64,000 nt of DNA. It comes from Halichondria panicea (lineage: Eukaryota; Porifera; Demospongiae; Suberitida; Halichondriidae). The notes below the pieces were generated by a model. The model saw only the letters and a program-made list of their open reading frames with translations, searched no databases and was not told the origin of the DNA. Every line of letters begins with the position of its first letter. The first letter of the stretch is position 1. The DNA lies in the NCBI RefSeq assembly GCF_963675165.1, contig NC_087385.1, forward strand, positions 2,046,501 through 2,110,500, read 5' to 3'. The position numbers were made by a program, and so were the translations under genes. Below, piece after piece: positions 1 to 64,000 of this stretch.

Positions 1-3000
1 GCTAGTGGTGCTGGGTCTATGCTCAAGAGGCAGAGTCAACCCCTCATCAAGATGGAGAGTGGAGCTGTCTTGAATGACATGGTGGCCAGGAACGATATCA
101 TTGGAGGTGAGAGAGTGTGTACATGTACATGTGTGTAGTTAGGGTATAAATATGGTAGCCATGCCTTGTGCAGTGATGCGTGTGTGTAGGATGGGCCATG
201 CACACATTATATCTCAGATCTCTAGTATTGAACTATTGGCGGCCCTTATCGTGTGAATGTGGGTGTGTCACGTACGTACTATAAACAAAAAACTCATTAT
301 TTTATGCATAGTTATATGTGATCCTGAGCTGGCGTACTGAAGTGTTGCTGCATGTGTTGTCTTGTGGGAGTATTGAACTGTGTGTGGTGCTCTCTATAGT
401 AGTGTTGGAAATCTTTCAACCTATTAATTTGTCAATTGGAGTCGCTAATATGATCGATCATTACCAGTGGCATTGTCCTTACAGAACTTGTGATCTCTTA
501 ATTGTCATGATTATTGTGGCAACAGAGCAACCACACGTGTGTCAGTCTGCATTTGTTGTGATTGGTCACTGTGTAATTGTTACAACTATTGTTTCTCTGT
601 ACCCCTCTCTTCAGCTCAAAAGGCACTTCAAGCCGGGGCTGACCCCAACATCTCTAATGCTGATGGATTGTCCCTGCTCCATAAGGTCAGTCCCTCACAA
701 TGCTTTATCTTATCACTATTTGCATGCATGGTTACATGTAGAGTAGCCCAATTTGGAAGAAGTGATTCATTGGTGGAGGAATGTATTAATATGCTTAGTT
801 GCCTGGAACCACTATTACTGAACTACATTTGTTGTGGGCATGTGAATTACTGTTGCTGTGTCATTAGACAGTGTTTTTGTGTTAGGGATTTCCCCTAGTT
901 AACCTCACGCCTATATACAGTGCTGCATTGATGAATCCCTTCACTCATACACGTACAGTGCTGCATCGATGATGCACTAGAACTGGCAGAGATCCTGATA
1001 GAACACGGTGCGGACATGAATGCCCGGGATGTGGAGGGCTGGACTCCCCTCCATGCTGCTGCTGCCACGGGCAACATCCAGATGATCAACACTCTCATAA
1101 AGGAGGGAGCTAGCCTGGTGGCTATCAACCACAACGACAAGATGCCTATTGACGAGAGTGCAGACACTGATATCAAGTATGTTCTACAGCAGAAGATGTT
1201 GGAGGCAGGTGAGGCAGTGAGTATGCTGTACTGGAGTCCTGTAGGAGGCTAATGGTACATGTAACGTTAAGGCTATGATCCAACATTTATTGCACATTCT
1301 TGCTAAGGCCCACGACATAATTATGTACATGTAAATCAAATTCTAAAAATTCTGGAATGTTATTGTGGAGCTGTTTCATTGCAAGTAGGTGTGATTTGTT
1401 TGGGCAAGTAGTGTAATGTGCTTTAGCATTTTTAGATAGCCTTATGCTGTGGGTGTGGTGAGCGTGGAGCTGTCATTGGACACCTGGTTAAAAAAAGGAG
1501 TGATGTGTTTATCATTTTACATATCAACATTGATTTACAGGGTTAATTGTTTTTGTAGTGAAGTTTTTTCAGTGCTGTTGTCATGTGCATATAGAGTGAC
1601 AGGTGGTACATGTGATTGATAATACATGTACAATTAATGTACCTTACACCTGTACTATATGTACATGGTATTACAAGTATGAATATCTTCATCTCGGGTA
1701 TGAATGAGAGAGAGCTGAAACACTTGTAGCTCTGTCACATGGGTGTATCAACAATCAATGAATACCATATCGGCATTACGTCTGAACAAAGGCTTGACTT
1801 GTGTATATCAAGTGATTATCTGGCCCAGGCTCAACATTGACTATCCCTCACCCACCCATATTTATAAAGTGTTTATGTAAAGCGAAGCCTAATTAGTTTC
1901 GTTGGATTCCTTTTTTGGCTGTATAAGTATCTGGTGACTCTTAGGTTGTTGCAGTGCAGTGATATATATATAATTATTGCTTAGTGAAAGCCTGAAATGT
2001 TAATGACAGTAGTTGTCCAGTTTCGTGATAAGATTGTACATGTGTATGCGCCCTCTCAGCTTTGGTTACCTCACATGTTCTTCTTTGTTACCCAGGTTAT
2101 ACGGACGATGTGTTGGGCTACATCAGAGAGTCTGTTGCTAAGAATATGCTGGCTGACCTCAAGGACAGTATCAAGAACGACCGGTCGCTCAACTTACAGG
2201 ACAAATACGGGGCATCTGCTGTGAGTGCAACCACATACCCTCTGTGTGTGTTGTGTGTGCACTACAACCCGAACCATAACCCTCTTGATTGCGTATACCC
2301 TCTTGTGTGCACTACAACCTAACCATAACCCTCTTGATTGCGTATACCCTCTTGTGTGCACTACACACACATACTTTCTTGTATGGCATGCACTAGTATA
2401 ATGCCTGTGTGCCCTGCCCACAGTGAACTGCAACAACATGAATACACAAATTTTTTTATAATTATAGCATCCCTACACACGCATAGTCGGAATGTTTATT
2501 GAACGATGAATCTGTAGACTAACGTACATGTACATGCACTTATTGCACTATCCCCACATTGTTTACATTGATGTTGATAGACTTTAAACTTATTAATGAT
2601 AATTGTATTACTTAAATAGAAAGCAGTCCCAAATGATTACCCCCTCCCCCACCACACACACAGCTCCATGTAGCAGCTGCCAACGGGTACGAGGAGGTGT
2701 TGGACTTCCTCTTTGCTCAGGAAGGTGTCGACCTGGACATCCAAGACAACGAAGGTTGGACTCCATTCCATGCAGCCGTGTGCTGGGGCCAGAAAAGGGC
2801 CATGAAGATGCTGGCACAGAAAGGGGCTAATATGGACTCCAAAGACCTCCACGGGGACACTGCCTATGGTATGGGTTCTTAGATGCAAGTTTCTGTTTCT
2901 TATTAGTCGTTTTACTTGCCGCGTACACATGTACATAAGAACATACCTGTAGAAGCTTGTGCTTTATCTACCTACCTGCATACAATTAATTACCGTATAT

Positions 3001-5380
3001 CTTCTAATTTATCGGACAGCAAAAAATAGAAATTGTCCTGGGACAGATTTTTATAGAGCATGCAAAGTGTCTGGAATAATTAAAACAAGCAAGCAGCTGC
3101 ATGCGAGCTAGCTAAGTTTAAGAACAGTGTGCGACTGAATAGTTGCACTAGCTATCTAAAACTAGCTCTCAAAGCTAACTAACTGCAGCACTCTAAGTCT
3201 TACTTGCCGTCTATGAATGAAACTCAACTTTTCAAGGTATTCTCCGGATATTTAGAACAAATGTAATATTAAAGTACTGGAGTGTCCGTTGTATTAGAAC
3301 AACGAAAATTGCCCAAAAGAGTGTCCGGGGTAATTAGAAGTGTCCGATAAATTGATATACGGTAGTAGGTTTCTCTTGACACTTAAGTGATATCTCAAAA
3401 CTGGATCATAATCGATATACTGTACGTGTGTTCCCTTGTGTGGTGTACAATGAGGTCTTATGTTGCCCCCCCCCCCTCCAGCGGTTGCTGACAATGCTGA
3501 ACTGCGTGAGTACATCTTGGAACTGAAGGGTCAGTATGGCGAGTCTCACGAGGTGGAGTTGGAGGTGGATGAGGAGGCTGGGCCACGCAAACAGCGAAGG
3601 TACGAGGAGTGGGTGGGGTCTCGCATATTAAAAGATTAGAGGGCTTTAGAGCTTTCACATTCCAGTATATAGATGGCTTGTTTACTTGTTTATAGGGTGT
3701 GGTGTCAATTGGATTATTGGGGAAGCTATAATTATTATACATCGTGTATTACTGTTACGTAGAACTAGTTAATAGTCCAAGCTTATAATTAGAATAGAAA
3801 TTTATTGGTCAAGTTTTACTAATTCAGGGAGAGGTTTTTGTATCACTCTGTAAAAAAAAATCTTGATCTAACCGTGTACTGTAGGTCTTCACTTGTTATG
3901 ATCACATGTCTATATTTTTAGCAATTTCTGAGAAATTCAAATTTTCGATGTGTTTCCCTGTTACCTTTCCTGTCATGCACGCTGTTGTTGCAGTAATGTG
4001 ATATATACAGTATGTGCACTTGTGTAGCTCTTTCCTTCCTCAGAGTCACATTGATACTGATGGCATGTGTACACTAGCTCCCAATGTTTGTGTACACACT
4101 TAAAAATGTACGCTATAATGAATTAATTAGCATAAAATGTTTGTCTCCAGACTGTCTGTGAAAAGAATATCGCAGCAGGCCAAGGAGGAGTTGACCAAAC
4201 AGTCAGTGCAAGACGAAGCTTTCATCAGGAGAGCCTCCATAGCTGACGCGGTGAGTCTACACGTAATATACAGTTGATCGGTGTTGAGGTGTATACGTAG
4301 TAGTTATGTTAGCCTGTTTTCCAAGACCACTAAGTTGAGTTTGAGATCAGGCTTAGACACTGCACGTACAGTTACAAAATCTCCACCCTCCGAATAAGGG
4401 ACACTGTATAACTTATTTAACTCTGTCTCTTCTTAACAATGGACAATACTTCCCACTCCCAAATTTGCTGCCTAATGTCCAAAATAATTGTGGACATTCA
4501 TTCGAAAGGTATACCACAACAGAACAATTAGTGTGGAAAAGTATAATACATTATGTCTCGGTGTGCGCATGCGCAAGCGAGGTATATACAGTGGGTGTCT
4601 GCATGTGTAGACTGCTACAGCTGCTCAAGGATCAATGAAGTGCGAGTAAGAGTTTCTATAGGCTTCTAGTAACATTTTTGGATTTAATTCGTGGATTTGC
4701 AAAATAATGCTCTCAAGTTATGCCTAGTTTTGCTTAGTAATAATACTTGGAATGCCATTGCAGCCTTTCAGAAAAGTGCGTAGCAAAACTTGTTCATAGA
4801 GTGTGCTACTCTACTTAGTAGTTAGCTCTGCACTAGAACGCTAGCTATTGGTAGCAAGAGTGAGAAGAAAGCTGCAAGGCTCTGCTGATGTACATGTTTC
4901 TAACATAATAATTTCTACCCCCTTCAGGAAAAGGCCCGCCCCCACATGACTTCTGACGCTGAGAGGAGCTTTGTGAAAGACTTAGCTGGAGGTGATGGTG
5001 ATGGTGATGATGATGACAACCCTGTACTACTCTCAGCCGTGTCGCTACGGGAACAAAGCAGCCTACCTCCTGTCAAAGAGGACAGCCCAACGGAAAAATC
5101 ACCACCAAAACGATTGCTTTCCCTATCGGATAGTGACCACCAAGAAGACAAGAGAGATATACATGTATCGAGTGGTAGTGTTCACAACAAAGAAGTGGAC
5201 ACATTTGAAATCGAGGAAGTCTCAGAAAGGGCGATAAGAACGACAATTTTGAAACGATCCAAACACCCAATTAGAGTGAGCACGACATATATCTCGAACG
5301 TGAACTCGAACCAACCTACTTCACCCACAGGTAGCAATAACTCTGCACAAAACCAAAAGGGGTGTTGCACAATACTGTAG
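1..5380 (+). CDS. PPP1R16: PPP1R16-like ankyrin-repeat regulator of protein phosphatase 1 with CAAX tail (5' partial)
   Basis: Predicted myosin-phosphatase-targeting type subunit that would hold PP1 at membranes. Exons read by eye: 1-106, 615-685, 959-1208, 2096-2220, 2664-2868, 3482-3599, 4151-4250 and 4928-5380; all phases join, giving about 475 residues. Ankyrin repeats run through exons 2 to 6, for example GADMNARDVEGWTPLHAAAA and DNEGWTPFHAAVCWG, matching PPP1R16A/B (MYPT3/TIMAP) in order and spacing, including the CCIDD stretch opening exon 3. Exon 7 carries RRASIAD, a good PKA-type site. The last residues are CCTIL, a CAAX box whose final Leu favours geranylgeranylation; C-terminal prenylation is a hallmark of this branch. 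The window begins inside the N-terminal part, so the PP1-binding RVxF motif is not visible. Family assignment is strong; A versus B is not decided. Confidence 0.88.
2255..2366 (+). repeat. Two and a bit tandem copies of a 49-50 bp unit in a PPP1R16 intron
   Basis: Units 2255-2304 and 2305-2353 are almost identical (each contains CCATAACCCTCTTGATTGCG), followed by a partial third unit. It starts about 35 bp after the donor at 2221. It is a local minisatellite with no visible coding role. Confidence 0.8.
2993..3362. mobile_element. MITE with CCGTATATC ends and TA duplication
   Basis: The left end reads CCGTATATCTTCTAATTTAT and the right end is the inverse complement of a close variant (CCGTATATCAATTTATCGG). 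A TA dinucleotide flanks both ends. Length is 370 bp and there is no coding capacity. The TA target suggests a Tc1/mariner-type non-autonomous element. It lies in the PPP1R16 intron between 2868 and 3482. Confidence 0.7.
4551..4893 (+). mobile_element. Truncated copy of a dispersed repeat with a palindromic GCGCATGCGCAAG head
   Basis: Shares its head and body with copies at 33911-34469 and 45143-45655, including CTGCTACAGCTGCTCAAGGA and ATAATGC...GCCTAGTTTTG. The 3' hairpin end seen in the fuller copies is missing. It sits in the last PPP1R16 intron. See the entry at 33911 for classification. Confidence 0.75.
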
Positions 5381-5824
5381 TTTTAACGCACATAGTTATT
5401 AGACAGTTGTTTCTGTGTACTACTAATTTTTGTGATCTATAGATTATATTATAGATAAGTGCTTTGTTGATAACTGACGTTATTACGTTATTTTATTGCA
5501 CACATATAATAATTTATAGTCCACCATAGAAAAGGCGCTAGAACATTTTCCTTTACGGCACAAATAAAAAATGGTAGAGGTTCTTTTAGAGCCAAAGATT
5601 GCAGGGATAAATAGCTTGGAGGTGCAGTTGCTATTCTACGAGATTTACATGTACATTATACGTACCTGAGGCATATAAAACATAAATGAAGCATTAATTA
5701 CTAAATTAACAACTTCAATTCAGTTTATATACGCATTAATCATGCGGAAATGAAGATGTCACCATAACAAAGAGCAAAATTGTACTAATTTATTTGTACG
5801 TAGCTTGTGTTATTTAAATGAACA
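5381..5824. other. Spacer between convergent PPP1R16 and PSMG3
   Basis: AT-rich 3' spacer between two genes that point at each other. No open frame, repeat or RNA recognised; it should contain the two polyadenylation regions. Confidence 0.6.
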
Positions 5825-6463
5825 CTAGATTGGTTCCCACATTTTAAGCTTCTCCAGTTCTTTCAGCAGAGGTGGTATGAGTGAGGGGGAGTGGTCCCTG
5901 AGCCCCAGGGCTAATAGGAGGGGGGTGTTGGTGGGAAGGCTAAGGTGTCCCGCTATGGCTCGGCCGAACACATGGACCTCCGGCTGCAGAAAGTGTAGAG
6001 AGGGTACTGTTTAATCTTAACTCTGTTTTAGCTGTGGTCTGAGGAACACAGTATACTTTAGATGTATTTGTAAATAATCTCTCAGATTGGGAATTAATGA
6101 GATGATTAGGGGTGGCATTCTGCTGTGGCAATGCCTTCCTATAGCTACTTTGATATGATTAATACGTGTTCACACTCCATTCCATTTTTACGATATCTCT
6201 GCTTATGCTTGAGTCAATGACTCACTTTGTCTTTCCCGAGCAGTGTGCGTACAGAGAAGGAATGAGAAGAGGAACCAGCCAGTACCGGATCACATCTAAC
6301 CTCCATCTGAATTCAATCCTCATATAGATCTAAATACAATTATACGTCAACATACCAAAGTTCCGAACTTCTGCACTTGAGACACAACTAGCAGAATTTG
6401 GTCTCCAAAGTTACTGCATACAACATCAATGTCTAATTCATTGACTGTAATTCTCTCCTGCAT
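5825..6463 (-). CDS. PSMG3: Proteasome assembly chaperone 3
   Basis: Small chaperone (PAC3) that works with PAC4 in building the 20S proteasome alpha ring. Minus-strand exons, in transcript order: 6463-6356, 6306-6226, 5983-5825; each is phase 0 with GT-AG borders, giving 115 residues against about 122 in human. The N-terminal exon contains DVVCSNFGDQILLVVSQVQK and KFGTL, matching the human region around VVCTAFSSHILVLVTQ and KMGTL. The middle exon ends in RTLLGKDK (human KVLLGQDE) and the last begins PEVHVFGRAIAG (human PLIHVFAKNLVA). The start ATG is the first in the exon. The gene is head to head with the RRM gene, 131 bp between start codons. Called from recalled homology, with good alignment over the full length. 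Confidence 0.85.
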
Positions 6464-6594
6464 GATTTGTGTATTGCACAGGAGCATAAAATACTAGTAG
6501 ATTTACCTGCAAGGTTTTGATAAATTGGGTGTCCATGCTGTTTGGCGACCCTTTACCAGAATACGTGGTTGTGACTTAAAAAGGGGGAGAAAAA
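6464..6594. promoter_or_regulatory. Probable bidirectional promoter for PSMG3 and the RRM gene
   Basis: Only 131 bp separate the divergent start codons, so both promoters and 5' UTRs must share or overlap this stretch. No TATA box stands out. The role is inferred from gene layout alone. Confidence 0.55.
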
Positions 6595-8412
6595 ATGTCT
6601 ACCAAGTTGTATGTTGGGAACCTTCCTCCTGAATGCAAGGACAAGGAGCTTCGTGACTTGTTCAGCTCTTTCGGAGATGTAGACGAAGTAGCAGTCTTCA
6701 ACAAGGATGATGGGCCTGGATATGCCTTTGTTGTAAGTGTGCCACTGATAGTCTCATTTTTTACTAAACTTTTTTTAGCATTTTGAGAAACAAAAGGAAG
6801 CTGACACTGCTATGGAGTCTCTCGACAGCACAGAGTTTCACTCATACACAATCTCTGTTCAGGTTAGCTTTTTCCTCTGTGCATTTTTTACCTGTTCACA
6901 TTTTCCCCATGTGGTTACTGCAATTTTAATATCGCTCTTCTGCACTTATTTCAGCTGAGATACGGTATACTCATCGACACTATTGGCTAACCAAACCGTT
7001 TTTATGTCGAAATGCATTCATTTATCGATCGTATGCTTAGATATCTCGAACAAAGGGTCACGGCTATGGACGAGGATCCGGTCCACCGAGGCCACCCGGA
7101 ATGAGAGGGTCAGTCGAAAGCTCCCTGGTGTCTGTTCGTCTGTACCTACCTATACATTCGTTTGCACGACTAGAAAAGCTTTAATCGAATCGTTTCTATA
7201 AATTGTGTACTACTGCTCGATCCATCACTCCTTCCCTCGTGTGGCAATACATTTCCTCAGTTAAATTTGTATGTTTTTACACCTGAAATTTCTCTTCAGT
7301 CCACACTACCGAGACCGTCCCCATCGTCATGACTATCGAGATTCTGACAATCGCCATGGGGGACGGGACTCGTATAGGGATTCTTATCGAGATTCCTATC
7401 ATCGAGATTCTTATCGTGGCCGAGACGGGAGGCACTCTGACTCACAGCGAGAATATGGGCGGAGTTACCATGGTCGCGAAAGTGGGGGCCATCGACGGGG
7501 GAGGGACAACAGCTATGACAAGTATGGTAGTCGCTATGACGATGGGAAGGACTACGGCTACTACGATGACTATGGTAGCAGTCGTCACTCAGAATATCGG
7601 AGGAGCAGGAGCCCACCATCTAGAGATTATTACAAGTAAGCAATTACTTCATACCACGTATATATTGATGTGTACAGTGGAATCTCCGAATCAAACAATT
7701 TGGTACATTTGTAGCAGAGGTTGTCCCCTCTGTTGAGGTTCATTCAAATTGCTATAAAATATTATAGCCATATCAAAGGCTTAAAGTTAGCGTAAGGTCT
7801 GTATAATTATATGCCTCATTCTACTATCTACTTGGAGAAGCTGAGGAACTAGCAATTTATTATGCTTGTAGTACGCCAGTATGGGACAATACAAGCGATC
7901 TCTACTATATTGGACATGAGAAGTGTGAGTGTGGTGGTGGTGGTTGTCTGTTACGAGACAGTTTTGCTCTGAGTTAGTTCGTTGGGAGCACGTAGCTTAT
8001 CCGCTGTCCCGAATCAAGAAGGTGCGCTCGTGAGAGTTTTTTTCAAGTTGTAAGCTAGTGTCCTTTATAGAGAGGTTGTCCTCTGGTGGGATGGTCCGTT
8101 ATGGGAGGTTCCACTGTACATAATTATACAGGTGTGTTAGTTGTTTCTAACTCTTTCAACTCTCCTCTTCATTGCAACAACCAACAGTTTAAAGTGTGTA
8201 GGGGAGTCTCTGTATTCCACATTTTTAAAACTACATGCCAACAATCGCGAGTGTGCATTTCCCCTGCGAACACACTCATATTCGCAGAAATAGCAAAGTA
8301 AGGTATGCATCTTTCTGTACCATTCTCCAGGTATGACTCAGAGTATGGCCACCGTAGCAGTAGGAGCACCAGAGACGAATACAAAGAGGGGGGTTCCCGG
8401 AGAAAATATTGA
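6595..8412 (+). CDS. RRM protein with Arg/Ser/Asp/Tyr-rich tail (SR-type splicing factor)
   Basis: Likely nuclear RNA-binding splicing regulator. Exons 6595-6732, 6779-6862, 7041-7108, 7300-7635 and 8331-8412 join in phase to about 235 residues. One RRM covers roughly residues 1-80: RNP2 is LYVGNL near residue 5, RNP1-like is GYAFVHFE, and the last strand is TISVQ followed by ISRTKG (the acceptor at 7040 is preferred to the alternative at 7055 because it completes this strand). Then a Gly/Pro linker, and a low-complexity tail with tandem RDSY repeats, Tyr/Gly/Asp stretches and an RRSRSPPSRDYYK segment. The layout resembles RBM4-like or small SR proteins; I could not pick one orthologue. The last intron contains a MITE (7675-8116). 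Confidence 0.85.
7675..8116. mobile_element. MITE with CAGTGGAA...TTCCACTG ends and TA duplication
   Basis: Left end CAGTGGAATCTCCGAATC; right end GGGAGGTTCCACTG, its approximate inverse complement; TA on both sides. Length 442 bp, no coding capacity. The ends resemble mariner/pogo-type termini. It lies in the last intron of the RRM gene. Short related pieces (CTCCGAATAAAGG-like) occur near 4388 and 26910. Confidence 0.65.
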
Positions 8413-8673
8413 ACTCAGCTGACACTGTTTATTTGCTTTACAAGCCACTATTTAGTAGATTCTGCACTTATTTGTTTTGCCTTTACCTTATCTTATATAT
8501 ATACATGTGTAGTTATGATTTCTTATCTTATATGCACGGCACTTGTGTACGATGATCCTGATTTTCACATTTATATGATGATTCCATGGGGCAGTGAGGA
8601 CTAAATCAAACCAACTATTTATACTTAGCACTGCATGAGCATGAATTTATAACACCGTACATGTACATAATAG

Positions 8674-9033
8674 CTATTGTTCAGTAACTTCGTCTTTGTA
8701 CCCAAGTTTACTGAACTCCTCCTTTGCCATTAGATTCCTGCATTGTACATTAATTAAACCGTAAATGAACAAAAGCCAGAGGTGTACAAGTTACCTTTCC
8801 ATTCTACACTGGAGGTAGGACTTCGATTCATCTCTACAGAGACTATTGTCATTGCTATGATTCTTCAAACACCGCATGTACTTGACCATGAACTCCTTGC
8901 ATTCACCTGAGAGCAAAATTAATATAGGCCACTACACATACAAAAGTATTTAAACTTGTGTACCTTCATGGTCTAGAGGAAAGCTTCCTTTATCAGGAGG
9001 CTTGGGCCGAAATGTCTTCTGACCAGGATTCAT
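8674..9033 (-). CDS. COX19: Cytochrome c oxidase assembly protein COX19
   Basis: Twin CX9C protein of the mitochondrial intermembrane space, needed for copper delivery to cytochrome c oxidase and imported by MIA40/CHCHD4. Exons in transcript order 9033-8964, 8906-8795, 8737-8674 join in phase to 81 residues (human about 90). The N-terminus carries [14 protein letters not shown], nearly identical to human COX19. Both cysteine pairs are present: [11 protein letters not shown] and [11 protein letters not shown], each C-x9-C. The tail [17 protein letters not shown] matches the human RMERKLMLQEPLEKLGF. A nearby out-of-frame ATG just upstream is ignored. Confidence 0.93.
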
Positions 9034-9060
9034 GCATTTACCGTTTTACACTGCTATAAC

Positions 9061-9471
9061 ATGTACATACCTGTAGTACATGTATGGCAGTGGTCGTTTG
9101 TGTTGATGGTCAAACGTGAGCAAAATCTTGGTACCATGTGGCCACAAGCTGTTGTTTCTAGTGAGCATTGTTATTTTGGCTCCGACGATGAGATCGAACC
9201 CACGGCAGTCCTACATAGTTTTGGGAGGGGAGAATTCAGGGATAGAACTGAGAAAGCGAAGATTCCCAGTGTGTTATTGGAACAACTCTGCCTACAGTCT
9301 GAAAAAAGTTCTCAGTTTTCCACGTGGTCTGGAAAGGTGGGCGTGTCGGTGAGGTCGAAGGTCGTCGAGGAGATGACATGCGTAGTGACTCGGCCCAGAG
9401 GCCGAGGAAGGGCTCACATTCTTCAGAGAAGGGTGCAGGCAGATTGCAAACCAGGTGGAATGCAGGATAAG
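9061..9471 (+). CDS. Unidentified possible first coding exon
   Basis: Open frame of about 137 codons starting 28 bp from the divergent COX19 start (an in-frame ATG at 9106 is an alternative). It ends with an AAG|gtgagc donor, a strong splice signal. The product is mixed in composition (SDDEIEPT, FGRGEFRDRTEKAK, RPRGRGR) and I recognise no family. It could be spliced in phase 0 to the Ser-rich exon at 15365, but that would need a 5.9-kb intron, long for this window. Real status uncertain. Confidence 0.35.
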
Positions 9472-12400
9472 GTGAGCTAATAAAGTGGGGATGCATATCT
9501 AAAAATCAGCAATCATCTGCTTGTTTAGCCTGGTATGCACTTTTTGTTGGACAATCATATTTGAGGCGCAAGTACGTATGGTGCTGAATATCTTCAGAGC
9601 ATGTTTGAATGCCATGGGATTATGTTTTGCTATTCTTCCTTGTAAGGTGCTGTTGATGCAGCTAATAATGTGTTAGCTTACTTTATGTAAGTGTTGGTTG
9701 GTACAACTAGCAAGTCAACGTTCATAGGAAGACATTGTTATTTATTGTACATCTGCTTGTACAGATACTAAGCTGTTAGCTATAACTGTGTTGTGAATAA
9801 AGACTTGCACGTACCTCTTCGCTTTACTAAAAGCCATGAGATCAATTTGTACTCATGATTGTGGTTTGAAATTCCAGATGTGTCTCTGAGAAGAGCCGTG
9901 GCCCAACCAAATCATAGGAATTTGGCCTGTTTTATTACTAGTATACCCTCAAATCCTTTCTAAAGCCATATACTTATAGCTAACTCTTAGCTTTAGCTCT
10001 TTTTCCAGTGTACGAATCCCCTGCTACTAATAATCAATCCCCTGATACTCGCCAGTTGGGGTTACAGTGATAACAGTACAGTGCTTCAGAGTTCGTGGCT
10101 CCCCTTGTGTGCATCTGTCTATTGTTCAACTTCAGCTTAATCGATTCTCAACATCACTTTCATTGTTATTGCACAGTGCTGCCAAACAGAGACTAGCTTC
10201 AACTGTACACAGTGACTCTATTGTATTGAATGTTGTTTCTGAGAGTGAATATAATAGATGATTATATGCAGTGGTAATTGCAGACATCACCAATAGCTAC
10301 TGAAAGTGCATGTGCTTTTAGTAATTGAGGTATCCCATTGACTAGATCCTACGTTAATCTAATTAGTGCCTTGAAGCCTAAACTTCAAGCATCACCTTTT
10401 ATAACAACCGACATTTCGCCAAAAAATATGTTTTGTTTGTTTGTATAAGTCTAGTACCTAGCTCTGCTGCTCTGCAGTATTACTAGTCAGATGAGGTCCA
10501 GTCAGAGATAAAAGAAGAAAGGGATTAGCAACGGTCGAAAAAATGTAATTATCCGTGATGCGCTACGTCATCGTCTTTCTTCCTCTTTTGTAGCCTCCAT
10601 TTATATCTAAAAAAACATGCTTAAGGAAATCAAAATCAAGAATTTATGCAGCCTAGTCGATCAACAGAGACACATGTAAGGAAGATATGTAGGTAAAACA
10701 TCATAGGCAGTGCCCATTTTAGCATTTTGGTTATAAAATGTAAAAAACGTAAGGAAATGTATGCAGCCCAGTTTGTCAACATAGAAACAAATAAGCAGGA
10801 TATGTACGCAAAACATTATATGGCTACGGCAGTGCTTCTTAAAAGGGGGCAGACCAATAATACTAGTTTTCAAGCCCTAGAGCACCACAGTTAATTCTTC
10901 CACGCTTTAAATAAAGCACAAGACACATGTAGCCTTATTATACGCGATAATAAGGTCTCAAGAGACTAATAGCTAACTAAAAGTAAGTTTACGGGCGTTG
11001 TGCCGGGAAATAATGCGCATCAAGGATGGTTGAGGAAATCAATATGAAATCAATGTGAAATGATCACGTGAGTTACTCCCGTTGCCAATCCCTCATCTCT
11101 GGTTCGACATGCGTGCACAAATCACTACAAGTGCAATGCATTTGCGTCACAAATGACATCAATGCACTGAACTTCTAGCACGCATACCAACCAAACCAAC
11201 CAACCAAACCTCCTCTGATTACCAGTGTATACTGTTTGGTCTGTGGTGATTGTTGTTTAAGTGTATGCATTGCTAGGTGCTCTGTTTGTCCTACATACCT
11301 ACGTACAGGTCAATGTTTATACTCTGATCTTTATTATAACCACTTCTGCAGCTCCACCCATGTTATAACTAGAATATTTTATGCTGGTGAAAAACCTTTG
11401 CGGAATGAGCCAAATCAGTAGAAAAATTGACCCTTTATTATTGCGTTCTGGCAAGGATCATGTGCTTTATTTTAAATTGATCAACCCTTGCAAAGTTTGC
11501 ATATATTTGATGCTCACAAAAAAATTCTAGTAATAATTATAGTAGTTAGACCTTAGTAAAATCAATCCAAACATTATAGACTTTTGTGATATAGACTACA
11601 TTACCATTGCACATGCAGTTTAATATGTTGTTGAGCGCACTATTATGCATACACATAGTAGCACATGTCAAAATGTTAACAAAGTTTCAGATAGGTGTAT
11701 GGGGAAAGTTGCCACGTATAACAGTACATTTACACCATCGACATTGTCCAACATTCATAAGTCACTCATAATTTTCTACGGCACAGATCTAGTAGTCGTA
11801 GGAGTACCGTGTGTGTGTGTGTTTTTGATAGACTTTCTGTTGTGTGGAATGATAATAATAATGTTGTGCATATCAGGTATCTGTAGATCGATGCACATCT
11901 TAATCAACCTGTTGTTGAAACTGTACACACTCAATACCAAACAATTGGGCCACAGCCAAAGCACACAACAGTATGTAATGACTGCTCCAGCTCAAGTTTA
12001 TATCTGGGCCTCACAATTGTTAGTAAATCACTGAGAGTGTGTGTAGACACACGCAATTTATTGTCAGTTTAAAAATGGCAGCTATAGGTACTATACACCT
12101 TGGTCTTGATACTCAGTAAAACCATGCACTGCATATAATGGCCTTAGTGCTCACTCACTTCCTAGTATCCTACAGTCCGCAGTACGTGTCCCGTACAAGG
12201 TGGATGCTGTCTAGAACAACGGTGTTTCTCATTTGACCGTGGTGAAGTCACCATTAAACGGTCACGGTAAGTAATGGTGCTCAGAGTAGAGATTCAAGCA
12301 TATAATTATAGGTGACATTATTCATTAATGGTGACTTTGTTGCTCATTAGAGATTCATTCAAGCATATAACTATAGGTGACATTCTTAATTAAACAGTGT

Positions 12401-15364
12401 TATGTATATATGTTATTGTTGTAGGAATGGGAAACAGGAACCAAACAGTCATAATGACATTGCGTTATCCCCGCCCCCATGATGTAATAGGGTGTTACCA
12501 CACTTCGGCCACCCTACATATACATGATAGGTGTGAGCTTATAGCTATGTAGAGGTGTGGCTCTATTTACATATGCCCACATGAAGAACCAGTTACTACT
12601 GATTAGCATCTACGCATCGCTATAAATAGAATTGCCTTCTTGGGCGTCCTATATTTATACGCAATTAATTGGGTCGGTACAAATGATCAAAGTCAAACTA
12701 CTGTGTGTACTGTGCTACCTACCTTTCTGACCGAGTGGTTTTGTACAGCCATTGTCACGGCCGATTGCTCTTGAATTGCTATCAGCCTTGTCACACTAGG
12801 TCCCCTGCATTCTATCAAGGGCAAAGGTCTGAAGTGGGGAGACTTTGCCACGCTTGGAATATATTCAATTTTGTGTGGAATTGTGTGTGGAATTCTATAA
12901 TTATCAGGGTGTCATACAGGGGAGGAAAGGGGGGATATCCCCCCCCTATCTCCAATTTCCCCCCCCTTTTTTGCTGACTGAGGGTCCATAGCTGGCAATT
13001 TTACATACTATGAAATAACAGTTGACCTTTTTTTAGCAAAATTTTCTGGTTACTTTTCTTATTTCCCCCCTCTACTTCAAAATCCTGTATGACACCCTGA
13101 TTATTATAGCTAGCATTGCAAAGTAGCCACTGAAAGGTGTGTATTCGAAAACTAGTGCTCCTTAGCTAGTGTGTGTTGACTCAACACGCTACGCTAGGTC
13201 CCCTAGTAATGATTGATTTCTCTAGAATGAGGCCATTGTTTGGTGTATATTACCTCAGCATGTTATGTTTTGGAGTCCCCTAATAGTGACCCCAATGGTT
13301 TTTTGGCTCCCCATAGTGACCACAGTCAGCATGCATGCATGGTGTATGTGGTGAACCTACCACTTTTTAAGGGTGGAAAAATGTACCCCCTAAAACACAC
13401 TACCCTCTGAAGTTGAAAGTGTATCTTTCGGCTCTTTCTCGTGTGGACTGCTATGTTTCCCATAGTTCATAATCCTCTACCAAAATACTAATCAATCAAT
13501 CTGTGGTTTCCTATAAAGCGCTTATGTCATTACACTGGCTTTAATCATAATGAAATTGTTGTTATGAGTGTGAGAAAAAATGGCTTCTTTCTCACAGACT
13601 TAGCAATAAGTAAACATGCATACTTCCCCTGTACATATACATGTAGAGGTGCACCCTGTGAATGTGTGGGCCTGCTATTATTTTCCAAACTCAGTTCCCA
13701 CGCTTTTTGTTCATTTCAATATATCGATGGGTATTGAATCTTAGAGTGCGTGTTTAGAGTTTTTATTTACCAGTTTATGGTAACGCACTCTTTCTTGAGC
13801 CACCAGCAGCTGTGGTCCAGGTGGGCAATAGAATGATGTTTACTCTTTCCACTATGTGTGCACATGCTTTTAGTCTTATCTTCTGACCATTTTATCGGAA
13901 TTGAAAGTCACTCAACTGTCAACAACCGTTAGCAGTACGTATCTGATTTCTCCAAACTGTTTGTTTGTTGATAGGTGTGTGCATATAATTATACTCTTAT
14001 CTAGTTTACGGTTTACTGTGATTCAGTTTGGAAAAGTGTTTCGCATATTCTATAACATTTCTTCAGATCACTTGATCCTCCATAACAACTCTGTTATGTC
14101 TGTCCAATAGTATATTTGTGACAAGCGTTCCTACGCACGTACATGTGTGTACCCAAACCTCACAGTGGTAAACATAAACTGTGTGTTCAATCCAAAACGC
14201 AGAGTTTGAGTTTTGAATTTCACCCCAATACACAGCTCAAAGCTGCTGTTATTGCTCTGCTATTTCCCTATTGACTTGATCCATCATGTGGCCCTTTGAT
14301 ATCTAGTGAGATGTCTTTGTGTCGGAATGTATCATCCAGTAGGAGTGAGTATTTTCAACTCTCCCACTTTGGCAGTCCTTTTAGAATGTCACGGTCTATG
14401 GCTCAACTAAAGAAAGAGTATCTTGACTAAAGCATCTTACATGCCAAACTAATAGGCGATTAGTGTGTTTAACTACCCGTTACGTTTGTTTAAGTGCTCT
14501 GCATGAGTCATTATTTGCTCATACACCACCTGACGTTCTTCGTTGTGGCTCCCTACCAGCGATTGCATTCTTCAAGGTAATCGTGGCCAGTAAAAATGAC
14601 AAACTTTTCCACTGTGTCAACCACAATTTGGACTATTTACAGTTCATAGTTATTTTTTGCGACAAATTTATTCAAAACATGAAAGTGCTAGCTTAGAAAG
14701 AGTTAGAGAAAGGGACATTTATTTGTTGATAACTTAACTGGTCCATGGGTGACTTAATTTCAATCAACAACAGTAAAGTTTGTCAATGGCTCCAATGGCC
14801 CAAAGCCGGTACAGTAAACAGTTAATTGTGAACCACTTGAAATGTTTACTAAACCTTAATTAGGCTTGCAAAATTATACAATCTCTAAGCTTGAGTTTTG
14901 GTATACAGATTTGCTAATGTTTTCCATATGTGAGGTGGTTGGCATCAAAACTGTTTGGTTCATCCCAAGTGTGTGGAGTGTGGGTTGTGTGTACAACCTA
15001 AGAAGTGGCATACCATTAATCCGTGTATTTTGAGATTACTAAAAATAATTACTGTGTATCCTATAGCTATGTATGCTTTTGATTTTGAACGTTGGAATGT
15101 TTATGACACACATATTATTTGTCGAGATATCGAGATCGCTATAAGTGTATGCTTTACTCTAGTTTGTTTAGAGTATCCTCTCTGCATTTGTGTAAACCTT
15201 TTTTTGATTGATTCATGTTAATCAACTTACCTTCTCAAATATGCACACAAGAATACCTCCCTTGTACACTCTTTTGCCTTAAGGCATCCAGTTTTCCAAG
15301 CACATTTGTACACCCACTCACTTATAACTATACTAACACCCGCTCATCTGCACACACGTTTCAG
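9472..15364. other. Long gene-poor stretch, intron or intergenic
   Basis: Almost 6 kb with no convincing gene. Visible are the hAT-type MITE at 12905 and, near 14945-15010, a frame reading HPKCVECGLC, which fits the H-x2-C-x2-C-x2-C core of a LIM or other zinc finger but has no supporting exons. Several short ORFs are low-complexity or stop-bounded by chance. If 9061-9471 and 15365-15754 belong to one gene, this is its intron. Confidence 0.5.
12905..13099. mobile_element. hAT-type MITE, 195 bp
   Basis: Perfect 16-bp terminal inverted repeat: CAGGGTGTCATACAGG at the left, its inverse complement at the right. Flanks are ATAATTAT and ATTATTAT, an 8-bp duplication with one mismatch. The CAGGG end plus 8-bp duplication is typical of hAT elements. 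The interior has G and C runs and no ORF. Confidence 0.8.
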
Positions 15365-15754
15365 CAGAACTGCTCTGTGTCATATCAACCAGCTTCTACA
15401 GTGGAATTCAGTCAAGAATCTATCGTTATGAAGCCTGGTGGTTACAGCGAAGACGAATCGACTGATGTATTTATGGGCGAGTTCTCTTCGGACTCCTCAT
15501 CCAGTAGAGGAACAAAGAAAGCTAGAGCATCCTCCTCCTCATTCAGGAAGGAGAGTGGATATGGATCTGACCCTATAACGAATAAATGTACAAATAGATC
15601 ATCACGTAATAGTTTTCAATATAGATCATATTCATCTGTAACTTCAAACGGACGTGCAAGGCCATCTTTAGGTCGAGGATCAAGATCTCATGTTGTTGAC
15701 AACCATTCTTTCTCAACCACAAGTAGAACCACAAGTAGAACCAAAACAAATTAA
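15365..15754 (+). CDS. Unidentified Ser/Arg-rich terminal exon
   Basis: Follows a good acceptor (cacacgtttcag) and runs 130 codons, including stop, to 15754. The product starts QNCSVSYQPASTVEFSQES, then an acidic patch (YSEDESTDVFMGEFSSD), a polyserine stretch, KKARASSSSFRKESGYGSDP, and a basic Ser/Thr/Arg tail ending TTSRTTSRTKTN. Composition bias and a long open frame in AT-rich DNA argue for a real, disordered C-terminus. No family recognised; possibly the end of a gene beginning near 9.1 kb. Confidence 0.45.
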   Translation, partial: QNCSVSYQPASTVEFSQESIVMKPGGYSEDESTDVFMGEFSSDSSSSRGTKKARASSSSFRKESGYGSDPITNKCTNRSSRNSFQYRSYSSVTSNGRARPSLGRGSRSHVVDNHSFSTTSRTTSRTKTN

Positions 15755-17742
15755 TCATCGTACTTCGATTAAATGTGGTATTAAAATTTCGATATTAAAG
15801 AACACATTCTGTCTGTGTTTTGTTTTGTCTCATTTTCTTTCATGTGGCTTCTGAGGGTGACCATATTAAATGCCAAACACCTGATGTCCAACCACGGATG
15901 ATTGCCTCGGGTGAACTGTTATTGGTGCTCGAATTACTGACAAGAATACGACTCAAAGTGAACTTGTTTCATCCTCCATCAATTCCTTATTATAACATAC
16001 ATTAACCTTCATTGCCACCCTTACTTTGATCTTGGATCACTTCACCTTTTTATCCTATCCCCACGTTCCCCACACATGTGGTGTTCTTTTCACCTATCAT
16101 ATTATTTTGTTGCGTCAGCAATTGTGTTGGAAATGTGTTGTTGTTGTTTTGAAAGTGTTAATTCTGCGTACATGATTGAGTATCAGTTTGGGAGTGTGCC
16201 GAGGGAGGTGTTGAAGCGCTTTCAAACTGGTGCCTAGAGAGCTGTGGCCTATTTTCAGTTTTGGTTGTTCTATCATACATACAAAGAGTAGGCATTTCTT
16301 ATCTTTCTCCCTAGAGCCTTGGTGTGGTAGAGTTGTGCACTGATTGCGTTTGTTAGGTGATTCCCACACAATCATGAATAATTAGTAACTGAAACCTTAG
16401 AATTAATATCTGGCCCTCAATAAATTCACCAACAGGCTTGTGGGGAAATGGGACAAAACTATTTACTTCAATTGGCTTCCACATTGTTGTTTTGACATAC
16501 ATGTAAAAATTTTACTCTTATAGGGGTGGTGTCCAGTATTGCTCATCCCTGCCCGCAGCTGTAGGTAGTGTAATGCTGTAACGGGCAGCTGCTTGCTCAG
16601 TGAGTTCCCCTTCGCATCAGTTTCATTGTGGTTTGCTCCATTGCTCTGTTATGGATTGCACTGTTATGAGTTACTCAATAGACGTTCTGTATGATGAACA
16701 GTAACTGTGTATACTTTCATTTCGGGACTGTTGACAACTTCATATGTTGCATTAAGCTGGGCTCTCAGTTAGCTATGGCCCACTGTTTAAGCAAACCCAA
16801 CGCACTGTTATGATTTTTTGCAGGGTTTGGTAAACTTTATCTATATTACAATCTCCTTGAATGGCTCAATTGAAATCACATAAGACTCTCATTTCAACAT
16901 CTGCAAAACTGTTTCTTCTTCAAGGAAATCCCAAATGCAGTGACTTGGTAATCCTTTCACGTGTATTATATTTTACTATATATGTAGGTCAGGTTATCTT
17001 CCCAAAAAAACTCTCCTTGTACTCGTAACTGTGTATGACGGAATAGTTTGATTAGTGCCAACTCCTCCATCCACTACAATGCATGTAAAGTTTATCGTTG
17101 ATTTGCTGTCTGTTATCAATTCTGAAATGCAATACTGAGGTATAGTTTTGTTTTGCAGTATTATGCAGAATTTTAAACTCTAGTCTACATCAGCTTGTAT
17201 GCTATCAGTGTGCTTATCGTTTTTGGGATGTTATTTATCAAATCTTAGTTAGAGTCGTATACGTAATCAGCAGATATGGCTTTCAGCACACCTTTGTATA
17301 CACAGCTAAGATGGTCTCTTTATTAATCTCTTTCTTAATTAAGAGGCTGCCCAATGCCCATCCATCATTATTACTTATCAGCTTCGTTCGCCCCTTTCAG
17401 TTTTGAGTTAGGCGCCATGCAGTACAGCATTTAAGCTAATCTTATCAATACTGCTATGCATTTGTCACTAATTGCTTTCAACTCACAGACCTCTCTATAC
17501 CTGGAAATGCATGACTGCAGGTGGACACTTTCAATTCTGGTTAGCACAATGCATGCAGCCTCTCTTGATCATGCAACCGGAAGCCATAGATGAGTTGTGA
17601 ACGTTTGTGGGCGTAGCTCCTCGTATAAATTCAGAGCTCTGTTTTTCTAAAGTTGTTCTATTCCTGGACTAGTTATAGAGTTGTTGTGGAATTGTTTCAT
17701 CACTAAATATTTCCTCTGTTGCTTTGCAATAGTAAATAAGTA
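15755..17742. other. Upstream region of FoxL2
   Basis: Two kilobases without a supported gene or repeat. As the 5' flank of a developmental transcription factor it may hold cis-regulatory DNA, but I could not pick out defined sites apart from the TATA-like box at 17624. Confidence 0.4.
17624..17630 (+). promoter_or_regulatory. TATA-like box of FoxL2
   Basis: TATAAAT at 119 bp before the FoxL2 start codon, embedded in GC-rich sequence. Spacing allows a short 5' leader. Not proven. Confidence 0.45.
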
Positions 17743-18873
17743 ATGCCTGAGTCGATGCATTCCAGTTCAGACATCGATGCAAGCAGTCCAACTCAACAAA
17801 TAGTTGGAGGAGACAGCTACAGACACAACGGTGATAGCAACTGCGAGCAGGAGATCAGGCAAGCACTGGAGAAATCTCTGGCAATGAGCAAAAATGCAAA
17901 GACAACTCCTGAACCTGTGGCTACAATCCCAGCAAGAGCCATCAGTCTCAACGACACCTACACTGATGATGGGGACGACAAGATGAAGCATGTAAAGCCT
18001 CCCTATTCTTACGTTGCATTGATCTCAATGGCAATACAGAACTGCTCTGAGAAGAGACTTACGCTCAATGGCATATACGACTATATAACTCAGAAATTCC
18101 CCTACTACAGAAATAGAGAAAATCAAGGATGGCGAAACTCGATTCGTCACAATCTCTCTCTGCACGAATGCTTCATGAAACTGCCTGCAAAAGGTGGAAA
18201 GAATGGTAAAAGTCATTACTGGGTTCTCGATCCTAACCATGAAGTTATGTTCGAGGAAGGCAACTACAGGCGACGAAGAAGGCGGCCGGTGAAGAAAGTA
18301 GCTTTCTCAGCAACCAGTTATGCAAGTCCATACGCAGCCTGTGCATACCCACGGCCTGGATACCATTACTATCCTACTCAAGACCTGTACAGCACAGGCA
18401 CTCGCCCCATGATGCAGTATGGAAATGCATGGGACCCTATGGGGCAAGCCATGTTCTCTTCGATGTCTCCTGGTCTGACATCCATGAACGGAAACCACAG
18501 CAACAATAACACACTGCAGAGCCCTCTTGCTGCAGCTCAGTCTCTCGCACGTAATCCTGCAGACCTGTCCTCTTACGGTAGTCAAAGTTTCATGTATTCT
18601 CCTCGCAGCACCTCCGACATTGGACGAAACAGCTCCCTTCCGTTGATCACTCCTTACCCTCCTCCCTCCTCTATGTTCTCAACAGGACTATCCTACACTG
18701 GACAAGCAGCTGCTACAGGTATGGGTACTTCACCACTTTCGCTACTTGGAGGTTCAGCAATGACTCAAGATAGCTCGGTGAAACTACCTGCTTTTTCAAT
18801 CGGAACCTCCGGCAATACTTCATCGCAATCACTTCACACGAGCCCTGCTCCTCTCTGGCATCCCGGACATTAA
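17743..18873 (+). CDS. FoxL2: Forkhead transcription factor FoxL2
   Basis: Single-exon gene of 376 residues. The forkhead domain covers about residues 83-180: [15 protein letters not shown], then [29 protein letters not shown] (recognition helix) and KSHYWVLDP. It ends [14 protein letters not shown], matching the FoxL2 signature [12 protein letters not shown] rather than other Fox classes. The N-terminus is acidic and Ser-rich; the C-terminus is rich in Tyr, Ser, Pro and Met, as in activation regions. FoxL2 is known in sponges and in vertebrates, where it acts in gonad and craniofacial development. Absence of introns is common in this class. Confidence 0.93.
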
Positions 18874-19476
18874 TTTGTTTAGAGAGAAAACTGACATTGT
18901 ACATACAGGTATCACAATTCATATCAGCAAGAACAATCAGTGTACAGTGTATGTGTGTCGTTTTGAATTGTTTGGCTCCCATAAATGTTCACAAGTCCGT
19001 CATTTAATTTGTTGAGCAATTTTCACATCACTTCAATCAGTTATTCACATCATAGTTGCTTATTATTACAGCAGATTCATAATAATAATTATTAACTTAA
19101 CGAAATCAATGTGCCATAAAATGAGTATTTTATAACTGTAATGAGGCCAGTAATATTGCATTAAGTGGGTCCGTACTCTCATAATAGCCAACATGTTGTT
19201 CACCCACACAACATATTATGTGAATACCTACTGGAATTAGGAGGCCCACTTGCTCAAATCACCCCACGGCTCATATGAATGAAAACAAACCATCTCCCTC
19301 AGCTCATCCTCCGCATGCACTTTTCCCTTAGCAGCATAATTATGTTTTAGTAATTATCATGTCAACTTGAGTGTAAATAATAAATAGTAGGAGTGAAAAA
19401 TGCTACATTGTGGTGTGTGGTAAAACGAAGGTTTGGTAAAATGAAATGCATGCATGTGCAATAATAAATAGATAAA
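18874..19476. other. Convergent spacer between FoxL2 and PEDS1
   Basis: AT-rich 3' spacer; no ORF, repeat or RNA recognised. Confidence 0.55.
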
Positions 19477-21949
19477 TTATTTTTTGTTCGTCCACTTTAA
19501 ATCATCTTCTCTTGCTCTGAAGCCAGTTAACTTGTAAATAGTCCACTCAACCATAGTCCAGAATCTCATCAGTTCCAGCGGATGGTCACACCAGCCAGTG
19601 GTAATGCAGAAATACACCTCATGTGGTGCAACGTGGTGATATCTGTGGTGTCTCTTTGGGAGAATGATCCGCCAGTCTTGAAGCTTCTCAACAATCCAAG
19701 GTAGGCCCGAATATGTGTGAGACCACTTATGAATCTGGTTCGTAAAAGTCACGAAAAATGCCAATGCTATCAAGTAGAGGTAGACAGGGAACCAAAAGGA
19801 GATTTGATCTTGTGTTTGTAGGGGGACAGCGATAATGACAAGAAGAAGCGGGAATATCGCACACAGACAGTTGTCTCCGTTTGTTTCGACAAAATCGTGA
19901 CGAGTAATGGCCAGAGGGTCAACATGGTGCTCTCTGAAGGGCCGTATGAAAGCCTAAAGGGTAGGCGGTGTGTACATGTGTGGAGGATATTTACTTAGGG
20001 AACATTAAACAAATATAGCCCCACTACAATTTAGAGTCCCTATCTACTCCCACTGGTAAAGCTATATAAAGAAAGCTGCAAGTTAAGGTTTAGTACAATT
20101 CTTAAGACACTTCAAGCACATTAGGTGGCCGCCTCTGATCATGGAGTTCAAAGTACCTTAGATAACCTTATCATGGTTATCTCATTAGCTGCCCCATCTT
20201 GTTCTTACAACAACAATAATGTATTGCAGACAAAAGTTTGCACAGTTCCCATAATGCAAAGCTGTTAGACCAGCGTTCCCAAACAATCCTAAACATTATG
20301 GGAATGTGCCTTGCCACCTGCTACTCTAATCATGTCACCATATGTTAATAATGCCCTTATTAGGGGTATACCTTTCCAAAGACAGGCATTTTCACGCTCC
20401 CATAGCTGTCACATGCCCAGTGCACCAGGCCAGAAAGGAAATCAGCCGTAATGATGCCCAGAACTGCAGGGAGGGGAATAACACATTCTAAACTTGATGC
20501 GAGAACCTTGAGATACATTTTAATTAGTTGGTGGTACTATCCCTGATAAAGGGTTCAAGTTCCTTGTATGGACACAGACATACGTACATACATGACTGAT
20601 TCACTGTTATTCTGGGGTTTGTATTTTGTACACCTTATACCACAGACGCCCACGTAAACACAGTCTGGTCATGTCCCCGTGTTACAGTAGTGCATAAAGT
20701 TATAAATGGTATAGTGGCAGAACAGGCAAGAACTGTTCGCCAAGTACATAATTACAATAGAGCAAAGTCACCTTTTTAGCGGAATACACATAGCGAAATA
20801 CACAGTTCAAACCCAGACACCAGCTGGCAGGGCTGTGCAATGACCCAGGGAGGAGCACAGGTATATCAGTTACCCCCAGGGACTATGAGGTGAGACAGCC
20901 CGCCCACCTACAAAAGGTGTTTTAAATGATTATAGATTACAGGGCATACCCACCTCACTGACCACAAAGTAAAATACCGCACATCTTGTGTTTGGCATTA
21001 CATGTATCCATAGATACAGTATCTACGATGCATCTAAATGTAGGTAGCAAACAATTGGGTGACATAACATAATCTTGTGCTCATGCAGATATCACAAAGT
21101 TCTGTTGCAAATGCTGACTGCAAATCACACTTCTCAGTCCAGAACCTCAGATACCACGACACAGTTCTGATTAATCAGATTAGTCAGCACAAACAAAAGC
21201 AGCTGTAGGCTATTAGTCAACATACATTCTTAAGGAGGCATGTTCCTCCTTCTTACATTCAACAGTGAACAGTGTAACAAGAGGAGCCTCAAAGGCACAG
21301 ACCATAGCCTGGTAGCTCCCCTACACTAATGTAGCACCATCCAGCTGTTTAATTGCGCCATGACAAAAATTTACTGACAAATAACAACATTTTTAAAACC
21401 ATGAAACAACAACCACATAGTGTACATTCTAATGAGTGCTGTCAATAACTGTGCTCTCAAGGTAGTAATGCTCGTATTCTGTTACCACAAGAATTCTGCA
21501 AGGTGGCGTAGTTTATTATTTCCCAACTCATATGCATCTAGATAACAGAGCTGATTTCCAAGAAGGTCTTCAGTGAAAGTGTGTACATACAGGATAAATA
21601 GAGAGAGGTCTATCTCAGTCTCTCTGCTTTCATTTTCCAGCAGATAAGTACAAGGGAGTACCTATTCCCAACAGAGCTGATATCAAGATGATGAATAGCT
21701 CTGAGGGATGCTAAATACATCATAGTTCAATACCTCATGATAATATGCAGATGTTAAAACATACCTTTCAAGCACACCTCCTCCAAAAATCACTAAGTTT
21801 ATAATTAAATTAGGTCAGTAACATCTCATAGGAATACATAAAGGACAGCATACTATAATTGTGCATAACAAGTTTAAATATGGGCCAACCTTCAATGCAT
21901 CCACCCACAGTGGAACCAGAAACTCTAAGAAAATAAGGTCATGAAGGTT
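19477..21949 (-). CDS. PEDS1: Plasmanylethanolamine desaturase (TMEM189/Kua family)
   Basis: Membrane desaturase of the endoplasmic reticulum that makes the vinyl-ether bond of plasmalogens. Two exons are certain: 20463-20372, containing GIITADFLSGLVHWACDSYG, and 19953-19477, containing REHHVDPLAITRHDFVETNG, TNQIHKWSHTYSGLP and LPKRHHRYHHVAPHE, then the stop after DDLKWTNKK. The histidine clusters expected for the di-iron site (REHH, HKWSH, HHRYHH) are all present. A likely earlier exon is 21949-21890 (NLHDLIFLEFLVPLWVDALK, similar to the human NLVHLLLLARWEDT stretch), but its phase needs a short extra exon before 20463, perhaps the 16 bp at 21765-21780. The start codon was not located; the gene may begin well beyond 22 kb. 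Confidence 0.87.
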
Positions 21950-22750
21950 CTAGAAGAGAGTAGAAATAATATTCTCACTTGCTTGTTTGTGAAGTATTAA
22001 CTTAATTTGCATGCATAAGCCCTGCCACACTTCAATGAGGCTGTGGAAGGCTAAGCGTTACTATCTACTGTGCGTGGAACGGCTATCTTGGAGTGACGTT
22101 TCACTGACGTCTGAGAATTAGCTTCGTCAACGTTGCGGTAGGTATTGGTCATGTGCGGTCACCGCCCATGCAGTTTTTGTTAGGAAATTCATAGATTACA
22201 AATGCATATATACCATCGTGGTTTGTCTTTGACATCACAGAAGCAGAGCACTTCATCATCTAACCTCTCAATATCTCAGAAAATAAAAAAGTTCTAGATA
22301 ACAATTCATGTGTGAAAAAATAATACCTTAGCTGACAAGTTTGCTTGAGTTCCATCGCTAAGCGAAAAAATACCGAGTAGTGTGTACTTAAACTATACGA
22401 AATCATGCATAAGCTAAACTATTCAGGAATGTTGTGCCAGAGTTTTAGACCTTAGCCGACAATGCTTGGTCTTTTTCATCGCTAAGCGATTGTCCACTAT
22501 AGAAAAATCTTGCTGTTTTATAAACCACCACATACCCACCAACTTTGGTTGCCATGGAGATATATTGGATATGTGTTAGATCATTCTTTTACCTACACAA
22601 TGGTATCAGCAGCATTTTTTTAGAAATGTGACAATCACAATTCACATTTATGTACCAATAGGAGCAAATTTGCGTTTTTTACTCTCTAGACTTAGGCAGT
22701 GAGAGAAAGCACTGTCTATTCTCTTATTGCTTATCAGAGGTACTGTACTA

Positions 22751-23050
22751 CAGTAGAACCTCGATTATCCGGCCCTTCCATTATCCGGAACCTCGATTAT
22801 CCGGCTTGGCAGTTTTCTTGTTATCAGATCAGAAAATGGGCATGTCCCTTAAACGCGCATGCGCATTGCAGCTGTTACCATGGAGACATGCCTGCTTATC
22901 TTCTGGGCATGCGCAGACAACCATGTGGCACTGCTGTTTATCAATAAAGTGGGTGGATCAAGGCGTGGTTTATCTATTCGATTATCCGGCATATTCACTT
23001 ATCCGGCCTGCTTCTAGAACCAAGGTGTCCGGATAATCGAGGTTCTACTG
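22751..23050. mobile_element. Pogo/Tigger-type MITE, 300 bp
   Basis: Ends are CAGTAGAACCTCGATTATCC and its inverse complement, with TA on both sides: the classic pogo/Tigger terminus. The GATTATCCGGC word recurs three times inside the left end and again at the right. No ORF of note. Confidence 0.85.
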
Positions 23051-23347
23051 TAACAACAAGTAATCAGATATCCCTGAGTTGATACAGTATTCATTAAGGA
23101 ATGTTGCCACAACATTACAACCACCCACGTATAATAAAGTGTTATTTGCATTAAGGATCTTTACCAAATACGATTACAACCACCCGCAAAATAATATTAT
23201 AGGACCTTTACCAAATGCAGTAAATGGATTACAGCAATTTAAAGCTACATTTGAAGAAATACTCAAAGCATTCATAGGTCTAGAATAGGCCACCTCTTTT
23301 GTCCATTGGTGTGGCCATTATTCTCAGTGTATATATTATGGACTTAC

Positions 23348-23585
23348 ATATTCCGACAATCATTTGAGGAATGTTGACAGGTTGAAAGTTCTTGATCAGG
23401 AGGTAGAGTACGATACAAGTCTGGGTTCCCACAAAACTGATACATGTGATCTCAAAACATCTCTTTTCTGAGTTCAAGGAAATGAAAAACACATTAATAG
23501 CAACCACAATAAGAGCTATAAAGGAAGCACAGTGTAGACTTCTCTTGATGATTGCAAGCACGTGACAATTTAGAAATGGTAGCAT
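23348..23585 (-). CDS. Possible exon of an unidentified membrane protein
   Basis: A minus-strand frame from ATG at 23585 ends at a consensus donor (ATAT|gtaagt) after about 79 codons. It encodes two clear hydrophobic segments, around SFIALIVVAINVFFISL and ISFVGTQTCIVLYLL. No family recognised and no partner exon found. It could be a chance frame in AT-rich DNA. Confidence 0.25.
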
Positions 23586-24440
23586 TCGACGAAATGATTA
23601 GCACACACTCCGAACCCTTTTGTATCATAGACAAATTTGTCACTGGTTAATATTAGGTTAATATTAGGTTGAGATCATGCTCTATTGTAAACAATAGTGC
23701 ATTCATGTAGCTTCACATGGCTCAGGATTAACCGGTTTAACCTCTCCATATTGGGCTTATAGAATATTCATGCACTGCTAGTATGAATGACACAATCTCT
23801 TGTTGAAGAACAATTTTTTGACACAAGATTCACGTCACATCAGTGTAGCTTCAGCAATTGTAGAGATAGTATGTTGCAAAGAGGAAACACAATTTTAACA
23901 CCACTGGTTATATTCCTCATTACAAGTGGTATAGTGTTTGTACAGTAAAGTGATTGTTTACTCATTGTGAGAGCTGTCAGCACACATAAAACAGCAGCTT
24001 CTTAGCAACAGGCAGTCTAAGAAATGAGGTCACCTGGCACAATGTGTTTGCACACATCCACTAAGAAGCTGTTGAATACGAGTGTGAGGTATTTGTGTAA
24101 AGGTACGACAGTAAGTGGTAAAAGAAGTACAGCTCAAAGACCTAGCCTTACTCGTAATGAGAATGGTTACTAGAGAATGGATCCTTGCACAAATTACGCA
24201 TAGCATTATATAAAGGTTGAGAAGACTGTATGCACTTTCACTCGGAAATCACAGAGTATATGTACCAGAGACATATACATGTATAATCAGTAATATAATT
24301 ATAATTATATCAAAACTAATGACCACATCTGTACACGAGGTACGTATATACCAAAACAATTATGATAATCGTTTGATAGTGAAAACAATAGAAAACTTCA
24401 CCTACTATAGCTACAATGATTCAACAAGCACACACACCCC

Positions 24441-24578
24441 CTAGGTAGCAATGAAGTTGCAGTGACCTTTAGTGTAGCCTCCAGCCAGTTCCTTGGCTCC
24501 AGCATGATTCCTGCCCCCTCTGGGAGCCTTATGAGTCTTATCAAATTCAGCTGCCTTTATTGGACACTCCGTCACCAT
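24441..24578 (-). CDS. Small ORF of 45 residues, or a terminal exon
   Basis: Starts at an ATG in a strong context (ccaaccATGg) and ends TAG at 24441. The product begins MVTECPIKAAEFDKTHKAP, then RGGRNHAGAKELAGGY and ends GHCNFIAT. Codon use looks coding (few rare AT-rich codons, unlike the flanks), and it sits 130 bp upstream of the divergent MRRF start. No homologue recognised. Confidence 0.35.
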   Translation of the reverse strand: MVTECPIKAAEFDKTHKAPRGGRNHAGAKELAGGYTKGHCNFIAT

Positions 24579-24708
24579 GGTTGGCCAGTCGAGAAGATTT
24601 AGAGTACAGAACAAAAGTCAAAGCAGCTAGCTGCCACCGCAAAGATAACCTAATGGTATTCATAGTGTTAAACATAGAGACACGTGTTGGAGTGAATCAG
24701 GAGATTCT

Positions 24709-26583
24709 ATGGCTCAAAGACGTCTTTTTGGATTACTTCACTCCATGCACTGGTCCCGTGCCAAGAGCATAACTGTGGAGGCCCCTAAAGTGGCCTGGAC
24801 TTGCTGCCATGACTCTAGGGCTGCTCTAGCAGGGAAAAGATGGATGCATTCTTTGTCATCTGTCTGGTACATCATAAAGCGTAACTCATATGCAGTACAG
24901 CGATCATACGCAAAGAAAGGTTATCATTATAATAATGTATCTGACGTGTCTGTTAAACTTTTTTTTTTATTCAGTGATTTATTATTATTTGCACCAGCCC
25001 CTCCCCCTTTTTTATACACCTCTTGCTTCCAAATTTAACCAGTGTCGACGAAGTATGTAAAATTAGAGGTTCACTATAACTATAACTATTTTTATGCAGC
25101 TGCTAAGAGTCAGAAGCGTTTGAATGAGGAAGAGGCTGGAGTAATAGACCTGGGGCGACTAGAATCCTCTATGCAGGCCGCCATTGCTGGCCTCACGAGC
25201 GAGTTCACAAACACTGTTATTGCACGCATTACTCCAGGTATAGTTGGTATATATGCGTATACTGTATGTGTGATTGCTACATATACATGAATGGGCTTTA
25301 TTAGAATGTTATACATAATTATACATGTAGTATATAATGTAATGTAACACTTATACATGTAGCTGAACTTAGCTATAGCTGCGCATGTAATTTATACCCC
25401 TGTAATATTTATTGATCACAGCACGAGTGACTCGATCGTCTCTGTTGTTTGTTTTAGTAAAGAATTTTGTTACTGCATCGTTTTGTTGCTAACGACATCA
25501 CCGTGCAGCCACTCTGGACAGGGTGACTGTGGAGATTGATGGACAGCGTTATCCTTTGAAGGCAGTGGCACAGATCGGCATGCCCAATCCTTCTCTTATC
25601 GTTGTCAACCTCTCCTCGTACCCAGAGGTACATGCTGAAATCCATTTCATTTGTATAATTATATGGTTATATACATAGAGGATGCACTTTCATAATAATA
25701 ATATAGTGTCATAATAATTAACAGCCATCCCTGTAATGTGATGGACTGCACAGTGTTGAGGACTATAGTTTATTTTTATTTTGCCCCCTCAGGCTGTTAA
25801 CGATGCAGTAAATGCCCTGAGGAGCTCTGAACTGAACCTAAACCCCATACCAGAGAAGAATGTTATTAAGGTACCAATTCCAAAGTGAGTTTGCATTACG
25901 ATAATTAATTCCTCACAATCCCGTGAATAACGCGTTACCTCACCAGTCCTGTATATAGTGTGGTGTATAATGGGAGTTTGGAATTGTGTAAATATGCTAG
26001 ATTCCACTAAAACACTTTTCTATTTGTAAACATAGCTCTAGTAGGGGGGGGGGGGGGGGGGAATATTCTGTAACGTACCTGCGTTAAATATTATACTATG
26101 TACTCGTCAGAAGACTGTGCATCAACTTTATTAATCAGTATGCAGTCGAAAATAATGTTGTATGTTGCCCCTTACTTCCCTGGTCATTCTCCCTCCACTC
26201 TCTGGGTGCTAGGATGAGCAAAGAACTTAGAGAGAGACTTGTAAAGGTTGCCAAGGCCAGTGCTGAGAAGACAAAGGTGGGCATCAGGAAGGCAAGACAG
26301 AAGGGAATAACTGATATCAAGATCAAAGATGATGTGTCTAAAGACACAGTACGGAAGCTGGAGAAACATGTAAGGATCTAGTTATACAGTGGAGCACCCG
26401 TTAGATGGTTTTAGGCCTTGAAGCAGAGTTCATAACTGATTACTCTGATGATCATAACCTGATATCATTCATATAATTATAATTACAATTATACTGCAGA
26501 TTCAACAACTGACTGATGACTTCACGGATAAAGTTGATGAGATGCTGAAAGCAAAAAATAATGAATTGACACAGGGGACGTGA
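24709..26583 (+). CDS. MRRF: Mitochondrial ribosome recycling factor
   Basis: Splits post-termination mitoribosomes together with mitochondrial EF-G2. Exons 24709-24919, 25100-25237, 25509-25627, 25793-25884, 26213-26369 and 26500-26583 join in phase to about 266 residues. The N-terminus (MAQRRLFGLLHSMHWSRAKS) is basic and amphipathic, as a mitochondrial presequence should be. The RRF fold is recognised by LESSMQAAIAGLTSEFTNTV, PSLIVVNLSSYPE, the LNPIPEKNVIKVPIPK segment and the long helix SKELRERLVKVAKASAEKTK. Human MRRF matches throughout, including NLNPEVEGTLIRVPIP. Intron 4 contains an 18-G run. Confidence 0.92.
26044..26061 (+). repeat. Poly-G run of 18
   Basis: Uninterrupted G18 in MRRF intron 4. 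Such a run can form G-quadruplex structures and is prone to slippage in copying and sequencing. A similar run of 14 G lies at 31260-31273 in a UBA2 intron. Confidence 0.9.
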
Positions 26584-27353
26584 TTCTACATGTATAACTC
26601 AATCAATAGCATGTTCGTTAATTTTCCACCACAGGTATTACAAAACACATAAAAATTATTTTGTGATTGTCTCTTCAAAATCAATGCAGACTGCAATTTC
26701 TTGCTAATCTTTGCCTTCGTGTTGATCGAGGCTATGTGATTTTGAGCTGTCGTTTTAGTTTCTATATTAATAGACACCACATTTATGGACTGATGATACA
26801 CCTGTACGGAAATGAATAATTAACAGAATCACAATACATTGAGTCAGGAGTGCATGAATTCCTGATTGAGTATATACATGTAGGGGTACATATGTCATAC
26901 AGTCAAACCTCCGAATAAAGGTATACATGCTTATACATTTTTTGAGAGTTTGTTGTGTGTCTATAAAATGATGTTGGCACTCCTAATGCAGTTCGTATTT
27001 GGATAGTCCTTTATTTGACTATTATACATGCACTAGAGTTAAGGTGGGCCGTAATTACTGCTCTATATAGACAAATTCGATACCAAATATACACATATCA
27101 CCAAAATAATCAAATCATGCTCGTATACATGTTGTGTGGTGCCCCCATAATAGTAAGTAGTTACCCTACTCACCCGAGTGTCTCTGGTGGTATAGGTGTA
27201 GCTGTACAGTTTAAGAGGAAGCTCTGTCTCACCCTATCCAGCACACTGCTACGATAGTACCACTCACTTGACCTTACATCAGATAGAGTCGGAGCCATCA
27301 GGCACACACCCTCCTGGAGCTGTGGACGGGATGAATTATTATGGAGATACAGT
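26584..27353. other. Spacer after MRRF
   Basis: No gene supported. A short stretch at 26900 (CAAACCTCCGAATAAAGG) looks like a solo fragment of a mariner-type end, related to the 7675 element. Confidence 0.5.
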
Positions 27354-27541
27354 TTAAAAGGAAGTGGAGCAATCTAGTGCATTTGAGGATATCATATCCA
27401 CAGAGGTGGACAGTCTGATTCTGTCTCCGATCCTAGAGGTATCAGGTAGACCAGAAGTCAGCTCAAGCTGTTGGAACTTCTCAACTAGCTCCCTTTTGTC
27501 AGAAGTCTTGTCAACCGCCGTCGAGTCTTCATCATTCGATT
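27354..27541 (-). CDS. Orphan terminal exon, unidentified
   Basis: Minus-strand frame of 62 codons after a possible acceptor (gatgatcag) ending in TAA at 27354. The product is protein-like and charged: SNDEDSTAVDKTSDKRELVE, KFQQLELTSGLP, then RIGDRIRLSTSVDM. A 67-bp hairpin element has inserted 24 bp beyond the presumed acceptor. No upstream exon was found before RPL30, so this may be a gene fragment. The opposite strand is also open here, so the strand call is weak. Confidence 0.3.
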
Positions 27542-27564
27542 CTGATCATCATTCCGGACATAGT

Positions 27565-27631
27565 TAGTCTCATGAATCAGCCGCCGTTCTTTTGGTGGTT
27601 CCAAAAGAACGGCGGCTGATTCATGAGACTA
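27565..27631. mobile_element. 67-bp pure hairpin element with 9-bp target duplication
   Basis: Perfect inverted repeat with 31-bp arms starting TAGTCTCATGAATCAGCC and a 5-bp loop, flanked on both sides by GGACATAGT (27556-27564 and 27632-27640). It is thus an inserted unit with TAG...CTA ends and no internal sequence. A sister lies at 39755. Confidence 0.88.
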
Positions 27632-27964
27632 GGACATAGTCTATACAGTACCAAGTACGTCACTGTAGATAATGTAGTGCATGCAGTGACGTGCTTGGAA
27701 ATGGCGCATGCGCATTAGATTCCACCCTTATCACCACGTGCTTCTCCGTAAGCAACTAAGAATATTTTTTGAGGTAAGTTTGCTCTGTTGTTACGCACAG
27801 AATGTCTCTATCCTTCTACTATTTAGGCGACTACAAGCATTATAATTTATTATGATAATGTAATTCTGAATTCACCACATCAATATTCCTCGTACACGTG
27901 TCCTCCCCCTCTCCGTCACTGTGTAGTGTGTATAAAGCCGGAGTACAGTTGCTTGAGTACTGAG

Positions 27965-28879
27965 ATGGCACCAGGAGTTTCTAAACAGGTATGATCTTCC
28001 TCATGCACACTGCCCATAGGTGGTCGTATAGAGTGATCGACTCTCGCACCTGAGCTGACAATAATGGGTAACCCTAGCTTGTATGTGTATGTGTGTGTGT
28101 ATGTACGTATAATTATGCATCTATTAAATGTTCATGCTTCTTTTTATAGCACTCTAGCTTTTACTCTAGCTTTATACTTAATACAACAACATTTGTGTGT
28201 ATAACATTTTTATATGTCGTGTATATGTGCATTCTAGAATTCTACTGGAATACAATTTAAAATTCCTCCTCTCTCCCCTCTAGAAAAAGGCCATGGAGAG
28301 CATCAACTCTCGCCTGGCCCTGGTCATGAAGAGTGGTAAATATACTCTTGGATATCGCTCGACAATCAAGAGCCTTCGACTGGGCAAGGCCAAACTGGTC
28401 ATCCTTGCTTCAAACGCCCCTCCCCTCAGGTGCAGCCAGTTGTGATAATGTGGGGATCAATTTTGAGAATGAAATGTCTCTTTGATATTGGTATATCACT
28501 GATTGCGTTGAAAAGGCCAAATAACTATAATATGCGTGGCTCTCTTAATTTAACCATTTTGATTGCTAACCTTTGATACGAGTACACTTGCCACAAATTG
28601 TTAACTTCCTATAAATTAATTAACCTTGAATATTAATACCATCTGAGGATATTGTATTTATGCTCAATAATTATGCTCTCTCTCATCCACTGCAGGAAGA
28701 GCGAGATCGAGTACTATGCTATGCTGGCCAAGACAGGTGTACATTATTACAGTGGTGACAATGTGTCACTGGGAACAGCTTGTGGCAAGTATTTCCGTGT
28801 GAGCACCCTCTCAATCATTGATCCCGGGGACTCCGACATCATACGCACGGTACCGGCTGATTCAGGCAAAAAAGAATGA
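27965..28879 (+). CDS. RPL30: 60S ribosomal protein L30 (eL30)
   Basis: Cytosolic large-subunit protein. Exons 27965-27988, 28284-28429 and 28696-28879 join in phase to 117 residues (human 115). Recognised by [53 protein letters not shown] and [19 protein letters not shown], nearly identical to animal eL30. The first exon codes only eight residues (MAPGVSKQ), a common ribosomal-protein layout that leaves room for regulation in intron 1. Confidence 0.96.
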
Positions 28880-29228
28880 ACTGGTTGAATTCTGTCAGAC
28901 TGGCTATTGTTGTAATGTCTGATGATTTCGTTGTAAATTTTGTAATGTGCAAATTTTATTGTGAAGCAAGCAAGCAGGATATATGTGAAACGTGCATAAA
29001 ATTATAGAATTGCCTTCTTCATGTCATGCATAATAACGTTTTGAGTTACAGTAGATGCATACTGAGAGGATATCAGAGGTAGACAATACTATTATCTGGT
29101 CTGGCTACTAAGGATGAGGCTATACGCTCATGGCAACAAAGGTAGATTAAAAGATGTTTACGACCCTTGAACCACAGTGATAAATGTAAGGGATTCAGGA
29201 GGGAGGGACAAACATGTCATGTGTGAGT
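28880..29228. other. Convergent spacer between RPL30 and UBA2
   Basis: 349 bp of 3' flank for two genes that point at each other; nothing else seen. Confidence 0.6.
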
Positions 29229-32200
29229 TTATATCTCAATGGAGTTCGAGTCTTTTCTTGCTTTCTTTGTAGCCTGCTGTTCACTGTCAGTGGAAGCCTT
29301 TCTTTTTCTACTACTTATGGGCATGGGAGCACCTGTATCACCTGTATATAAGGATGAACAAACACTATTAAACAAGATGCTCATGCAGTAGAGCATTCAA
29401 CCCGTGCGTTGCATTAATGGACACAATAACTTTTTACTGTAATGACCTTAGCATTGATGGTGAATCTATATAAAGCAACAACTCGATTATTTTTTGTCGC
29501 CTTCAAAAATCGCATATAACTATAAGCAGCCTATTATTTTTTACCCACTGTCTCAGTATAGCAGTTTATAAAGCAGTTTATAAGTGTCTAGTTTGTTCAA
29601 ACAGCTCATTATTTTTTGTGTTCACACACATCAATCACTCTACCCCTGCCGCACACGAACGGGGTAAAAAGTGGGTAAAAATAATCTACAGTGTATAATT
29701 ATATGTACATGTATAGAACGACACAACAATGATTGTACCGTAGTGCTACATGCGAACATAAATTGTCCAATTTTAGTTATCACCGTCCACTTAACTTATT
29801 TCCTCGATTAAAGGCATGCATGAGATTGTACAGCGCCTACTAAAACGATTACTTTTGCTACAAAAATATGCGAAATGATAGCCGTTTGAAGTTACAATCA
29901 CGCATAAATTTATAGCTCTAACAGTAGACTGTAGTGCTAGCACTCACCTTCAACATCATCTTCATTCACTTGCTCAAATTCCTTTTCATCTTCTAGCGGA
30001 GTATCACTGAAAAACAAAAAAACAAATCCTTTTTATACAACTGCTGACAATGTATAAGTAAAGACAGGAGAGGCACTTACGTGTGGACAATAGTGATTAC
30101 TAGTGTCATGTTCTGTAGGAAGTCGTCCACCTTCAGTCGAGTCCCATTACTCACTCCAAACTCACTCACGCACTTGGGCAAATTATCTGCATGAATATCG
30201 TGCGGTGGTGACAATATACACAGCTTTGATAATAGCTACAAAACACGTACTTACCATCTGTTTCTCCTTCTTCACTAGATAAGAGGATAGTGCCTGCAGG
30301 ATAAACAACCGTGACTGTACACTGTTAACGGTGCTGTCTAAATGTACCTTTCCCGTCATCGATCTCCACATCAGGAGCCACCATTCCAAAGTGCTTCTTC
30401 ATTATCTGTGATGGACAAAGAAAGCTAGTGGCCAGCACAGACAAAGATTATTTTTACCACACCTTGTCTTGCAGACTGGCCACTGTTACAGAGTTACAGT
30501 TAAACTTCACTGTTGCCTGCAGTGAAAGTAAATACCGTAAAAACAGTCTTATTGCGGTCACCCTATAACTTAAGCAGGTCACCCTCTATATTACATGTCA
30601 TGTAGGTAAATATACACGCTATGTCAACCAGCAGGCCTCTTTATTACAGCAACTGGTGAGCGCTCCAAAAGTAAAGTAACAATCAAGGACATACATGCAA
30701 TTTGTACGTAGTGACTAAGATTTCGTACCTCTGGTTTAGGTGAACAGACGTAGCACTTTGGATTCGGGGGGTTAGGTGTGCAAGCCACCAGCAGTTTCTT
30801 GTAGGGGTTAGGGTATTTGGGGAGGTAGGTCTGCAGGGAAGATGAGAGCTAGGTCTACTGACTTTAGTCTAGCCAGGCCAGTCATCGACAGTATCTTTAT
30901 TGCTGTACGTGCCAGTAAGACACAACTAGTGCGTAACACGTGCAATGCACTCACAATAATATTATACTTCTCTCTGCATTTATTATCGTTGACTGGTGAG
31001 GGGCCTCTAATCAACAATTTAAGGATTGGGCTCAAGTATCTAAATGGGAGATTCTACAGTACATCATTTAACAATATAACAGGCCATAATTTTTTGGGTA
31101 CATAAAACTGATGCACTTACGGTCTTGCATTTGTGGGACTCTCCAGCGAGCACCTTAAGAGCCTCCATTACTATGATCCCAGCAATGACCGCGTTCGTTG
31201 TCGCAATCGCTGGAATTATGTTCCCTGCCATAGCTGCATGGTGTGTGTGTGTGTGGGTAGGGGGGGGGGGGGGTACGTACACAGTGGAATGTCCGATAAA
31301 AAGATACTCTGAATGATAAGATACTCTGTAATAAACAAGGTGCAGTACTTCCATCCCCAATTCCTATACACAGCTAGTGTACAAAACCACTGAATCAACG
31401 GTGTTTTTATTTAATCAAGAAAATTTACCAACTTACATTTCACATCAAATCGGCTCTTCTGTTGTATGCTGTATGCGTACGATCTCAAGTTGGCAGCTGC
31501 CACTACAAAGTCCAATCTGCTCTTGTCGTCCTAATAATTGAAGGATTTACATTAAACACTGCATGCATTCATTGGTCTGACAGCAACGTGTGACCATGAG
31601 TAAAGAGGGCCAAGTGTTTGAGAGAGCTGATTAAGACTTCACCTTATCCCAAACCAGTTCTCCATTCGCAGTGAACTCTTTCTTTAGCTCCACCACACTA
31701 CACAATGGCAGTCACTCATTTCAACGCTCCTACATACATATGGATTATTACCAGTCTTGGAATACTTGTGCACACTCGGAAATAGACCACACCCTTTGAT
31801 CGGCCAGGCCTCCAGTGGAGCCTTCTACAAGAACATAGAGAAACCAAAGATTCATGATGAATGGCATAATTATACTAGACACACACTATGTGATACAACA
31901 ATCTCGATTATGCTCTATTTAGCATTTGTTGAGGATCTTCAACTCACCACTTGTGTTTTTCCCGGGTAAATTTCCCAGCTCCAGAGGTGTGGGTGGCTTC
32001 CTTGTCTGCCAAAGCTTCTCCATACTCAACAAGTACTCAATGTCACTCTTAAACAGCTGAGGAAAATAAGCAAATGGTTTCATCAATCATAATTTTGATC
32101 CATACACATTTGATCATTAATTCAAAGCATAAAGTTATACGGCCATTTTTCACTCTTACCTTATGAAACAGTTTCTTTGAATTATAGTCATTATTCTCTG

Positions 32201-33774
32201 CCCATTGACGTGTGGAAATACGCTGCACATGTGAGTCATCTTCCCCAGACTCCATCCCCTCCTCTTTCTCTGTCTCAGGTGATACATCATTGTCGGTGTC
32301 TGGTTCCCCAAAGAGTTGATTGAAGAGGTGCTTGGCCCACACGATACAGTGGATGGGCTCAGAGGGGGTGTTCCTAATAGTGCAGCCAGGATAGGTCTTG
32401 GCAGCTGGCTTGGGCTGGCACTCATAACACTCACTCACACCCTGGGTAGAGTCGGCACACTTGCTTATTATGGTCGCCTTATAAGCACAGTTTACCCCAC
32501 CCTCTACAATACATGCAAGTTAATGGCTTCCCCAAAAATTAGTGTGTGCATGTTTTAACCGTGCATGTTTTAACCGGTGTTACTACAGGGGTGCCCAAGG
32601 GTGAATGCTATAAATCCTACCAGGAGTTCATCCTACATGTAAAGGTTTCAACATACACAGTATGCAGGCAATGGTTCTGGGTAAAAATTACTTCTGACTG
32701 CCAATTTGCTTTTCAAAAGATGGCTATAAGTTTATAGCAGTAATTGGGTGTAAGTGATTCTCTCCCTAGATTTATAATTATAATAGGTTAAGCCAAATGG
32801 TCGACATGCCACTGACTTTCCGTATGACGGTGACCTGGCCGAGGTAGCCGGCAGACCCACTCTCTATCAGTGTCACCCCAGCAGCCAGGCACAGTCTGTT
32901 CACATGGTTACGGGCAGCTGAGGGGAAGAGGAAAATTGTATGTCGTGATAGTGTTTGAGGTAGCTTCCAAGCATGCATAATATGATAGGTCTAAGGGTAT
33001 AATTTGTATCCTCACCTTGTTGACAAACTCATTAATTATTGATGAACTAAAAATGTTCATTACACACTCAGTGTGTGTAAGCCAATAATTTTATCGGTAG
33101 AATTCATCATACACACGTATCAACCCCGATCAAATACATCTGGTACTAATAGTCTATGACCCTCTAAGAAGTATAATTATGCTGAACTGACCTTTGTTGT
33201 CTAGAGCATTCATTACGAGAGAGAACTGCTTGAAGAAATTCACATTATATTCAGAACTGGGAAAAATCAACAAATAAAAGGGCTGAGTATAAAAATTGAT
33301 ATTCACTTACTTTAAGACTGAGTCGTGGTACGCTGTTATAGTGGCGTTAGGGTTAAATAACTGAGCCGTTTCCTTGGCAACTTCAACCTTAGGACGTCCA
33401 ACATGTTTCTTCTGAAACAGAAACTGTCTGTTTAGATTGCTCACATCAATGGTGTCCAAGTCAATCTGGGTGATAATTTGGAGTGGCGAATAAAAGCCTC
33501 TAAGAATATGTCACGTTATTAAATTGATGAAATCACTGAAAGTAGTGTGGAATAGGAATAGGAGAGGATTAGTGTGGAATAGGACCAGTAAACACAGTAC
33601 TCTAAGCCATTGCCTGCATTTATACTGGCACATGGCGTGACATACTGCTGAGATGTTCTGAAATCCAGTCAGCACTAGGTTCTTGAGCAGCTCACATCCT
33701 ATCCCTCCTGTTCCAACCACCATCACGTGTGAACCCTGTACCGTATTGGACTGGGTCTCTTGTAGAAAAGCCAT
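29229..33774 (-). CDS. UBA2: SUMO-activating enzyme subunit 2
   Basis: Catalytic half of the SUMO E1 with SAE1. Seventeen exons join in phase (568 codons): 33774-33646, 33465-33311, 33256-33192, 32917-32817, 32441-32160, 32056-31948, 31824-31752, 31697-31643, 31530-31437, 31233-31121, 30830-30729, 30516-30463, 30405-30348, 30293-30255, 30186-30081, 30006-29948, 29341-29229. Visible in order: nucleotide loop [50 protein letters not shown], zinc pair ECYEC, active-site cysteine in [32 protein letters not shown], second zinc pair KCYVC, ubiquitin-like domain with [10 protein letters not shown], and a basic C-terminal nuclear signal (RKRKAS, KKARK). Shorter than human (640), mostly in the acidic tail. 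No break seen. Confidence 0.97.
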
Positions 33775-33910
33775 AGCTAGCTATTAAATAGAGCTTGGCT
33801 ATAAAATAATTTTCCTCATGGAGCTCACCACATTAGGGGGAAATCCCTTGGGTAATTGTGGGTGTGTCCCTTGTGAAATCTTCTAACTGCCTTTTTTGAT
33901 AGTGAAGATA

Positions 33911-34469
33911 ATTATGCCTCGGTGCGCATGCGCAAGCAAGGTATACGGTAGTGTGTTTGTGTGTCTGTGTGTGTGTCTGTGTGTGTGTCTGTGTAGACTG
34001 CTACAGCTGCTCAAGGATGAATCAAGTACAAGTAAGAGTTTCTATAGGCTTCTAGTCATGTTTACTTGGATTTTAATTCGTGGATTTGCAAAATAATGCT
34101 TCGTTCTCGAGTTATGCCTAGTTTTGCTTACTTGGAATGCCATTGCAGCCTTTTCAGTAGAGCACGTAGCCAAACTTGCTTACCGAGTGTTGCTACTCTA
34201 CTTAGTAGTTAGCTCTGCACTAGAACGCTAGCTATTGGTAGCTGCAAGAGTGACAAGAGAGCTTCAAGGCTCTGCTAATGCCATTAATTTTAGACTTTAA
34301 CTTTTGGCATCGATCGTTTTTAACAACAATCATGGTCGGTCATTGCCCACTCTGTGAGTTTTTGCATGCAGCAAAATTAAATTGTTTTATCATGATTGTG
34401 TATAAAAGCTTTATGTTATGTAGCTTTGGCATCTCCACCGAGGCATCAGCACCTGTGGTGCTTTCATTA
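33911..34469 (+). mobile_element. Non-autonomous element with subterminal inverted repeats and a 3' hairpin (Helentron-like)
   Basis: Fullest copy of a family also seen at 4551, 45143 and 50417. The head TGCCTCGGTG and a tail CACCGAGGCA are exact inverse complements; the tail is followed by a hairpin AGCACC-TGT-GGTGCT and TTCATTA. The head also contains a GCGCATGCGC palindrome and, in this copy, a GTGT tract. Inverted repeats set unequal distances from the two ends plus a terminal hairpin are known for Helitron2/Helentron derivatives; the class is inference, the structure is seen. It lies just upstream of UBA2. Confidence 0.65.
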
Positions 34470-34805
34470 GTTCATTAGGAACTCTTGTTATTATCTATAA
34501 GTGCCTGAAGTTTAATCTTGAATGGATGAAGACCAAATGGAAGACAGGTAACTTGCCCTTTGCATAGATCTATACTGCATGTTGTTCGATATCCTTTGCA
34601 AACTGCATTCTAGTTTGCAATATCAAACTGGTTTAAAACGTAAATGAATTAAAAAACCACAGATGTAAGATAATTATGACAGATTTATTATAACATACAA
34701 TTATAGCATACATGTATATATTTATCAGTTCTCGAAATAAAAAAAATGCAGGAAAAATTATATGGTATGCATCCTCAACAGAAAATTAATATGCTATAAT
34801 ATTAT

Positions 34806-35893
34806 TAGCCTCGATCCCAGGCCGAGTTTTCGCTTTTATAACGGTTAGGCGAACAACTGGGCCTGGTACTAGTTGTCTGCGCATGCGTCAAATTTTCATT
34901 GTATATTTGTGGTCGGCAAAAATATTTAATAAATCAATAATCGAAATTTGTACACAGAAAATGCACAGAGTGAGTACACAAAAGATGCACATAGGGAGCT
35001 GCTTCACAAAGGCCTGGGGAGTTGCCAGTTGTGCTGCAGCACAATTACAGTGACCCAGGGCAACTTCAGGATGATTGAATGCCTTCAAATTACGTTTCAA
35101 AAAGATTTAGCAGGCTGCTGGACTTCTCTGATTCTAGGCCCCAACTCGTAACTCATTGCTTGAGAAAACGTAGATTCTCTTGATGTCTCTGAGCTACCCA
35201 GCAACGCTCGAATGAGCAGGTCATACTCCAGTCCTGTGTCTGTGAGTATAGGACAATATTAAAAGAAACCAAAGACGGTTAAACCCTTACCTCAAACTGT
35301 CCAGTCTCGTCCGTTAGTATAGCCAAGAGGAGCACTGTTGGGATAGCTGGATATTAGCCATTGCTCCTGTACAGAGAAGTAGACATTTTAAATACGTGTA
35401 GATCTATACATATTAAATTTCTCGGTTATAGTGTCATTGTCGACGAGCTGATGATGGCAGCACCAAGTTCTCTAGCTCACACTCTTCACTTGATCCACCA
35501 TATTAATGATGAAACTATAGTCTACCTACATTCTTGCCAAACATGAACAAGACTTGATAGCATAGCCGGCCACAGGGCCCACACAAAAATATCTGACCTT
35601 AACAAGCTTGACAAAGCTTTATACCTCTTCCCTTGTTGTTCAGTCTTCAGAATAAGCTTCAGAGAAGAGAGAAGCTTCAGCTAAGAGCCATTCCAATCGA
35701 TTCCAATAATGATAAAACGGGAACTGACTTCTAGTACACGATAGTACACGAATATAAATGTCACGAAAGTGAACGAGAATATCCATTCGTCAGAATCTGA
35801 CGAACGACTGACACATGCGCAGACAACTAGTACCAGGCCCAGTTGTTCGCCTAACCGTTATAAAAGCGAAAACTCGGCCTGGGATCGAGGCTA
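34806..35893. mobile_element. 1,088-bp element with TAGCCTCG ends and 9-bp duplication
   Basis: Terminal inverted repeats of about 85 bp start TAGCCTCGATCCCAGGCCGA. TAATATTAT flanks both sides (34797-34805 and 35894-35902). Inside, on the minus strand, are two exon-like frames around an apparent intron (donor near 35292, acceptor near 35238), the first reading ISSYPTVLLLAILTDETGQ; they might be a captured gene fragment. No transposase. The ends belong to the TAG...CTA group seen elsewhere here. Confidence 0.85.
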
Positions 35894-37046
35894 TAATATT
35901 ATGCGACTTATAATATAGTAATGCGCATGTGCAAAGCTGTGATTACTCTAGCATTGAGATGACCCATGCAGCCGATCTGAGAAGCTGTTACTAGTAATTA
36001 GCATAATAATATTATGTTTTAAGTTGTAGTTACTTAGCTACGGCCGGCTCATGCAACTATAGCCTACAGCATAATTATATAGTGTGTGTATATATAGTCT
36101 GAGTCTTCATGAGTTATTATGTAGCAAAGTAGCTACTATGCATGCAGCTACTTTGTGGCTGGTATAATTGTATACATGTATGGATTCATGCCTCAATATC
36201 ACTGCATGCATGGCAGGCCAGAATGTATCTACATTTACATTTAGTAAGCTACACCAGTATAGTACAGTACGCGGCTAAAGAGTAAAGTGAGCCAGTGCAT
36301 GTTAACACTTTTCCTTTAAATGATCAATATAATTCTAAACCTCAGCGGGGAGCAGCATGCAGATGAGCTGCAATTGGCTGCACCGGTGATGACGACTGTT
36401 CCTTGCTGAAGTTGCCATGCAAGAAAGACTTCTGGTGCATGCATATATATAGTATTATTATATTTTCATGTACGATCAAAGAGGTGAGTACAGTTAATTA
36501 GCGTCCTTCTGAATCTCTGCATGATGGTGGTCTTCCAAAAAGTTTCGAATACATTGTTGAGAGTCCCAATAATCATACTGTAAATGACTGGCATGATGTC
36601 AGTGAAAATACTCATGTACCTTGATACAAATGCATTCGCTACGCAAATTTCCAAGGAATACCATGCATATCTTAGTTTATGCTAGCTATAGGTGGGAAAT
36701 AGCCACAGCTAAAAAAACGACCCTACCTCGAATATAACGACTAATATTTTGCGGTTCTGTCTCGAGGATAATGGACCTAGATTCTGTCTCAAGGATATAA
36801 TGGATCATTATGCTCTCTATTTAAGTGTAATCCAATTTTATCTGCCAAACCACACCCAAAAGGTCATATCCGGCCGTAATAAATGACATTAAGAATCTAG
36901 TTTGGGGCAGCCAGTATACGGAATATCGAGTGGCCGCATTTCAAGGTGAGTTTTGTAGTAGCTAGCAATCCGTGCCAAACCAAATGGCCGGTATATCGAC
37001 ATAAATACGCACAATATTTAATTTTACAAATGCTAAGAAACAAGCA
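35894..37046. other. Spacer rich in short palindromes
   Basis: AT-rich with small hairpins (for example around 36124-36155) and no supported gene. Confidence 0.45.
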
Positions 37047-37303
37047 ATGGCCAGCAATTTGAATGCTTTGATCTTGGATCAACATCATTCCAACTTGAGT
37101 AGCAATATCATTAAGCTATTATAGGGGACAATACTGACAATCCGAAAAGCTTCTATGTCTCCCATACCATGCTCTATAATTATATATACCCATGCCGTCA
37201 GCGATACAGCTGAAGGCACAGCTCAAGCTGCATGCCTTTGTTCTCCACGGCCCTTTCAGCAGCAACCAGACCGTACTCACTGGTTTCAACACTGCATCTG
37301 CTT
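37047..37303 (+). pseudogene. Decayed copy of the beta-gamma crystallin-like gene
   Basis: Starts AGCAATGGCCAGCAATTTGA, against AGCAATGGCCAGTACTTCAA at the intact gene 1.2 kb downstream, and continues with clear similarity: GATCTTGGATCAACATCATT, CGAAAAGCTTCTATGTC, then GGTTTCAACACTGCATCTGC matching the intact gene's GCTTCGACATTGCGTCTGC. The frame is broken in several places and similarity fades before the crystallin domain proper. It is a tandem duplicate that decayed. Confidence 0.8.
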
Positions 37304-38274
37304 AAAATATTTATTGTGACCCTACTCCTGAACTCTAGCTCTCTTTGGCGTGTGGTGTTTTCTACCAACTGAATCTCAACCACCTCCGTGAATATATAAG
37401 TATAGTCCTTTGACCAGATTCATACCATATAGACGCATGTATTATTGAATTACGTAATGACTTTGCATATTCCCACTCCATCAGACACAGAGTTAGGTGA
37501 AGCTTAGATGTTCTTTGTCCTAATACCGCCAAAAGAGTTTAACAGAAACAGAGAAGACCAGTGATGACACAAAAGTAAGGAACATATAATTATGTACTTA
37601 ATTAGTGTTGGTTCGTAACTATGCTGAAAGTGAGAAAGGGATCACTCTAAGAATAATATCTGTGGAGTTTTGGTAAATAGACGGTTGCGGTTGTCACATC
37701 GATCAATTGAAGTTGAGATTTAGCAGCTATTCATAATGAGAACTTTAGTAGCTCAGAGGTGGCTGTGGAGATGACATTGTATGCCCTCTGGGCCTGTATT
37801 CCAGAATGTGCTGTCAGAGCTGACGCTGTTCGAGGTCAAGGTCAGACATATCCGAGTCGGCATAATAGAGGACAACCTCCAATTTGTTATGAACCCGTAT
37901 ATATGTAACTATTATAGTTGAAGTGTGGTGTTTTGGCTATAGCTATGGGTTTGTGTTGTGTGTGCATGCGCACACGTCAGTGAGTGCACAGTAATGTAAC
38001 TCCTATAATACCTTTAAGCGGGGGAGGCATGTGGTATTTTGTAAAATATGTTCTATAGACTAGTTTCTAAATTCCAACAGCTTTACTGCCTATGTAATAC
38101 GTAATATGTAATTTCCTGTGTGTGCTGGTGCATATAGTACTGGTATAATGTTGGTTTTTTGTGTGCAACAGGTGTCATGTTGTGAGGTTTGATTTTGAAT
38201 CAAGTATAATTATAGTCAAGCTAATCAACGTTACACCGCCGTTCTTTCAAGTTTCAGTTCTTTAACAAGAAGCA

Positions 38275-38820
38275 ATGGCCAGTACTTCAAACACTTTGGT
38301 CTTAGGTCAAGATGGTACAGTGGAAATCATGGATTTATGTAGCAACATCATTCAAGAATATGGAAACCACAGAAAGGCAAAAGTGAACAACACTGATTTT
38401 CCAAAAAGCTTCTATGTCGTCTATGACAGGCAGCATTACGGTACAGCAGAAGATGTTACTAAAGCTGCCCTTGTCCCCTTAGACCCTCTCAGTGGCAGCA
38501 GTGAGACAGTTTGTACAGGCTTCGACATTGCGTCTGCTCAAGGGTTTGATGTTCGTGTTCCATCCATCGTTCTCTTTGAACACCCTAACTACACTGGCAA
38601 TGCTCGACAGTATCGTAGCGATCAGAACAATATAGCTGAAAGCTTCCCGGCTGGCCAGGTGGCAGGTGCGTCCTCTGCCATTGTGACAGGAGGTAAATGG
38701 AAGCTGCATGCAGGAAAGAACTTGAAGCCTCCATGTCTCCAGTTTTTGCAATCAGGCTGTTACCCCACTCTGAATGGAGATGATAGGGTGGCGTCTCTTG
38801 AGCGAGTTAGCTTGGTTTAA
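38275..38820 (+). CDS. Beta-gamma crystallin-like protein
   Basis: Single-exon gene of 181 residues. The C-terminal part is a beta-gamma crystallin-type Greek-key pair: IVLFEHPNYTGNARQY, then SSAIVTGGKWKLHAGKN and RVASLERVSLV. An earlier FYVVYDRQHYGT stretch resembles a further, less regular motif. The N-terminal 40 residues are polar with no signal peptide, so the protein is probably cytosolic. Single-domain members are known from sponges (geodin) and often bind calcium; the calcium motif is not clear enough to call here. A degenerate copy lies upstream at 37047. Confidence 0.75.
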   Translation: MASTSNTLVLGQDGTVEIMDLCSNIIQEYGNHRKAKVNNTDFPKSFYVVYDRQHYGTAEDVTKAALVPLDPLSGSSETVCTGFDIASAQGFDVRVPSIVLFEHPNYTGNARQYRSDQNNIAESFPAGQVAGASSAIVTGGKWKLHAGKNLKPPCLQFLQSGCYPTLNGDDRVASLERVSLV

Positions 38821-39754
38821 TATTACGACTGGACTCGACCGTAGCTATAAGTGTTTCGTTTATGTATTTTGTAGAAATATGAATATAATGCTATGCACAT
38901 ACAGTTATATTGGCACGGTATACTATTTGTGGCCAAAGGTGTAGACCTGCGACCAATTGAAGAGCCAGTAATGTGATACGTGTCACACATTCCAATGTTA
39001 TACAAACTATTAATTTATTGCCTAGAAACCAGACACATTCCGTTTCCTTTGAACTTGGACTACACTTATATCAACTGTAAAAATGTCATAAACAACGTAG
39101 ACACTTTCTGGAGTTAAAGAGTTGCCCATGCACTTTTATATTTCCCCTACTCGGAGATGACATCGTGTGTGGGATCGTACAGTTTATTTGGCACGGTATC
39201 ATAGTATAGGCTAATCGCTAATCACATGCATTATAGAATGCCATGGTGTCATATTAATAATTATATTAGAAAATTGCTCTCTGCATGCTATAATTTATAT
39301 AATTATAGCTGTCACCCAAAAAACGAATGGAATAAGAGTGTATTGATGTATATGCATGTTTATAATTATTGTTTGGGTAGATCTCACTTCACATATACTG
39401 TTCTCAAGTGTAGATCCAAAGCCGCTACGCTACTATAAGACATATCTCACCTCGACATAAAGCCACCTAGATCTGTACTGCAAAACTGGAATATGAACTA
39501 CAAAGATAGACTTATCATGCTCAAATTGCTGTACGAACGTCATAATGACGTTAAAAGTAATTTGGAAGCCCCTATAACTAGTTGGGCGTGCCCGGCCTTC
39601 CGTTAGGACAGATCACAGCTGTCAGCATTTCAAATGTGGGTGTCGTGTCCAATTGCGCAACCGCAAGCGCTAAGCAAGGTAAAATTGGTTGACACCCACT
39701 TTAGAATAATTATTCATAGTTTTTATCACGCGTTACATAATGCAGCAAATCCTT
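38821..39754. other. Spacer after the crystallin-like gene
   Basis: No gene. Around 39635-39708 an imperfect fold-back (GTGGGTGTCGTGTCCAATT ... AATTGGTTGACACCCAC) is visible without a clear target duplication. Confidence 0.45.
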
Positions 39755-39819
39755 TAGTCTCGCGAGCAGACTTGTCCTAGGAGGGAGTTCCCTCCCTCCC
39801 ACGTCTGCTCGCGAGACTA
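39755..39819. mobile_element. 65-bp hairpin element with 9-bp target duplication
   Basis: Arms TAGTCTCGCGAGCAGAC and its inverse complement enclose a second, GGGAGG/CCTCCC-type fold. CAAATCCTT flanks both sides (39746-39754 and 39820-39828). Sister of the element at 27565. Confidence 0.85.
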
Positions 39820-39886
39820 CAAATCCTTGAGGTCCCAACTAAAGTTAGCCTCGAGACCAGGCGGATTAAAATACGGCCTGGTCTCT

Positions 39887-40564
39887 TAGTCTCGAGGCCA
39901 GACTCCTCCTGGGAGAGAGAGTCTGGCAAACATGGTTTTCAGACAGTCAAAAGTGGGCGTGGCGGAAATGGGCGTGGTGACGATGCTAAAACTGGCTGGC
40001 TATTAGGCCACTCCAAGTGATACTCTGGTTTCTGGTCCACCGCCCGCATCAGATTTTATTCTTGGATTTCTATCTCATTATTGGATTTCTATCTCATTAT
40101 TTCTACTACGCATGCGCAGAATGGTCCATGTGGTACAAAATAGTGTGATAATGATATTCATTTGCAAAATAATGAGGTGAAATTGATAATGACATAATGA
40201 GAAAAGCCGCCCGCCCGCATGCAATTAGAAAAACTTCAGGACCAGAAACCAGAGTGTCACTTGGAGTGGCCTTGTCTCTACTCCTATACAGATTTAGTGA
40301 GATTTAAAAGATTCTCTGTACTTGAAATAACATTTTTTTAGTTGATGTATACAGGAATTTAAGTTTGCCATTGCCTACTGGCATAGTTTTAAAAATGACA
40401 AAGGTCAAGTACTATCAACCGCCTCTGTGAAGTGGAATCATGTGACAGTTTAATTCTTGCGAATCTGATTGGAGATGTCAAATTTTGACACTGAACCGAC
40501 TCTAAATGCCAGACCCTCTCCCTGGCACATGTCAGATCACGTGCAAGGGAGTGGGGCCAGACTA
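39887..40564. mobile_element. 678-bp internally deleted derivative of the P-type transposon
   Basis: Begins TAGTCTCGAGGCCAGACTC and ends GGGGCCAGACTA, the same ends as the 7.6-kb element at 50722. CTGGTCTCT flanks both sides (39878-39886, 40565-40573). About 45 bp match the big element's left end; the rest matches the right-hand part around 56643-56950 and its terminal block, so the middle with the transposase is missing. The junction falls near a shared CAAAC, the kind of microhomology seen in deleted P elements. Confidence 0.82.
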
Positions 40565-40569
40565 CTGGT

Positions 40570-40578
40570 CTCTATTGC
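40570..40578 (+). repeat. Left 9-bp target duplication of the 18.8-kb unit
   Basis: CTCTATTGC, directly abutting the GGGTTG end. It partly overlaps the right duplication of the 678-bp element. The matching copy is at 59344-59352. Confidence 0.85.
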
Positions 40579-41620
40579 GGGTTGTTATAAAACAGGGAAT
40601 GAGAAAATAATGAGGAAATGAGAAATAAGAAATGAGGAAATGAGGAAATAAGAAATAGGAAATGAGGAAATGAAGAAATAAGAAATAGAATAATAATAAT
40701 ATATTTATGGTTACGATCATCACCATGGCATTAATTTTCATCACAATAATTATGACATTATTATAATAATTATTATTATATAGATGCACAAAAGTGATAT
40801 CAGCCAAGAAGCTAGTAGGTGACTAAGTATTTAGTTATCAAATATATAATTATATAGTGGCACCTCCACACAGTACAGGTTGTCGGACACATTGTAAGAA
40901 TTAAATTTTACCATCGCTTCAGATGGCACAGTGAGCTTTCTTCATTAAAGGTAGCATCAGCTTTCACTAGGCATTGCTTGTGAGAATGGTAATGGGAATT
41001 GCTTTCTTCACCCTGTAGCAAGATTGGATATGATACCAGTACAGTGTACTAAATGTCATTAGACTACTTCCTGCAGCTTTACGACAGGACTGGCAGATCA
41101 TTAGAATTTGCTTGGTTTGACAAACAGTTTTGGAGGTTTCTTTGCTGTTACTTACATGTAGATGTTGACATTGAGTCCAGTCCATTGACTATCACTTGCC
41201 CACCGGATTGTGAAATCAGTGAATGTATTGCCAGTATAGCCACGCATAGGTAAATTGTTTGAGACTGTGGGACTGTAGGACAGTACATGTAAGTACCGTT
41301 ACGAAGGTAGATCTGATGTCTGAACCATGCCAGTCGTACATGGCACACAAGTAGATAGAGGTAGAGAGTGTCACACCGTGTACCAGAGGAACATAAGTTC
41401 TGTATGGTCCAGGAGACTTGTCACCAGGAGGTACGTACCTGTAGCACAGTAGATGTTAGCTTCGTCTTCAGACTTGCTCTGCCCATAGATATGCTCTGCC
41501 TAACAGCTCATTTCTCGTTCTCATTTCTTCATTTCCTCATTTCCTATTTCTTATTTCCTCATTTCCTCATTTCCTCATTTCTCATTTCCTCATTTCTCAT
41601 TCCCTGTTTTATAACAACCC
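40579..41620. mobile_element. Left 1.04-kb inverted arm of the composite unit
   Basis: Begins GGGTTGTTATAAAACAGGG, followed by about 100 bp of AAATGAGG/AAATAAG subterminal repeats, an ATAATAATAATAT tract, a unique core and the mirror-image repeats at the far end, so the arm is itself an element with inverted ends. It is in inverted orientation relative to the arm at 58310, with only scattered differences. Confidence 0.85.
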
Positions 41621-44093
41621 GCTATAAGGGGCGTATCAAAGTAAAACCATGTGTGCATGAAGCGAGCAGTGAAGCAAAAGAGGCCAGAGAGTTTACCGCA
41701 CACGGCCATATTTAATCATTTCCGCCTCGAGTGCCCAGGGCACGCCCCTTTTATAGTCAGCATGCTCGTTTAATCCACAAATTAGTTAGTGCTGTCACAT
41801 GATCTCCAGCCAATCAGCTTATCTGAAAGTAGTCAGGTGACCATGGATTAAATAACTTAATCCACACTTTAAGTTGGTTTGTTAACCCTTTCCTTGCCAT
41901 TCGTGAAATCTGGAACAGGAGCGTCTTTAGGTCGATCAATTAGTGTGGATCCGGCCTCACCACGCCTCCAAGTCATTCTATTAGTCTAGATCCGGCTAGC
42001 AATTCTAGCTGGGACTCCCAGTTCTAGCTCCTTTTGTTTAGCGTGTCAGAGACTGGGAGAAGATGATTGGCACTCCCTGGCTCCTTTGGATGTACAGCTG
42101 TCCAGATCCCTAGAACATACCCTCCATTCTGACGAGTTATCAGTGCATAGGGTGCTTACTAGATTCTTGCCAGCCAGTACAGTTCAAGCTACACACAGCA
42201 CCGCTCAACTATTCTCTACCCCATTATCTAGCTAAATCTGGTCCAACTAGACAGCAGACACAGCTAGTTAATTCAGTAAAGCCAGGGGTAGCCCTACTTC
42301 TACGGTTGTTCAGTACCCACGGTAACAATTCCTCTGGGCTGGGCTAACTAGTTGAGCCACGCCTCCCAATTCTCAAGGCTAGGTACATGTCTCTGTCTAG
42401 CTGCTTCTTCAGCTTCTTGCTCAGTTTTGTGGCTTAGAGAAAGGCCAGCTACTCAGGGGGAAGAGTCCAGATGAAAGTCTGGCAGCCAGGTGACGTCCAA
42501 ACGGTCAGTTATTCTTTCCACCAACTTTTTAATCTAGTCTAGTCCTGCTTGCACTGCTACTACTACTGCTGCCTACTGCTGCTACTCTTCCTAGCTAGTC
42601 AAAGGTTTCTTTTTTTTTTTTTTTTTTTTTATAACTACATATGCACAAAGAGACATCAAAGCTTACATCAAAGGACACAGATTTTTAGCCTACTTGACTG
42701 ATAAGGCGGTTACCTAGACTACAGTTTGTTTGTCAGGGAGGAGCTCACATACAACTTCATCTAATTCATCATAACGATTCCTTACCCATTGTTGTAATTT
42801 CTACAACAGATTGCCAAGGAAAGAGATAATACACACTTTTTATCAAACAATCATAATACAAGCAGATTGAATCTGAATGTCATCATAATTATAATAATAA
42901 TACAAGTAGATTGAATATGTACACAAGCAAAGCTGAAAAGTATTAGAAAGTTGAATGTTATTGTTTCGACTTGTTTCATATGTAGTAAGTGTACCGAATT
43001 GCTGACTTGACCATAGCATCGCTTTTTCGTCTGAAGAAATAGGCTCAGCTTGCTTCGAAGATGTACATACCTAGTACCTGTACCTAGTACCTAAGCCAGA
43101 TCCATATAATCGTTTCATCAAAGGTGCTTCGAATATCATAGCTTAGCAAACCAGATACTCATTGCCATATAGTTTGCGCACAAAGTTTCCCATCCAGTAA
43201 GCCAGATCAGCTGGAGGTATATCCAGTAGTGGGATCAGGACTGTTGGTCAGCAGCAGAAGTAAGGTGAGAACATGCCCAGTCAGTCCATATAGCTTTAGA
43301 TCGTATCTCCTTCTCCTTTGCATCAGTTACTGGATCTACAAACCTTGCTATTACGTCTAGCTAGCTAGCTAGCCACCAGCAACTGTAGCTACAGGGATTT
43401 GAGGAGTTCTTGCAACTGTAATGTCGAGAGCAGAAGTACCTGTCACGTGAACAGTTACGTAATTACGGCTCATTTCGCGCTCGGGCGGCTGTCGCCGCCA
43501 GTCTAGCTTTTTGCTCTGGCTCTGCATATACATGTAATTATCTGCAAGCCTTTGCACCACAGCTAAAGCTATCCTTGAGCCTAATCGTGAGCTACTACTA
43601 TTAGTCTGTCACACAAACTGTGTATCCAGCTGGAGCTAGCCTAAAAGAGATTTTACTGAGACTAGTGATACACTTTCAACAGCTTACGGGCAAGCTGGGG
43701 CAAGTAGTAGCTCACAAAATGATTAGAATCTCAAGGATAGCTTCAGCTGACAACCTGCTGTGGTGTAAAGCCTTTACCAAAGGCTCTTAGCTTTCTGATG
43801 TAAGTCGATGTTTTCCCAGTTTAATTAATTAAATGTGTGTGAAAACACACAACTGCACTGTCAATCCCATGCAACCTGTATACTAATGCACTTCCGCTTA
43901 TTGAGGAAATTGGGGGTGTGTTTTCAATTAAAATTCTGTGAAAGAAATCAAGTTCTGTTTTCATGTGAGTTTAATAGTTAAGTTGGGACCTAGCCATAGA
44001 TGCTCTAACTGGAGAAGTCTGTGTGATACATCTGATCTACTAAGTGTCTAGTATAATTATTGCATATTACTCACTGTCCTCACTCTTGCACAT
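41621..44093. other. Repeat-derived flank inside the unit
   Basis: No gene. Around 42120-42275 the sequence is the inverse complement of 57945-58095, and 43392-43850 is a copy of the 786-bp element at 56959. A run of 21 T lies at 42610. These shared inverted stretches might be independent insertions or decayed extensions of the arms. Confidence 0.6.
43392..43850 (-). mobile_element. Partial copy of the CAGGGATTTGAGGAG element
   Basis: CAGGGATTTGAGGAGTTCTT at the left end matches both ends of the fuller element at 56959-57744; the internal GTGAGCTACTACT and CACTTTCAACAGCTTAC blocks also match. The far end is not recognisable. Confidence 0.7.
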
Positions 44094-47000
44094 ATGCAGA
44101 CAATGTTGAAAGTTGTTCGCTCCTTTCTTGGTCGACCACCAGTTGAACCACCATTTGAACCACCACCTCGTAGTAGTCCATTTTCTACTGCAGCTGGCGG
44201 ACGCCATTACCTGTGGAGGGGGTATGGTCCAGGACGAGGGTCTAACGTCATTGCTGTGTGGGATCCAAGCACTGAGCTGTGGAACCTCCTGCCCACCTCT
44301 GGACCTCTACCCCCTGGAGAGTGGGGTGGTTGCTCTGTTTGTGTAGGTCATTGCCTGTACACCTTTGGTGGTTATGATGAGTCTTCCTACTACAATGACA
44401 TGAGCAAGCTTGATCTGGACACTCTCCAGTGGACCAAAGTTCAAACTTCTGGTAGTCAACCTATGAAAAAGCATGGTTGTGGACTTGTCCATGTGAATGA
44501 AAGAACTTTGTGCTGCTTTGGAGGACTCGGTATTAAGGGTCCCACACAACCAGGATCAACATTCACCAAGAGTGAAGCGGTTAGTGGAAGTGGACGAACA
44601 AATGAGTTCCATTTCTTTGACACACAAAATGGTAAGTTTGGTCAACGTGCGCATTCGCTGTATGCATAGGAAACCATGTACCAATCAATAGGATGTGTAA
44701 CATATCCCTCATCCCCACTTCCAGGTGTCTGGTCGTCCCCTGAGCTCAGAGGAGAGAGACCTCCTCCCTGTGATGACTTCACCTTCACCATGATGGACCA
44801 GCACAGGGCAGTCTTCTTTGGAGGGTTCCAATCTGACCGTAGGGTCAATGATGTCTACCTGTTTGACTTCAGGACCATGGTGAGTTGGAATGGGTGCTGC
44901 CACATTGAAATGCACAATACTGTGTGCATGTTCACTGTGTGTAGGAGGTCACTAAGGTGAAGCCAGTACTGGAAGAGCCATGGCCAGTGGAGAGGTTAGG
45001 CCATGCTGCCTGTTGTCTCAACTATGGCCAGGACCACCCTCAACTAATGGTGTACGGAGGAGTGGGTAATGGCATCAAGCCACTGGGGGACATGTGGATA
45101 CTTGATGTTGACACTGGCAAGTGGACAGAGGTGAGTCTTGTCTTATTATGCCTCGGTGTGCATGCGCAAGCGAGGTATACGGTTTTGTGCGTGTCTGTTT
45201 GTCTGCTTAAGGATCAATTAACTGCAGTTTCTAGTATTCGTGGATTTTTAAAATAATGCTTCGTTCTCGAGTTATCAGTGTTATGCCTAGTTTTGTTCAC
45301 TGGAATGCTTTGAAGCCTTTCAGAAGCGTGCGCGTATAGCCAAACTTGTCCAGGGAGTGTTGCTACTCCACTTAGTACATTTCGATGTTAAAGCTTCTTT
45401 GTCGTATAAAAGCGAGCAAAAGCCATGAACTTGCATGTTGGCTAGCTGTACACGCGATCTTTATTCTTTATTAGTGATCCTTTACCGGTCTCTGTTAAAA
45501 GTAGAATTGTAGCTTCTTTTTTATTATTGTATAACTGAACACTCCTCTAGATCTATTTATTCATGTCAGCAGCCGAGGGTTAGCACTTCAGTGCTCTAGT
45601 GTTATGTAGCTTTGGCACATCCACCGAGGCATCAGCACCTGCGGTGCTTTCATTATAAACTGTTCGTTTTATCGTACAGTGCGAAATTTTTGAGGTGCTT
45701 ATTTTTCGTGTTTTGAAGGGTTAATTAGCAATCCTCTAAGCCAGGAAAAAATTAGCTAAGGGAAGACGCATTGACCAAATAGCGCAAAATTTATTGTTTG
45801 TAAAGGCACTTCCATAAAAGTTAAGTGCTTCGAAATTTTCGCACTATGCGGTAATTAAAATCAGGAGCACATTACAGAAGGAGCGTCTTACCTCGGGAAT
45901 CGCATCTCGTGCAAGTTTGCAAAGCATGGCCTTATATGCAAAACTGCTAAGTGGGTGATAATCATCTGCGGGCGAGTGCTAATTGAGCTGACGGTGCACT
46001 TTTACCAAGCATGTAAGTCAATAAAAATGAAAAGCTACAGCTAGCTAGTTAGCTATAGGCCTGGTAGTAAGCTCTCTCTTCTAAGAACCCCATGCAGTAA
46101 GACACCCTACTGCAAAAACAAAACGCCTAGTGTAATAGTCTAGGTCTAGCAAACTTTCTCTTCAAAGTAATTGGATATGCTCCTCTTCTGTACCTCACCA
46201 ATGATGTATACCAACATCCATCAAAGACCAACAAAATCAGTTCATAATGATATTCAGAGGCTGACCGCGGTCTGTAATTTATGTACACAGTACTTGCACA
46301 CTTTTCTTATAAGTTTATGTTTAAGTTTATGTTTAGGAAAACACACGAGATGCGATTTCCGAACCCATGCAGAGTTAGACGCTCCTTCTGCAATGTGCTC
46401 CTGTTAAAATCTAGGAGGCATTATATAACACACATAAAAAAATTTAATATGTACCAGCAGGAGTGTATGAAGAGGAGTGTCCAACTGTAGCAGTTGTAGT
46501 GTAAACCATGTTGTACTATGGTTGCACCAAAGATCAAAGGCTTCAGTTGTAGTTTATACTACTTATACAAACTGTCTGACCACAAGCCACGGTATATGGC
46601 TGTTATACCCTAGTGTATAACAGCCATATACCGTGGCTTGTGGTCAGACTCTAGCAAAAAATAATCAATTGAATATAGAGAGAATTCTTCTTATAAATCA
46701 ACTATAGTCAACTCAGTTAACATGAGAAGAGCCAAAATTGACATCAATTACACAGTTAGATGTAGTTTCAAAAAGCGAGGAAAATGTAGGAGAGCTTTGT
46801 GAGACTTTTACATTTGTTACTTTCTCGACATTCGTTACAGTCTGATCATAGACTACATTGCTGGGATCTGTGAGAATGGTTGAGACAGCCAAATGTTGCT
46901 CGTCTGAAGTGTGTTTATATGTCCTCAAACACTTCAGAGACTGGTGTCCAGTACGCTGTTGAATTATCTTTTCTGGTACATTAGCGCTGTACAAACATGT

Positions 47001-50000
47001 AGCACCTGTTGCACGCAAGCTGTGATTGGTTTTGTCGTCAATCCCGACTTGTTTGAACATTTCCTTGACCATTTTACTGAGTTTATTCTCTCCAATCTGT
47101 GCATTGCTAAACCATGGAGCTGCTGGATTATCAGGAACCTTGTCAAGCGGTCGTAGGTAAAACAAATCTTTCTCAATTGCCTTCGTTGGCAACTTCCCTA
47201 AATATAGATCAAGTAGCTTCACATGACATCTATCACCCGGTGTAGCAAAAACAGGAACAACCTTGTTCTCAACACGGATATCTCGAAAGCCACCATTTCT
47301 ATTTTTAGAACCATTCTCTGTATATATATATAGCGATCTGGATTAGTCAACCGAGTAAATTGGGACGGCTTCAAAAACCTATGCTCGTTGCCACCACGAA
47401 GGCAAAACACTTTGCCATTATAATAGAAGACAGCTCGAAACAAGGAATTTGGGGTATGAACACCTATATAATACCTTTTTCCCATAGCAGATTTTATTCG
47501 TCTTTCGAAATAATGGCAGCATGTTTTACTGCTGCTCCTACACCATCGATTTTCAGAGTGCGAAAGTAACTGTCCGTTGTATGATGGAGTTCTTTGAATT
47601 CAGGTTCTTTATTATCAATCAAATTGGGAGCTCTTGCATCAATAGATCGTATGTACCTATTAATACCACACAATAGCTGGTACAACGTTTTAGCTGGGTA
47701 CTTGGTACCATTCTTTTGACGTGTTTCAACCAAAAATCTTGATAGCCAATAGGACAGAAGAGCATTTTTGTCCATTGGACTGTCAAGTAAGTCTGTGGGG
47801 CATTGTTCATCAGAGAAAACTTTGTTCCTTTCATCTCTCCACTCATTAAAATTGTTCACGGCCCAGTTAGTAGACTTACTAGTGTTCTTGGGGACGTAGC
47901 CTTTCGCCATTTCATCATAGTTAGTATCAGAGGCTAGTGAAAAAGCACCCTTGAAACGGCTGACAGAAGGAGTTTTGTTCTCTTTATCTTCATCTTCGCA
48001 CTTAGTCTTAGATCAACTCTGACGTTTCCTTTTTCGAGAAAGCTGCTTTAGTTCAACTTCATCCATATCCTCTAGATAACGATAATCTGGATCAAGATAT
48101 TCGTCCATTCCTAAACTGAATCTTCGAGAAACTGGTTTCACTCTGATATTCTTAGAAGAGATGGAGATATAAGTTCACTGTCTTGAAGGATCTTAGACAA
48201 ACATGTACTAGTATCTTCAAAATCGCTTGCTTGAACACCCATTCACTTTCGCTGATTTTTTAAAAATCTTTGCATAGCTATAGCAACAGTGACGTCAAAC
48301 AGTAGTTATAAGCATATTCATTGAAGAAGCATGACAGGAAGTAGCTAAACATAGTAGTACAGTTCTAAACATAGTACAAGCCAGTTAAACTATGGCCTCT
48401 CGTGGTATATTTGATTTCAAATATACCACTCGAGGCCATTGTTTAACTATAACTTACGGTATGAGTATGTCATACCACGTCACTATCAGACCGCATCTCA
48501 AGTGGGTGCGTAGGTGTAGTGGTTAATTAGTTAAAAATGATATCAGCACAAGGTCTGCTGTGGTTTGTACCTCCAGCCTACATTTAATTTTATTCATGGC
48601 TAACAGTTTACACAACTACAAGTATTAGTGACGGATTCAGTCCGAGATATAGAATGGAATGTGCGTGGGAGTCGCATGCATACTCCTCTTCATACACTCC
48701 TGGTATCAGTAGCTGGATAATTATAGTTATACAAAATTATCTATGTTGATATTTCTAATAATCCAACAAAACATTATTTTTTGTGCCTCCAGGTGACACC
48801 TCCTAAGTCAATGACACCGCGTTACTACCACTCCATCACTGCCACCAGTCTGGGACCAGGACTCACTGATGACGTCCTCGTGTTTGGAGGCCATTTGTAT
48901 ACCTATGAAAATGTTGCTGACACCACCATACTGAGATTTGGTAAGTAGCTAATAGTACCTACCGTTATGGTGGATGTAGCATTCCTCCTATTCAAATGAC
49001 TATTTATCATGCAACCATGGCAACTATTGTCTGATAGACAAGTGCACACAATACATGTGTCAATGACTCTAAATGCATAATTATAATTATTCTGTATATA
49101 ATACTGTTACATTTTCTCCCCTACAGAGGCGACCGGACCTACAGCGTCTGTTGCTGGACTCTCGGCTGGGAAGTGGGCTCTCGTAGATGTGGCCCACAAC
49201 AACACTAGAGGCTCCGCCCAGCGACTGAGTAAAAAGAGGATCAGACAAGCAACTGCTCGTGCCTCATCAGTCAGTGAGACCAGCGACCACTCCTCTCAAG
49301 ACCGGGTGAAGGCTCTGGAACAACAGTTACGAGCAGCACAGCAGAGAGAGCACGACACTCAACGTCGCCACCAACTACAGTTGCAAGAGAAGGATCGTGA
49401 ATTAACTGAGGCCAACCATCGTCATGGAGATGCGGAGGAAAGAGCACAGCTGGCAGAGCAAAGAGAGCAAGCTACACAATTACTTTTGCAAGAAAAATAT
49501 CGTGAATTGGCTGAGGCCAACCGTTACCATGGAGATGCTGAGACGAGAAACCAAGCACTGATTGCTGAAATGGACCGAATTCAAGAAGGTCTCCGAAGAT
49601 CTGACAGGAGAGCCCAGCTGGCAGAGGAGCGAGCAGATGGTCTGGAAACTCAGTGGGTGGTCCATCGCGAGGAGATCACAATGACAGAGAGACAGCTCGG
49701 TTGTGGAGGATGGGGGGTCGTCAAAGTGGCCAAGTTCCGAGGAATCAAGGTGGCAGCCAAGACACTGTACGAGCAGCTCAATTCCGACTATTACCGACAC
49801 GTGTTTATTCGTGAGATGAACATGGCGGCTCGTCTGCGACACCCACATCTGGTCCAGTTCATCGGAGCCACGCTGGAGGGGAAGATGATCATCCTGACAG
49901 AGCTCATGGCCACCAGTCTGAGGAGAGTGCTGGAGGGAGGTCGTATCTCACGTGAACACATCCTCTCCATCTCTGTGCAGGTCTGTCAAGCCCTCAACTA

Positions 50001-50397
50001 TCTCCACCTCATGCAGCCAGACCCAGTGATCCATCGTGACATCAGCAGTGCAAACATCCTCCTGAACCCTCTACCCAATGGTCACTGGAGGGCAAAGGTC
50101 ACAGACTACGGCTCGGTGAACACCCTGCGAGCATTGGCGACAGAGAATCCTGGTAATCCAGTGTACGCTGCCCCTGAGGCAATAACCCCATCCCTCCAAT
50201 CAACCAAGATGGACATGTTCAGTCTGGGAGTGCTCCTGATTGAGATGTGTTCTGGCCAGTTTCCGAGTGATGACGGACGTGAGCGCTTACTCCTTACCAT
50301 CCAAGACCGTCAGTTCTTTGACATCATCAGTCGATGTATCGATAGAGAGAGAGACAATCGACCAACCGCTCAACAACTGTTGAATGAACTACATTAG
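44094..50397 (+). CDS. Kelch-repeat / coiled-coil / protein kinase fusion
   Basis: Exons 44094-44631, 44725-44879, 44945-45130, 48793-48940 and 49127-50397 join in phase to about 765 residues. Kelch repeats: CLYTFGGYDESSYYNDMSKL, CCFGGLGIKG, AVFFGGFQSDRRVNDVYLFD, MVYGGVGNGIKPLGDMWILD and VLVFGGHLYTYENVADTTI. Then about 150 residues of charged coiled coil with a duplicated EKDRELTEANHRHGDAE unit. The kinase has LGCGGWGVVKVAKFRGIKVA, the VAAK lysine, HRDISSANILL, DYG in place of DFG, and YAAPE with DMFSLGVLLIEM, of the tyrosine-kinase-like group. All catalytic residues are present, so activity is plausible. The start could be in an upstream exon (cacatatgcag precedes). The gene lies wholly inside the 18.8-kb unit. 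AATAAA is at 50410. Confidence 0.88.
45143..45655 (+). mobile_element. Second full copy of the Helentron-like repeat
   Basis: Head TGCCTCGGTGTGCATGCGCA starts about 17 bp after the exon 3 donor of the kinase gene; the tail CACCGAGGCATCAGCACC is followed by the hairpin and CTTTCATTA. The middle has diverged from the 33911 copy. Same orientation as the host gene. Confidence 0.7.
45656..46573. other. Intron sequence without recognised content
   Basis: Part of the 3.7-kb third intron of the kinase gene, between the Helentron-like repeat and the 46574 hairpin. No supported feature. Confidence 0.5.
46574..46649. repeat. 76-bp perfect hairpin
   Basis: 35-bp arms starting GTCTGACCACAAGCCACGG around the loop CCTAGT. 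It lies 63 bp beyond the 3' end of the Crypton-type gene. No target duplication seen. Confidence 0.85.
46713..48242 (-). mobile_element. Decayed Crypton-type tyrosine recombinase
   Basis: Minus-strand coding remains in the third intron of the kinase gene. In order: an acidic/basic N-terminal segment (DEYLDPDYRYLEDMDEVELK, KRKRQ), a DNA-binding-like part (NFNEWRDERNKVF, LSYWLSRFLVETRQKNG, LYQLLCGINRYIRS), GKVFCLRGGNEHRFLKPSQF, then the catalytic end with HSLRATGATCLYSA, RTGHQSLKCLRTYKHT. The His-Leu-Arg, Gly-His and Tyr residues of tyrosine recombinases are there. This matches the DUF3504 class behind vertebrate ZMYM/QRICH1/KCTD1-type exaptations. The frame is interrupted at several points (stops and shifts), so it is inactive. 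Confidence 0.8.
48383..48448. repeat. 66-bp hairpin upstream of the Crypton remnant
   Basis: Arms AGTTAAACTATGGCCTCTCG... and its near-perfect inverse complement meet at TTGATTTCAA. Together with the hairpin at 46574 it brackets the Crypton gene. Confidence 0.8.
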
Positions 50398-50416
50398 AAC
50401 TGTGTTAAAAATAAAT

Positions 50417-50602
50417 AAATGAAAGCACCGCAGGTGCTGATGCCTTGATCGGTGGAGATGCCAAAGCTACATCACATAAAGCCACTAATAGCTTAATTTT
50501 ATACACATGATGAACATTTTTTAATTTGCATGCTGCATGCAAACTCAAATAGTGGGTAATGATTGACCATGATTTTTGTTAAAAACGATCGATGCCAAAG
50601 TT
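50417..50602 (-). mobile_element. 3' fragment of the Helentron-like repeat
   Basis: Inverse-oriented tail: AATGAAAGCACCGCAGGTGC, a variant of the CACCGAGGCA repeat, and a stretch matching 34300-34460 (GACCATGATTTTTGTTAAAA). It starts 20 bp after the kinase stop codon. Confidence 0.7.
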
Positions 50603-50895
50603 TAATGGTTACCACAGCGGCAGAGCCTAGTCTCGAATACCAGCCGGTTCTCATTGTAAGCGTGGGCGGGAGAGAACCGTCTGGTGACTCTGATCTGGTG
50701 ACTCAGGGCTAGCCTCGATTCTAGTCTCGAGGCCAGACTCCTCCCGGGGGAGAGAGTCTGGCAAACCATAGATAGAAGAGGGAGAGGGATAGGAAACAGC
50801 AAGATTTCTAGATTTATCCGCGCTACGCGTGGGTGGTGCTTAGTGGATTTGGCTGAGTCAGCATGGTGCTCTAAAATTAGAAACACTGAGAGAAC

Positions 50896-51893
50896 ATGGC
50901 CACCACAAGTACCAGTACCAGTGTGGATAAGAGTGTTGCTACAGGTTTTGTAAAGAATGCCATTCACTGTGTTGGAGAAGACAAGTTGTTGAAGTGTTTA
51001 GAATAGAAATAAAAGAGATGGAGCAAGAAATTCTAGTTGCTGGAGATATGGAACAGACAGTCTTCGAAGAATTTTGTACCCAACTAACTTCCCTATTGAA
51101 GTGCTTGATTGTCTCTACTGACAAAATTAAACTATATTCTACAAGAAGAACAAAATGCTGGACATATTTTCATGCAGCACAGAATGACTCTATTCCTCAA
51201 CTGTGGAGGACTGTTTATACAGCGCTGAGACTCAATAGACGAGGAAAGCACTACTTATTCACGCAATCAGTAACTAGAAAATTGTTTGAACAATTAATGA
51301 CTGCAGCATTTAGTGATGTATTAATAAAAGAAAAACCTCGAGAGAGAGAAGAAATTATGTTTACAGCAGATGAGCTGAAAATACTGAGGTATGCTAGTGG
51401 ATTTGTACCTTACAAGCTAATCAAAAGGTATAAAACCAAATCAGGAGAAAAATTCTATCATTTTAAGGACTGTCTTCAAGGTATGGCTGTGAATAGCGAC
51501 GAAAATCAGGATTTTCTCGAGTATACCAAGTCTTGGATTGATAAAGTCAACAGGGGAGGTCTATTCTCTGTGAACAATGAAACATTTAACTTGTTTATCG
51601 CTGTTGAAACATCTGTTCGTCGATTACTTCCTAATCACTTAATTGGTAGTAAGTCTTCTAGTTTACAGGTATTAGCTCAAACGGTTATTGAGGAAATTGA
51701 TGTCCAATTTCATTGGTCTCTAATTACTCAAGAGTTGAGTGTTACTGAAGAAATTGAACTACTACAGGAACTAATACAACTATGGATTACGATTAGGGGA
51801 TTTTCTTTTGCCTCAAGTTGGTTGGAGTTGTATAAGGAGGCCACAAAGTCAAATGTTCAGAAATCAACTGGACTACGAAAACATTTGTCGTAG
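50896..51893 (+). CDS. Companion ORF of the P-type transposon
   Basis: Begins MATTSTSTSVDKSVATGFVK at a Kozak-like ATG; the frame shifts near 51000 and the rest (from 50994) is open for 300 codons. Motifs: QLWRTVYTALRLNRRGKHY, FTADELKILRYASGFVPYKL, WIDKVNRGGLFSVNNETF and, at the end, LWITIRGFSFASSWLELYKE followed by QKSTGLRKHLS. From memory, proteins ending this way are common as uncharacterised, repeat-linked genes in corals and other cnidarians. Convergent with the transposase. Function unknown; a DNA-binding or assembly helper is conceivable. The apparent frame break suggests this copy is not intact. Confidence 0.7.
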
Positions 51894-51988
51894 GTATATA
51901 CTATAATTATTGTAGCGTAAGTAATATTTGATGTTGCCATAATTCTGAATTATGTGATCAAAAGTTAAATGTGCAATTATGATATATA

Positions 51989-54900
51989 CTATTTGTGTTT
52001 CTTTTTTCTCTTTGGTAAAGGGGTTTGTACACTCTCTTCAATTGCAGATTGTTCATCGATCTTAGAAAATCTTTTCCTACAGTTGCCACGTACTGGGTTT
52101 AAGGCCATTGATCCCTGTATCCTCAATGAAGCAGCGTTAGTCAGGCACTGTTTAACATTAGGATTCTCATTTCGGCCTCCCCTTTGACGTTGCTTCCCGA
52201 AATAATTTTCTAAGGGGTCTTGTGACAATTTCTCACTTAGAAGGTATAACCCTGGATGCTTCGATAGAAGAAATGTAGCCATTTCCACAAATGAGTTCAC
52301 TGCATTTATATAGACAATTATGTTAACATGATTATCTCTATAATAAAGGGTATAATTATACCAGTTTACCTGTTATTTTTATGCCCTCCAATGTCACTGC
52401 ACTTAGCAGCATCTTTTGCTTGATATGGGGTTTGATATTTGTGTCGATGGACGATTCCCATTCATTTAAGTAACCTAGCAACTCATCCTTCAGCCACTAA
52501 TGAAGAAATATACATGTACATAAAATAATTATAAGATCACAACAATACCATGCACAGCCTGCACAAAAACTTACCTTTAGTCGTACATCGTCGACACTAG
52601 TATATGGCTTTAGACTGTCCTTCCTCTTTCTTTTCCACTCTGTCTTATTTCTGACATTAAAGACAGTCAAAAAAGTGGTCAAAATTTCGAATAAACTTTT
52701 CTGTTTCTGCAGTACTAGGGTCCCCATGTTCTGCAAAAGCCTCAGCCACTGATTTGCTTAAAACCTATTGAGCAAACAATCAATGAAAAATTATTTTTTA
52801 CAGAGAAACACCAGAGGAGGCTGGAACCACTGACCTTAGATAATTAAGGCCACTAATTCTTGCAGACTACTTCAAGCTTAGTTTTTACTGTCTATATAAG
52901 TTTAAAAGTTTTTTCTGGGGGAGTCAAATTTTATTTTTGTCAATTTTGCTCAGAAGCAGAGATACAAGTCCCAAAAGCCAGCTGTGTGGCGTCCTCGAGA
53001 ACAAGCCGCTCATGATGTCGAGGCTAGTACAAGAGCAAGACTTTTGATTGTATCTCTGCTTCTGAGTAAAATTGACGAAAATAAAATTGGACTCCCCCTG
53101 CAAAATAACGTTTTAAACTTCTTACAGACACTAAAAACTAGGCTTGAAGTAGTCTGAAAGAGAGTTTGGAGAACTCCATTAGTGACCTTAATTAGCTAAG
53201 GTCAGGTGGTTCCAGCCTCCTCTGAACCCAATTATAGGACCACCTGTAACTGTGTACTAATTAAAAATAAATTCCACTCACTTGAGCAGCTAAATCAACC
53301 CTCATTCTAGAGAAAGAAGTTAATCGAACATGTTCCAGCTTTAGTTTAGGAACGAAAGACAATGCTGATGAAGTACATAATAAGGATGCTCTCTGGTGGA
53401 GATCGGTAAGATGCTTCCATTCGATAGTTTTCTTGTTTATCTATAATTATACAGAAATGGACATCATAATAAACAGGTTTGTGATGACTAACTTACTGCC
53501 ATTAGCCGTGTGCCGTTGAATCCAGAATGAGACCAGCAGTTTCTCGTTGTCTTAATTAAATGTGGCACATCTGAAATAAAATAAAGCGAACGATTCTCAT
53601 CAGGATCAGCATATGGATTGTGTGTCTTGTATGTAAGTCCACTTTCATCACTACCGTTCATTCTAAAGAACTTCCTATTTGGACTCGCTCCGTCAGCGGT
53701 GACACTTATAACCTTAAAGCCAATTGCCTCCAACTGTCTAATTGCTTCCCATACAATAGGAAAGAGCATGTCTGCCACAATTCCCTTACGGGTAGGGAAA
53801 TGTGCATATGGAAAGTTCAACTTGAAGAACAAGCCGCGAACAAGGAGAACCATAATATGGTCTGCAACAGGAGGATGTTTTACACTTTCATCGTCAGTAC
53901 ATTCTTTAATGCTCTCTACTCGAGCTAATGTGTCGTTCATATCCCCCAGTTGCGTGAAACCAATGATTTGGCTGGTATTCTTATCGTACACAAGATCTTC
54001 TTTAATTTTCATCTCATCAATAATTAAGGAAACATACCTTCGTGACTCTGGCAATGAGTCAATTCCTGATTGTGTACGAAGCTGGCTGTTTAATTCTTCA
54101 CTAAACCCGACTTCAGATTTGTAAAAGTGAGTAAAATCACGAAGTGTTCGCTCCGATGGAAGTACAATAAATCCAGATGTGCGTAACGTGTGGTAGGTAA
54201 CACCAGAAAGTAATTGCAGGTTTAAACACCACTTTATCATTAAGGGATGCCAACGATTTTGCCTTCCCTTCTTTCCAGACGAAGCTTTTAACTGTTCTTC
54301 CCAAAATAATCTAGCGAATGTTCCTTCTGGATACCTTTCCTGTATTTTTTTTGAGTTGCTATTCAAAATGTGAACCATATCTTGGTTTAGTTCTTCATCA
54401 ACTTCTTCACCTTTTTTCTCATTCAATTTCTTAATGTAATTTTCTAGTTTTGATATCTTGTATTTTGAGGAAGTGACTGCTTTTCTTAGCCTACACATCT
54501 TTTCTTTTTTCTCAGGTGTGCGTAGGAACCTCTCATTAGTATGATTGTGAATTACCCTGGATTTCAACGTGGCTCTCTTGATCGAGCTGTGGTATATGGC
54601 CCTGAGTGCAGCCCGATAAGATTTGCACGAAGTGCATTTTTGGACATTACAAATTATTTCGCATGTCGTCGTTCGTACTGTTTTGTTAAATATATCACCA
54701 TTTAAAGTTACGGAAGCATAGTCATCAAGTTGTGCTCTAATTTCCCCATGAGCCTTTCCCAACATTATTTTGTTTTTCTTCTGTTCAATCATGGAAACAA
54801 AATGAGAGTCAGGATGACCACAGCATACATGAGCACTGTCAAGTACAAGGAGCAGATCTTGAAGGCCGGCTGACGAGATAACTGGCGGAAATGATTGTAA

Positions 54901-55341
54901 TAAACAGCATCTTTTTGGATCGACAATGTGGTTATGTACATGTACTTGCCATGTACGGTCTGATTGAACAACCAAAGTGTGTGTAATAACAGCTGGAGTT
55001 TTGCTGCTGGATGCTTCACTAGAAATCTTACACAATGTGATCTTTTCAACAGGTTGAGTAGTTACATTAACCCAATTTTTACTTGGCAAAGTCAAGGCAC
55101 CAAGAACAGTTGCAATAGATTCGTTATGACTTGTGGATGGAGGTTGACTTGTGGATGGAGATTGACTTGTGGATAGAGGTTGACTGGTGGATGGAGATTG
55201 ACTTGTGGATGGAGGTTGACTGGTGGATGGAGATTGACTTGTGGATGGAGACTTACTGATGGATGGAGGCGTGGCGGCTTTTTGTAGACGTTTTAATTTT
55301 GATTTATCCTTTCTGCGATAAAGTCCTTTTGATCGTGGCAT
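51989..55341 (-). CDS. P-element/THAP9-type transposase
   Basis: Five exons on the minus strand: 55341-53497, 53440-53282, one ending near 52740-52570, one near 52492-52374, and 52300-51989. Recognised by the RNase-H-like core VISVTADGASPNRKFF and LYFISDVPHLIKTTRNCW, the exon 2 helix LTSFSRMRVDLAAQ, and the C-terminal DPLENYFGKQRQRGGRNENP, all P-element/THAP9 hallmarks. The N-terminus is basic, then a tandem SPSTSQ/PPSTSQ linker; no clear THAP zinc finger is visible, though CKSC- and CCGH-type cysteines occur. The tail KRKKKHK is a nuclear signal. In exon 3 the reading frame changes around FFDCL/NVRNKTEW, so this copy is probably inactive. Intron 2 holds a MITE. Confidence 0.85.
52813..53223. 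mobile_element. Fold-back MITE with AGAGGAGG ends in the transposase gene
   Basis: Long imperfect inverted repeat: left AGAGGAGGCTGGAACCAC, right its inverse complement, with GACTACTTCAAGC and ATCTCTGCTTCTGAG blocks also mirrored. Nearly the whole 411 bp folds back. It shares the AGAGGAGG end with the element at 57820. No clear target duplication. Confidence 0.75.
55125..55265 (-). repeat. Coding minisatellite (SPSTSQ repeats)
   Basis: 18-bp units (TTGACTTGTGGATGGAGG on the plus strand) repeated about eight times in the first transposase exon, encoding alternating SPSTSQ and PPSTSQ. Confidence 0.85.
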
Positions 55342-55910
55342 ATCTATAATATAACATACACCATCATGTTAATAATGGCCTAAGTCCATGCAATACTATA
55401 TACTCTTCATGAAATAACACTATGAGGTTGTATGAATAAGCTTTTCTTCTGATATACGTTCCCAACAGCAAGTATACGTTACACAATTGCACCTGAAATA
55501 GCGACATGTGCAAGGTACAAACTGTGCATTTGAAGCTTGCAGTCCACACTTGTTCATACAGTTACTTATCTGGTGCATTAACTGTTCTATTTAGTACTAA
55601 TAGTAGCTAGTAATGTGTACCAAAGCAGTAAAAATAACTTACTTTATCATTTCTTCGGCAAAAACTTAATTCTTTTTTCTCAATATACTTGCAGGTGGTT
55701 GCATTGCATTAACATGGAGCTTCATGACGTCTTAAGAAGTGTATGTAATGGCTAGAAATACAACTACAGTCTATAAAAAGATTCCCGGGCAAATCCCGGC
55801 AATTATTATTGCGTAGCACGCGGCACAAAAGTCATTGAAATGATCACGTGATCGTCAACGTTTCCTATCCCTCTAACTCTTCAATCTATGGGCAAACAGA
55901 GTCACTTTTC

Positions 55911-56633
55911 TAGACTGGAAACCACGCCCCTTTCTTTAGGGAAAGAGACTGGCCAGGTGACTATCAACGACTCGTCCCAACGGAATGCTTGGAATGTAGT
56001 GTGTGCATGAATGCGTGGGAGATATCTAAACCACAACATTGCACACTAAGCTATTATAATTGATTTTATGTGAGATTAATATTTTTAGCTGTACAGTTGC
56101 AGTATAAATTTTATGTCTACTTAGCTAGCTGTTTGGATATAAGTTGTCTATCAGTACTTCTCCAATGAAGCAATTCTAAAGTTGCTGGCTGGCTACAAGG
56201 CCACTGCAAAAATAACAGACAAAAGTAGCAGAGATGCAGAGATATATTTGTCTCTCTGCCAACTGGTTTATGGAAAGTCCCTTTGCTGGCCCTATTGCCA
56301 GCAACATTTGAGTTTCTATTACAGCGGTGTCATTGCCACAGACAGGACAAGAACTAGGTACATCCAGGTGACAGCTAGCTCCAGACTTGGACATAGTTTT
56401 GCAGCAGTTGACTTGTGATTGAAATAGGTGGCTGAGCTAGCTAGCTTGCTAGAGTACAGATTACTGTACTTAGCTACAGTAGATCTAGCCAAAGTATACT
56501 AAACCGCAACACTGGTGACCACACCCTTTTCCCTGAACCACTTCCGCAAAATTCAGTACGCAATGAAGACGGAGTTGTTGATAGTCACCTGGCCAGTCTC
56601 TTTCCCTAAAGAAAGGGGCGTGGTTCCAGTCTA
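55911..56633. mobile_element. 723-bp MITE with TAGACTGG ends and 9-bp duplication
   Basis: About 60-bp inverted ends starting TAGACTGGAAACCACGCC (one extra A at the left). TCACTTTTC flanks both sides (55902-55910 and 56634-56642). Nested in the right part of the P-type transposon. Again TAG...CTA ends with a 9-bp duplication. Confidence 0.85.
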
Positions 56634-56958
56634 TCACTTTTCTTGGTTTTCAGACAGTCAAAAATGGGCGTGGCGGAAATGGGCGTGGTGACGATGCTAA
56701 AACTGGTTGGCTATTATCTCTACTCCCGTACAGATTTAGTGAGATTTGAAAGATTTTCTGTACTTGAAATAACATTTTTAGTTGATGTATACCGGAATTT
56801 AAGTTAGCCATTGCCTACTGGCATAGTTTTAAAAATGACAAAGGTCAAGTACTATCAACCTCCTCTGTGAAGTGGAATCATGTGACAGTTTATTGCATTC
56901 TTGCGAATCTGATTGGAGATTTCAAATTTTGACATCTGAACCAAGAAAAGTGACTCTA

Positions 56959-57744
56959 CAGGGATTTGAGGAGTTCTTGCAACTGTAATGTCGAGAGCGG
57001 AAGTACCTGTCACCTCCCCCAGGACCCAAGGGCACTACATGACACCCTCTACAATCTCCTGCAAGGCCTTGTCTGGCTGAAAGCTGCCCATGCGCAAGAG
57101 TGGCTCTTGCTCTTCATCAAAGATCTAAGGCAAACCCGCGCTGATCTCCTTCTCACAAGCACATTGGTTTAAAGCTCCACCCTCTTACTGCGTGTTATAA
57201 TAATACCCATTTTCAATATTCTTTTTCGTCTGCCCAATGGGCTACTCTTCATTATTTGGAGGCTACAAAGAAGAAGAAGAACCTTGGTAACAAGTTTGAA
57301 TTTTGGCTCATTCCAAACCAATTTTTCTCCAATAGAGCCTATTCCTTTGATAAAGGCTTTGCACCACAGAAGGTTGTCAGCTGAAGCTATCCTTGAGATT
57401 CTAATCGTTTTGTGAGCTACTACTTGCCCCAGCCTGACTGTAAGCTGTTGAAAGTGTATCACTAGTCTCAGCTAGCTCCAGCTAGCTGGATACACAGTTT
57501 GTGTGACAGACTAATAGTAGTAGCTCACGATTTTGGGCTCAAGGATAGCTTTAGCTGTGGTGCAAAGGCTTGCAGATATATAGAGCAAAGCCTCCTGTAT
57601 AGGTCGATTTTTTCCCAAAATAAACAGGCCTAAAGGCTTTATTGGAGAAAAATTGGTTTGTAATGAGCCATAATTACGTAACTGTTCACGTGACAGGTAC
57701 TTCCGCTCTCGACATTACAGTTGCAAGAACTCCTCAAATCCCTG
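56959..57744. mobile_element. 786-bp fold-back element with CAGGGATTTGAGGAG ends
   Basis: Ends CAGGGATTTGAGGAGTTCTT and its inverse complement, about 58 bp long, flanked by TA on each side. The interior also folds on itself (AGCTAGCTCCAGCTAGCTGG). Partial copy at 43392. Nested in the P-type transposon. Confidence 0.78.
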
Positions 57745-57819
57745 TACATGTAAATGCCAGACCCTCTCCCTGGCACATGTCAGATCACGTGCAAGGGAGT
57801 GGTCGATCTGGGGCCAGAC

Positions 57820-58283
57820 CAGAGGAGGTTGGCCACGCGTCATCAATCATGTGACATTCCTAAGGTCTCTGCTCACGTTACCATAGATACCGAATAACTG
57901 TAATAAAAAAGCTATGGATACTTTTGCTTTGCTGACTTGTAACACCGGACTAGCTGTGTCTGTTGTCTGGCTGGACCAAGATTAGCTTGACTATAGGGTA
58001 GAGTATAGTTCAGCGGTGCTGTATGCAGCTTGCATTGTACTGGCTGGCAAGAATCTAGTAAACACTGTATGCACTGATAACTCGCCAGAATAGAGGGGAT
58101 CGGTGGGGATCGAGTTAGTTAATGAAAGCTTTATACCAAAAGAAGCCAGAGAGGCACATAAAGTTTGCCTTCAGTCTCTAATGACCGTGCAACATCAGCT
58201 AGAAGTTTACATAGAACTCATTGTCAATTTTTGTGCCAGCTCAGCAAAAAAAGTGGTGCACGTGATCGTGTCCAACCTCCTCT
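57820..58283. mobile_element. 464-bp MITE nested in the right end of the P-type transposon
   Basis: Ends CAGAGGAGGTTGG and CCAACCTCCTCT; GGGGCCAGAC flanks both sides (57810-57819, 58284-58293), splitting the transposon's own terminal block. The interior is homologous to 42120-42275. Confidence 0.78.
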
Positions 58284-58309
58284 GGGGCCAGACTACCTCG
58301 ATTCCAGGC

Positions 58310-59343
58310 GGGTTGTTATAAAACAGGGAATGAGAAATGAGGAAATGAGAAATGAGGAAATAAGAAATAGGAAATGAGGAAATGAAGAAATGAGAAAGAG
58401 AAATGAGGTGTTAGGCAGAGCATATCTATGGGCAGAGCAAGTCTGAAGACGAAGCTAACATCTACTGAGCTACAGGTACGTACCTCCTGGTGACAAGTCT
58501 CCTGGTGCTCTGCCACCATACAGAACTTATGTTCCTCTGGTACACGGTGTGACACTCTCTACCTCTATCTACTTGTGTGCCATGTACGACTGGCATGGTT
58601 CAGACATCAGATCTACCTACGTAACGGTACTTACATGTACTGTCCTACAGTCCCACAGTCTCAAACAATTTACCTATGCGTGGCTATACTGGCAATACAT
58701 TCACTGATTTCACAATCCGGTGGGCAAGTGATAGTCAATGGACTGGACTCAATGTCAACATCTATACATGTAAGTAACAGCAAAGAAACCTCCAAAACTG
58801 TTTGTCAAACCAAGCAAATTCTAATGATCTGCCATTCCTGTCGTAAAGCTGCAGGAAGTAATGACATTAGTACACTGTACTGGTGTCATATCCAATCTCG
58901 CTACAGGGTGAAGAAAGCAATTCCCATTACCATTCTCACAAGCAATGCCTATAGTGAAAGCTGATGCTACCTTTAATGAAGAAAGCTCACTGTGCCATCT
59001 GAAGCAATGGTAAAATTTAATTCTTACAATGTGTCCGACAACCTGTACTGTGTGGAGGTGCCACTATAATTATATATTTGACAACTAAATACTTAGTCAC
59101 CTACTAGCTTCTTGGCTGATATCAGTCATTACTTTTGTGCATCTATATAATAATTATTATTATAACAATGTCATAATTATTGTGATGAAAATTAATGCCA
59201 TGGTGATGATCGTAACCATAAATATATTATTATTATTCTATTTCTCATTTCTTCATTTCCTCATTTCCTATTTCTTATTTCCTCATTTCCTCATTTCTTA
59301 TTTCTCATTTCCTCATTTCTCATTCCCTGTTTTATAACAACCC
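58310..59343. mobile_element. Right 1.03-kb inverted arm of the composite unit
   Basis: Inverse counterpart of 40579-41620. It contains a frame on the plus strand (58575-58964) whose middle, SLISQSGGQVIVNGLDSMST, runs towards a gtaagt donor at 58771, so the core could derive from a captured exon. The outer end CAACCC abuts CTCTATTGC. Confidence 0.85.
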
Positions 59344-59352
59344 CTCTATTGC
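59344..59352 (+). repeat. Right 9-bp target duplication of the 18.8-kb unit
   Basis: CTCTATTGC, identical to 40570-40578, directly after the CAACCC end and 149 bp before the GOT2 start codon. Confidence 0.85.
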
Positions 59353-59501
59353 ATGGCTAGCAGTGCACATGTGCAGTCAGCTCTTAGCAGCAGCCAGACC
59401 CTCCCCCTTTACACGTGTTTATGGAAAACGCCCTTTTTATTCTTCACTAATTCACTGGTCCAAAGCTAAAGGGCTAAGATAGGATCTAGATCGAAGGAGC
59501 A

Positions 59502-60386
59502 ATGGCAATGAGGGGATTAATGCATGTGTCAAAATTGCTACCAGCCACAGCCAGAGTCAGAGTCAGGTAAGTAACAATAATGGAGCTGCAAGCTTTTTAA
59601 ATAGTGTAGCCAAATACTAACTATAATATAATTTATATATGATTTTACAATTGGGTGTCCTATGATTTGTACACCCTATTTATAAGTGTAGTTATCTGCC
59701 TTGGTGGCATTGCTAGCCCATCATAATTATTGATTCCAAACTCGTTGCAGATTGTACTGTACCAAGGGTTACTACCATACACTGATACAGCTAGCTACAA
59801 TAGATGCTATAGTCTATGCCACCTAGTCAGATATTAAATTATCAAAATTTCTGTCAGTGTATATTGCCAGGTGTAATGCTAGTGAAATTTTATTGATACT
59901 CACATTATGAACCTCATCACCCACCTACGATGCATGTAGCTCATTTTGGTCTGGAGTTGAAACTGGGCCACCTGACGCCATCTTTGGCTTGGTCGAGGCT
60001 CACAAGAAAGATCCTCGCCCGAACAAAGTAAGTCTGGCTATTGGAGCATACCGGGACGACCAGGGAAAGCCGTGGGTCCTGCCCACCGTTCGTAAGGCGG
60101 AGCAACGTATCGTTGATAAGAATCTGGACAAAGAATATGCTGGAATTATGGGATACGAATCATTTTGTAAGGAAGCCTACAAATTGGCATTTGGAGAAGA
60201 TGATAACTTCAAGAACAATTCTGTGAGCAGTGTACTTTTTGATAGGCGATTTACTTGCATGATACGATACAATGACATGCCGAATATGTACGGGGGACAC
60301 ATTTAATTATTATTTGCTTCCTCCAGTATGTGACGACTCAAACCGTTTCTGGCACGGGTGCTCTACGTTTGGCTGGCATGTTCCTG
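59502..60386 (+). CDS. GOT2: Mitochondrial aspartate aminotransferase, first three exons
   Basis: PLP enzyme of the malate-aspartate shuttle. Exons 59502-59566, 59940-60222 and 60327-60386 join in phase. The first encodes a basic presequence (MAMRGLMHVSKLLPATARVR). The second starts FWSGVETGPPDAIFGLVEAH and contains LAIGAYRDDQGKPWVLPTVR and NLDKEYAGIMGYESF, close to human GOT2. The third, VTTQTVSGTGALRLAGMFL, covers the cofactor-phosphate loop. A good donor follows, but no further exon is visible before the minus-strand gene at 60920; the PLP lysine and the rest would lie beyond 64 kb or are missing. The 18.8-kb unit ends 149 bp upstream, so its arrival may have altered the promoter. Confidence 0.92.
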
Positions 60387-60919
60387 GTGAGTCAGCTAGT
60401 GATAGAGTAGTGAGTGAGTGAGCGTGCGGTTCTCTGAGTGTCTGGTAGCGTGTACTTAAGAGAAGGTTTGATTTTTCGCTGTAGACGTCTTTTTTATCAT
60501 CTATTGTAAGGTTGTACTGTTGGTGGTGTAAATTCTGTTCTCATGGAGTTTATGAAATTGTTGTGTGTTTGGATGTTTATTTGGCCTTGTTTAGGCTCAT
60601 TCCCATGGCAATATCGCTCGTGTAGACGACCTTTAATTGTAGCTTGCATTACTTCTGTTCATTGTGATACATTTTTACATTATCAACACTACAAGCAAAT
60701 TCTATTCAAGCTTCGCATTTAGCTATTGTTTATAGACCTATGAATATTGAAGTGTGTTTCCTGTCAAAAATCAGTGCTTTCTTATATTAAATGACATTGT
60801 AAACACAAGCTATAAGCTAATCGTTATGCAACACTCCAGTGTTCTAATTTTCTTTATGGTGTTCTATTCTTCTAGTGGTGTTCTAGTGTGTGTAACTCCT
60901 TAGTGCTTATTTGTTTCTG
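60387..60919. other. Spacer or GOT2 intron sequence
   Basis: Searched for the next GOT2 exon (expected to resemble FLQRFFKFSRDVFLPKP); not found. No other feature. Confidence 0.55.
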
Positions 60920-63900
60920 TTAGGAGGTAACTTCTTCCATTTCCAAAAGTGGCTTTTCTAAATTGCTAATTGACACAATCTGCGTTGTAACAACATTTTT
61001 CTCTCTCTCTTCGTAACCTTCTTCATAGTTCTCTTCTTCCTTTGATTCTTGTTTATTTACAAACCTCTTCATAATCTTGAGTGACATTAAACGCATGTAT
61101 GCCTGATAGATTAAGATACCACAGAACAGCGTCATGGTAACAATGACGGATATGTCAGTAATCAATTCTTGATCTCGGCCTGTCAATAGAGCAAAGAGAC
61201 TGCACACTGATAGCATGGTAAGGTTTAATAGGAAAGCATTCTCTAGAATACTCAATGCTCTCGATTTATAAACATTACCAATGAGCAGTAAGTAGGCGAG
61301 TGTGATCATCATTAATAGGGACGTGGCCAGTAAATTAATGGATGGATCTCCAGCTATGTTTAGTGAAAAGGTAGCATAGAGGAGAACTCTTAGCAGTAGC
61401 AATAGCCCAGTCCAATACCGATGTTTGCTCTTGTATGGTCCGGTGTAAGCATCGAATAAAGGTTTCATTTTCCATACCCATGTCAGCCATCGATGGTGAG
61501 ACACCTTCTGTAGACACGGAATGAAAATGAGAACAGCCGTGTATGGGAATGATACCAGAACTAGAATGAGAATTCCAATCAAAAATAAAGCGATATGTTT
61601 GCCTTGAAGATAGTCAATATTTCCATCGTATAACCACACAAGTTTGGGTACACTAGTTCCATTATTATAGTGTTCCAGGTTAAGCGTTGTAAATGAAAAT
61701 ATTGTAATCACAAGTCGTATACTCTTAGAGTACGATAGGAGAAAAAGAGTGGCTAGAACTTGTACAGCATTGTTTCCGCTTAGCCTAGCAGCTCTCGTGG
61801 AGTAGTGACTTGATACTATGATAGTAACTGCAATAGTGCATATGTAGATAGGGAAGCCTAGTTGGAACAGAGTCTTATAAAATGCATCCAGTCCATTATA
61901 GAAACAAACCTCGATACCGACATCCAAGTTGATCCATGCTATAAACACGTTACATATCTCCGTTATCTTGGAAGTTTTAACGCTGAAATAGATGTCATTG
62001 TTAGCTCTGAGTATGTTAGCGTAGAGTACCAGTCCGTTAATAGTGCCCGTTGCTACGGTGAGATTCATGCCCATAAGCAACACCACCAATAACATTCCAC
62101 TGACTAGTGTTACAGGAATAATCAACAGTAACCAGAGATTAGAGCATTCTTGACACTCTGAACTTCCCAGCATCTGACTGAGATTACCTCCACACTGGCC
62201 ACATAGTGTTCCTGACCGTTTGAAAGAGCACTGTACACTTGGGTTAGTTAGAGATAGCTCGGTTTGTTTCTGATTACAGTATCCCAGTGGGCAGTGGCTG
62301 TGTATTATGACTGTGTCGTTAGTTGCATTCACCCATACTGTGCCAGACCTGATCACTGTTTGATTGTCGATGATGCACTGTACACCAGCAGCTGTTATTG
62401 ATTGAAGGCATTCACATGCCAGATTGTCTGTGTTGTAAATATATCCCGGAAGACATGGTTGTAGGATTATGTGAAGAAGTAAGGGAACTTCATCTGTGAA
62501 ATATACTTTTTCTCTAAGTAACTCACTTTTTAACTCTGCTAGCCTTGTTAGTACTTCTTCATTAGCAAGTTCACTTATGCCAAGTACTAATGTTTGGTTG
62601 CCTATGGGAGCATGTACAGTGTACTGTACCTTGGTGCAGGTTAGCCCTAAGAGTTGTCTGGCTTGAGATCGTGGAATGTACGGGCGGTTTGAATTTAGTT
62701 GCTCCGTGTATGGGAGCATTAGTCTTGCTTGTGCTGTGGCCAATGTAGCTCCTTGAAGTTGACCAACTGCTACTATTAAGAGTTTTATTGTTTGACCAGG
62801 TACAATGGTTGTTTCCTTCTCTACTGTGTTGCAGAATATCCCACTAGGCTGGCAGAAACAAAGATAGTATGGTGACGATGTAACCGATGTTTGAAAAGAT
62901 GTGTTATAGCTTGAACAAACTGTAGTCCCATTTAGTAGATCATGCTTGCTTGGTAACTTATAATGATTTTCTGATTCAGCTGTTGACTTTCTAAAGTAGC
63001 AGCGGTTGATTGATCCACCATAAATATCATCTCCCCCTTGAATAGATGTATTGTTACAGAAGTGTAGGTTTTTTCTGTCACGAGTCTCACGCGTACGATA
63101 GAAAATGCATTGGTATTTGATGCTAAAAAGGTTTTGCAGGTCACTTACCGGACTTAGATAGCTCATACTGGTGACATATATTGCCCCTCCACTTCTCCAT
63201 GCATGGTTATTGATAAACACAACATTGGCATTCTCATAAAAGTGCATTATGGAGTATTTGTACAGGGATAAGGCACCTCCATAGAAGCCTTGATTTCCAA
63301 TAAAGCGTGTCTCACCGTAAAAATAGAGGGTTGTGTTAGTGGATTTTAGGGCAGCGTTGTCTCTCCCTAGAGTGTTTTCAATCACTGTTCTTCCTGTGAA
63401 TCTCATCACTGAATCCTCTGCTGAAATTGCACTAAATCCTTCCGACCCTTCATTGCTACTCAAGTAAACATCTCCTTCTAATGTGACTGAGCTATAGTCT
63501 GTAATGTCCATAGCGTTTTTGGTATTACTTATCGAACAGTTAGTTATTCGACCCTTAGAGCCTTTCCGAATGTTTAGTCCTATCTCAGAATTCTCGATTG
63601 TAGAGTTGAACATATGAAACGTAATTTGGCTGAGTATTACTCCACCTTGTTTGGGCATTTTTCTTATCACGCAATGCCTTACATATGCTGAACTAAGCTG
63701 TTCGTTGCAGTAAATTTCCCCGCCTATTTGTATTCCTCCGTGGTAAAATCGTGAGTGTGATATATAGATATCAAAAAGAGAACATGTTTTAATCGTTACA
63801 GCAAACAAAAATCCGATCATTTTTTCGCGGCCAAGGAAGAAATTATTGAAAATTGTTATATCTGCCGTAATATAATTTTGAAGTTCAATTGTCATGCCTT

Positions 63901-64000
63901 TCTGAGTCTTTTCTATGCCTTTCTCGCTATTCTTGTAGTATATTCCTGGGAATAGTGTTGAGCCATTTATTGTAATGTGAGTAACACCTCTTGAAGAGAA
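60920..64000 (-). CDS. Beta-helix ectodomain plus multi-pass membrane protein (5' partial)
   Basis: One open frame of more than 1,020 codons, still open at the window end; the first ATG inside is at 63895, but coding continues upstream. The N-terminal half has right-handed beta-helix/PMP-like repeats (KGRITNCSISNTKNAMDITD, GETRFIGNQGFYGGALSLYK, VVFINNHAWRSGGAIYVTS). Then a Cys-rich stretch (CLPGYIYNTDNLACECLQ, SGTLCGQCGGNLSQMLGSSE) and about eight or nine hydrophobic segments from LWLLLIIPVTLVSGMLLVVL to VTMTLFCGILIYQAYM. The acidic cytosolic tail has EEENYEEGYEER. From memory, large families with the motif NGLVLYANILRANN and a C-terminal YKSKHRYWTGLLLLLRV occur in sponges and cnidarians. Function unknown; a surface receptor is a guess. 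Confidence 0.82.
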   Translation of the reverse strand, partial: FSSRGVTHITINGSTLFPGIYYKNSEKGIEKTQKGMTIELQNYITADITIFNNFFLGREKMIGFLFAVTIKTCSLFDIYISHSRFYHGGIQIGGEIYCNEQLSSAYVRHCVIRKMPKQGGVILSQITFHMFNSTIENSEIGLNIRKGSKGRITNCSISNTKNAMDITDYSSVTLEGDVYLSSNEGSEGFSAISAEDSVMRFTGRTVIENTLGRDNAALKSTNTTLYFYGETRFIGNQGFYGGALSLYKYSIMHFYENANVVFINNHAWRSGGAIYVTSMSYLSPVSDLQNLFSIKYQCIFYRTRETRDRKNLHFCNNTSIQGGDDIYGGSINRCYFRKSTAESENHYKLPSKHDLLNGTTVCSSYNTSFQTSVTSSPYYLCFCQPSGIFCNTVEKETTIVPGQTIKLLIVAVGQLQGATLATAQARLMLPYTEQLNSNRPYIPRSQARQLLGLTCTKVQYTVHAPIGNQTLVLGISELANEEVLTRLAELKSELLREKVYFTDEVPLLLHIILQPCLPGYIYNTDNLACECLQSITAAGVQCIIDNQTVIRSGTVWVNATNDTVIIHSHCPLGYCNQKQTELSLTNPSVQCSFKRSGTLCGQCGGNLSQMLGSSECQECSNLWLLLIIPVTLVSGMLLVVLLMGMNLTVATGTINGLVLYANILRANNDIYFSVKTSKITEICNVFIAWINLDVGIEVCFYNGLDAFYKTLFQLGFPIYICTIAVTIIVSSHYSTRAARLSGNNAVQVLATLFLLSYSKSIRLVITIFSFTTLNLEHYNNGTSVPKLVWLYDGNIDYLQGKHIALFLIGILILVLVSFPYTAVLIFIPCLQKVSHHRWLTWVWKMKPLFDAYTGPYKSKHRYWTGLLLLLRVLLYATFSLNIAGDPSINLLATSLLMMITLAYLLLIGNVYKSRALSILENAFLLNLTMLSVCSLFALLTGRDQELITDISVIVTMTLFCGILIYQAYMRLMSLKIMKRFVNKQESKEEENYEEGYEEREKNVVTTQIVSISNLEKPLLEMEEVTS

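Follow-up and report, generated by a model that had tools for sequence, protein, structure and literature searches.

An 18.8-kb unit framed by two inverted Mutator-like elements around a Kelch-kinase gene in the sponge Halichondria panicea: a candidate macrotransposon

Systems in which paired elements move the DNA between them

The cargo of a transposon is usually the transposon itself or fragments of genes. In the bacterial transposon Tn10 the arms are inverted and outer ends of the same type are used, and in maize a macrotransposition of Ac/Ds elements in direct orientation was reportedly described by Huang and Dooner in 2008. Bacterial composite transposons are also presented as a general kind (PMC6431247, in extract), and for P elements in Anopheles a macrotransposition has been proposed in which neighbouring elements move en bloc with the DNA between them (PMC1562414, in extract). 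In Ising's TE of Drosophila melanogaster, visible chromosome segments were mobilised between two foldback elements (PMC6431247, in extract); the claim of an earlier note on the DNA analysed here, that gene-carrying composites are rarely described in animals, is fair but should not be taken to mean 'never', Ising's TE being a precedent. Two further kinds of element are relevant: the Tm1 Mutator/foldback family of root-knot nematodes, which has ~1-kb non-autonomous members with internally repetitive terminal inverted repeats (TIRs) and 9-bp duplications (PMC3169594, in extract), and the Pack-MULEs and Pack-TIRs, which hold host sequence between TIRs (PMC8277862 and PMC6431247, both in extract).

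The unit studied here occupies positions 40570-59352 of the window, by which we mean the whole stretch of 64,000 nucleotides that was analysed, and lies on contig C9. As in the Ac/Ds and Anopheles systems, two neighbouring elements would have moved with the DNA between them, but the sponge arms are inverted and not, as in Ac/Ds, in direct orientation, so that like ends would have been paired with each other. The unit further differs from both in its combination of Mutator-like (MULE) ends, an animal host, a complete-looking gene and a settled copy instead of an observed event. With Tn10 it has in common the two copies of one element with cargo between them, but, in contrast to bacterial composites of that sort, no transposase coding was found in the arms by the scans that were run, so that the enzyme must act in trans. 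Ising's TE is likewise an animal composite unit, but one of hundreds of kilobases, framed by foldback elements and not by the arms' MULE family (PMC6431247, in extract). Tm1 is an animal MULE family like that of the arms, but no pair framing host DNA is described in the extract of PMC3169594. Pack-MULEs and Pack-TIRs, as far as the extracts of PMC8277862 and PMC6431247 go, are single elements with filler, whereas here two whole elements, each with both of its own ends, enclose 16.7 kb. In the open-access literature searched, no animal MULE composite of this kind was found. The sponge unit would be a variant of macrotransposition as already known: unrelated cargo lies between two copies of one element, with one duplication, at the outer ends only, and judged from its sequence it would work like a composite transposon ('macrotransposon').

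The arms, their family and the outer duplication

The left arm (40579..41620, + strand, 1042 bp) and the right arm (58310..59343, - strand, 1034 bp) are both complete non-autonomous MULE-type elements, which start and end with GGGTTGTTATAAAACAGGG, carry TIRs of ~110 bp at both ends and have the same element end, called 'position-1', directed outward. Their alignment confirmed the inverted 1.04-kb arms that the earlier note had reported, with 94.4% identity over 1064 aligned columns including gaps and 16 substitutions in 1014 compared sites. The 1-kb arms are, however, not the terminal repeats of a single long element, as each of them is complete with its own two terminal repeats; the architecture is element-cargo-element.

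The arm family comprises roughly 45 copies at least (best 40 of 76 candidates scored in the genome DNA search). An own 9-bp duplication (8-9 of 9 bases) is present in 24 of the 34 other copies that are readable at both ends; the remaining 10 lack one by strict count. Among these is a 6-kb relative (L040, 1/9), which has a predicted MULE transposase frame (PF10551, E 8.5e-22, 77.9 bits, cut-off 27.6) bounded by ends nearly identical to those of the arms (a single mismatch in each, at C1:7809137 and 7815093), and this type of frame recurs at 97-98% on C17 and C6. The search for a transposase linked to the arm ends was in this respect successful, and the ~9-bp duplication, the long TIRs and the predicted transposase of the relative place the arms among the MULEs.

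At the edges of the unit stand two copies of CTCTATTGC (40570..40578 and 59344..59352, both on the + strand), which are identical, have exactly the duplication length of the arm family and are the only such sites in the window. The inner flanks, GCTATAAGG on the left and ATTCCAGGC on the right, yield 1/9 and 3/9 matches, so that neither window arm has its own duplication. When the flanking 9-mers of 36 elements with both ends readable were cross-compared for all pairs in four arrangements (n = 2520), three comparisons matched at 9/9, none at 8/9 and five at 7/9; two of the three perfect matches belong to one segmental duplication (L062/L063) and the third is the outer pair of the window. Both the perfect outer duplication and the unmatched inner flanks of the earlier note therefore stand, the former as the sole unrelated perfect pair.

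These flanks bear on two other explanations. That the arms inserted separately at this place, that inversion, deletion or gene conversion afterwards scrambled the flanks, and that the outer 9-bp match is due to chance, is a very remote prospect: duplications do get lost, as in the 10 of 34 copies, and in Drosophila inverted Galileo copies are known to recombine ectopically (PMC2775673, in extract), but after an inversion between the arms the left outer flank should read as the right inner flank in reverse complement, which it does not, and no other unrelated flank pair reached 8 or 9 of 9 in the 2520 comparisons. An assembly error that joined two loci via the 1-kb repeats is hardly credible at all; the arms are ~98-99% identical in substitutions to several other family copies, but a misjoin does not create, at the two outer tips, a 9-bp match that has exactly the length of the family's duplications.

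The motif GGGGCCAGACTAC, the end of a repeat Y, sits 13 bp from each window arm. Because the next 13 bp differ at the two arms, the shared motif does not account for the 9-bp match. Of the 36 elements compared, one other (L069) has a Y end nearby, 20 bp away.

Several candidates for a second composite were rejected. The 13-kb interval C9:1816720-1829692, judged from 5 kb read at each end, is one element split at 183-188 by ~12 kb of nested sequence; the long end pairs L048, L052, L065 and L086 are likewise single elements, which contain inserts or additional sequence in their interior; at C1:9187584-9196079 two arms stand in direct orientation, the second one with its own duplication; and the identical flanks of the pairs L043/L044 and L062/L063 reflect segmental duplications. 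The other paired ends with outer 9-bp duplications that the earlier note had proposed to look for were not found among the 36 elements compared, and neither was any other composite pair.

The inner flanks and the history of the block

On its inner side the left arm borders on the middle of a dispersed repeat, V, which is cut exactly at the tip of the arm. The right part of V (41621..41774, + strand) begins with GCTATAAGG, and the V copies L093-L095 continue leftward through AAGGTGCTACATGCAG; with up to 3 mismatches allowed, this sequence and the bases next to it give 0 matches in the window. As one half of V is present and the other missing, the outer junction of the left arm arose after its first insertion, and precisely at the tip of the element; by the 9-bp rule of the family GCTATAAGG would be the target of that insertion, this length being assumed because the other half of V is missing. 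The inner flank of the right arm adjoins a copy of repeat Y. The left arm has as its sister a copy on C15 (L078, support 100/99), from which it differs by 2 substitutions and six indels and with which it has rare bases in common at 182, 482-486 (four bases beside an indel), 726 and 868. The right arm is placed elsewhere in the tree, and the two arms derive from different copies. One arm split by a rearrangement, the alternative that had been named at the outset, is disfavoured, because both arms are complete and they are not each other's closest relatives.

The best explanation, to which we give a probability of about three in four, is that the whole block was transposed, with the outer ends of two MULE elements serving as its termini. 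A single transposition had been proposed from the start, and it is supported by the duplications of the relatives, the separate ancestry of the arms and their like outward ends, the half copy of V and the MULE transposase. At another place, the Kelch-kinase gene would first have been flanked, in separate insertions, by two non-autonomous elements inverted to each other. The left one would have entered a copy of repeat V, with GCTATAAGG as its target by the family's rule, and the right one would have landed at ATTCCAGGC, next to a Y copy. A MULE transposase supplied from another part of the genome would then have brought together the two outermost ends, which are of one and the same type, cut out the block of 18.77 kb and put it in at CTCTATTGC, with the 9-bp target being duplicated once. 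We infer how the donor was arranged, with its two targets, and further that the outer ends paired, that there was a single event and that the cargo originated outside the present locus.

An identical outer duplication, and inner flanks without a match, would also result if a solitary element between two CTCTATTGC copies had broken and had been repaired from a distant kinase locus with an inverted pair. Gap filling of this kind has been argued to make most single-copy Pack-TIRs of animal genomes (PMC8277862, in extract), but for this block we regard such homology-directed insertion as unlikely. A solitary element has a position-1 and a position-1042 end, whereas here both outer ends are position-1, so that the repair needs one strand switch in about the outermost 44 bp, a part that does not differ between the two ends in 7 of the 13 copies checked. 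No chimaera is visible in the left arm over positions 182-868, though one may lie in the outer 181 bp or in the right arm, and the donor copy of the cargo that the repair would leave was not seen among the best-scored candidates.

Transposition of the whole block might have left traces elsewhere. A donor scar, i.e. the left part of V without the right part, was not found: all 21 left-V places that were found with two patterns have right-V (best 40 of 203 candidates scored, where a donor with a longer deletion would escape), and for a donor within the kinase cluster this was judged from search matches alone. Of two possible scars, C9:1874583 and C10:2710153, both rejected, one is another inserted element followed by right-V and the other a shortened V that runs on. 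The joined flanks, proposed earlier as a check for an empty site, matched nothing that spans both sides (this assembly, best 40 of 86 candidates), and no second near-identical cargo copy was present among the best-scored candidates of this assembly. Of the traces that would show movement as a unit, neither an empty site nor a donor scar nor a second location was thus found in this one assembly. The event was probably recent, as only 2 substitutions separate the left arm and its sister, and the empty site may therefore still segregate.

Cargo, insertion site and implications

The cargo contains, as the earlier note had it, a multi-exon Kelch-kinase gene together with other transposons. The gene (44103..50397, + strand) is predicted to have an open reading frame of 762 aa in 5 exons (44103-44631, 44725-44879, 44945-45130, 48793-48940 and 49127-50397; introns GT..AG), the start codon and splice sites being those of a gene model made from the sequence without transcripts. 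Most of its scored paralogues are found at C9:0.04-1.33 Mb (best 40 of 75 and of 4105 candidates), and the window copy, at 2.09 Mb on C9, lies 0.76 Mb from this main cluster. Among the matches listed, the family also occurs outside the cluster at C16:3.90, C8:5.03, C9:1.80 and C9:4.16 Mb, none of which has a listed arm within 15 kb (the place at C9:1.80 Mb is ~20 kb from the element at C9:1816720), so that dispersal of the kinase does not need framing arms.

The best paralogue is 90% identical across nearly the whole exon, and parts of others reach 93% (best 40 of 75). These values weigh against a reversed-ends transposition with re-replication of the maize Ac/Ds type, a highly improbable origin, by which the block would be a joined copy of donor flanks while the donor stays. 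In that case a second cargo copy of almost the same sequence is expected, but none was present among the best candidates scored; 50767-51960 had no other match among the scored places (best 40 of 114 candidates), and there was no left-V without right-V. The donor may, on the other side, have been lost by segregation.

The remaining cargo includes a ~950-bp repeat (41882..42830, + strand), of which the 39 other scored copies are 99-100% identical (best 40 of 815 candidates) and which is perhaps a solo LTR, as some copies are spaced ~5 kb apart. Within the kinase gene, intron 3 contains pieces of a QRICH1/DUF3504 tyrosine-recombinase gene (46713..48012, - strand), which we take to be Crypton-like. 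A 320-aa open frame without Pfam match (50931..51893, + strand) is followed by two frames with TNP-like RNase H domains (51989..55368, - strand), presumably a P-element/THAP9-like transposase. A nested short element with 57-bp inverted ends (56957..57746) has a related piece, inverted, at 43390-43783, and a nested 465-bp element (57820..58284) has inverted ends CAGAGGAGGTTGG and a 9-bp duplication GGGCCAGAC. The insertion site of the whole unit lies upstream of an aspartate-aminotransferase-like gene, ~150 bp from its start codon.

It is conceivable, though rather doubtful, that a young sponge MULE system mobilises whole multi-exon genes via non-autonomous pairs that join same-type ends, and that the 18.8-kb unit would be a segregating carrier, which moved the kinase from its cluster and displaced the upstream region of a metabolic gene by 18.8 kb. 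If the transposition of the whole block is true, a pair of small non-autonomous elements would provide a direct, non-retroposed route of gene relocation for a complete, intron-bearing gene in an early-branching animal, and the ends of animal MULEs would be able to work across 18.8 kb and as a same-end pair.

Outer 9-mers and the arm family

The unit (window 40570-59352; C9:2046501-2110500 is the window, in a searched assembly of 131 Mb and 39 contigs, here C-numbered) is 18,783 bp long with both 9-mers counted. It comprises a left arm (40579-41620, + strand, 1042 bp), 16,689 bp between the arms and a right arm (58310-59343, - strand, 1034 bp), each arm being a whole element with both terminal repeats. 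The identical outer 9-mers claimed in the earlier note were recovered: within the window CTCTATTGC occurs only at those two edges. A genome search with the arm yielded at least 122 matching stretches (best 40 of 76 candidates), and the 19-bp end was found with ≤2 mismatches at 81 places, versus 8 for the reversed control pattern; the rows of both searches suggest roughly 45 copies. From 54 fetched stretches (L-numbers), both ends could be read in 36 elements, including the two window arms. That separate insertion predicts a duplication around each arm agrees with the family: an own 9-bp duplication (≥8/9 matching bases) surrounds 24 of the 34 elements located elsewhere and neither window arm. 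Two more (L039, L077) have one, by eye, once a mutated end is allowed a one-base shift; it is lacking in L040, L043, L044, L045, L051, L052, L054 and L088, with L054 showing a longer repeat at an offset.

As a chance control, the flanks of the 36 elements were compared in all pairs and four arrangements (2520 comparisons). There were three 9/9 matches: two come from a segmental duplication (L062/L063), and the third is between the window arms, arranged as a composite predicts; 8/9 matches were absent and 7/9 matches numbered five.

A single family element at C9:1816720-1829692 has taken up ~12 kb of nested sequence, in which a frame looks retroelement-like, and yet keeps a perfect 9-bp duplication on its two sides; next to it lies a more diverged family copy. 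The end motif of repeat Y lies exactly 13 bp from each arm in the same orientation (40553-40578 and 58284-58309), with differing intervening bases, perhaps a target preference.

Ancestry of the arms and the search for a donor

In a tree of 31 rows the left arm pairs with L078 (C15:4589601-4590661, own duplication present; support 100/99), and the right arm falls outside this pair, nearest to L056. Between the left arm and L078 there are 2 substitutions and six indels (1-15 bp each), and both carry the same rare bases at 182, 482-486, 726 and 868 (seven in all, four standing together beside an indel). We infer from the different placement and the shared bases that neither arm was copied from the other, which rules out a simple inverted duplication, as does the 9-mer, which would then be reversed.

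Of 13 copies examined, 7 have two ends that agree over exactly 44 bp before diverging; in the remaining six, point changes, small indels or a mutated tip bring the divergence forward. This pattern, with the sequence further inward, shows that the outward ends of both arms are position-1 ends. The main rival to macrotransposition through the arms' outer ends, repair into a resident element, seems unlikely: a single resident element could supply two position-1 outer ends only with a strand switch inside about those 44 bp. Both accounts imply that the cargo arrived from elsewhere between two arms, and they differ in the form of the unoccupied allele.

The left arm's inner flank (41621-41774) belongs to dispersed repeat V, with at least 21 other places among the scored rows (83-100%). 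Since V copies L093-L095 continue leftward without break through the same bases, the left arm sits inside V; the left side of a fourth copy, L096, differs. The left half of V is absent beyond the left arm and from the window (0 matches, ≤3 mismatches), which indicates that the left arm stood elsewhere first and that its present outer junction formed later, exactly at the element tip, as transposase cutting does. By the family's 9-bp rule the original target would have been GCTATAAGG, of which the other copy is missing here. Another V copy is interrupted, a few bases from the left arm's site, by an ~8.2-kb element (C9:1866.2-1874.6 kb, two ends read, L097/L098) with inverted ends GTAGGACCAGAAAG and a short duplication, GGCGTA or GGCGTAT.

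The V-border pattern occurs at 14 places, of which 12 adjoin a right-V row and two, when read, also lead into right-V, in one case past another inserted element. A pattern further left in V occurs at 20 places: 13 belong to these 14, and the remaining 7, all on C1, have right-V 0.8-1.7 kb further along. Among the 21 distinct left-V places no orphaned left-V, the expected donor scar, was present, in a search that detects scars with ≤2 mismatches and without an extended deletion; the right-V row at C13:3967595 had no left-V beside it in the search rows. The empty site for which the earlier note suggested a search did not appear either: the joined outer flanks gave no spanning row (best 40 of 86 candidates, one assembly), matching the window's own two sides and, on the left, copies of Y, whose end is 13 bp away from the left arm. 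These negative results count against transposition, softened by their coming from a single assembly.

A candidate transposase source and nested elements

A transposase linked to such ends, which the earlier note advised looking for, was found in L040 (C1:7809137-7815093). Each end of L040 differs from the family's end by one mismatch, roughly three quarters of the arm sequence is shared at about 82%, and between the ends lies a frame of 402 aa that carries MULE (PF10551) and ZSWIM1-3 RNaseH-like domains. Most of this frame recurs in close copies, at 98% with one stop on C6 and at 97% with none on C17. Within the unit, open frames of ≥120 aa contained no MULE transposase; its P-like and tyrosine-recombinase frames seem to belong to nested elements and may have no bearing on the unit.

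An imperfect palindrome of about 410 bp (52812-53224) lies between two P-like transposase frames. A 465-bp element at 57820-58284, perhaps of another MULE-type family, ends in 13-bp inverted repeats and is flanked by a 9-bp duplication of its own, GGGCCAGAC; arm copies L042b and L069 lie ≤11 bp from a similar end motif. A 950-bp repeat (41882-42830) has at least 39 other copies (best 40 of 815 candidates, query wider than the repeat), and as all those scored are 99-100% identical it would represent a very recent burst; some copies stand ~5 kb apart, resembling LTRs of tandem elements.

The cargo gene and the overall reading

The intron-bearing kinase gene described as cargo stands: the Kelch-kinase model (44103-50397, + strand) has 5 exons, GT..AG at every intron and a single open frame of 762 aa, which aligns from residue 14-37 to its end with five H. 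panicea proteins (61-79%). Most scored paralogues map to C9:0.04-1.33 Mb; a few others are on C16, C8 and at C9:1.80 and 4.16 Mb. The closest reaches 90% over nearly the whole kinase exon and parts of others up to 93%, and in these searches similarity ends near exon borders. The gene therefore long predates the arms. The C9:0.04-1.33 Mb region is a large Kelch-kinase cluster with dozens of matches on both strands. The next gene rightward of the unit (ATG at 59502) looks like an aminotransferase, by our reading of its first exon probably mitochondrial aspartate aminotransferase.

The favoured account, with a probability of roughly three in four, is macrotransposition through the outermost ends of the two non-autonomous MULE elements. 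DNA flanked by two transposons is known to move in maize, as it is in Drosophila (PMC6431247), and the same has been proposed for mosquito P elements (PMC1562414). The combination of MULE elements, inverted arms, a complete-looking gene and a sponge host would make the present case a new form of this known movement, in which the unit would have moved an old gene and made no new one.
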